A stretch of DNA of 35,491 nucleotides from Dehalococcoidia bacterium. Lineage in GTDB: Bacteria; Chloroflexota; Dehalococcoidia; Tepidiformales; Tepidiformaceae. Positions within the stretch are counted from its first letter, which is position 1, and each line of letters begins with the position of its first letter. Location of the stretch: the NCBI GenBank assembly GCA_020432045.1, contig JAGQHB010000018.1, forward strand, positions 1 to 35,491, in the 5' to 3' direction. The notes beneath the pieces were generated by a model. It ran no database searches and had not been told where the DNA came from. It saw only the letters and a list, made by a program, of their open reading frames with translations. Both the position numbers and the translations under genes were made by a program. Positions 1-35,491 of this stretch are shown here, in pieces.

Positions 1-6
1 ACCGCA

Positions 7-12
7 TATAAG
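7..12 (+). promoter_or_regulatory. -10 box for GNAT gene
   Basis: TATAAG lies 8 nt before the GTG start of the first gene. A transcript would begin at or next to the start codon, and no Shine-Dalgarno sequence is visible, so a leaderless mRNA is likely. The -35 region lies outside the window. Confidence 0.35.
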
Positions 13-20
13 CTCCCTCT

Positions 21-500
21 GTGACCAACGTCAGCGAGTCACGGGACCCCGCAGATCTCCCGCGCGTCCTGGATGTCCTGCGCCTTGCATTCGCGGACCA
101 TGCCGGGCGCGTTGACCCGCCCTCCGGCGTCGAACGCGAGACCGTCGCGTCTCTCCAGGCGAAGCTGGAGAAGGAAGTGCTCCTCGTGGCCCGGGACGAC
201 GGCGTTATTTCCGGCTGCATCTGGTGCCGCTCGCAGCCCGGCGGGAACTTCTACATCGGGCGCCTCGCCGTCGACCCCGCCTTCGGAGGCCGTGGGATCG
301 GCGCGGCGCTTCTCGATGCCTCAATCCAGCGCGCGCGTACCATGTCAGCGCCAGCCGTCGACCTCAACGTCCGGATCGAGCTTTCGGAAAACATCGCCAT
401 GTTCGAACGCCGCGGCTTCGTCATAGTCGCCTCCGAGTCCCATCCCGGCTTCGACCGACCGACGAACTACCGTATGCGGCTGCAGCTCGTGCAGCCGTGA
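21..500 (+). CDS. GNAT family N-acetyltransferase
   Basis: A 159-residue protein of the usual length for a single GNAT domain (acetyl-CoA-dependent N-acyl transfer; acceptor unknown). Motif A with the acetyl-CoA pyrophosphate loop is clear: RLAVDP followed by GGRGIG at residues 89-94, then a helix (AALLDASIQRAR). The C-terminal part has the usual FERRGF beta-bulge segment around residues 128-133. The start is GTG at 21, preceded by a TATAAG box and no ribosome binding site. The gene stands alone, with a 55-bp gap to the next gene on the same strand. The family is certain but the substrate cannot be told from the sequence. Confidence 0.85.
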   Translation: MTNVSESRDPADLPRVLDVLRLAFADHAGRVDPPSGVERETVASLQAKLEKEVLLVARDDGVISGCIWCRSQPGGNFYIGRLAVDPAFGGRGIGAALLDASIQRARTMSAPAVDLNVRIELSENIAMFERRGFVIVASESHPGFDRPTNYRMRLQLVQP

Positions 501-542
501 GCCAGCCCGCCCTTCTGGCTCCACGCCCGCTCCTGCCCGGCG

Positions 543-548
543 TACGAT
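543..548 (+). promoter_or_regulatory. -10 box for CoxG-like gene
   Basis: TACGAT ends 7 nt before the GTG start at 556 and no Shine-Dalgarno sequence is present. The arrangement is the same as at positions 7, 7800 and 12038, which suggests a leaderless transcript. Confidence 0.3.
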
Positions 549-555
549 TCCGTGC

Positions 556-1008
556 GTGTCCAGCACGACGGTCTCAGGTTTCCAGGACCTCGCCGCGCCC
601 GCGGCGGCCGCCTACCCCATCCTCCTCGACCCGGCCCAGATCAAGGATGCGATTCCCGGGTGCGACGAGTTCTGCGAGACCGCGCCCGAGCGCTATACGG
701 TACGCCTCTCCCTTAACGTCATCGCCTTCACAGCCACGGTCAGCGGCGAGGTCACGATCACCGATCAAGTCGAACCGGTGTCCTACCGTGTGCTCGTGAC
801 CGGCACAGGCTCGCTTGGCACGCTCAACATCGAAGCGCAGATGCATCTCACAGATATGCCCACGGGTAGCCGCCTCACGTACGATATCGACATCGAAGCC
901 CTCGGCCAGCTCGGCATGATGGCCGCCCCCGTCCTCAACCCTGCCGCAAAGATCATCCTCGGCCAGTTCATGGAGCGCGTCGCCGCACAGGTCGCGGCCG
1001 CAAACTAG
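556..1008 (+). CDS. CoxG-like SRPBCC family protein
   Basis: A 150-residue protein resembling the carbon monoxide dehydrogenase subunit G family (SRPBCC/START-like fold). Typical features are an N-terminal strand, AAAAYPILLDP in the position of the usual W..L.DP segment, then AIPGCDEF at about residues 33-40 (the family's IPGC signature). A C-terminal helix contains GQLGMMAAPVLNPAAK and ends in FMERVAAQV. CoxG proteins help recruit or mature molybdenum hydroxylases at the membrane, but none is encoded nearby, so this is probably one of the many orphan members with an unknown hydrophobic ligand. The start is GTG at 556. Confidence 0.75.
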   Translation: MSSTTVSGFQDLAAPAAAAYPILLDPAQIKDAIPGCDEFCETAPERYTVRLSLNVIAFTATVSGEVTITDQVEPVSYRVLVTGTGSLGTLNIEAQMHLTDMPTGSRLTYDIDIEALGQLGMMAAPVLNPAAKIILGQFMERVAAQVAAAN

Positions 1009-1034
1009 GGGTTTCAACGGCCGGTATGGCTCGG

Positions 1035-1040
1035 TACAAT
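1035..1040 (+). promoter_or_regulatory. -10 box for hypothetical gene
   Basis: GGTACAAT contains TACAAT, a 5/6 match to the sigma-70 consensus, 20 nt before the ATG at 1061. No convincing -35 is seen at 16-18 nt spacing. Confidence 0.35.
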
Positions 1041-1060
1041 CCGCCTGTAAGACCCGCCCT

Positions 1061-1420
1061 ATGACAGAAGTAAGCATCTCCTTCCCCTATGTCCTCAACG
1101 AACAGGGCCGCCCCATGATCTGGTTCGGCTCGTGGCTCGTCGGAGAAGACGGCGTCGAAGGCGAGTGGTTCCACAGCGACCGCGGCTCAGCCGAGATCCG
1201 TGTCGCTGCCCCTCCATCCGCTACCGGTGTCCGCATTCGCCGCTGGCCCAACGACGGCTTCGATGCCGAATACGCTGACGTCTTCGACCTCGCCGGTGCA
1301 GGGCTGATCGATGCCGGTGTGCTCGACTACGACCGCCGCCAGCGTTTCAGCCTGCTGAGCGAGCAGTTCAGCGACGAAAACCCCTGGGGCCGCGCCCGCG
1401 GCATTCCCGCACCCGTCTGA
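1061..1420 (+). CDS. hypothetical protein, 119 aa
   Basis: I do not recognise the family. The protein is acidic, beta-rich and soluble, with no signal peptide or membrane segment, and begins MTEVSISFPYVLNEQGRP. Its composition (many Trp, Asp, Gly and Phe) suggests a small beta-sandwich or barrel. It ends 24 nt before the amidohydrolase, on the same strand and with no terminator between them, so the two are probably co-transcribed. It may be an accessory protein of that enzyme, but this is inferred from position only. Confidence 0.65.
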   Translation: MTEVSISFPYVLNEQGRPMIWFGSWLVGEDGVEGEWFHSDRGSAEIRVAAPPSATGVRIRRWPNDGFDAEYADVFDLAGAGLIDAGVLDYDRRQRFSLLSEQFSDENPWGRARGIPAPV

Positions 1421-1444
1421 GCCCAACCAACACCGGAGGAATCT

Positions 1445-2713
1445 ATGAGCATCGCTGAAAAGTCGAACGTCGAGCAGATGTCCGCGCAGGAGCGGTCCGT
1501 CTACTTCAACCAGCACCGCTACGACACGCCCGGCCACGAGTCCTGGGAGCGCGTCGCTACGCCTGGCGCGGCCAACAAGTACCTCATGGTCTCCGCCGAC
1601 TGCCACATCAACGAGCCCCCGAACCTCTGGGTTGAGCGCATCGACGAGAAGTACCGCCACCGTCTCCCGCGCATCGAAGTCGATGCCCAGGGTGTGAAGT
1701 GGTCTGTCGTCGAAGGCTACAAGCCGACGAAGCTCCGCGACCTGAAGATGGAAGGCGAAGACCTCGAACGCTCCCAGGTCGGCAAGGCTGACCCCGAGGC
1801 ACGCCTCAAGGACCACGCCCGCGACGGCGTCGACGCGGAGATCATCTTCCCCAACCGCGGCCTCCAGATGTGGGCGACGCCCGACCCCGTGTTCTCCAAC
1901 GCCATGTGCAAGGTCTACAACGAATGGGCCTGGGAGACGCTTGGCGATTACAACGACCGCATCTCCGCCATGGCCTGCGTCGCCACCGGTGACATCGACG
2001 GCGCCATCGCCGAGATGGAGCGCACCGCCGCCCTCGGCTTCCGCGGCTTTAGCCTCCCCTGCAAGCCCACCTGGGGCCCCGGCCTGCAGACCGACCTGAA
2101 CTACAACGACCCCGAGTACGACCGTCTGTGGGCCTCTATCAACGACATCGGCAAGCCCATCACCTTCCACGTCTCAACGGGCAAGGACCCCCGCGGCGCC
2201 AGGGGAGCGGGCGGCGCGATCATCAACTACGTCATCCACTCGCTCGCCCCGACCGCCGAGCCGATCGTCCACCTCTGCTCGTCCGGCATCCTCGACCGCT
2301 ATCCGAACATCAAGTTCGCCAGCATCGAAGCCGGTATCGGCTGGGTCCCGTGGATGCTCCGGGCGATGGACGAAGCGTACGAACACCACCACTTCTGGGT
2401 GTTCCCCAAGCTCAGCAAGCTGCCCAGCGAATTCTGGCGCGAACACGGCATGGCCTCCTTCCAGGAAGACCCGCCAGGCATCGACCTTGTCCAGAGCTAC
2501 GGCCTCTCGGGCAACTTCATGTGGGCGAACGACTATCCGCACCACGAAGGCAGCTGGCCCCATAGCGCCGCCGCCATCGAGCGCACCATGGGCAACCTTA
2601 CCGACGGCGAGCGCGCCAACATCCTCGGTCTCAACGCCGCAAAGCTCTTCGGCTTCGACGTCGACAAGCTGATGGCCTACCGGGACCAGGCAACGGGAGC
2701 GGCCGCGGGCTAA
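1445..2713 (+). CDS. amidohydrolase family protein (metal-dependent)
   Basis: A 422-residue TIM-barrel hydrolase or decarboxylase of the Amidohydro_2 group (ACMSD/LigW/LigY-like). The metal-binding D-x-H lies at residues 52-54 (ADCHINEP), a further metal-ligand His at 242 (ITFHVSTG), and the catalytic/metal Asp at 363 (NDYPHHEG), just before the family's typical helix. FPNRG near 135 and IEAGIGWVPWML near 294-305 are also characteristic of this clade, which is common in aromatic and terpenoid catabolism. The start is secure: GGAGGA lies 6 nt before the ATG. A strong hairpin terminator follows. The exact substrate is unknown. Confidence 0.9.
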   Translation: MSIAEKSNVEQMSAQERSVYFNQHRYDTPGHESWERVATPGAANKYLMVSADCHINEPPNLWVERIDEKYRHRLPRIEVDAQGVKWSVVEGYKPTKLRDLKMEGEDLERSQVGKADPEARLKDHARDGVDAEIIFPNRGLQMWATPDPVFSNAMCKVYNEWAWETLGDYNDRISAMACVATGDIDGAIAEMERTAALGFRGFSLPCKPTWGPGLQTDLNYNDPEYDRLWASINDIGKPITFHVSTGKDPRGARGAGGAIINYVIHSLAPTAEPIVHLCSSGILDRYPNIKFASIEAGIGWVPWMLRAMDEAYEHHHFWVFPKLSKLPSEFWREHGMASFQEDPPGIDLVQSYGLSGNFMWANDYPHHEGSWPHSAAAIERTMGNLTDGERANILGLNAAKLFGFDVDKLMAYRDQATGAAAG

Positions 2714-2737
2714 GCCCCGTTACAGCAGCTACAACGC

Positions 2738-2770
2738 GAAGGCGGCCTCCCGAAAGGGGGGGCCGCCTTC
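2738..2770. terminator. strong stem-loop terminator
   Basis: The arm GAAGGCGGCC at 2738-2747 is the exact complement of GGCCGCCTTC at 2761-2770. The stem continues by three G-C pairs around a GAAAG loop. It lies 25 nt after the amidohydrolase stop codon and 20 nt from the end of the convergent SnoaL-like gene. It is followed by ATTGTT rather than a long T-run, and could act in both directions. Confidence 0.75.
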
Positions 2771-2790
2771 ATTGTTGGCTGACTGGTTGG

Positions 2791-3192
2791 CTAGCCTGGC
2801 TTATCCATCGCAATGTTTCGGGAGGCGATCTTCCATCCGTCGCCCGTCTTTGCGAGCACGTCGCTGTAGATGCCGCTCGCAATTGGCTTGGGACCGGCGG
2901 GATCCCCGACCTGAAAGGCCCCGAAATAGCAGGTCGCCGTTATGAGATCCGCTTCGGCGCCTACGACAAGGTTGGCTGGCCAGTGGCGCACGCTGTTGCC
3001 CATCTGGCCACGGAACCATGTGGCGAAGCCTTTGAGTGCCTCGCGCCCTGTGTAGTCGCCCATCTCGGTCTTTAGCACAGCGTCGTGCGTGAAGACATCC
3101 GCAAAGGCATCGGGCGAGCCAAGGTCAATTGCCTGGCTGTATTGCCCGTACAGCCGGTGGATCTCGGCATGATCGTCAGCGGTGAGTTGCAC
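2791..3192 (-). CDS. SnoaL-like / nuclear transport factor 2-like protein
   Basis: A 133-residue alpha+beta barrel protein of the NTF2/SnoaL-like superfamily. The N-terminal helix (DDHAEIHRLYGQYSQAIDLG) is followed by DAFADVFTHDAVLKT, the usual cone-shaped pocket segment, then YTGREALKGFATWF. The C-terminal sheet includes GIYSDVLAKTGDGWKIASRNI, a near-perfect match to the family's final beta-hairpin. Members range from isomerases and dehydratases to ligand-binding proteins, so the reaction cannot be assigned. The start is GTG at 3192, with AGGAGG 5 nt upstream, which decides it. It is convergent with the amidohydrolase. Confidence 0.85.
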   Translation of the reverse strand: MQLTADDHAEIHRLYGQYSQAIDLGSPDAFADVFTHDAVLKTEMGDYTGREALKGFATWFRGQMGNSVRHWPANLVVGAEADLITATCYFGAFQVGDPAGPKPIASGIYSDVLAKTGDGWKIASRNIAMDKPG

Positions 3193-3340
3193 GCTTGCCT
3201 CCTGGATCGAGTCCTGTCATGAGGGATAGACCGGAATATATACCGGGTCAATCAGCCCCATCAACAGGGAGTATGAATACACGATGTCACACGTGAGGTC
3301 TGCCCCCACCAGCTCCGCGTACCGCCAGTGACACGTCCCC

Positions 3341-3378
3341 CCGTTTGTCACTGATTCGCTTCCACGGTGGACAAACGG
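3341..3378. promoter_or_regulatory. 9-bp inverted repeat, possible operator
   Basis: CCGTTTGTC at 3341-3349 is mirrored exactly by GACAAACGG at 3370-3378 with a 20-nt centre. The centre ends in a second small perfect palindrome, TCCAC-G-GTGGA (3361-3371). It lies about 60 nt before the tiny exported-protein gene and about 150 nt before the start of the divergent SnoaL-like gene, the position of an operator or mRNA structure. Its function is inferred. Confidence 0.4.
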
Positions 3379-3437
3379 CGGCCCCATCCTGATCTGAAGC
3401 GTTGAGATCAACGCACCACCCCAGGAGGGAACGTCCC

Positions 3438-3629
3438 GTGAAGAAGCGACTTTCTATCTTTGTCCTGGCCGCAGCCATCGCCCTCGGCGGCATTGGCTTT
3501 TCCGGCGTAGACCAGGCCGCCGCGGGCGGCCCCGAAAAGGTTGATTCCCAGGAATCGACCATCATCCAATCGTTCAAAGACAAGGTCACTGAGCCGATCA
3601 TGCGTCTGCTCGGGAGCACCTGGTCTTAG
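3438..3629 (+). CDS. small exported protein, 63 aa
   Basis: The start chosen is GTG at 3438 because AGGAGG sits directly upstream at good spacing; an in-frame ATG at 3402 has no such site. The 63-residue product begins MKKRLSIFVLAAAIALGG, a textbook Sec signal peptide with likely cleavage near residue 29 (QAAA/GG). That leaves a secreted peptide of about 34 residues with a charged helix (QESTIIQSFKDKVTEPIMRLL). I recognise no family. The following hairpin closes a single-gene unit. An amphipathic mature peptide of this size could be a membrane-active or envelope-associated factor, but that is speculation. Confidence 0.6.
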   Translation: MKKRLSIFVLAAAIALGGIGFSGVDQAAAGGPEKVDSQESTIIQSFKDKVTEPIMRLLGSTWS

Positions 3630-3692
3630 CCATGTGTCCCCGCCGTCCGCATTCCGGCACTCTTCAGTAGCGCCGGACCAGCTAAGACTGAG

Positions 3693-3724
3693 GAGATGGC
3701 GCCGCGTCGGGCGGGCGCCATCTC
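3693..3724. terminator. stem-loop terminator
   Basis: GAGATGGCGCC at 3693-3703 pairs perfectly over 11 bp with GGCGCCATCTC at 3714-3724 around a 10-nt loop. TTCATTTC follows. It sits between the exported-protein gene and the end of the convergent nitroreductase gene and could serve both. Confidence 0.75.
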
Positions 3725-3741
3725 TTCATTTCCCGCTTGGC

Positions 3742-4371
3742 TCAGTCCCAGCCGTCCCAGCCAACGACCTCTTCAACGGGCTTGCGCCGCGTTGGGCCGA
3801 AGTTCCCGTCCGGGTAGCCAATCGGGATGAGCGCCACCGGGCGTGCCGCCTCCGGGATTCCCAGCAGCTCCCGCAGCATCCCGTCGATGCCCATGTTGAA
3901 CGTCGTCAGCACCGTCCCCAGCCCCAGCGCCCGTGCTGCCAGCAGCAGGTTCTGCACCGCCGGGTAGATCGACGATCCGCCCAGCAGCCGGTCCGACCCG
4001 CTCGTCAGGCAGGGGATGATCACCGCCGGCGCAGCGTCGATGTGATAGGCCAGCTCCAGCGCTCCCGTCAGCATCAGCCGCTTGCTCCTGTCGTCCGATT
4101 GCGCGCCGCTTTCGAAGTACGTGCGCATCGCCTCGTTCGACTGCAGGTGCGCCTTCAGTGCCTCGCTCATCGCCTTTCGCTTCGCAGCGTCCCGCACCAC
4201 GAGGAACCGCCACGGCTGCTGGTTGCTTCCGCTCGGGGCCTTTGTTGCCGCTTCCAGCACCCGAAGCAGGAGGTCGTCCGGCACCGGGTCCGGCTTGAAT
4301 CGGCGGATCGCCCGTTGCGTGTAGATCGCTTCGAAGAATGAATCGGTGCCCTCGCGGCTGCTCGTGTACAT
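3742..4371 (-). CDS. nitroreductase family protein
   Basis: A 209-residue FMN-dependent oxidoreductase of the nitroreductase superfamily. The N-terminal FMN phosphate-binding segment is IYTQRAIRRFKPDPVPD (RaxRxF pattern), followed by EAATKAPSGSNQQPWRFLVV, the classic APSGxNxQPW motif. The central region (PAVQNLLLAARALGLGTVLTT) and the C-terminal PIGYPDGNFGPTRRKPVEEVV are also diagnostic. The start is ATG at 4371, with GGAG 8 nt upstream and a TATACT box 32 nt upstream; a TTG 45 nt further upstream lies beyond that box and was rejected. Substrates of such enzymes include nitroaromatics, quinones and flavins and are not predictable here. Confidence 0.9.
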   Translation of the reverse strand: MYTSSREGTDSFFEAIYTQRAIRRFKPDPVPDDLLLRVLEAATKAPSGSNQQPWRFLVVRDAAKRKAMSEALKAHLQSNEAMRTYFESGAQSDDRSKRLMLTGALELAYHIDAAPAVIIPCLTSGSDRLLGGSSIYPAVQNLLLAARALGLGTVLTTFNMGIDGMLRELLGIPEAARPVALIPIGYPDGNFGPTRRKPVEEVVGWDGWD

Positions 4372-4402
4372 GCTGTGCTCCAGGAATCGAGATTGTGAGC
4401 CG

Positions 4403-4408
4403 AGTATA
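4403..4408 (-). promoter_or_regulatory. -10 box for nitroreductase
   Basis: TATACT on the minus strand, 32 nt before the chosen ATG. The same hexamer occurs before three other minus-strand genes in the window (9808, 11969 and 32930). Confidence 0.4.
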
Positions 4409-4442
4409 CGGGTCAATCCCGCGGGGAATTCGCACCCACTCC

Positions 4443-4472
4443 TTGCCCGCGCATCCGCCGCAGACGTATAAC
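4443..4472 (+). promoter_or_regulatory. sigma-70-type promoter for DUF4282 gene
   Basis: TTGCCC at 4443-4448 is followed after 18 nt by TATAAC at 4467-4472, 56 nt before the GTG start at 4529. It is moderately good on both hexamers. Confidence 0.35.
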
Positions 4473-4528
4473 CCGCCCCATAGCGGCCTCCACACCCAGA
4501 CCACGCGCCGCTACGAAGGATGGTTCCC

Positions 4529-5104
4529 GTGAGCTCTTCCGAAGTACCCCCCGGCTGGCGTCACGCCCAGGGCGACCCTCCCGGCACCGAACGCTACTGG
4601 GACGGTTCGCGCTGGCAGGGCGACCCGCGTCCCGTCGGCGGCTCCCAGGATCCTCCCGGCGGCGAGGCGTCATCAACGCCGCGCGCAGCTGACCCCTTCG
4701 CCGCTTCGGCCCGTCCGGCGGCGTCGAGTGGTGGACAACGCCCGGCGGCTCAGCCCGCCGCAGGTTCCGGCGGCGGCGGCCCTGGCATCCAGGCGCCGTT
4801 CACCTCGAACGATGCGAAGGGCTTCCTTTCCCGGCTCTTCGACCTTTCGTTCCAGTCCTTCATCACCACGAGCATCATCAAGGTGCTTTACGTCCTCTTT
4901 ATCATCTTCGCCGGTCTTGGAGCACTTTCGTTCATCGCCTTTGGGTTCGCGGCGAACGCCGGCGTAGGCGTGCTCATGCTGATCATCTCGCCCCTCGTCT
5001 TCCTGCTCTACGTGATCATGGCGCGCGTTTATCTGGAGATCGTCATCGTCCTCTTCCGTATCCATGACCAGACCGCCGAAACTGCCCGCAACACGCGCAA
5101 GTAG
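4529..5104 (+). CDS. DUF4282 membrane protein with DUF2510-like N-terminus
   Basis: A 191-residue protein in three parts. An N-terminal PPGW...RYWDGSRW segment (about residues 7-30) resembles the DUF2510 motif. A disordered Pro/Ala/Gly/Ser-rich linker follows to about residue 90. The C-terminal domain from SRLFDLSFQSFITTSIIKVLYVLFII has two long hydrophobic segments and ends in RVYLEIVIVLFRIHDQTAE, typical of DUF4282. It is probably an inner-membrane protein with a cytosolic tail, function unknown. GTG at 4529 is preferred because GAAGG ends 9 nt before it; an ATG at 4520 would directly abut that site. Confidence 0.8.
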   Translation: MSSSEVPPGWRHAQGDPPGTERYWDGSRWQGDPRPVGGSQDPPGGEASSTPRAADPFAASARPAASSGGQRPAAQPAAGSGGGGPGIQAPFTSNDAKGFLSRLFDLSFQSFITTSIIKVLYVLFIIFAGLGALSFIAFGFAANAGVGVLMLIISPLVFLLYVIMARVYLEIVIVLFRIHDQTAETARNTRK

Positions 5105-5147
5105 CTGCCGCTGCTAGCGGGTCAAGTCGATACTTCCCTATGGCGAA

Positions 5148-5164
5148 TGAATCGGTATGATTCA
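5148..5164 (+). promoter_or_regulatory. promoter -10 overlapped by palindrome
   Basis: TATGAT at 5156-5161, about 35 nt before the thiolase-like ATG, lies inside the perfect inverted repeat TGAATC-GGTAT-GATTCA. A regulator bound there would block the promoter. No strong -35 is visible. Confidence 0.4.
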
Positions 5165-5196
5165 CGCCTATCACACAAGGATGTTGAGGGAGGCCC

Positions 5197-6378
5197 ATGA
5201 CCGACCGTACGCTTCGCGGGAAGACCGCGATCGTCGGCGTCGGCGAGACCCGCTACTACAAGCGTGCCGCCGCACCCGACCCGGAGTTTAAGATGGTGCT
5301 CGAAGCCGTCCTCCTCGCTTGCGAGGACGCTGGCATCGACGTGAAGGACGTCGACGGGTTCGCATCGTATTCCAATGACAGAAACGATCCGCCTCGCCTT
5401 TCAGCCGCGCTCGGCTGCAAAGAGCTGAAGTTCAGCAACATGTTCTGGGGCGGTGGCGGAGGCGGTGGGTCAGGCGCCGTATCCAACGCGGCAGCTGCTG
5501 TCGCCACCGGCCTTGCCGACACGGTCGTCGTCTTCCGCGGGCTCGCGCAGGGCCAGTTCGGCCGCTTCGGCCAGGGCTCGACCGCGAACGTTGCCGCCGG
5601 TCCTGGTGCCTTCACGGCTCCTTACGGCCTGATGTCGCCGGCCCAGACCTTCGCCATGCGCGCCATGCGCTTCATGTGGGAGCACAACATCGGCCAGGAA
5701 GCCCTCCGTGCGCTCTCGCTGACCAGCTACGCACACGCCCAGCGAAACCCGCGCGCCGTGATGCACGGCCGCCCGCTGAGCGCCGAGGACTACGACAACT
5801 CCCGCTGGATCGTCGAGCCGTTCCACCTCTTCGACTGCTGCATGGAGAACGACGGTGCCGCCGCTGTCATCGTCACGTCGGCCGAGCGTGCCCGTGACCT
5901 CAAGCAGAAGCCGGCTTACATCCTCGGTGCCTCGCAGGGCTCGGATTACCGCCAGGCGGCCACGGCCCACAACTCCCCCGACTACCCGACCTCGAACTTC
6001 AAGACCGTCGCCAGGAACCTCTATGCCCAGGCCGGTATCGGCCCGAAGGACGTCGATGTCCTCCAGAGCTACGAGAACTTCACCGGTGGCGTCCTCATGT
6101 CGATGGTCGAGCACGGCTTCTGCAAGCCGGACGAGGTCAACGACTTCTTCACGCCCGAGAACTTCTACTTCGAAGGCGGCAAGCTTCCGCTCAACACCAG
6201 CGGCGGCAACCTGGCCGAGTGCTACATGCACGGTCTCGAACTCATCACCGAAGCGGTGAAGCAGATCCGTGGGACGTCGTTCTGCCAGGTGCCGAACGTG
6301 AACATCTCGATGGTCACATCTGGCCCAATGGTGCAACCCGTCTCCAACTCCATCTACAGCTCGGAGCCGAACCCGTGA
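5197..6378 (+). CDS. thiolase-like protein (SCP2-thiolase / lipid-transfer type)
   Basis: A 393-residue member of the SCP2-thiolase-like family in the thiolase superfamily. It starts with KTAIVGVGETRYYKR and has the glycine run FWGGGGGGG near residues 83-90 followed by SGAVSNAAAAVATGLADTVVV, the usual nucleophile-elbow region. The nucleophilic Cys expected there is absent. The C-terminal ...LNTSGGNLAECYMHGLELI retains the family's GGxLA...H motif with a modified GHP. It is therefore probably not a simple condensing thiolase; relatives act in steroid side-chain retro-aldol cleavage or bind acyl-CoA with a DUF35 partner. GGGAGG lies 4 nt before the ATG. The next gene overlaps its stop codon. 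Confidence 0.9.
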   Translation: MTDRTLRGKTAIVGVGETRYYKRAAAPDPEFKMVLEAVLLACEDAGIDVKDVDGFASYSNDRNDPPRLSAALGCKELKFSNMFWGGGGGGGSGAVSNAAAAVATGLADTVVVFRGLAQGQFGRFGQGSTANVAAGPGAFTAPYGLMSPAQTFAMRAMRFMWEHNIGQEALRALSLTSYAHAQRNPRAVMHGRPLSAEDYDNSRWIVEPFHLFDCCMENDGAAAVIVTSAERARDLKQKPAYILGASQGSDYRQAATAHNSPDYPTSNFKTVARNLYAQAGIGPKDVDVLQSYENFTGGVLMSMVEHGFCKPDEVNDFFTPENFYFEGGKLPLNTSGGNLAECYMHGLELITEAVKQIRGTSFCQVPNVNISMVTSGPMVQPVSNSIYSSEPNP

Positions 6379-6830
6379 CGAATGCGACGAAAGAAGCGTA
6401 CCTCCCGGCCGGTCTTCCGGCGCCGGCCCCCAGCTCCGAAGGCCTTGCCACCGAATTCTGGGACGGGACTCGTAAGCACGAGCTCTGGGTCCAGCGCTGC
6501 ACCAAGTGCCAGACCTGGCAGTGGGGCCCCGAGTGCTGCTGCCACAACTGCAACTCGTTCGACCTCACCTACGAGCAGGTCGCACCGACCGGCAAGATCT
6601 TTAGCTGGGAGCGTGCCTGGTACCCGGTGCACCCTGCGCTGAAGGACAAACTCCCCTACCTCACCGTGCTCATCGAACTGCCGCAGGCGGGCAACGTCCG
6701 TATGGTCGGCAACCTCCTCGGCGACCCGATGCAGCAGGTAAACATCGGATCAGATGTCGAAGCGGTCTTTGAAGACCACGACGATGCCAATCCGCCGTAC
6801 ACCCTCGTCCAGTGGATTGTGAAGTCCTGA
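6375..6830 (+). CDS. Zn-ribbon/OB-fold protein (DUF35), thiolase partner
   Basis: A 151-residue acyl-CoA-binding OB-fold protein with an N-terminal rubredoxin-like zinc ribbon: Cys42-x2-Cys45 and Cys56-x2-Cys59, the second pair preceded by two further cysteines (CCCHNC). The OB-fold follows from VAPTGKIFSWERAWYPVHP to the C-terminus. Start GTG at 6375 overlaps the TGA of the thiolase-like gene (GTGA), which implies translational coupling. Proteins of this family form heteromeric complexes with SCP2-thiolase-like enzymes (as in the Ltp2-DUF35 aldolase of steroid degradation), so the two are very likely subunits of one enzyme. The native substrate is unknown. Confidence 0.9.
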   Translation: MTNATKEAYLPAGLPAPAPSSEGLATEFWDGTRKHELWVQRCTKCQTWQWGPECCCHNCNSFDLTYEQVAPTGKIFSWERAWYPVHPALKDKLPYLTVLIELPQAGNVRMVGNLLGDPMQQVNIGSDVEAVFEDHDDANPPYTLVQWIVKS

Positions 6831-6858
6831 CGGACTGATCAGACAGGCAAGAGGGATT

Positions 6859-6886
6859 CGAGGCCCGGGGGAAACCCCGGGCCTCG
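6859..6886 (+). terminator. stem-loop terminator
   Basis: CGAGGCCCGGGG at 6859-6870 pairs perfectly over 12 bp with CCCCGGGCCTCG at 6875-6886 around a GAAA tetraloop, 28 nt after the DUF35 stop codon. There is no T-run, but stability is very high. Confidence 0.7.
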
Positions 6887-6919
6887 TGCATGAGTACTCG
6901 CCCCGGAACGGGCAGACCG

Positions 6920-6925
6920 TAGAAT
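6920..6925 (+). promoter_or_regulatory. -10 box for alpha/beta hydrolase
   Basis: TAGAAT, 24 nt before the GTG at 6950 and downstream of the terminator hairpin. No clear -35. Confidence 0.3.
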
Positions 6926-6949
6926 CACCCCAATCAATCCCGGGGGGGT

Positions 6950-7714
6950 GTGACGGTGCCGTACATCGAGCGAGACGGAGTGAAGCTCTACTACGAAGTC
7001 CAGGGTGCAGGGCCAGCGATCCTCCTCAGCCACGGCTATAGTTCCACGTCGCAGATGTGGCGAGGGCAGGCCGGACCGTTAAGCGCCGGCCACAAGGTCA
7101 TCGCCTGGGACATGCGCGGTCATGGCCAATCCGATAGTCCTGGCGATCAAACGCTTTACTCCGAGGCCCACACCGTGGCTGACATGGCCGCGATTCTCGA
7201 TGCCTGTGGAGCGGACGACGCTGTCATCGGCGGCCTCAGCCTCGGCGGATACATGTCGATGGCCTTCCACGTTGCCCATCCAACGCGCACTCGCGCCCTG
7301 ATGCTGTTTGACACAGGCCCCGGCTATAAGAACCCCAGGGCCCGGGAAGGATGGAACGAGACTGCCTTCAAGCGCGCCGAGCGGCTGGAAGATCGCGGGC
7401 TTGATGCGCTCGGCAGCGGCGCTGAGGTCCGAATCGCGCAGCACCGTTCGGCAGCGGGCCTGGCGAATGCAGCCCGGGGCATGCTCGCCCAGTTCGATTC
7501 ACGGATTATCGAGTCGCTCGAGCACATCGCTGTCCCCACGCTCGTCCTCGTCGGGGCGAACGACGCGCCGTTTCTCGGCGCCACCGACTATATGACAGCC
7601 AAAATTCCAGGCGCCCGACGCGTCACGATCCCCGATGCCGGGCATTCGGCCAACATCGACCAGCCCGAGGCGTTCAACGAAGCAGTGCTCGCATTCCTCG
7701 CTTCCCTCGGTTGA
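6950..7714 (+). CDS. alpha/beta hydrolase
   Basis: A 254-residue single-domain alpha/beta hydrolase. The oxyanion HG is in LLSHGYSS near residue 28. The nucleophile elbow GLSLGG places Ser97, the acid is probably Asp205 (VGANDAP) and the base His232 (DAGHSANIDQP). WDMRGHGQSD is the usual strand-4 motif. It resembles 3-oxoadipate enol-lactonase and haloperoxidase-like esterases, but lacks features that would name the substrate. GTG start at 6950 lies in GTGTGACGGTG, with a G-rich stretch upstream that may serve as a weak ribosome site. It is a single-gene unit between the terminator at 6859 and fumC. Confidence 0.85.
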   Translation: MTVPYIERDGVKLYYEVQGAGPAILLSHGYSSTSQMWRGQAGPLSAGHKVIAWDMRGHGQSDSPGDQTLYSEAHTVADMAAILDACGADDAVIGGLSLGGYMSMAFHVAHPTRTRALMLFDTGPGYKNPRAREGWNETAFKRAERLEDRGLDALGSGAEVRIAQHRSAAGLANAARGMLAQFDSRIIESLEHIAVPTLVLVGANDAPFLGATDYMTAKIPGARRVTIPDAGHSANIDQPEAFNEAVLAFLASLG

Positions 7715-7799
7715 GCAGCCGCTGCGCGGCTATCGCGTCCTTAGGGTCCGGCCCCGTACTGCCCCAACGGTGGTGATCGTTTACTGACATCCGTGCTCG

Positions 7800-7805
7800 T
7801 ACCCT
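7800..7805 (+). promoter_or_regulatory. -10-like box for fumC
   Basis: TACCCT ends 6 nt before the fumC ATG and there is no Shine-Dalgarno sequence, so a leaderless start is possible. The hexamer is weaker than those at 7 and 12038. Confidence 0.25.
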
Positions 7806-7811
7806 GTAGCC

Positions 7812-9209
7812 ATGACTGACGAACCCACGCGGAACGAGCACGATGCCCTCGGTGAATTCTCCCTCCCCGCCGACGCGATGTATGGCATCGCCACGGCACG
7901 CGCTGCCGCCAATTTCACGGTCAGCGGGCTGCGCATGCCCCGCCCGTTCATCGCCGCGCTCGGGCAGCTGAAACGCGGAGCGGCCCTCGCGAACAAGGAT
8001 CTCGAACTGCTCGATCCGCCACGCGCGGACGCAATTGCGGCAGCAGCGCAGGAGGTCGCCGAGGGAGCCTGGGACGATGCGTTCGTCGTGGATGTCTTCC
8101 AGACTGGCTCCGGCACCTCGACCAACATGAACGCGAATGAGGTCATCGCCAACCGGGCCAACGAACTCCTCGGCGGGACACGCGGGTCGTACGCGCCCAT
8201 CCACCCCAACGACGATGTCAACCGCGGCCAGTCATCCAACGACATCATTCCCACGGCACTTCACCTTGCTGCCATCGTCGAGTTGAAGATCAACCTGCTC
8301 CCGGCCCTGTACAGGCTAGAAGCATCGTTCCAGGCGAAGGCCGCGGAGTTTGATGGCGTCCTCAAGACCGGCCGCACTCATCTCATGGATGCCACGCCGA
8401 TCCGCCTGGGCCAGGAGTTCACGGGCTACGCTGGCCAGGTAGAGCGTGCCCGCCGTCGTCTTGTGTTCTCTGGAGAAGCACTCCGCGAAGTGGCGCTCGG
8501 CGGGACGGCCGTTGGCACCGGTGTCAACACCCACGCTCAGTTCGCTCCGGCCGCGCTTGGGCACGTGAACCGCATCCTCCGCCTTCAGCTTCGCGAAACC
8601 TCAAACCACTTCCAGGCGCAATCGACGATGGACGCCGTTGTTGAGACAAGCGGCGCCCTTCGCGTCCTGGCCGTATCACTCATGAAGGTCGCTAATGATT
8701 TGCGGCTGATGGCAAGCGGCCCGCGGGCTGGTTTCGGCGAAATCACCCTCCCTGCCCTACAACCAGGGAGTTCAATCATGCCCGGCAAAGTCAACCCCGT
8801 GATCCCCGAGATGGTCGTGCAGGTTGGTGCGCAGGTGATCGGAAACGATGCGACGATCGGTATCTGCGGCCAGTGGGGGTTCTTCGAACTCAACACGATG
8901 TGGCCGGTCGCTGCGAAGAACCTGCTCGAATCCATTCAGCTGCTGTCGCGCGCATCGACACTGCTTGCTGGGACCTGTGTCGATGGCATCGCTGCGACGG
9001 ACGAAGGCCCGGCCCGCGTTGAGTCCGGGTTGAGCCTCGCCACGCCGCTGGCAGAGATCCTCGGTTACGATCGCACCTCGGCCCTCGTAAAGGAAGCGCT
9101 CGCCAGTCACCGGACAATCCGCGAAGTGGCAGCAGAGCAAAGCGGCCTCAGCGAAGATGAACTACGCCGTGTGCTCGACCCTATGCGAATGACTCGCGTG
9201 CTGCGCTAG
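7812..9209 (+). CDS. fumC: class II fumarate hydratase
   Basis: A 465-residue protein, the normal length for FumC, which interconverts fumarate and L-malate in the TCA cycle as a cytosolic homotetramer. Signatures in order are QTGSGTSTNMNANEV (98-111), RGQSSNDIIPTA (138-149), GRTHLMDATPIRLGQE (catalytic His190), GGTAVGTGVNTH (230-241) and GSSIMPGKVNP (319-329) with the catalytic Ser. The VNPVIPE continuation is also found in actinobacterial FumC and overlaps with aspartase. The TGSGT and MPGK residues favour fumarase over aspartate ammonia-lyase. The start is ATG at 7812. It is convergent with the gene at 9214, only 4 nt away. Confidence 0.88.
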   Translation: MTDEPTRNEHDALGEFSLPADAMYGIATARAAANFTVSGLRMPRPFIAALGQLKRGAALANKDLELLDPPRADAIAAAAQEVAEGAWDDAFVVDVFQTGSGTSTNMNANEVIANRANELLGGTRGSYAPIHPNDDVNRGQSSNDIIPTALHLAAIVELKINLLPALYRLEASFQAKAAEFDGVLKTGRTHLMDATPIRLGQEFTGYAGQVERARRRLVFSGEALREVALGGTAVGTGVNTHAQFAPAALGHVNRILRLQLRETSNHFQAQSTMDAVVETSGALRVLAVSLMKVANDLRLMASGPRAGFGEITLPALQPGSSIMPGKVNPVIPEMVVQVGAQVIGNDATIGICGQWGFFELNTMWPVAAKNLLESIQLLSRASTLLAGTCVDGIAATDEGPARVESGLSLATPLAEILGYDRTSALVKEALASHRTIREVAAEQSGLSEDELRRVLDPMRMTRVLR

Positions 9210-9213
9210 GCAG

Positions 9214-9765
9214 TCAGTCGCCGAGCAGCGTCGTGTAGCCGATCCCGATGATCTCTTCGGCGTACTGGCTCCGCCAGCCCGGATCGGGGATGGGGATTCC
9301 AGCTTCGCGGAACCAACGGTGCAGCTGCTGGTATTCCTCCTCCAGCTTGATGCGCCAGGAGTCCTCTTCCTTGAAAAGCTCCGGGTCTACCTCTTCCAAC
9401 CGCTTCTGGAGGTCCTCGTAGTCGTCGGTTTCGAGGTCTTCCTTCCAGTAGGTCGCGAGGTAATCGGCCGACTCTTCGAGGTTCCGGCGGCATTCGTCCA
9501 TGCGCACCGTCATCAACCCGGCTTCATCCATCAGCTCGCCGTTTACGCGGTACTTCGGGGCACAGGCTTCGCACACCACTACCAGCTTGCGGGCGTCGCA
9601 GTCCGACTTGTCTACGCACTCCGTGCATCGTTCCGCGAACTCCGCGGCATCGACGCTGCGGGTATAGCCGACGACCATGCGATCACCGAGGGCATTGCAG
9701 GCCTGGCATGCCATCGTCCCACTCAGGATCTCGTTGATCGTCTTGTCCCAGTCGAGCTCGGGCAT
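9214..9765 (-). CDS. cysteine-rich hypothetical protein
   Basis: A 183-residue protein of unknown family. The N-terminal 70 residues hold seven cysteines, including three CxxC pairs (20/23, 47/50, 65/68) and Cys56, suggesting one or two zinc sites. The rest is acidic and helical, probably coiled (EESADYLATYWKEDLETDDYEDLQKRLEEVDPELFKEEDSW broken by short loops), ending near GIGYTTLLGD. ATG at 9765 is preferred; GGAGG lies 11 nt upstream, and a TTG 24 nt earlier has weaker support. It follows the PTPS-family gene on the same strand across a 30-bp gap containing its own TATACT box. A zinc-binding scaffold or regulator is plausible but unproven. Confidence 0.7.
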   Translation of the reverse strand: MPELDWDKTINEILSGTMACQACNALGDRMVVGYTRSVDAAEFAERCTECVDKSDCDARKLVVVCEACAPKYRVNGELMDEAGLMTVRMDECRRNLEESADYLATYWKEDLETDDYEDLQKRLEEVDPELFKEEDSWRIKLEEEYQQLHRWFREAGIPIPDPGWRSQYAEEIIGIGYTTLLGD

Positions 9766-9795
9766 GGTACTTCGAACCTCCACGGCCAACGGCCG

Positions 9796-10281
9796 CTACA
9801 GATCGACAGTATACCAGCCGGCCTGACCCGGCATCTCCTCTACACCAACGCTTAATCGCCGGATGTTCGTCGCGCCGGCCTCAGCCAGGCCCTGCTGAAT
9901 TCGACCGCTGATCCATTCTGAGATCCGTTCTGCAGTTGTGTTCTCGATTGGCAGCGCGATCACGTCCTGCTTCGGAAAGGTGTATGTGCGGTCGCGGAAC
10001 TCGATCCGCCATGCGTCCGGCAGCTCCGAGATTGTAAGCAGCTGGCTGTTTCGTTGGAGGAGAAAGTGGTGGTCGAGCGCATCGGCGATCTCCCGCACGA
10101 TTTTCTTCAAGCCGCCAAAATCCCACACCCAGTCGTCTTTCGTGAGGTCCCCTTCAATTTCTACGGTGATGTCGTAGTTGTGGCCATGGAGGGGCTCCAT
10201 GTCGCCCCCAAAGGTGGCCATGTGGGCTGCGGCGAAACGCAGACGGTTCCTTTCGACAGTGACGCGGCGGCTTGGGCTCAT
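9796..10281 (-). CDS. 6-pyruvoyl-tetrahydropterin synthase family, PTPS-III-like
   Basis: A 161-residue tunnelling-fold pterin enzyme. Zinc ligands are His20 (FAAAH) and His32/His34 in LHGHNY. VWDFGGLKK (52-60), ALDHHFLL (68-75) and the ENTTAER segment match the family. The catalytic Cys of QueD and PTPS (CxxxHGH) is missing; instead Glu29 gives E-P-L-H-G-H, the ExxHGH signature described for PTPS-III. Those enzymes make 6-hydroxymethyl-7,8-dihydropterin for folate synthesis and replace FolB. QueD is the alternative, but it needs the Cys. The start is ATG at 10281, 101 bp from the divergent P-loop gene. Confidence 0.8.
   Translation of the reverse strand: MSPSRRVTVERNRLRFAAAHMATFGGDMEPLHGHNYDITVEIEGDLTKDDWVWDFGGLKKIVREIADALDHHFLLQRNSQLLTISELPDAWRIEFRDRTYTFPKQDVIALPIENTTAERISEWISGRIQQGLAEAGATNIRRLSVGVEEMPGQAGWYTVDL
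9808..9813 (-). promoter_or_regulatory. -10 box inside the PTPS gene end
   Basis: TATACT on the minus strand, 42 nt before the ATG of the cysteine-rich gene and inside the last codons of the upstream gene. It may provide an internal promoter. Confidence 0.3.
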
Positions 10282-10382
10282 CGTTCAATGGTAGCTGGCG
10301 GTCGCGTTGCATGGCCGGGTTGCCGCAACCTCGTGAATTCGCGCACAATCTCGACGGCGCTGCTGCGCTCCGGGGGCACACC

Positions 10383-11243
10383 GTGCCGGTCATCGTCGTC
10401 ACCTCTGCGGATCAGGGGTCGGGTAAGACAGCGGTCGCGGCCGCCATCGCCCGCCACGCCGCTTACAAGGGCACACCAGTCCGCCTCGCCCGCCTCACCA
10501 GCGAAGCGCCGGGATCGAATGCGGACGCCGATGCCGCATGGTTCAGCACGCTGTTTTTCGCACCCGGGTCGGCAAACTCGCCCGTCGGCACTGCAGAGCA
10601 GGCCGCTGACTCGGAACACCTGGTGGTTATCGAAGCTGACGCAGCATCGCTGCCTGAATCATTCGCCGGGCAACTCGTCGTCGTCGCCAACTACGGCGCT
10701 CCGCCTTCGAACCTTAGGCCCGCCGTCACGGTCATCACACGGGTACCGGGACTCAAAAGTGTGGCTATCGCTGACGGCCCGGTCATCTCCATCGGTGAGG
10801 ACATGGCCCTGAACGGCTTCAGTGTTTCGGAGGCCCGCGATCTCCTTCACGCTGATGTGCTCGTGCCCGGCGACGAAGTGGATACGACCTGCGACCGCAT
10901 AGTCATCGCGCCGATCGGCTCTGATGCCGGTCAGCCCTACTTCAAGAGATTCGATTCCAAGGCTGTCGTGGTGCGCTTCGACAAGACAGACATGCACCTT
11001 GCCGCGATGCAGACGCGGCCCGGTGTGCTCATCCTCAGCGGAGGCCGGCGCCCGTCCGAATACCTCTTTGATGCTGCCGGTGCGCAGGGCATTCCTGTGC
11101 TCCTCTCGCGGACCGACACGGAGAACACGGTCATCGCGTTGGAGCGTATCTTCGAGCGCACGCGGTTCCAGGGTGAACGAAAGCTAGACCGCATGGCCGA
11201 ACTGCTCGCCGGGACGTCGCTATTCGAAACGCTCGGGCTCTGA
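10383..11243 (+). CDS. P-loop / DRTGG domain protein
   Basis: A 286-residue protein starting MPVIVVTSADQGSGKTAVA, a dethiobiotin-synthetase-like P-loop (AAA_26 type) at about residues 7-16. The second half, from DVLVPGDEVDTTCDRIVIAPIGSD to the end, matches the DRTGG domain, including TRPGVLILSGGRRPSEYLFDAA and PVLLSRTDTENTVIALE. The pair is the regulatory N-terminus of long phosphotransacetylases (Pta), but here there is no PTA catalytic domain. Stand-alone proteins of this layout have unknown roles, perhaps nucleotide sensing. GTG at 10383 is chosen because a G-run lies 6 nt upstream and the P-loop strand starts right there. Longer upstream starts extend only into unconserved sequence. Confidence 0.8.
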   Translation: MPVIVVTSADQGSGKTAVAAAIARHAAYKGTPVRLARLTSEAPGSNADADAAWFSTLFFAPGSANSPVGTAEQAADSEHLVVIEADAASLPESFAGQLVVVANYGAPPSNLRPAVTVITRVPGLKSVAIADGPVISIGEDMALNGFSVSEARDLLHADVLVPGDEVDTTCDRIVIAPIGSDAGQPYFKRFDSKAVVVRFDKTDMHLAAMQTRPGVLILSGGRRPSEYLFDAAGAQGIPVLLSRTDTENTVIALERIFERTRFQGERKLDRMAELLAGTSLFETLGL

Positions 11244-11282
11244 GCTCCTCACCCCTCCAAGCAATCCCATCGGCACCAGCGC

Positions 11283-11939
11283 TTAGTCGACGAGGTCGAT
11301 GACTGCCCCTTCGTCGCCCGCCTGTGAAGCCTGTCGCCCAAACGGGTCTGCTGCTGGCTGGGACCGTGACGGGATAGGTGCGGCTCGCTGCGCACGCTGA
11401 ACCCGTTGCGGTGGGCTCGTGAGTTGCCCGGTGCCCGTGATTGGTGGCGGCGGCGCGCTGGCCACTCTCGGTCGTGGTGGCGGCGACTGTACGCGTGGGG
11501 CCTTTTCCAGCCCACAATACGGACAAGCATTCCACGCATAGCTGAGCGGCCGCTGACACGACCTGCAAAGCTCCTTCAACTGCGTCCGGCAAGACGGGCA
11601 GACCAGGAAGTCGTCCTTCACCCGCCGGCGGCAGGTCGGGCAAGCCTTCTGGTCTTCGAGGTCCTGGAGCAGCGCTTCTTCCTCCAGTGACCGTTCGTAC
11701 AGCTCGGAAAGCGTGTAGCGCGGCCGGAGGATCATGTAAATCGCCAGGCCCGCCGGAAACAGGAAGACGATAAGCGCGACTGAGAATCCCTGGAGAATCC
11801 AGTCACGCGTCCGCTGGCGAATGTCGCGGTACGTCCAGTACAGCGTGGCGAGCCAGAGCATGACGAGGAAGGTCCCCAGTACGAGCAGGACCATCTGGAG
11901 GGTTGCTTCCCAGCTCCCGCCGGGCCAGTCAATGGACAT
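11283..11939 (-). CDS. double zinc-ribbon membrane protein
   Basis: A 218-residue protein. Two membrane segments (about 15-36 and 50-71) are followed by a short helix rich in Glu/Leu and a double zinc ribbon with four Cys pairs: 100/103, 114/117, 125/128 and 139/142 (ACPTC, VCPSC, LCRSC, ACPYC). A Pro/Arg/Ser-rich disordered tail follows. DZANK-like ribbons on a membrane hairpin are common in Chloroflexota, with unknown partners. The ribbons are predicted to face the cytosol. ATG at 11939 has GAGGAG 5 nt upstream. It is divergent from pcrA across 110 bp. Confidence 0.85.
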   Translation of the reverse strand: MSIDWPGGSWEATLQMVLLVLGTFLVMLWLATLYWTYRDIRQRTRDWILQGFSVALIVFLFPAGLAIYMILRPRYTLSELYERSLEEEALLQDLEDQKACPTCRRRVKDDFLVCPSCRTQLKELCRSCQRPLSYAWNACPYCGLEKAPRVQSPPPRPRVASAPPPPITGTGQLTSPPQRVQRAQRAAPIPSRSQPAADPFGRQASQAGDEGAVIDLVD

Positions 11940-11968
11940 CCACGCTCCTCGCTAGCGCCACGCCTCCG

Positions 11969-11974
11969 AGTATA
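11969..11974 (-). promoter_or_regulatory. -10 box for zinc-ribbon protein
   Basis: TATACT on the minus strand, 29 nt before the ATG at 11939. The -35 position is GC-rich and not recognisable. Confidence 0.4.
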
Positions 11975-12037
11975 TCACCGGTACCCGAACGGCCACCCCA
12001 CGCCCGCCAGAAATGGTTCACTCGGGTGAGCGGATGG

Positions 12038-12043
12038 TAAACT
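12038..12043 (+). promoter_or_regulatory. -10 box for pcrA
   Basis: TAAACT ends 6 nt before the pcrA ATG. No Shine-Dalgarno sequence is present, so a leaderless transcript is likely. GTTCAC lies 16 nt upstream as a possible weak -35. Confidence 0.35.
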
Positions 12044-12049
12044 CGGTCC

Positions 12050-14308
12050 ATGAGCAGTGCTGCCGGGACCGCAGAAACTCTCTTGGAAGGTCTGAACGAA
12101 CCCCAGCTCCGTGCCGTCACCCTTTCCGGCGGGCCGCTGCTTATCGTGGCTGGCCCCGGAAGCGGAAAGACGCGCGTGATTACGCACCGCCTCGCCTACC
12201 TCGTGCGCGAGGAGCGCGTTGCCCCGTGGCGAATCCTCGCTGTCACGTTTACCAACAAGGCGGCCCGGGAGATGCGGGAACGCGCGGCTAACCTCCTTGG
12301 TGAAGACGCCGGCAGCCTCGCCCTCGGCACATTCCACTCGCTGTGCGCTCGCTGGCTTCGGATCGACGGTGAAGCCATCGGCATCGACAAGGATTTCGTA
12401 ATCTACGACGACGCCGACCAGGTTGGCGCCATGAAGCGCGTGCTCGAAGACCTCCACATCGACGCGAAACGCTACTCGCCCCGTGCCATCCTCTCGGCGA
12501 TTTCCTCCGCTAAGAACGAGCTCGTCTCCGTCGAGGCATATCGTCAACGCGTAAAGTCCTATCCCGAGGAGATCGTGGCGCGAGCCTGGCTGGCCTACGA
12601 AGCCACCCTTCGCCGCTCCAGTGCACTTGATTTCGATGACCTGCTCGTCCACGTGGTGCATATGTTCGCCCAGGCGCCCGAGGTCCTCGAAAAGTATGCC
12701 GGCCGCTTCAAACACGTACTCGTCGACGAGTTCCAGGACACTAACTCGGTGCAATACCACGTCGCTCACGCTCTTGCGGCCGGCTTTGTGCGTTCCGATA
12801 CCGGCCGTATCGCCCTCGACCGGCAGGGGCCGGGGCATCGCAACATAGCCGTCGTCGGGGATCCTGATCAGAGCATCTACAGCTGGCGTGCCGCCGACAT
12901 CCGTAACTTCTCCAACTTCGCGGACGACTTCCCCGAACACCAGGTGGTCCTCCTCGAACAGAACTACCGCTCCTCGCCGCACATCCTCGAAGCTGCCGAC
13001 GCCGTCATCCAGAAGAACCCCCAACGCACACCGCGAAAACTCTGGACGGCCCGTGAGAGCGGCACCCCGATCGGTATTCACGAGGCCTACAACGACGAAG
13101 AGGAAGCCGAGTTCATCGCCACCGAGATCGCGCGTTTGGCCAAGGGCGGGCGGGCATATGGCCAGGTCGCCATCCTCTACCGCACGAATGCGCAGTCGCG
13201 GCCGATTGAAGACGCCCTCGTCCGCCATCGCATCCCTTACCGCATCATCGGCGGCCTTCGCTTTTACCAGCGCAAAGAGGTGAAGGACCTCATCGCCTAC
13301 CTCCGGCTCCTCCAGAACCCCCGTGACGAAGCCAGCCTCCTGCGCGTCGTCAACACACCGTCGCGCGGGGTGGGTGCCAAAACGATAGAGCGCCTTTCAG
13401 CGTGGGCGCGCGAATCGAACCTCACCCTCTGGGACGCCTGCGAAGGTGCCGCCCTTGGCCGTATCGACGCTGGGCTCACGACCCGGATCGCGTCCGGGCT
13501 GCGCGAATTCGTGACCGCGATTCTCTCGCTCCAGGCCAGCGTCGCTGACATCGCTCTCGAACGCCTTCTTGACCACGTTCTCGAAGCCTCGGGCTATCGC
13601 TCTTACCTCGCGGGCGACCCGGAGGCCGAGGAGCGGCTTGGCAACATCGAGCAGCTGCGCGCGGTCATGGAACAGCGAAGCGGAGTTGAAGGCGGGGCAG
13701 CCGACCTCGCCGCCTTTCTCCAGGACGTCTCCCTTATTGCTGATGTAGACGAGATGGAAGGCGGCCCCAACGCGGCCACGCTTATCACGCTGCACGCAGC
13801 CAAGGGGCTCGAATTCCCCGTCGTCTTCATCGCGGGAATGGAGGAGGGGGTGTTGCCACACATCCGCTCGTTCGACGACCCGCGCCAGATGGAAGAAGAG
13901 CGCCGGCTCGCCTATGTCGGCATCACCCGCGCCGGCGATGAGCTCTACCTCACGCGGGCGTTCCGGCGATTCGCCATGGGTGGAGGCTCTACCAATCCGG
14001 CATCGCGGTTCCTCTCCGACATCCCTCCGTCGCTCACGCGTCCTTCCAACCTGAGGGGCGCGCGCGGGTTAGCACCTTCTACGGGCAACCGTTACGCGGA
14101 CCTCGTCGTTGCGACACCGCCGGTCGACGAACCACCACCGGCGGAGGCCGAATTCGAAGCGGGGGCACGCGTCCGCCACGCGAAGTTCGGCGATGGCACC
14201 GTCATCAGCGCCCAGAAGAACGGCGGCGATGTTGAGTACCAGGTGACGTTCGACGGTGCCGGGGTCAAGCGCCTCTTGCAGACGTACGCAAGGCTGGCGC
14301 CGGTATGA
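12050..14308 (+). CDS. pcrA: UvrD/PcrA-type superfamily 1A DNA helicase
   Basis: A 752-residue 3'-to-5' DNA helicase for repair and replication restart. All SF1A motifs are visible: Q-motif (LNEPQLRAV), Walker A AGPGSGKT at 34-41, Ia (VTFTNKAAREM), II VDEFQDTN, III VVGDPDQSIYSWRAAD, IV (VAILYRTNAQSR), V LHAAKGLEFPVVFIAG and VI EERRLAYVGITRA. The last 50 residues (GARVRHAKFGDGTVIS...) are the PcrA C-terminal Tudor-like tail that contacts RNA polymerase. About 18 residues containing FVRSDTGRIALDR are inserted between motifs II and III relative to typical PcrA. The MscS gene overlaps its stop codon by 4 nt. PcrA is preferred to UvrD or Rep because of the tail. Confidence 0.95.
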   Translation: MSSAAGTAETLLEGLNEPQLRAVTLSGGPLLIVAGPGSGKTRVITHRLAYLVREERVAPWRILAVTFTNKAAREMRERAANLLGEDAGSLALGTFHSLCARWLRIDGEAIGIDKDFVIYDDADQVGAMKRVLEDLHIDAKRYSPRAILSAISSAKNELVSVEAYRQRVKSYPEEIVARAWLAYEATLRRSSALDFDDLLVHVVHMFAQAPEVLEKYAGRFKHVLVDEFQDTNSVQYHVAHALAAGFVRSDTGRIALDRQGPGHRNIAVVGDPDQSIYSWRAADIRNFSNFADDFPEHQVVLLEQNYRSSPHILEAADAVIQKNPQRTPRKLWTARESGTPIGIHEAYNDEEEAEFIATEIARLAKGGRAYGQVAILYRTNAQSRPIEDALVRHRIPYRIIGGLRFYQRKEVKDLIAYLRLLQNPRDEASLLRVVNTPSRGVGAKTIERLSAWARESNLTLWDACEGAALGRIDAGLTTRIASGLREFVTAILSLQASVADIALERLLDHVLEASGYRSYLAGDPEAEERLGNIEQLRAVMEQRSGVEGGAADLAAFLQDVSLIADVDEMEGGPNAATLITLHAAKGLEFPVVFIAGMEEGVLPHIRSFDDPRQMEEERRLAYVGITRAGDELYLTRAFRRFAMGGGSTNPASRFLSDIPPSLTRPSNLRGARGLAPSTGNRYADLVVATPPVDEPPPAEAEFEAGARVRHAKFGDGTVISAQKNGGDVEYQVTFDGAGVKRLLQTYARLAPV

Positions 14309-15198
14309 TCGCGCTCCCATTTCTTCTCCCATCATCGACTGGCGAATGGCAGGACTGGCTTGGCGATGAAGGCCCACGCCTCCTCGCGATCCTCATCGTT
14401 GTCATCACCGTGCGGATCTTTTCCCGTCCGGTGGTCGGGCGTGTGCTTCGCGGGGCCGGCCGTCAGGCCCGGCGGCTCCGCCCGGAAGACGAAATGCTCG
14501 TGGAGCGGCGCGTGAAGACGCTTGAGGGCACCGTTGGCTGGGCCGTGACGCTGACGGCCGCATTCATCGGCCTCGCCCTCGCCCTCGATGTTGTCGGTAT
14601 GGACGCAACGGCGCTTATCGCAGGCTTCGGCGTCGCCGGTATTGCCGTTGGCCTCGGCGCCCAAACGCTTATCAAGGACGTTATCACCGGCATGTTCATC
14701 CTTCTTGAAGACCAGTACAGCGTCGGCGATGTCGTCCGCGTGGCCGATGTCTCCGGGGTCGTCGTTGACATCACGCCTCGCCGCACCGTCCTTCGCGACC
14801 TCGATGGCAATGTCCATTCGGTACCGAACAGCGAGATCCGGGTCGCTACAAACATGACCCGTGATTTCAGCCGCATCAACCTCGACTTCTCCATCGCCTA
14901 TGAAGAAGATATCGCCCGCGCCATCGCGGTCGCGAACGAAGAGTGTGCCAGGCTCGCGGCTGAACGCGCGGACGATGTGATCGCGGGCCCTGCTGTCCTC
15001 CGTGTCAACGCGCTTGGCGAAAGCGGCGTCGATATCAAGGTCACGGGCGACGTTCGCGCAGGGAAACAGTGGGAACTCACGGGGATCCTTCGCTGGCGAA
15101 TCCACGATCGCTTCGGAGTGGAAGGGATATCAATCCCCTATCCGCACCAGGTCCAGGTCCCATATCGAGGCACTGATCTACCTCAACTGGAGAGCTGA
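14305..15198 (+). CDS. MscS family mechanosensitive channel
   Basis: A 297-residue small-conductance mechanosensitive channel homologue that releases solutes on hypo-osmotic shock. There are three membrane segments: about 27-43, 77-97 and the pore helix at 103-127 (Gly/Ala-rich GFGVAGIAVGLGAQTLIKD). The conserved beta-domain follows: EDQYSVGDVVRV, then VVDITPRRTVLRDLDGNVHSV and PNSEI. The C-terminal alpha/beta vestibule domain extends to about residue 285 (IPYPHQVQV). ATG at 14305 shares its bases with the pcrA stop (ATGA), so translation is coupled, an unusual partnership seen only from gene order. It is convergent with the CoA-transferase. Confidence 0.92.
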   Translation: MIALPFLLPSSTGEWQDWLGDEGPRLLAILIVVITVRIFSRPVVGRVLRGAGRQARRLRPEDEMLVERRVKTLEGTVGWAVTLTAAFIGLALALDVVGMDATALIAGFGVAGIAVGLGAQTLIKDVITGMFILLEDQYSVGDVVRVADVSGVVVDITPRRTVLRDLDGNVHSVPNSEIRVATNMTRDFSRINLDFSIAYEEDIARAIAVANEECARLAAERADDVIAGPAVLRVNALGESGVDIKVTGDVRAGKQWELTGILRWRIHDRFGVEGISIPYPHQVQVPYRGTDLPQLES

Positions 15199-15212
15199 AC
15201 CTCCAGCTCCAC

Positions 15213-16415
15213 CTATGCCATCCGTGTGGCGCCGGCCTCCCGCAGCGCTTCGATCTCATCCCAGCTGAATCCGGCTTCGAGCAGGATCTCTTCCGTATGG
15301 AATCCCAGGATTGGCCCGGCTCCCTGCACACGCGGTGGCGTTGCGCTCATGTGGAGCGGAGGCCCCGGAACACGCATCCGTCCAAGGTGGGGCGTATCGA
15401 TCTCCTGCAGGTAGCCGTTGGCCCAGTACTGCGGGTGCTCTGACATCCCGGCGTAGTCGAGTACCGGCGCGTGGGGCACGTCGTGAGCATCGAGTGGCCC
15501 GAGCCAGTTCGCCTGCGACTTTCGCCGGAACCGCCGGTCGAGTTCCGCCACCAGCTCATCCTTGTGCCGGGCGCGCCCGAAAGGCTCCTCGAATCGTGGG
15601 TCCGCTTTTAGTTCGGGAGCTTCCAGGGCGTCGCACAATCGCTCCCACATCTCCTGTGTGTTTGCTGCAATCGCGACATGCTTCCCATCCGAACACTCGT
15701 AGTTCGTGTACGTCGCCGCCCGCCGCCGCTCGAACCCGGACTGCTTCCCGGTTCGCAGGAACTCCATGACCTGCTTGGACTGCATCGCCACCATCCCGCC
15801 GATCAGCGACCCGTCGATGTGCTGTCCAATCCCGTCCCGCTCCCGTACGAAGAGTGCACTGGCGATGCCGAACGCCAACAGCATCGCACCCACCTGGTCC
15901 GCAAAACCCCCGATGAGCGCCTGCGGTTCGCCGCCCGGGCCTTCACCTTGCTCGTACATCACCCCACTCAGTGCCTGGGCCACGTGGTCGTAGCCGCCGC
16001 GCTTTGCCCATGGCCCTTCCCGGCCCCAGGCGGAGGCTGAGGCCATGATGATGTCCGGCTTCAGCGCTCGCAGGTCGTCAAAACCAAGCCCGAGCCGTTC
16101 CATCACACCCGGCCGAAAATTCTCCACGACCACGTCCACCGTCGGGACCAGCCGTCGCGCGACTTCGAGTGCCCCGGGCTTCTTGAAGTCCAGGGTCAGG
16201 CTCCGTTTGCCCCGGTTGTGCCCTTCAAAATACGACGAGAAACCGTCCGGACCGAGGCCGTTCGCCCGTCCCATCTCCCCGCCCGGCGGCTCGACCTTGA
16301 TCACGTCCGCGCCCATGTCCGCCAGCAACAGCGTCGCAAACGGGCCCTGCTGGGCTTGCGTGAAGTCGAGAACCCGGATCCCCGTGAATGCCGAAGGAAG
16401 GTTCGCGTCCGCCAT
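15213..16415 (-). CDS. CaiB/BaiF (family III) CoA-transferase
   Basis: A 400-residue family III CoA-transferase, which moves CoA between carboxylic acids through an aspartyl-CoA thioester. The N-terminus has GIRVLDFTQAQQGPFATLLLADMGADVIKVEPP with breaks as in the family. ENFRPGVMERLGLGFDDLRALKPDII follows around 98-123. The catalytic Asp is probably Asp173 in GGFADQVGAM, followed by ALFVRERDGIGQHIDGSL. The start is ATG at 16415 with a GAGGCGA ribosome site; a GTG 15 nt upstream is less likely. It is divergent from a crotonase gene, which suggests a joint role in acyl-CoA catabolism. The actual acid is unknown. Confidence 0.92.
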   Translation of the reverse strand: MADANLPSAFTGIRVLDFTQAQQGPFATLLLADMGADVIKVEPPGGEMGRANGLGPDGFSSYFEGHNRGKRSLTLDFKKPGALEVARRLVPTVDVVVENFRPGVMERLGLGFDDLRALKPDIIMASASAWGREGPWAKRGGYDHVAQALSGVMYEQGEGPGGEPQALIGGFADQVGAMLLAFGIASALFVRERDGIGQHIDGSLIGGMVAMQSKQVMEFLRTGKQSGFERRRAATYTNYECSDGKHVAIAANTQEMWERLCDALEAPELKADPRFEEPFGRARHKDELVAELDRRFRRKSQANWLGPLDAHDVPHAPVLDYAGMSEHPQYWANGYLQEIDTPHLGRMRVPGPPLHMSATPPRVQGAGPILGFHTEEILLEAGFSWDEIEALREAGATRMA

Positions 16416-16442
16416 CGGGTCGCCTCGCACTGCGTTTCGTCC

Positions 16443-16448
16443 AGTCTA
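16443..16448 (-). promoter_or_regulatory. -10 box for CoA-transferase
   Basis: TAGACT on the minus strand, 27 nt before the ATG at 16415, in the 95-bp divergent region shared with the crotonase. Confidence 0.35.
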
Positions 16449-16473
16449 TCGCGGCGGGAAACGGGCGGGACGG

Positions 16474-16479
16474 TATGCT
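16474..16479 (+). promoter_or_regulatory. -10 box for crotonase
   Basis: TATGCT on the plus strand, 31 nt before the ATG at 16511. The two divergent -10 boxes are 25 nt apart, so one regulator could control both genes. Confidence 0.35.
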
Positions 16480-16510
16480 AACGGCACCCACTGCCCCATG
16501 GAGAAGTGCC

Positions 16511-17335
16511 ATGCCTATCGTCGAGACCGAGAAGAGCGACGGCGTGATGGTCGTCCGGCTCAACCGTCCCGAGCGCCTCAATGCCCTCGGCGCGGAACTG
16601 CGCGCGGCCCTCGGCGAAGCCTGGCGAGAGTTCCGCGACAGCCCCGAGCTCGAGGTTGGCATCATCACGGGCGCCGGGCGCGCGTTCTGTGCCGGGGAAG
16701 ATATGAAGCAGGCCCTCGAACGCGGCGCGCCGGGGCTTTCCCCGGACGTCATCGACGATCCTTATTGGGACCAGACGCTACCGAAGCCCGTGATCGCCGC
16801 GATCAACGGCTTCGCAATGGGTGGCGGGTTCCAGCTGATGGAGCGCTCGGACCTCCGTGTTGCCGTCCGCGGCGCTGTCTTCGAAATGTCCGAGGCCAAG
16901 CGCTGGTTGCTCGGCGGATACCAGCACGGCTTCTGGGCGAACCTCCCTCACCCCGTCGCCACGGAGATGGCGTTTGCGTTCCGCTTCAGCGCTGAACGGC
17001 TGCATGAACTCGGGTTCCTCAACCGCCTGGTGGAGCCTGAAGACCTGCTTTCCACGGCGCGCGAGATGGCCGCGCACCTCATGTCGCTGCCCCCTGCCGC
17101 CCGCGTCAACACGCTCGTCATGATGCGCGCGATGCGCCCCACCCTGCCCTCTGAGATCGACCGCCTCGGTGACCTCCTCCGCAACCACGGCGCGCTCAGC
17201 GATCTCATGGAATCCCGCGCTGCGTTCGCCGAGAAGCGCCCGCCGAACTTCAAGGGCTGGGACGATCCCGCCGACCGCGACAGGACTCCGACGCTAGACG
17301 ACGCGCGGCAGCAACTTGCCGTGAGGGGTGACTGA
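16511..17335 (+). CDS. enoyl-CoA hydratase/isomerase (crotonase) family protein
   Basis: A 274-residue crotonase-fold enzyme acting on an acyl-CoA. The oxyanion-hole segments are GAGRAFCAGEDMKQ (54-67) and NGFAMGGGFQL (99-109). Relative to rat crotonase, the first catalytic Glu (GGGCEL) is replaced by Gln108, while the second lies near Glu129 (FEMSEAK). A simple hydratase reaction is therefore uncertain, and isomerase or other crotonase chemistry is possible. The C-terminal half (GYQHGFWANLPHPVATEMAF and beyond) is family-like. ATG at 16511 is preceded by GGAG at 7 nt; extending upstream would run through the divergent promoter region. It pairs with the CoA-transferase gene. Confidence 0.88.
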   Translation: MPIVETEKSDGVMVVRLNRPERLNALGAELRAALGEAWREFRDSPELEVGIITGAGRAFCAGEDMKQALERGAPGLSPDVIDDPYWDQTLPKPVIAAINGFAMGGGFQLMERSDLRVAVRGAVFEMSEAKRWLLGGYQHGFWANLPHPVATEMAFAFRFSAERLHELGFLNRLVEPEDLLSTAREMAAHLMSLPPAARVNTLVMMRAMRPTLPSEIDRLGDLLRNHGALSDLMESRAAFAEKRPPNFKGWDDPADRDRTPTLDDARQQLAVRGD

Positions 17336-17410
17336 GTGGACTGCTTCACGCCATCGGCAGCTGCTTTGTTGACTACACAGCGACGCGTGAGTCGCTAGCG
17401 GAGCGGCTGG

Positions 17411-17926
17411 ATGAAGGGATTCACGGTCCTCAGCAAAGAGACACAGAACTGGTTTGAGGAAGAGGGCATGAGGTATCGCGGCCTCGGGGCTGGGCCCCAA
17501 TGGGCGCCGGAACACTACAACCTGCACGCTGAGACGTTCTTCGTCATAGCGCGGTTGGAGGACGAGGAAACGTTCACGCACACACTGGAAGACGCGATTG
17601 AAGTCAGGGAGGCGCACCGTTCTGTATTCCCTGGCGACACATTCGAGATCGTCTATGCCGCCGACGAACACGAGCCTGCCGACCAGTTGGAAGAAGTTGC
17701 CGGAAATCCGTTGCTTGGGTACGACGTGTGTACCGGCGCGCCCTTTTATTCGGCGGCTGCGGAGTTCCTGTACCTCGTCGAGGGCGTGGAGAGCCAGCTG
17801 AACGACCGCGGCCTCTTCGTCGACGAGCGCTCGGCGAGAGACTTTCTGGAGCGGGTGCGAGAAGAAGCGGAGGCCGAGTACGGGTTGATGTTCGTCTGGC
17901 GCGTCTGGGCGGTGCCGGGCCAATAA
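17411..17926 (+). CDS. hypothetical protein, 171 aa
   Basis: I do not recognise the family. It is an acidic, soluble alpha/beta protein with no signal or membrane segment. Distinctive stretches are WFEEEGMRYRG near the N-terminus, a long Glu-rich middle and a C-terminal amphipathic helix (ERSARDFLERVREEAEAEYG) followed by a Trp-rich strand (FVWRVWAV). ATG at 17411 has GGAG 8 nt upstream. A small stem AGCGAC/GTCGCT (17379-17396) lies just before the ribosome site. It ends 15 nt from the end of hisB on the other strand. Confidence 0.65.
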   Translation: MKGFTVLSKETQNWFEEEGMRYRGLGAGPQWAPEHYNLHAETFFVIARLEDEETFTHTLEDAIEVREAHRSVFPGDTFEIVYAADEHEPADQLEEVAGNPLLGYDVCTGAPFYSAAAEFLYLVEGVESQLNDRGLFVDERSARDFLERVREEAEAEYGLMFVWRVWAVPGQ

Positions 17927-17941
17927 GGCGAAGCTCGCCCG

Positions 17942-18529
17942 TTACACCACGCCCTTTGTGCTCGGGATTGTCCCCTGGCGCCGTAGGTCCACCCGGCACG
18001 CCATGTCCAGCGCACGTGCGAGTGCCTTGAACGCGGCCTCCGCTTTGTGGTGGTCGTCATAACCGGAAAGCACGGTCACGTGGACGTTCGCCTTCATCGA
18101 TGCAGCAAACGACTCCATGAAGTGGCGAAACAGCGAAACGGGCACCCCGCCAGCCTCGTGTCCGAGCATCTTCAGGTCGATCACCGCGTAGGGCCGCCCG
18201 GAGAAATCTACCGCCGCGAACGCCAGCGCCTCATCCAACGGCATGTAGGCATGGCCGGCCCGCACGATTCCTGCCTTGTTGCCGATGGCCTCTTCAAACG
18301 CCTGCCCCAGCGCGATGCCTACGTCTTCGATCGTGTGGTGTGGGTCGATATGCAGGTCACCCACGGCGTGTACTTCGAGATCGAACACGCCGTGTTTCGC
18401 GATGTGGCTCAGCATGTGGTCGAAAAAGCCGATGCCCGTCTCCGTCACAAACTGGCCCGTCCCATCGAGGTCGAGCTTCACAGTGATCTTGGTCTCGGCG
18501 GTGGAGCGCTCTACGGTTGCGCGGCGCAT
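17942..18529 (-). CDS. hisB: imidazoleglycerol-phosphate dehydratase
   Basis: A 195-residue monofunctional HisB that dehydrates imidazoleglycerol phosphate to imidazoleacetol phosphate (histidine pathway step 6). The metal-binding signatures are GFFDHMLSHIAKHG (34-47), DPHHTIEDV (62-70), GHEAGGVPVSLFRHF (123-137) and DDHHKAEAAFKALARAL (158-174), followed by the C-terminal PSTKG. There is no phosphatase domain. ATG at 18529 shares its A with the hisC stop (TGATG), so the two are translationally coupled. The other his genes are not in the window. Confidence 0.96.
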   Translation of the reverse strand: MRRATVERSTAETKITVKLDLDGTGQFVTETGIGFFDHMLSHIAKHGVFDLEVHAVGDLHIDPHHTIEDVGIALGQAFEEAIGNKAGIVRAGHAYMPLDEALAFAAVDFSGRPYAVIDLKMLGHEAGGVPVSLFRHFMESFAASMKANVHVTVLSGYDDHHKAEAAFKALARALDMACRVDLRRQGTIPSTKGVV

Positions 18530-19677
18530 CAGGATACCTCCAGGGTCTTCAGTGCTTCGACCAGCCGGTCGGTGTCTTCGGGTCGCCCCGCGCTGATGCG
18601 GATGCAGTTCTCCAGCAGCGGACGGTTGTAGTAGCGGACGAGTACGCCCTGGCGGCGCAGCCCATCCGCGACCGCCCCCGCGTTCCGTCCTTCGACGTCA
18701 AAGAGCACGAAGTTCGCTTCCGAAGGATGCGCTCGGAGCCAGCCAAACCCGGCCAGCAGCGTCGTCATGCGTTCCCGCTCGGCCGCCAGCATCCGGACAG
18801 TCTCGAGGATCTCGCCTCGGTGCTCCAGCGCGGCAATCGCGGCGGCTTCGGCGGCGATGTTCACGTTGTACGGCTGCTTGATTGCCATCATCCGCTCTGC
18901 CAGCGCAGCGTGGCACAGCGCGTATCCGACGCGAAGTCCGGCAAGCGCTGCCCATTTGCTAAACGTGCGCAGCAAGATCAGGTTCGGGTTCGCATCAAGC
19001 AGCCGGGTGTGGGTCCCACCCGAGAACTCGATGTACGCCTCGTCCACGACGACTAGCGCCCCGGTCGCCAGCAACTCACTGAGCTCCTCGTCCCGTACGC
19101 GGTTGCCCGTGGGATTGTTCGGCGAGGTCAGGAACACGATTGCCCCCGGGTTCGCCTCGATGGCTACCACGGTGGCCGCCACGTCGACTTCGAAACCCGA
19201 GCTGCGCGGGATCGCGATGACGCGGGCACCATTGATCTTCGCCAGGAATCCGTACATCGCGAACGTCGGCACGCTATCGATGATCGCCGCGGGCCTCACG
19301 AGCCGCAGGATAATGTCGATGAGGTCGTCCGCGCCTTGGCCAGCCACTACCTGCTCCGCCGTTACGCCAACGTACTCAGCGATGGCAGCGCGGAGGCGGC
19401 CCTGGCCGGGGTCGGGGTAAATATGCAGGTCTGCGCGCCCGATTGCCTCACGTACGGCGTCGTGCGCTCCGTACAGGTTCTCGTTCGCGTCCAGCTTCAC
19501 GAGTTGCGAAACCGGCACGCCGATCTCGTCCGCCAGCACGTCCAGCGGCTTCACCGGGTGGTACGGCTCCAGCGAATCCCAGTCGTCACGGATAAATTGC
19601 AAGGGGTCCACATCGCGAGTGTACGGGCGTCTCGGGATTGGAGCCTCCCGCCCGCCGGCATCGGCCCGCGGTGTCAT
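18529..19677 (-). CDS. hisC: histidinol-phosphate aminotransferase
   Basis: A 382-residue PLP-dependent fold-type I aminotransferase that converts imidazoleacetol phosphate and glutamate to histidinol phosphate. Conserved features are SLEPYHPVKP (35-44), KLDANENLYG, SPNNPTGN (185-192), VVDEAYIEF with the PLP-stacking Asp212/Tyr215, the Schiff-base Lys241 in TFSKWAALAGLR, and Arg249. The N-terminus before SLEPY is about 20 residues longer than usual; ATG at 19677 has AAAGG 4 nt upstream, while an internal GTG at codon 23 is possible. It is divergent from the sulfide:quinone oxidoreductase gene. HisB follows immediately. Confidence 0.94.
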   Translation of the reverse strand: MTPRADAGGREAPIPRRPYTRDVDPLQFIRDDWDSLEPYHPVKPLDVLADEIGVPVSQLVKLDANENLYGAHDAVREAIGRADLHIYPDPGQGRLRAAIAEYVGVTAEQVVAGQGADDLIDIILRLVRPAAIIDSVPTFAMYGFLAKINGARVIAIPRSSGFEVDVAATVVAIEANPGAIVFLTSPNNPTGNRVRDEELSELLATGALVVVDEAYIEFSGGTHTRLLDANPNLILLRTFSKWAALAGLRVGYALCHAALAERMMAIKQPYNVNIAAEAAAIAALEHRGEILETVRMLAAERERMTTLLAGFGWLRAHPSEANFVLFDVEGRNAGAVADGLRRQGVLVRYYNRPLLENCIRISAGRPEDTDRLVEALKTLEVS

Positions 19678-19726
19678 GCGACCTTTGTCACATTGACTCC
19701 AATCGGTGGTGGGTATCCTCGTCTGT

Positions 19727-19747
19727 ACTTGAGTAAATCAGTCAACT
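19727..19747. promoter_or_regulatory. AT-rich dyad upstream of SQR
   Basis: ACTTGAGTAA-A-TCAGTCAACT is an imperfect 21-bp dyad (7 of 10 pairs match) centred on 19737, in a locally AT-rich stretch between hisC and the SQR gene. It is 25 nt before the SQR start. Candidate operator; a weak promoter-like pair TTGACT/TATCCT (19693 and 19714, 15-nt spacing) lies just upstream. Confidence 0.3.
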
Positions 19748-19772
19748 TAGTAAGGGATTGGAGACCATCTTC

Positions 19773-21002
19773 ATGGTGACCCAGCAGGTACTTGAACGCC
19801 CAGCGCAGGCGGGTCTGGATGAGCGTCACAGGGTCGTGGTCGTTGGCGGCGGCAACGCAGGGATCAGTGTGGCTGCGCAACTGTGCCGAAAGCTCAAAGG
19901 CCTCGACATCGCGATCATCGAACCATCAGATCAGCATTACTACCAGCCGCTCTGGACGCTCGTTGGCGCTGGTGTCTTCAAGAAAAAGGTCACCCAGCGC
20001 ACCGAGGCATCCGTGATCCCCAGGGGTGTCGCCTGGATCCGCGACGCAGTCACAGAGTTCGTCCCGGCCGAGAACGCGGTCATCACCGCGACGGGAAGGC
20101 GGATTGGCTACGATTACCTGGTCGTTGCACCGGGAATCCAGCTGAACTGGGGGAAGATCCAGGGCCTGACCGAAGCCCTTGGAACTGCCGGTGTTTGCAG
20201 TAACTACAGCTACGCCCTCGTTGACAAGACCTGGGAATCCATCAGGAGCTTCAAGGGCGGGACGGCCATATTTACCCACCCTGCCACGCCCATCAAGTGC
20301 GGAGGCGCGCCACAGAAGATCGCCTACCTTGCCGACGATGCATTCCGCAAAAGCGGCGTGCGCGAAGACACCACGATCATGTTCATGTCGGGCCAGCCGA
20401 ATATCTTCGCCGTCGAGAAGTACGCGAAAACACTGCTCAAGGTCATTAAGCGAAAGGGAATCGACGCAAGGTTTCGGGAGGATCTCATCGCAGTCGACGG
20501 CGCCACCCGCCAGGCCACCTTCGAGAACCTTGATACCCATGAGCGGACCGTCATCAAGTACGACCTCCTCCACGTCGTTCCGCCGATGAGCGCTCCAGAT
20601 TTCGTTCGAGACAGTCCGTTGGCCAATGCCGCGGGATGGGTCGACGTGGACCGTGACACGCTCAGGCACACTCGTTTCCCGAACGTCTTCGCCCTCGGCG
20701 ATGCCAGCAGCCTGCCAACCAGCAAGACCGGAGCTGCTATCCGCAAACAGGCGCCGGTGCTCGTCAAGAACCTCGTGGCTTCTATCCTCGGCAAACCATC
20801 GGATGCCAAGTACGATGGCTACACCGCCTGCCCGCTCGTCACGGGCTACGGCAAGCTAGTCATGGCCGAATTTGACTATGACAATAAGCCGCGGGAGACC
20901 TTCCCCTTCGACCAGTCCAAGGAGCGTTGGTCGATGTACCAGTTCAAGGCGCGGCTCCTCCCGAAGCTTTACTGGTGGGGCATCCTCAAGGGCCGCGCGT
21001 AA
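19773..21002 (+). CDS. sqr: sulfide:quinone oxidoreductase, type II-like
   Basis: A 409-residue FAD flavoprotein of the pyridine nucleotide-disulfide oxidoreductase superfamily. The FAD-binding motif is VVVGGGNAGIS (22-32), with HYYQPLWTLVGAG and LVVAPGIQLNWG following. Cys176 (PIKCGGAPQK) and Cys353 (ACPLVTGYGK) match the two redox-active cysteines of mitochondrial-type SQR (type II). The second FAD motif is FPNVFALGDAS. It oxidises sulfide to sulfane sulfur and reduces membrane quinone. ATG at 19773 has GGAG 9 nt upstream; a TTG 15 nt earlier was rejected. The C-terminal 30 residues carry an amphipathic stretch (FKARLLPKLYWWGILKG) likely to attach to the membrane. Menaquinone genes lie nearby. 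Confidence 0.9.
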   Translation: MVTQQVLERPAQAGLDERHRVVVVGGGNAGISVAAQLCRKLKGLDIAIIEPSDQHYYQPLWTLVGAGVFKKKVTQRTEASVIPRGVAWIRDAVTEFVPAENAVITATGRRIGYDYLVVAPGIQLNWGKIQGLTEALGTAGVCSNYSYALVDKTWESIRSFKGGTAIFTHPATPIKCGGAPQKIAYLADDAFRKSGVREDTTIMFMSGQPNIFAVEKYAKTLLKVIKRKGIDARFREDLIAVDGATRQATFENLDTHERTVIKYDLLHVVPPMSAPDFVRDSPLANAAGWVDVDRDTLRHTRFPNVFALGDASSLPTSKTGAAIRKQAPVLVKNLVASILGKPSDAKYDGYTACPLVTGYGKLVMAEFDYDNKPRETFPFDQSKERWSMYQFKARLLPKLYWWGILKGRA

Positions 21003-21057
21003 CGCGGGGAGTTCGCGTGCGGGTGGCCTCGCACACCGTGCTGTCAGCACACGCCGG

Positions 21058-22362
21058 TCAGGGAAACATGCCGCGCCGCCGCTTCGCCTCGGCCACACGC
21101 CCGATCCCCAGGAAGAGGGCTGCCATCCTCAGGCTTACGTTGCGGTCGCGAGCGAGGGCGCTGACTGCCACGTAGGCCTCCTTCATTAGCCGCACCAGCT
21201 GGTCGTTCACCTGGTCCTCGGACCACAGGTACTGTTGCCGGGATTGAAGCCACTCGAAGTATGAGGCCGTCACGCCGCCAGCATTCGCCAGGATGTCGGG
21301 TACGACCATCACTCCGTTGCTGGCGAAGATCACATCCGCTTCCATTGTCGTGGGCCCGTTCGCGCCCTCGACCACAAGTCTTGCCTTGACGCTCCCGGCG
21401 TTGTCCGCGCGCAGCTGATTCTCAACCGCGGCGGGGATCAGGATATCGACCGGAAGCTCCAGGAGTTCCTCGTTAGTCACGGTGTCCGCCTCCGGATAGC
21501 CGTCCAGCCATCGATGTTCCGAAACCCACCTCTCCACGTCCGGTATCGACAGTCCATTGGGGTTGAAGATCCCCGTGTGTGCGTCCGAAACCGCGACGAC
21601 TTTCGCGCCCGCTCGTGCAGCCAGCCTCGCACTGACAGAGCCGACGTTTCCATAGCCCTGGATGGCAACCGATTGCCGCGTGACGTCCCGCTGCGTCTCC
21701 CGGCACGCCTCCAACATGCACGTGATGACGCCTCGCCCAGTGGCCTCTTTTCGCCCGAGCGACCCCCCGATTTCCAGCGGCTTACCCGTCACAATCCCCG
21801 GCACGGGGTAACCTTTTTGCGCCGAATACGTGTCCATGATCCAGGCCATCACCTGCTCGTCCGTGCCAAGGTCGGGTGCCATGATGTCGCGGTCCGGCCC
21901 GATCACATCGATGATCTCCGCCGTAAATCGTCGCGTCAGCCTCTGCAATTCACCCGGTGACAGCTTCGTCGGGTCAATCCGAAGGCCTCCCTTTGCGCCG
22001 CTAAACGGCAGCTTCATGACTGCGCACTTCCACGTCATCCACATTGCCAGCGCCGTGACCTCACCGAGGTCGACGTTCGGCGCGTACCGCAGGCCTCCCT
22101 TTCCCGGCCCCATCGTGGTGAGGTGCTGCACGCGATAGCCGAATACTGTCTGAACGGTGTTGTAGTCGTCTTCCCGGAACGGGATCGAAACCATGCAGGC
22201 GCGTTGCGGTGTCCGCAGCCGGTGCCAGATATTCTCCTGCAACCCCATCTGCCGGGCGGCCTCGTCGAGCTGGCCCACGGCAAGCTGGTACATTGGCGTC
22301 GACCATTCCAGCGGTTGGCCTGCTCCCGGTCGACTGGCTTGTGCATCGGTCTGGTGTGTCAT
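21058..22362 (-). CDS. Glu/Leu/Phe/Val dehydrogenase (glutamate dehydrogenase type)
   Basis: A 434-residue amino-acid dehydrogenase. The substrate domain has GPGKGGLRYAPNVDLGEVTALAMWMTWK with breaks as in GDH and the catalytic Lys in KLPFSGAKGG. DIMAPDLGTDEQVMAWIMDTY and GSLGRKEATGRGV are GDH signatures, and the Rossmann fold shows AIQGYGNVGS. SerDH- or LeuDH-type enzymes are shorter, so a hexameric NAD(P)-GDH is most likely (2-oxoglutarate + ammonia to glutamate). The start is uncertain: ATG at 22362 follows AAAGG and a TTGACG/GATGAT promoter-like pair just upstream (22399 to about 22373), while ATG/GTG codons to 22383 are also possible. It ends 56 nt from the convergent SQR gene. Confidence 0.88.
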   Translation of the reverse strand: MTHQTDAQASRPGAGQPLEWSTPMYQLAVGQLDEAARQMGLQENIWHRLRTPQRACMVSIPFREDDYNTVQTVFGYRVQHLTTMGPGKGGLRYAPNVDLGEVTALAMWMTWKCAVMKLPFSGAKGGLRIDPTKLSPGELQRLTRRFTAEIIDVIGPDRDIMAPDLGTDEQVMAWIMDTYSAQKGYPVPGIVTGKPLEIGGSLGRKEATGRGVITCMLEACRETQRDVTRQSVAIQGYGNVGSVSARLAARAGAKVVAVSDAHTGIFNPNGLSIPDVERWVSEHRWLDGYPEADTVTNEELLELPVDILIPAAVENQLRADNAGSVKARLVVEGANGPTTMEADVIFASNGVMVVPDILANAGGVTASYFEWLQSRQQYLWSEDQVNDQLVRLMKEAYVAVSALARDRNVSLRMAALFLGIGRVAEAKRRRGMFP

Positions 22363-22595
22363 GCCTTTGAGCATCATCGCCACTGGTCGAGAGCGTCAAC
22401 CAGCTCGCCGAACTGCCCGCCACCTGCGCCATGCAACGGCCTCGTTTAGCTTGCCGTGGGTTCCGACGCGCGCCGATATGGACGTGCCCGGCCACTCGGA
22501 GATAGCGGTGACTGCCAACCTCCAAGGCATCGACTCGCCTGACGGGCGCGCCCGGCGTCCCAGGGAGCGGCGCGCGGGTGTCCGTCCCCGCCGAT

Positions 22596-23750
22596 TCAGC
22601 GTTCGACTGAGCCCGAAACTGGGAGGCCGTAGCGGCGGAGCGCGCCCATGTCGGTCTCACCGCCGAGGCCCGGCATGGTGGGCAGAGCAAGTGCGTCTCC
22701 ATCGAGAGTGAGCGGTCCGGTGACGAGGTCGTCGTTGAGGAAGTCCAACGTGGCGAGACCGCAGGCCGGCAGCGTCCCGGTTCGCGCCGCTGCAACGTGC
22801 GCGGCCATGAGTGTTCCCAGCCCTCCGTCAAACGTGGTCGTGACAACCACCGGAACGCCGCAGTCACCGGCACGCTGCATCATTCGCATCGCCTCGTGAA
22901 GGCCGGTTGCCATTGGCTTTAGAACCAGTACGTCGGTCGCCGCTGCGGCAAGCACGGTATCGAAGTGGCTAAGGAGCCGGCACGATTCATCCACCCCGAG
23001 CGGGATCTGGAACCGCTTTCGCAGGGCAGCGAGCGTCCGCAACCGTTCTGGATCGGCAAGAGACAGCGGCTCCTCGCAGAGCGCCAGGCCGATCGGTTGG
23101 CATCCGCCGAGAAACCTCGCGGCCTCGTCCACCATCCAGCTGCCGTTTGCATCAGCACGGAGCTCCACCGCATCGCCTACCGCGGCACGGACTCGGGCCA
23201 GGTGGGCCACCGCCTGTTCGGGATCGCCGCCAACCTTCAGCTTGAGGCACGTCATGCCATCGGCAACCAGTCCCCGCGCGGCCTCGATCGCCGCTTCGGT
23301 AGCGCCCGCCGGCACGATACCGTTGACCCGGATGCCTGTTGCGGGTGTGGTGCTCGGACTGCCACGGAGATATGCCGCCATCGACATGCCTGCTTGTGCC
23401 GACGTGAGGTTTGCCACCGCCGTCTCCAGTCCGCAGGCCGCACTCCGCATCGATGCGTCAGGGTCCGGTGGCAGCGCAGCCAGCGCTGCCCATGCCTCTT
23501 CACCGCTCAGGCCCAACAACTGCCGCCCGATCGCACTGATCCGCTCGGCCGCCCGCTCTACTGTGTTCAATCCATCCGAATCGAGGAAGGATGCTTCGCC
23601 GGGCCATGCCCCTGCATCGTTTTCCACGCGGATGATCAGTCCGTCTCGCGCACGCATCGTCCGATTGGCGGCGGCGAACGACTCGCGAAACGGCACGCGA
23701 AATCCCTGCCAGGAGATCCGCCTGATGGCGTGGACCGCCGGTATCGCCAT
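22596..23750 (-). CDS. menC: o-succinylbenzoate synthase
   Basis: A 384-residue enolase-superfamily protein (muconate lactonizing subgroup). The catalytic Lys pair is K170-x-K172 in LKLKVGG. Metal ligands are Asp200 (RADANGSW), Glu227 (CEEP) and Asp254 (VDES). The second catalytic Lys is Lys278 (LKPMATG). It dehydrates SHCHC to o-succinylbenzoate in menaquinone synthesis; the position directly after menH in a men operon separates it from dipeptide epimerases and N-acylamino acid racemases. ATG at 23750 lies one base after the menH stop (TAGCATG). A 233-bp gap, without recognisable genes, separates it from the GDH gene. Confidence 0.9.
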   Translation of the reverse strand: MAIPAVHAIRRISWQGFRVPFRESFAAANRTMRARDGLIIRVENDAGAWPGEASFLDSDGLNTVERAAERISAIGRQLLGLSGEEAWAALAALPPDPDASMRSAACGLETAVANLTSAQAGMSMAAYLRGSPSTTPATGIRVNGIVPAGATEAAIEAARGLVADGMTCLKLKVGGDPEQAVAHLARVRAAVGDAVELRADANGSWMVDEAARFLGGCQPIGLALCEEPLSLADPERLRTLAALRKRFQIPLGVDESCRLLSHFDTVLAAAATDVLVLKPMATGLHEAMRMMQRAGDCGVPVVVTTTFDGGLGTLMAAHVAAARTGTLPACGLATLDFLNDDLVTGPLTLDGDALALPTMPGLGGETDMGALRRYGLPVSGSVER

Positions 23751-23751
23751 G

Positions 23752-24585
23752 CTATTCAGCGACGGCGAGCGGGTTTTGGGCCAGGAACTCCAGCACCATC
23801 GCCGCCGTATCGTCTGGCCGTTCTACCTGCGGTGCGTGCCCGGCATCCGCTATTACTGCCGTCAGCGCCCCGGGGACGGATTCGGAGATCTCGCGTCCGA
23901 TGCCGGCATACTTTGTGTCCAGCTCGCCCGCGATGGCGAGCACCGGTGCCCGGATCCCCGCGAGGTCGCCGTGTAACGGTCGTTGTGCTCCGGCTCCCAT
24001 CCCGCGAAGACTGTTTGCCAGGCCGGTGGGGTCGCAGGCCAGGCGTCCTGCCCGGACAGCTGCCTGCCGCTCCGCCGGCATGCGGTGCTGGCTGGTGAAC
24101 AGCGGGATGTTCTCCCAGTACTCCACGAATGCTTCGATACCATCGCGCTCGATTCGGTCTGCAAGCTGCTGGTCCGATGCCACCCGTGCCGCCCGCTCAC
24201 TGGCTGAGGAGATTCCTGGCGCCCCCCCGATGAGCACAAGGCACTCCACGGCTTCCGGGTGCGCGACCGCCACCTGGAGTGCAGTGCGCCCGCCCATCGA
24301 GTATCCCAACCATGTGGCCCGCTCGTACCCGAGGTGTCGTACTACCGCCACTATGTCGGCCGCTGCTCGTTCCATCCGGTAGTCCGCCACGGTCTCCGGC
24401 TTGTCCGACAGCCCGTGGCCCACGATGTCGAGAGCGACCAGGGCGTGCCGTTCCGCCAGCCGTTCGCCGAATCTGCCCCAACCCGCAGCCGAGCCCGTGA
24501 ACCCGTGCAGGAGCACAAGCGGTGTTCCCGCACCCCTAACCTCGACATTCAGGGAGAACCCCGGTCGTATTTCCAGGCGCGTCAT
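23752..24585 (-). CDS. menH: 2-succinyl-6-hydroxy-2,4-cyclohexadiene-1-carboxylate synthase
   Basis: A 277-residue alpha/beta hydrolase-fold lyase that eliminates pyruvate from SEPHCHC. The oxyanion HG is in LLHGFTGS (25-32), DIVGHGLSDKP follows at 53-63, the nucleophile is Ser96 in LGYSMGGR, the acid Asp223 (GELDTKY) and the base His250 (DAGHAPQVERP). These match the MenH triad and pattern. The ATG at 24585 overlaps the menD stop (ATGA), which decides the start over an upstream in-frame ATG. Gene order menF-D-H-C with overlaps supports the assignment over generic hydrolases. Confidence 0.92.
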   Translation of the reverse strand: MTRLEIRPGFSLNVEVRGAGTPLVLLHGFTGSAAGWGRFGERLAERHALVALDIVGHGLSDKPETVADYRMERAAADIVAVVRHLGYERATWLGYSMGGRTALQVAVAHPEAVECLVLIGGAPGISSASERAARVASDQQLADRIERDGIEAFVEYWENIPLFTSQHRMPAERQAAVRAGRLACDPTGLANSLRGMGAGAQRPLHGDLAGIRAPVLAIAGELDTKYAGIGREISESVPGALTAVIADAGHAPQVERPDDTAAMVLEFLAQNPLAVAE

Positions 24586-26324
24586 GTATCGCCCCATGCG
24601 GCTTGCGCTGCAGCTGCCCACGCCACCCGGTGCATGTGAACGTTCGCCTCGCGCTCGGTCCGTACTTCGAGCACCCGGAGTCCCCGCACCGGTGCCGCGA
24701 TGTGGACGCGGAACTCGTCCCAGTTTTCGACGACGACATACTGGCCGCCGTACATCAGAGCTGCCCGTCCGAATTCGACGTTACCCGGCGTCGCAAACCA
24801 CTCCTCGAAAATATCCGGATGCGCAGCCTGCGGCAGATAGTGGAAGATCCCTCCCCCGTTGTTGTTGACCAACACGATGGTCAGGTCGATACCATGCCTT
24901 GCCGCGGCCCACAGCCCGTTCATGTCGTGATAAAACGAGAGGTCGCCGATAACGAGGATGGTAGGACGGCCCGTGACCGCCGCAACGCCGAGTGCTGTCG
25001 ATACGACCCCGTCGATACCGTTGGCGCCGCGGTTGGCAAGGAACTGAAGAGGTTTGGGCGATGCATCGGCGAAGGAGTCGAGGTCGCGGACGGGCATGCT
25101 GTTTCCAACGAAGACGGTCGACCCGGCCTCTAACGCGTCCTGGAGTTCCACGAAAACACGCCCCTCGAACGTAGCCTGGAACCCGCGGGACTGCTCCCTC
25201 ATAGCGGCTGCGGCCTTGCGATCGCGACTGGTCCACGATCTTGCCCAGGTGTCGTCAGCCTGAAGTATCAGCCGTTCGGCCAGCATCAGCGCTGTTGCCG
25301 CCGGGTCCCCGGTGACCACCGCGCTCGCCGTTGCGGACGGGTCCCTCCACGATGCCCATCCGTCACAGAGCACTTGCACAGTGGAGGTCAGGCCGGCGAG
25401 GTACTGGTTTAGTGACTTCGAGGTTGGCGGCGCGCCGAACCGGATGACGGCGTCCGGTGCGAGGCCCTTCGCACGTTGATCCCGCACCAGTGCATCGTAG
25501 GCAGTAAGTACGTTTGTCAGGTCGTGGCTGCCCGTCCGGAGCCCGCTCAGGGCGTCGGCGAACACCGGCGCACCGATCGCTCCTGCCAGTGCCATAATCT
25601 CCGCCGCAGGGAGCCCGGCACTCTCTGGCCCAGCGACAATGATAGGGCGGCGGGTTCCGGCGAGAAGTCGTGCGACGTGCTCCACGTCACCGGTGGAGGG
25701 TCCTGGAGTACCCGGCCGCGACGGGGCCGGGGAGGCTTTCAACCGATGTTGGTCCACCGGTGTGGCGTTCGGCGGAGAGATGAGCGGCTCGTCGAATGCG
25801 ACGTTGAGATGGACAGGCCCAGGGTGCGGCGCGATCGATTGCCGCACCGCCCGCACACCGCATGCCTCGTAGAATGCCTGCTCATCCGCGCCACCTGAGG
25901 CCGCCGGCAGGTCCCGGGCCCACCGTACGTTCGATCCAAACATCGCTGACTGGTCGATCGTCTGGTCGGCGCCAATGTCGCGAAGACGCGCCGGCCGGTC
26001 GGCGGTGAGAACGATGAGGGGCACGCGTGTCAGGTTGGCCTCTACGACGGCGGGGAGAAAGTTCGCTGCCGCGGTCCCTGATGTGCAGACCAACGCGACT
26101 GGTTCGCATGTCGCTTTTGCGAGGCCAAGTGCGAAGAAGCTCGACGAACGTTCATCCAGGTGCAACCAGCAGCGGATGCCTTCCGCCCGTGCGAATGCGA
26201 TCGTCAGTGGCGTGGAGCGAGATCCCGGAGTGATGCACACGTGCCGTACCCCGGCGGCGATCAGGGCAGCGACAAGGGTGCGCGCCGCTTGTTCGGAAGG
26301 GACTCCCCCTCCCGTCTCAGCCAA
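24582..26324 (-). CDS. menD: 2-succinyl-5-enolpyruvyl-6-hydroxy-3-cyclohexene-1-carboxylate synthase
   Basis: A 580-residue ThDP-dependent enzyme joining isochorismate and 2-oxoglutarate. The N-terminal ITPGSRSTPLTIAFARAEGI and HLDERSSSFFALGLAKAT (with the ThDP-activating Glu) are MenD-specific. TSGTAAANFLPAVVEA follows. The ThDP/Mg motif starts at GDLSFYHDMNGLW and continues IVLVNNNGGGIF. The start is an unusual TTG at 26324: GGAGG sits 6 nt upstream, inside the last codons of menF, and the TTG overlaps the menF stop by 8 nt. No ATG or GTG in this frame lies close by. Translational coupling is strongly implied. Confidence 0.95.
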   Translation of the reverse strand: MAETGGGVPSEQAARTLVAALIAAGVRHVCITPGSRSTPLTIAFARAEGIRCWLHLDERSSSFFALGLAKATCEPVALVCTSGTAAANFLPAVVEANLTRVPLIVLTADRPARLRDIGADQTIDQSAMFGSNVRWARDLPAASGGADEQAFYEACGVRAVRQSIAPHPGPVHLNVAFDEPLISPPNATPVDQHRLKASPAPSRPGTPGPSTGDVEHVARLLAGTRRPIIVAGPESAGLPAAEIMALAGAIGAPVFADALSGLRTGSHDLTNVLTAYDALVRDQRAKGLAPDAVIRFGAPPTSKSLNQYLAGLTSTVQVLCDGWASWRDPSATASAVVTGDPAATALMLAERLILQADDTWARSWTSRDRKAAAAMREQSRGFQATFEGRVFVELQDALEAGSTVFVGNSMPVRDLDSFADASPKPLQFLANRGANGIDGVVSTALGVAAVTGRPTILVIGDLSFYHDMNGLWAAARHGIDLTIVLVNNNGGGIFHYLPQAAHPDIFEEWFATPGNVEFGRAALMYGGQYVVVENWDEFRVHIAAPVRGLRVLEVRTEREANVHMHRVAWAAAAQAAWGDT

Positions 26325-27687
26325 GGATAGCCTCCGTTAGGGGCCGTAGCTTGAGGTCGGTCTCGGTCCATTCGCGGGACGGGTCGGACCCTTCAACGAT
26401 GCCCGCTCCGGCGAAAAGCATCGCCGTGCTGCCCGACAGTACAGCTGAGCGCAGGGCGACCGCGAACTCGCCGTTTCCGGCCGCGTCGACCCAGCCGATT
26501 GGTCCCGCATACCAGCCTCGGTCCAGCCGTTCGATCCTCGCGATGGCATCCAACGCTTCGCTGGAAGGGTGTCCGCCAACTGCTGGCGTTGGGTGCAACG
26601 CGACCACGAAGTCAAGGATGTCACGGCCCCCAGCCGGCATTGCCTGGATCGGAGTGAACAGGTGCTGGATGTTCGCGAGCTGTGCCACGTCCGGCTCGCG
26701 CGGCGCCTGGACGTTTTCCGCGATGCCAGCGATCCGGGCGAGGATAGACTCCGTCACGATCGCATGCTCGCTGCGCTCCTTCTTGTCGCCGAGCAGCTCC
26801 TGCCGCAGTTCCTCGTCCCGCTCAGGTGTAGAACCGCGATGCCGGGACCCGGCAAGGCTCGCAGTCTCAATCCGTCCATTCTTGACGCGGCAGAGCAATT
26901 CGGGTGTTGCTCCCAGGAACGTGCTTTCCCCGGACGTCCACTTGAACAGGAAACACCCCGGATACTGGGATCCGAGCCGATCGAGCACCCGTCCGGATTC
27001 CACCGGTGCATTCAGGGTGAGTGTCCGCGACCGTGCGAGGACGACTTTCCGGTATTTGATTGCCTCGATCTCCCGCAATGCTTCTTCGACCATCATCTGC
27101 CACCGTTCCGGGCTGGCATCCTCCTGTGGCCACTTGCCTTGGACGTGGCGACGCTGCGGGGACGGGTGCAGTGCCTTGTCCAGCCGGTGCACGATCTCCT
27201 CCCGTTCGGCCCCCGGATGCAGCACCAGGCTCGCGCTGCCGGATGACTGGTCCTCGTCACTCGTTACGAGAAACACCGGTGCGCCGAAGCCCCATCCTCC
27301 GAAGGTGTCCCACGGTGAGTGTTTACTTCCGCCGGACGGTGCGAATCGCGCCCCTGCAAACAGCCGCGTGCGTGCCTCGTGTGGGACGCCAGAACTCCGC
27401 GAAGTCGCCAGCCACCTGCGCATCGCGGGTAGCGCCGTCTCGAAGGAGCAGTCCGGCGGTCCGGTGACGGACAGAGCAGACCCAAAGCCGAAAACGTCGG
27501 CACCCCCCGGCGCCCTCCAGGCTACCGTTGCCGTCTCCAACACCTCGCTGCGCGAGTATCCAAGGATGGAATCCACCGCCGATGCGTGCAGCGGCGTCGT
27601 CACGAGTGTGGGCTCACGGAGATCCTGGCCGGCGTCCAGCAACTCGCCCGCGATTGCGGCGAGGTCCACCCAATCTGTCAAAGCCAC
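26317..27687 (-). CDS. menF: isochorismate synthase
   Basis: A 456-residue chorismate-utilising enzyme that starts menaquinone synthesis. The catalytic core is the C-terminal 260 residues: AIKYRKVVLARSR with the general-base Lys, SGESTFLGATPELLCRV, ETASLAGSRHRG, HLFTPIQAMPAG, ALHPTPAVGGHPS and GWYAGPIGWVDAAGNGEFAVALRSA. The order matches MenF/EntC/DhbC, and the following menD-H-C genes name it MenF. GTG at 27687 is the earliest in-frame start; no Shine-Dalgarno sequence is seen upstream. It is first in the operon, with about 290 bp of non-coding DNA before the divergent PBP relic. Confidence 0.94.
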   Translation of the reverse strand: MALTDWVDLAAIAGELLDAGQDLREPTLVTTPLHASAVDSILGYSRSEVLETATVAWRAPGGADVFGFGSALSVTGPPDCSFETALPAMRRWLATSRSSGVPHEARTRLFAGARFAPSGGSKHSPWDTFGGWGFGAPVFLVTSDEDQSSGSASLVLHPGAEREEIVHRLDKALHPSPQRRHVQGKWPQEDASPERWQMMVEEALREIEAIKYRKVVLARSRTLTLNAPVESGRVLDRLGSQYPGCFLFKWTSGESTFLGATPELLCRVKNGRIETASLAGSRHRGSTPERDEELRQELLGDKKERSEHAIVTESILARIAGIAENVQAPREPDVAQLANIQHLFTPIQAMPAGGRDILDFVVALHPTPAVGGHPSSEALDAIARIERLDRGWYAGPIGWVDAAGNGEFAVALRSAVLSGSTAMLFAGAGIVEGSDPSREWTETDLKLRPLTEAILG

Positions 27688-27975
27688 GTCAAACGCTCAT
27701 GCGCAGGTTGGCGCCCGGGCTTCGGTTTGCCCGGACACCATGCGTCCACGATGAATGTATCCCCTCCTCGCACCTCGTGAGGTTAGTTCGCTGACACATC
27801 AGCAGCTTCTATTGGGCAGTTCAAGCGACTCGGACTACTCACTCCGTTTCGATCGGAGCCGTCTGACGCCATCACCTCTGGATCTCGCCGTCTGAGGACG
27901 AATAACACGATGTCACGATGGTGCATGACCGTCCTTATCGCGCCGGCGCGGCCTACCAGTTAGGCTCGGGCCAGC

Positions 27976-29817
27976 GTGAGCACTGACCACCCTCAGCGCC
28001 CCGGCGTCCTTGCTTGGTCCCGGAGACGTCGTCTCGGACCGACGCTCGCCGCCGCGTCTACTGTCGTGCTTGTAGCCTTGGCTCTGTTATGGGCTACCAC
28101 TGTTTCGGACGATTCCGAGGAGCCCGTCGCGAACTCAGCCACGACGCAATCCGACGCCACCAACACAAAGGGGCTGCGCAGCAAGCCACTGTGATTTTCG
28201 ACCGGAACGGACCCGGCCGAGGGATTGAACTGGGAACCCTGACGTTTCCGGGTGCCGGCGCTCCAGGAGACAAGGTCCCTGCCCGGCTGTTTATCGAGAA
28301 CCAGGTCGAGCCCCGGCTGGTGCGAATGTGCCAGGCCGGCTGGCTGCCCGCGCCGCCCCCGGGTATCGACTGCGTCGAAAACGTGCACACCGCCGGCTAT
28401 CGCGTGACCAGTACGCTCGATTCGGCGCTCACGGACCAAGCAACAGGTCTCCTCGCGGAATCCATCCAGATGGGCCTGCAGGCGGGATGCGCGTGCCGCG
28501 ACGGGGCCATCGTGAGCATTGATCCGCAGTCAGGCGAGGTCCTCGTGTATGTGCCCAACAACGACGGAGATCCAGCCCAGCGTAACGAAGGAGTTGTCGA
28601 CATCGACCAGCTGATAGAGAGCAACTCGCCCGGCACGGCATTCACTCCGGTTGCGTTCCTCGCCTGGATGCATGGCCTCGCGAAAGCACCGATGAGTTCA
28701 CTCTGGGACACCAATCCGCTTGAACTCGATGGTCGCGCAATCACCAACTCGCGGGCCGGCGGAGGCAGTGAGGGACTGATCAGCGCGCGGGCGGCTCTCG
28801 CTGCAACGCAGGAAGTGGCCGCATTCCGGGCGGCTTCCGAGGTTGGCATCGACGCCGTCCTGGAAATGGCAGCGCGGCTCGGGATAACGACACTGGCGAT
28901 GAACTTCGACCCGACGTGGAGGAGCCACCCGGAAATGGAGTATGGGGCGAGCCTTGCCAGCGCCGGGGTGAATGTGCGCCCGATTGACATGGCCTATCTG
29001 CTGGCCACGATCGCCAACACGGGGGTCATGGCCGGAACAGCGACCCTCGCTTCCGAGCTTGATCCGGGCACTCTTCAGAGTCTCTCGCTGGCCCAGGGCT
29101 CGGACTACGACCTGGCACTCATGCAATCCCGACAGTTCGTACGAGGCGACATCCGCCTCCCTGGAACCCGGGAGCTCGACCCAATCGTCGTCCTCGAGGT
29201 GTCAGACCGGGATGGCAACCTCCTCTTCACACAGGGTGAACCGGAACGGAAGCGAACCATCGACGCGGGCTCGGTGTGGCTGCTGCACACCGTCATCCCT
29301 CGAGTTCTGGATGTCCGGTTATTCCCGGTATGTCGCCTCGGTTGTCTGGATCGGCAACTCAGACAACTCACCCGTGAACGATGGCCCTGCGCACAGCTAT
29401 GCGACCTCATCAGCGGCTGTTCGCCTCTATAAGACCTGGATGGGCGCCTTTCACGATGCAATCCAGGCGCGGGGCAAGTTCAGCGTTGCCGCGGACTTTG
29501 CCGATCTTCAGCCCGACAACGTGACGTTCGGACCGTTTCCCACCACGTCCACCGAAGTTGGGGTCGCCCCGCGCGACACGGGGGACTATTCCGCACTTTG
29601 CCAGCAGATGATCGATGCATGGTTCCGCACAGACATTCAGTACGAAGACGAGTGTGAAGCAGTGGAGGTAGACTCCCGGGATGGTTCACGCGCCACCGAC
29701 ACGACGCCGGCAGCAATAAGGGTCCTCAAGATGTTCCGGACCCTCCCCAGTCTGTTGCCTGAGGCCGCGAGGGCTCTTGCCGAGAGGCTGGGGATTCCAG
29801 TACCGCCCCTTCGGTAA
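27976..29817 (+). pseudogene. decayed class A penicillin-binding protein
   Basis: Three fragments in changing frames make up one relic. The first (GTG 27976 to 28194) has Arg-rich RRRRLGPTLAAASTVVLVALALL, an N-terminal anchor. A frame change near 28150-28190 leads to ATVIFDRNGPG, then directly to the transpeptidase domain from YRVTSTLDSALTDQA (about 28399), so the transglycosylase domain is gone. SxxK is replaced (PGTAFTP instead of PGSTFKP) and SxN by ATQ. Near 29290-29302 a second frame change and deletion remove the KTG region, then FWMSGYSRYVASVVWIGN resumes to a normal C-terminal end. It is catalytically dead as encoded. Sequencing error could explain frameshifts but not the missing motifs. 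Confidence 0.75.
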
Positions 29818-30004
29818 TTGAGGACAAACTCGCCTTTTTTCGGGCGTGCGTAGAGGGACTCTTCATCGATGTCCCATGCCAACACGACGTCACCATTGTG
29901 CCGAGATCAGCGTCCCGGGCTCTCGCAGCGATACCGGCGACATGGGTGGCGCATTTGTGTTCGGACCGTGGGCGGACCGGTGCTCTGCCCGAACGGGCAG
30001 AGGT

Positions 30005-31096
30005 CTACGCGCTTGAACTGGATCGGGAGTCGGGGAGGACGGCGACGCCCTGAATGGCCGGCAGGACGCCGAGGCGAGCTGTGTTGAGTTCGCTGAAGAC
30101 GAAGCCCGCTTCCAAGATCGCTTCGCGCGTGTTCCGGTTTGGCCGGCATCCCCCTCCAAGGACACGCCACGCGGGCGTCACCACGTCCATCGCGCGTCCC
30201 CATACTCCTGCCTGCGGACGCACATGTTCCCAGAAGCGAAACTCACCATCTGGCCTGAGTACGCGGCGAACCTCAGCGAGGGCCTTCGGGAGGTCGTCGA
30301 CGTAGCACAGGGTGAGCGTGGCGAAGACGGTGTCAAACGATTGCGCGGGAAACGGGAGGTTCTCGGCCGGTGCCTGGTGTAGCTCGACGGCTCTCCCCGA
30401 CTGGCGTGCGTGGCGCCTGGCGCGGGCCAGCATGTATCCATCCGGCTCGATGCCCAGATATGTGACGTCCGACGGGAGATAGCGCCAGTTGGCTCCAACT
30501 CCGAAACCCAGTTCGAGGACGCGGCCGCGTGAGCCTGCAACGGCAGAGCGGCGCGCCGCCCGTTGCTTCGGCCCCTGGTGCTTGGTAACCGCGTCCCAGA
30601 ATGCAGCGAAGAGGCGATGTCCGGCGGCCACTTGGGCATGAAAGATAGGCTTCGGGACGAAAGAATGACAGCGGCCTGGTTCAGCGAGAATTGGCTCGTC
30701 CGTTCCAACGACGAACCGTATTCCTCCGCCTGTCGCTTCCCCGAGTTCGGGCCGGTCTGGCAGCAGGACCTCGAAGCGCGCTTCCACGTCGGCGGCCACC
30801 TCGCGTGAGGTGCGCACGCGCCAGACCACCACCCGCGGGATGCTGATGTAGCGGAGGAGGACGAGGGCCCAGTCCTCCAGCGAGCGGCCGGCCGGCTGCC
30901 AGAGCGAGATAGCGGCGGTCATCAACAGCACCGTTGTCCCGGCCGCGAGACGGACGCCGAGCGGCAGTGGCGCTTCGCTCATGGTCGAGTACGCCAGGGC
31001 CAGGCCGATGATGGCCACCATCAGCTGGCGCATCGTCAGCCCGGCAAAGGCCTTGTCGTCGATGTTGAGGTGAGTGGGGACTTCGTGGCGTTGCAC
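30005..31096 (-). CDS. PrgI-domain / SAM-methyltransferase fusion
   Basis: A 363-residue protein from GTG 31096, chosen because GAGGAG lies 6 nt upstream (an ATG at 31102 abuts that site). Residues 1-96 are a PrgI-family membrane protein: EVPTHLNIDDKAFAGLTMRQL, two hydrophobic helices (about 27-38 and 46-66), then GRSLEDWALVLLRYISIPR and VVVWR. PrgI is a VirB3-like component of conjugative type IV secretion. After a linker of about 60 residues, residues 160-356 are a class I methyltransferase: motif I VLELGFGVGANW, GIEPDGYMLARA, NLPFPAQSFDTVFATLTLCYVDDL, FWEHVRPQAG. No conjugation gene follows. The fusion is either a new architecture or a deletion joint in a decayed element. Confidence 0.75.
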   Translation of the reverse strand: MQRHEVPTHLNIDDKAFAGLTMRQLMVAIIGLALAYSTMSEAPLPLGVRLAAGTTVLLMTAAISLWQPAGRSLEDWALVLLRYISIPRVVVWRVRTSREVAADVEARFEVLLPDRPELGEATGGGIRFVVGTDEPILAEPGRCHSFVPKPIFHAQVAAGHRLFAAFWDAVTKHQGPKQRAARRSAVAGSRGRVLELGFGVGANWRYLPSDVTYLGIEPDGYMLARARRHARQSGRAVELHQAPAENLPFPAQSFDTVFATLTLCYVDDLPKALAEVRRVLRPDGEFRFWEHVRPQAGVWGRAMDVVTPAWRVLGGGCRPNRNTREAILEAGFVFSELNTARLGVLPAIQGVAVLPDSRSSSSA

Positions 31097-31139
31097 AGGC
31101 ATCTCCTCATCGGTGTTCGAGGAGCGCGCGCTAAGGGCG

Positions 31140-31209
31140 GTTCCATGGGCGTTCCAGGATCCGGGCCGATCCGTTCCAACGTCGGCTCTTCTGTTCCAAA
31201 TTCGCTCCA
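31140..31209 (-). repeat. five phased TGGAAC repeats
   Basis: On the plus strand GTTCCA occurs at 31140, 31151, 31173 and 31193, with GCTCCA at 31204. Spacings of 11, 22, 20 and 11 nt keep all copies on nearly the same face of the helix. They lie 44-113 nt before the minus-strand start at 31096, where a cooperative regulator would bind. Confidence 0.45.
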
Positions 31210-31485
31210 AACGCAGATCGCTCAGCGGCGGCTGAGGGGTGGTCTCGGGCCTGCCTCGCGCTCGATCACCGATACAACCTTCAATCGCGCGGGATAGATT
31301 CGCAAGTCCGGCACCCATGGTGTTCGGCCTTGCGCAGCTCTTCACTCAGGACAACTCGATTTGACAGATCGGCCCGTACCTTGTGTAGAGCCGCGACGAC
31401 CTGAGCCGCGTTCGCGATGTCACCGAAATCCGCCCCCAAAGGGGGCGACGAGGGCTCGGGACTAGTATCCGCATGGGAGGACGTC
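31210..31485. other. intergenic, no secure gene
   Basis: This completes the 389-bp gap between the fusion gene and the exported protein. A minus-strand frame from ATG 31487 to 31281 (68 codons, ending in ESIPRD) has no ribosome site and shares its start with the well-supported plus-strand gene. No hairpin or other element is convincing. Confidence 0.3.
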
Positions 31486-32127
31486 ATGCGGATATCGATC
31501 CCTCACCCGCGACTGCTTGCCGCCTTCGTGGTGCTCCTACTCCTGGCTGGCGCACTTCCAGTGGTCGTAGCCGGAGGCGGATCTGATGCTGAGGGCGGCA
31601 CCGTGACGGAGTTGCCTGGGGCGCCGCCCCCGCCGACGGTCAGCGCTGCCGATGAAGCCCGCGTGACGGCAGCGCTCAACGAATCAGCGACCTTGGCCGA
31701 GCTGCTTTCCGGTCTGCCGTTAGAGGTTCGTTTCATTGCGCACGCCACACATATTGGCTCGAACGCGTACTCCGCCATCGTGGCTTGGTCTGACCCGCGC
31801 GACCTGACGGCCAACTGGAAAGTGGAGAGGTGTTCGGGCAGTCGGATCATGGAGTTTGTGGATCCTCTCGCATTCGTTGACGTGACTCGACTTGCGGTTA
31901 CTGTCGATGTCGAATCTGGCGCGCTGGTCGTGATGGGGGTCATCGCGCCCATCCCGGATGTCGGTGAGTCGTTCGACGACTTGGTCAACCCGCGCCAAGT
32001 GTCCGATGCGTCGCAGGCCCGCATTGTGCTGCACGACACGAGAACGGGTGACGTGCTGGCCTCCGGGCCGCTGGGAGAGCTGCCGGCGGCATATCGGAAC
32101 TGTCCTCCAGGCCTGGAGGACGATTGA
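31486..32127 (+). CDS. exported hypothetical protein
   Basis: A 213-residue protein with a Sec signal peptide (RLLAAFVVLLLLAGALPVVVAGGG, cleavage near residue 29). A Pro-rich stretch follows, then a globular domain from SAADEARVTAALNESATLAELL. Two cysteines (ERCSGS and the C-terminal RNCPPG) could form a disulfide. The middle contains alternating beta-strands such as TRLAVTVDVESGALVVMGV. I do not recognise the family. The ATG at 31486 has GGGAGG 5 nt upstream, which is decisive against earlier starts. Function is unknown; extracytoplasmic location is well supported. Confidence 0.75.
   Translation: MRISIPHPRLLAAFVVLLLLAGALPVVVAGGGSDAEGGTVTELPGAPPPPTVSAADEARVTAALNESATLAELLSGLPLEVRFIAHATHIGSNAYSAIVAWSDPRDLTANWKVERCSGSRIMEFVDPLAFVDVTRLAVTVDVESGALVVMGVIAPIPDVGESFDDLVNPRQVSDASQARIVLHDTRTGDVLASGPLGELPAAYRNCPPGLEDD
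32102..32121. other. 20-bp perfect palindrome at gene end
   Basis: GTCCTCCAGG followed directly by CCTGGAGGAC, with no spacer, just before the stop codon of the exported-protein gene. A second weaker stem CAACAT/ATGTTG (32149-32177) follows in the gap to the convergent stress-protein gene. Together they may end transcription. Confidence 0.4.
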
Positions 32128-32180
32128 TGCCAACTTCGGGTCATGATCCAACATCCTGGAGGTGTACCAAAATGTTGCAG

Positions 32181-32861
32181 CTACGGCTGTGCGGGGGTGA
32201 GGACGTGGCCTTCCAGGTCGACCCTGTCGAATGCGAGGTGAAGCCCGGAAGCGACGGACAGCTCCGAGGCGTCACGTGCAAGCACCGCGATCTCGCTTCC
32301 GCCTTCGCGGCGAATGAGCAGCCGGGTGGCGTCGTGGCTGGCGACATCACCGAGGTAGAACCCGTCGCGTGAGAAGACCGCGCAGCCGCGGGGCACCGAA
32401 GCAAGGTCAAGATGGGCCGCCCAGACCATGGGGCCGAGGACTAGCGGGGCAACGTGTGACTCGGCGAGCTGGCGGGTAAGCTCCCCACCAAGCCCGGGAT
32501 GGAACGCTCCACGCTGGCGGCAGCCGACGACCATCAGGTCGATCTCGTTCGCTCTCGCGTAGCGGACGAGTTCGCTGGCAACGCGGTCACCGTTCAGGAT
32601 CGCTATCACCGGTGTGGCGGGGAAGCTCCCGGCTAACATCTGGAGCTCAGCGCGATAGCGAGCGTCCTCCTCCTCGGCACGCTGATGCTTGGCGATATCG
32701 ACAGCACTGCTGCCGCTCCACGCGACGCCGCCGGTCGTGAGGTCGTGCTTGGTGACCCGCACGATATGAACCTTGGCCTCCGCCGTGGCAGCCAGCTGGC
32801 GAGCAACCGGAAGCGCAGCGAGGGCTGATTCCGATCCATCGAAGCAGAAGAGGATTCGCAT
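32181..32861 (-). CDS. universal stress protein with C-terminal extension
   Basis: A 226-residue protein. Residues 1-140 are a UspA domain: MRILFCFDGSESALAALPVA, then a long helix-strand unit ending IDLMVVGCRQRGAFHPGLGG and APLVLGPM. The ATP motif G-x2-G-x9-G-S/T is degenerate: the expected final Gly-Ser is Gly-Gly-Glu and the spacing is altered, so it may not bind ATP. Residues about 150-226 (AVFSRDGFYLGDVASHD...) resemble a PRC-barrel or DUF2171-like sheet. ATG at 32861 has GGGAG 7 nt upstream; longer reading frames upstream are not supported. A TATACT box lies 68 nt upstream of the start. Confidence 0.85.
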   Translation of the reverse strand: MRILFCFDGSESALAALPVARQLAATAEAKVHIVRVTKHDLTTGGVAWSGSSAVDIAKHQRAEEEDARYRAELQMLAGSFPATPVIAILNGDRVASELVRYARANEIDLMVVGCRQRGAFHPGLGGELTRQLAESHVAPLVLGPMVWAAHLDLASVPRGCAVFSRDGFYLGDVASHDATRLLIRREGGSEIAVLARDASELSVASGLHLAFDRVDLEGHVLTPAQP

Positions 32862-32929
32862 GCCAGTCTCCCTTCGTTGCACCGTGGCCAGAAGGGGAAG
32901 TGGCTCCACCTGACCATAGTGGCTATCGC

Positions 32930-32935
32930 AGTATA
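32930..32935 (-). promoter_or_regulatory. -10 box for stress protein
   Basis: TATACT on the minus strand, 68 nt before the ATG at 32861, implying a leader of about 60 nt. The -35 region is not recognisable. Confidence 0.35.
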
Positions 32936-33075
32936 GCGTCCATGGCAGGATGCTGTGTGCACAGCCGTGTCCCGCGCGTTTGGTCCTCTGGGGATTGACA
33001 GCTTGCGGCGGGAGAAGCAATGGCAACGATGCGGGGTGCCGATTGACGGCAGTGGTATCGTGGGCATGACAGTGG

Positions 33076-33121
33076 AGCCTGTACCCTTGCAGGCTCTGGG
33101 CGGGTGCAGTGCGACCACTGC
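33076..33121 (+). promoter_or_regulatory. two small stem-loops before GNAT gene
   Basis: AGCCTG/CAGGCT (33076-33081 with 33090-33095) and GCAGTG/CACTGC (33106-33111 with 33116-33121, 4-nt loop). The second ends one base before the ribosome site GGAAAGG, so it could influence translation. A perfect TTGACA stands at 32995 without a good -10. Confidence 0.3.
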
Positions 33122-33139
33122 CGGAAAGGCATGGCGAAA

Positions 33140-33571
33140 ATGACCACGAAGCTGGAAGTACTGATCCGCCCCGCAGAGACGAAAGACGCGGAGCGGCTGC
33201 AACAGCTCTGGGACAGCACCGGGCTGGAACGGGCGGCAGCGGATGAATGGGAAGCACTGCTGTCGGGGAGGACCACGGCCGTGCTCGTCGCTGAGGAAGG
33301 CGGCAAGGTGATCGGCACGGCAATCGCTTCCTACGATGGCTGGCGGGCGTACATCTACCACGTCGGGGTTGCCGCGTCACACCGGCGGTCGGGGGTAGCA
33401 TTCGACCTCATGGGCCAGGCTGAGCAGTATCTGATGAGTGCGGGTGCACGGTTTGTGTACGTGATGGTTCACCAGGACAACACGGAAGGGATGGCACTGG
33501 TTGGCTCAACCGGCTACCTCCCGGAAGGCGAGATCGTGCTGGCGAAGCGGCTGGCCACGCGGCCAGCGTGA
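33140..33571 (+). CDS. GNAT family N-acetyltransferase
   Basis: A 143-residue GNAT protein. After the N-terminal strand VLIRPAETKDAERLQQLW comes the central GKVIGTAIAS beta-hairpin (56-64), then motif A VGVAASHRRSGVAFDLM (75-91) with the RRSGVA pyrophosphate loop, and the C-terminal VMVHQDNTEGMALVGSTGY (108-126), the typical N..A...Y/F..G pattern. ATG at 33140 has GGAAAGG about 10 nt upstream; ATG 33131 and GTG 33104 are in frame but less well placed. The acceptor is unknown. It is the last intact gene before the attachment-site region. Confidence 0.82.
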   Translation: MTTKLEVLIRPAETKDAERLQQLWDSTGLERAAADEWEALLSGRTTAVLVAEEGGKVIGTAIASYDGWRAYIYHVGVAASHRRSGVAFDLMGQAEQYLMSAGARFVYVMVHQDNTEGMALVGSTGYLPEGEIVLAKRLATRPA

Positions 33572-33640
33572 GGATGCCAGTTAAGCTGAACGTCACATAA
33601 CGTGCTACTCTAAAGCCACCAACATACGTTCTCTCCCAGA

Positions 33641-33685
33641 GCGCCAATAAGCGCCGTACCCGAAACGGGCGGCGCTTATTGGCGC
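33641..33685. repeat. 45-nt nested perfect hairpin
   Basis: GCGCCAATAAGCGCCG at 33641-33656 is the exact complement of CGGCGCTTATTGGCGC at 33670-33685 (16 bp). The 13-nt loop itself folds as TA-CCCG-AAA-CGGG, giving 20 pairs in 45 nt. It lies 70 nt after the GNAT gene and 262 nt from the tRNA fragment. There is no T-run, so it is not an ordinary terminator. The rest of 33572-33946 shows no gene. Confidence 0.7.
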
Positions 33686-33946
33686 CCAAGCGGGTCGGGA
33701 CGTCCTTAGCGAACTCTCACGGCGGGGATCGCAGACTGGTTTCAACGCGAAGGCCACCGCTGGCGAGCTTGATAGGACAGAGAGATATCCAGCGTATCGG
33801 CGAAATTTCACCTACTCATGGCTGGACTCAGGAACATTGAGCCAGGATGCCCCTGGACGCTGTGAACTTCTCATCGCAATCGAGTGATGGGAGCTTTGAA
33901 GGTTTCTACGACAGGTTTAGGGCCGTTTGAGGAGAGTTAGGGTGTA

Positions 33947-33993
33947 TGGAGCGGGCGACGGGAATCAACCCCGCGTATCCTGCTTGGAAGGCA
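33947..33993 (-). other. 3' half of tRNA-Gly(TCC), attachment-site remnant
   Basis: Read on the minus strand the segment is the anticodon loop and 3' half of a tRNA-Gly: CTTCCAA loop, stem GCAGG, variable ATAC, T-arm GCGGG/CCCGT, acceptor CGCCCGC, discriminator T and CCA. The T-loop reads GTTGATT instead of TTCGATT. The 5' half is absent; upstream sequence diverges within the 5' anticodon stem. A displaced 3' half is what integration into a tRNA gene leaves behind. Its orientation puts the element to the right, where the integrase is, with the intact tRNA expected further right. Confidence 0.7.
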
Positions 33994-34540
33994 CGATTGC
34001 AACGGCCTCCCCGTTCTGGAGCCAGTCGGCGTCTGCGGCCGAACGCATGTGACGTGCCACTTCCGAAAGCCTATAGCCCGTGTCGCGGCGAGTAGCGATC
34101 ATGCGCTTCGATCGCGCGCTCCGCGGCCGCAGAAGCGCCGTAGCGGTCAACCATGGCGCGGCGTGTCTCCCGCACGAAGCGCAGTAGCCGGGATCGGCGT
34201 CCCTTCCCAACTCTACGATAACCGGGACAAGCTCTTCGGGAACGCGCGGTGGCTTCATTCTCGCGATCGGCGATTCGCGGATCTCGTCGGTGTCGACCAT
34301 CCAGGCGAAAAGCCGGCTCACGCTCCTGAATCGTTGGAGCGCCGTCTGCGCGGCCAGGCCCTGGCCGCCGTCGGCCCCCGGTCGCTGCAGGAAGCGCATC
34401 CAGTCGATAACGTGCGCGCGGGTGACCTTTGCAGGGTCGGTTGGCATTGCCTGGGCGCGAAGGAAGTCGCCAAGCTGCTGGACGGCGATCCCGTACGTCA
34501 GCGGTGTACCGGCTTGACGTGCCGGGCCCTGGAGTGATGT
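33965..34540 (-). pseudogene. truncated tyrosine recombinase (phage-type integrase)
   Basis: The core-binding (SAM-like) domain is clear from LTYGIAVQQLGDFLRAQ through KVTRAHVIDWMRFLQ, QRFRSVSRLFAWMVDTDEIRESPIARMKPPRVPEELVPVI (about 34500-34220). Beyond VPVI the reading frame loses the family pattern. DTGYRLSEVAR, resembling the segment with the first catalytic Arg, appears again before the frame ends in the tRNA-Gly remnant (stop at 33965). The remaining catalytic residues, including the Tyr, are missing. The N-terminus abuts permease debris near 34540. It is too short to be active (200 codons or fewer against about 300). Confidence 0.65.
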
Positions 34541-35290
34541 GGATATCCGACCCCGTCGCATAACGCGCGTCATGGAACTTGGCCCATTCGTATGAGGTCC
34601 TAAACGCGGAGAGGCTAACCGAGAGCGCGACGATCAGCCCGACGACGATCGCCCCATTGACGATGGCCCACACCGCCGTCCGACGCTTCGTCGAATCAGA
34701 CTGCGGGCTGGATTGCCCGGCGACTGCGACGACGACGGCTCGCTACGATCCTGTGCCGAGCCGACAACCGACCCATGAGCAGTGAACCGGCGACGCAGGC
34801 CGCGACGGGAAGCACGAGCAGCGACAGGTTCAGCTCGACGGCCCGGCCTAAGTGAGCGGAACCAGGTGCGCCCTCAAAGGCGTTCGTGCCGATGGCCGCG
34901 ATCGTGCCAACAGCGAGAGCGAAAACCCCGGCGATGTCCAGTCTTGCCGGCCTCCAGAGTGGCGAGGGCTCGCGGAATCTCTCCCGTTTACCATTGATTT
35001 GGCGGTTGATCGCCGTGCGTCTGCCCAGGTACAAGGCAAGCCCCGTCGCCACGAATCCTCCGGCCGTCCCCATGGCAGCGGAAGTCGCGAGGCTTGCCGT
35101 ACTGGCGCGGTTGAGCAACTCGCGGCCGACGATTATGACAACCGGCAAGTACCCAAGCACCAGGCCGAGGGCGGTGCCAAAGGTGGTGAGCACGCACGTT
35201 CGTAGGAAATGTTGTCGAGGAGGTAATCCTGTTGAGGGGCGATGGCGTTGATGTCTTGAGCGATGTGGTTGGTTTGGGCTCGCGCGTCAC
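34540..35290 (-). pseudogene. frameshifted FtsX/MacB-like permease fragment
   Basis: Reading right to left on the minus strand: a piece with QTNHIAQDINAIAPQQDYL near 35270-35215, then after a frame change VLTTFGTALGLVLGYLPVVII and further hydrophobic stretches to about 34696 (four membrane segments). After a second frame change near 34700 comes AVWAIVNGAIVVGLIVALSV, SYEWAKFHDARYATGSDI and TPGPG. The last pattern (long helix, then short periplasmic ARYxxGxDIxxTPGPG) resembles the middle of FtsX-type ABC permeases. The 165-codon frame 34696-35193 could be mistaken for a gene. Family assignment is moderate; decay is more certain. Confidence 0.45.
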
Positions 35291-35366
35291 CGCAGGTAGG
35301 ACACGTAGGAAAGCAGGCTGATGGCGATGACCAGCGCGAATAGGTGCCGCTGGCCAGGCCCAGCGG

Positions 35367-35470
35367 TGTGAATCGCCAGAGTTAATGTCCGGCGAGGGGC
35401 GCGGATCGCCAGAGTGACGCCGGGTACGATCGCCAGGGTGAAGCCGGGATCGCCAGGGTGATGCCGGTCT
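35367..35470 (+). mobile_element. possible left end of an IS21-type element
   Basis: From TGTGAATCGCCAG at 35367 the sequence contains four copies of the unit (G/A)ATCGCCAGRGT, starting at 35371, 35404, 35428 and 35448, the last three followed by GAnGCCGG. IS21-family ends begin with TG and carry several such internal repeats, where transposase binds. The element would continue beyond the window; no istA or istB is visible. Another explanation is a local tandem duplication. Confidence 0.35.
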
Positions 35471-35491
35471 CCAGAAGGTCCTGTTCTTTGA

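Follow-up and report, generated by a model that had tools for sequence, protein, structure and literature searches.

An open frame joining a truncated prgI gene to a class I methyltransferase in a Dehalococcoidia genome is most probably a one-off deletion or rearrangement joint

Introduction

PrgI/VirB3 proteins are mainly associated with VirB4, and VirB3-VirB4 fusions have also been mentioned (PMC12102498). A literature search on PrgI with methyltransferase and fusion returned nothing relevant. In the stretch of 35,491 nucleotides analysed here (hereafter the window; contig JAGQHB010000018.1 of a Dehalococcoidia bacterium, assembly GCA_020432045.1), a single frame nevertheless joins sequences of both kinds, each with close counterparts in described systems. 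The first part resembles the PrgI/VirB3-like subunit of type IV secretion systems (T4SS) (PF12666; MPF-FATA PrgI), with 86-90% DNA identity over 30742-31214 to the prgI of intact islands in relatives. However, whereas prgI is the first gene of these islands, ahead of VirB4, the copy in the window is a stub truncated at codon 118; VirB4 does not follow it and was not found elsewhere in the genome. The second part resembles stand-alone Methyltransf_11/UbiE-like class I methyltransferases from this family of organisms (across the entire domain, identity is mostly 47-60%, and motifs and C-terminal region are shared), from which it differs in having the prgI stub ahead of it in the same frame. A more distant counterpart, the phosphatidylethanolamine N-methyltransferase of R. 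thermophilum (8ys9), shares the class I fold at only 26% identity. As a whole, the locus recalls ICE or IME remnants with deletion joints, in which part of an operon is kept and the rest is lost, and further stubs occur in this genome and in the family; unlike such remnants, the stub in the window reads in frame into a neighbouring gene.

Results

The frame runs from GTG 31096 to TAG 30005 on the minus strand (window 30005-31096) and stays open for 363 codons, which divide into PrgI (residues 1-118), a linker of 37 residues and, at about residues 156-355, a complete class I methyltransferase (Table 1). An earlier note on this DNA had described a continuous PrgI-methyltransferase frame with a well-placed GAGGAG; the frame was confirmed, and the GAGGAG, 6 bases ahead of the start codon, is kept in nearly all relatives. 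A structure model of the 363-aa frame contains two helices (residues 22-40 and 46-66) and a confident, complete methyltransferase fold, separated by a region with pLDDT <50 across residues 87-155. Neither residues 119-155 nor the corresponding DNA (30742-30630) found a match in the relatives' loci that were compared, and the linker is predicted to be disordered and without structure. Given this lack of matches, the predicted disorder and a GC3 of 0.49, compared with 0.89 for the PrgI part and 0.74 for the methyltransferase, the linker was probably intergenic DNA formerly.

Table 1. Features of the frame and of the related islands
Feature	Position	Strand	Evidence
Conserved segment ahead of prgI containing repeated TTGGAAC-like words	31137..31214	-	relatives align by blastn from 31208-31214 onwards
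Stub of prgI (PrgI, VirB3-like): start codon GTG and the first 118 of ~129 codons	30742..31096	-	86-90% DNA identity to six islands, all ending at 30742
Joint; 30742 is the last base homologous to prgI	30741..30742	-	DNA comparison with islands
Linker, residues 119-155, probably former intergenic DNA before the methyltransferase gene	30632..30741	-	no match; GC3 0.49; pLDDT <50
SAM-dependent methyltransferase of class I, complete; GTG 30631 (residue 156) is its likely native start	30005..30631	-	profile, homologue starts, model
Defence-gene gap between TrbL-side and PrgI-side T4SS operons	L041 6590-10192; L043 1781-6116; L044 7080-11019; L054 6540-8700		

The boundary between stub and linker is sharp. 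On the prgI side, the DNA aligns from 31208/31214 to 30742 with six islands of four genomes (three in G017 and one each in G023, G027 and G007), at 86-90% identity and with the identical end base in all six. In relatives, prgI continues for about 11 codons past the equivalent point, giving a PrgI of ~124-130 aa, and then overlaps the start of a VirB4-like gene through ATGA. Downstream of prgI, these relatives have genes for a VirB4-like N-terminal part that matches no Pfam family, for a TraG P-loop ATPase, for a DnaG-like primase and for a TraG-D_C protein; the window sequence beyond 30742 is related to none of them. A boundary confined to a single base is what would be expected if the assembler had joined two unrelated metagenome stretches at 30742, making the frame an artefact, and the state of the assembly (115 contigs at draft level, 3.67% contamination), together with the several prgI copies per genome carried by relatives, would favour such misjoins. 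However, GC content is alike on both sides of the joint, on the prgI side the boundary showed no repeat or shared word, and a degenerate prgI stub on contig C35 of the same assembly makes stubs plausible for this genome. The similar GC and the C35 stub speak for a real joint, and we regard a chimera as unlikely.

To what extent the fused architecture exists elsewhere was assessed at three scales. Among 60 related genomes, strong matches fell into two separate sets: the PrgI-like ones extend from residue 1 to 115-127, those to methyltransferases from ~155 to 357. None covered both halves, and no full-length homologue was found. Residues 79-220, taken as a query spanning the junction and run against 294 sampled genomes of the class, likewise gave PrgI matches ending by residue 127 and methyltransferase matches mostly starting at residue 153-158, with no match joining the two; a few methyltransferase matches reached weakly into the linker, some of them through stop codons. 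A pattern scan of GTDB species contigs recovered only PrgI-side relatives and no fusion. In these searches no other species yielded the full-length homologue with the same linker that a conserved fusion family would have. These searches leave the tethered-methyltransferase architecture proposed in the earlier note unsupported, since none of the three (60 relatives, 294 class genomes, GTDB contigs) returned a full-length homologue. They agree instead with its other proposal, a joint left by a deletion, with the start signals of PrgI retained: in relatives prgI overlaps a VirB4-like gene and methyltransferases are encoded separately. PrgI followed by VirB4, a separate methyltransferase and no full-length homologue is also the outcome that the note had set against a real fusion.

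A functional fusion, in which the PrgI hairpin would anchor the methyltransferase at the inner membrane as a 363-aa protein made from the prgI promoter and ribosome-binding site, could draw on the open frame, the conserved prgI start signals, the modelled pair of helices (22-40 and 46-66) next to a complete and confident methyltransferase fold, and the absence of a clear Shine-Dalgarno before GTG 30631. Against it stand the failure to find a homologue of the fusion in the 60 relatives, the 294 class genomes or the GTDB contigs, and a linker that looks non-coding and disordered. The ancestral PrgI partners VirB4 and TraG were not found in the assembly either, leaving no known channel for tethering. 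Moreover, chance would produce an open in-frame joint about once in ten times: 37 random codons at 57-64% GC are stop-free in about 25-37% of cases, which, multiplied by 1/3 for the frame, gives ~8-12% of such events, and selection is therefore not needed to account for it. We consider this reading very unlikely. It is likewise very unlikely that the joint is expressed as a very young gene fusion, a channel subunit having been co-opted in a single lineage as membrane anchor for a small-molecule or lipid methyltransferase.

Taken separately, the methyltransferase half has the features of an intact gene. Methyltransf_11 matches residues 194-287 with 81.6 bits (E 6.5e-23; Pfam cut-off 21.2 bits), motif I and the remaining methyltransferase sequence are intact, and residues 156-355 are modelled as a confident complete fold (mean pLDDT per ten residues of 82-98 over 161-360), so that profile score, motif and fold all place it in the family. 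NCBIfam gave no match above the curated cut-off for the methyltransferase. The best Foldseek match was PDB 8ys9, the R. thermophilum enzyme mentioned above (TM-score 0.79 by target length). Only stand-alone genes match this half (43-60% identity), most of them starting at query residue 154-161, and the genome itself carries a stand-alone paralogue (C28:28012). Because most stand-alone homologues in relatives begin a few residues ahead of a conserved GHR motif, GTG 30631 (residue 156) is the likely native start. No clear Shine-Dalgarno was read before this codon, which is equally true of several stand-alone methyltransferases of relatives, and no sigma-70-type promoter match for separate expression was found. 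Judging from sequence and model, the protein is an ordinary class I methyltransferase with predicted activity.

The prgI half presents a different picture. PF12666 matches residues 6-84 with 24.6 bits (E 3.9e-5), slightly short of the curated gathering cut-off of 27 bits, while its 83-85%-identical relatives score 30-31. An adjoining VirB4 in a T4SS locus is present in relatives and missing beside the stub. Homology to PrgI/VirB3 appears secure on sequence although the gene is incomplete, but with a score below the Pfam cut-off and no neighbouring VirB4 we do not file the stub as a working PrgI. Its frame is free of stops and frameshifts. The changes specific to this lineage number 3 at first, 2 at second and 6 at third codon positions and alter 4 amino acids, a pattern no more relaxed than in intact relatives. 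This lack of decay suggests either that the joint is young or that the PrgI segment is still under selection. The TTGGAAC-like words upstream of prgI (window 31137-31214), which we take to resemble ECF-sigma -35 elements, recur inverted at the block A/TrbL end of islands (e.g., L040 1758-1817), and a cargo at L048 8942-9769 includes a gene for a sigma-70 region 2/4 protein.

The rest of the genome holds half of the element. Contig C53 retains an intact A block (T4SS pilin, NlpC/P60, TrbL), with TrbL at 95% identity, while protein searches of the assembly did not find VirB4, nor was TraG or any of the VirB4/primase/TraG half found. By DNA, the first 6.6 kb of the B block were not recovered except for two prgI stubs and weak primase-region matches on contig C101, which are probably the housekeeping dnaG. 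As the genome is a draft, VirB4 could sit in an assembly gap. The second stub, on C35 (L055 15506-15923), corresponds to window positions 31199 to 30783, carries a frameshift and is cut at codon 104. Between its cut end and the 3' end of a gene for a phage terminase large subunit lie 35 bases; on its promoter side, Hma-like and SIR2-HerA-like genes for defence occur within about 20 kb. Half an element and two stubs fit the loss of the B operon. In the window itself, the end of block A, which lies on the other side of the cargo gap, is absent save for the shared upstream repeat. The genes on the promoter side of the stub were considered as element cargo and rejected, having neither synteny nor family support. 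A short frame on that side (window 33965-34573, minus strand) weakly matches the phage integrase family phrog_1 (E 7e-4) and is possibly a broken tyrosine recombinase. Elsewhere in the window, a transpeptidase-like frame (28014-29817, plus strand) matches only positions 1-180 of a 299-position profile and is followed by an overlapping unmatched frame; it is probably a broken penicillin-binding protein gene.

In relatives, the two conserved blocks are divergent and enclose a variable gap of about 0.2 kb to about 4.5 kb, as measured at loci whose compared sequence includes both blocks. In this gap G017 has SIR2 and HerA, G027 has GajA/GajB-like (Gabija-like) genes and G023 a Ppl-like gene, and the gap has the look of a hotspot for defence cargo within an ICE-like element. 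The label ICE-like, assigned here from gene content, is based on the T4SS blocks together with a Replic_Relax protein and tyrosine integrase into which the B block continues in one G017 island, and a serine recombinase that follows the B block in G007. The family has further prgI stubs, whose cut points differ. Four of them, in three genomes, are cut near codon 46-51 (L047 5890-6095, L048 5894-6155 and 9984-10231, L049 6299-6557) and keep ~200-270 bp of the TrbL-block end across the cargo. Truncated prgI copies forming a mobile unit with a common cut site do not explain the window, since the stubs there and on C35 are cut elsewhere (codons 118 and 104). At L048 5796-6142 and 9887-10232 (G019 C52), two truncated units, each made of the TrbL block end, cargo and a prgI start cut at codon 48, stand in tandem right after an ffh-like gene. 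The last ~98 bases of this gene are repeated before the second unit, within a 347-bp direct repeat (92.5%); the site could be an integration site in the 3' end of ffh, a gene named by sequence reading.

Discussion

The PrgI-methyltransferase frame is, with good confidence, a one-off deletion or rearrangement joint. An ICE-like element would have been decaying in this lineage, losing its VirB4/primase/TraG operon and leaving behind the prgI promoter region, the ribosome-binding site and the first 118 codons. The event would have broken prgI at codon 119, and its other endpoint would fall within the intergenic stretch preceding an unrelated methyltransferase gene, which would have placed the stub directly upstream of a stand-alone methyltransferase, with intervening DNA that happened to be open and in frame. 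The methyltransferase would still work as its stand-alone relatives do, translated from GTG 30631 as its own start or, passively, by read-through of the stub. We infer the direction of these events; no parental sequence turned up for the methyltransferase side, so that the event itself is not directly seen.

The fusion as such is of little importance and does not look like a new protein design. It is a clean case of a mobile-element remnant creating an apparently novel domain architecture, and calls for caution when architectures are mined from draft genomes. The parent element is of more interest, being an ICE-like T4SS island that carries variable defence genes (SIR2-HerA, Gabija-like, Ppl-like) between divergent operons and leaves stubs behind.
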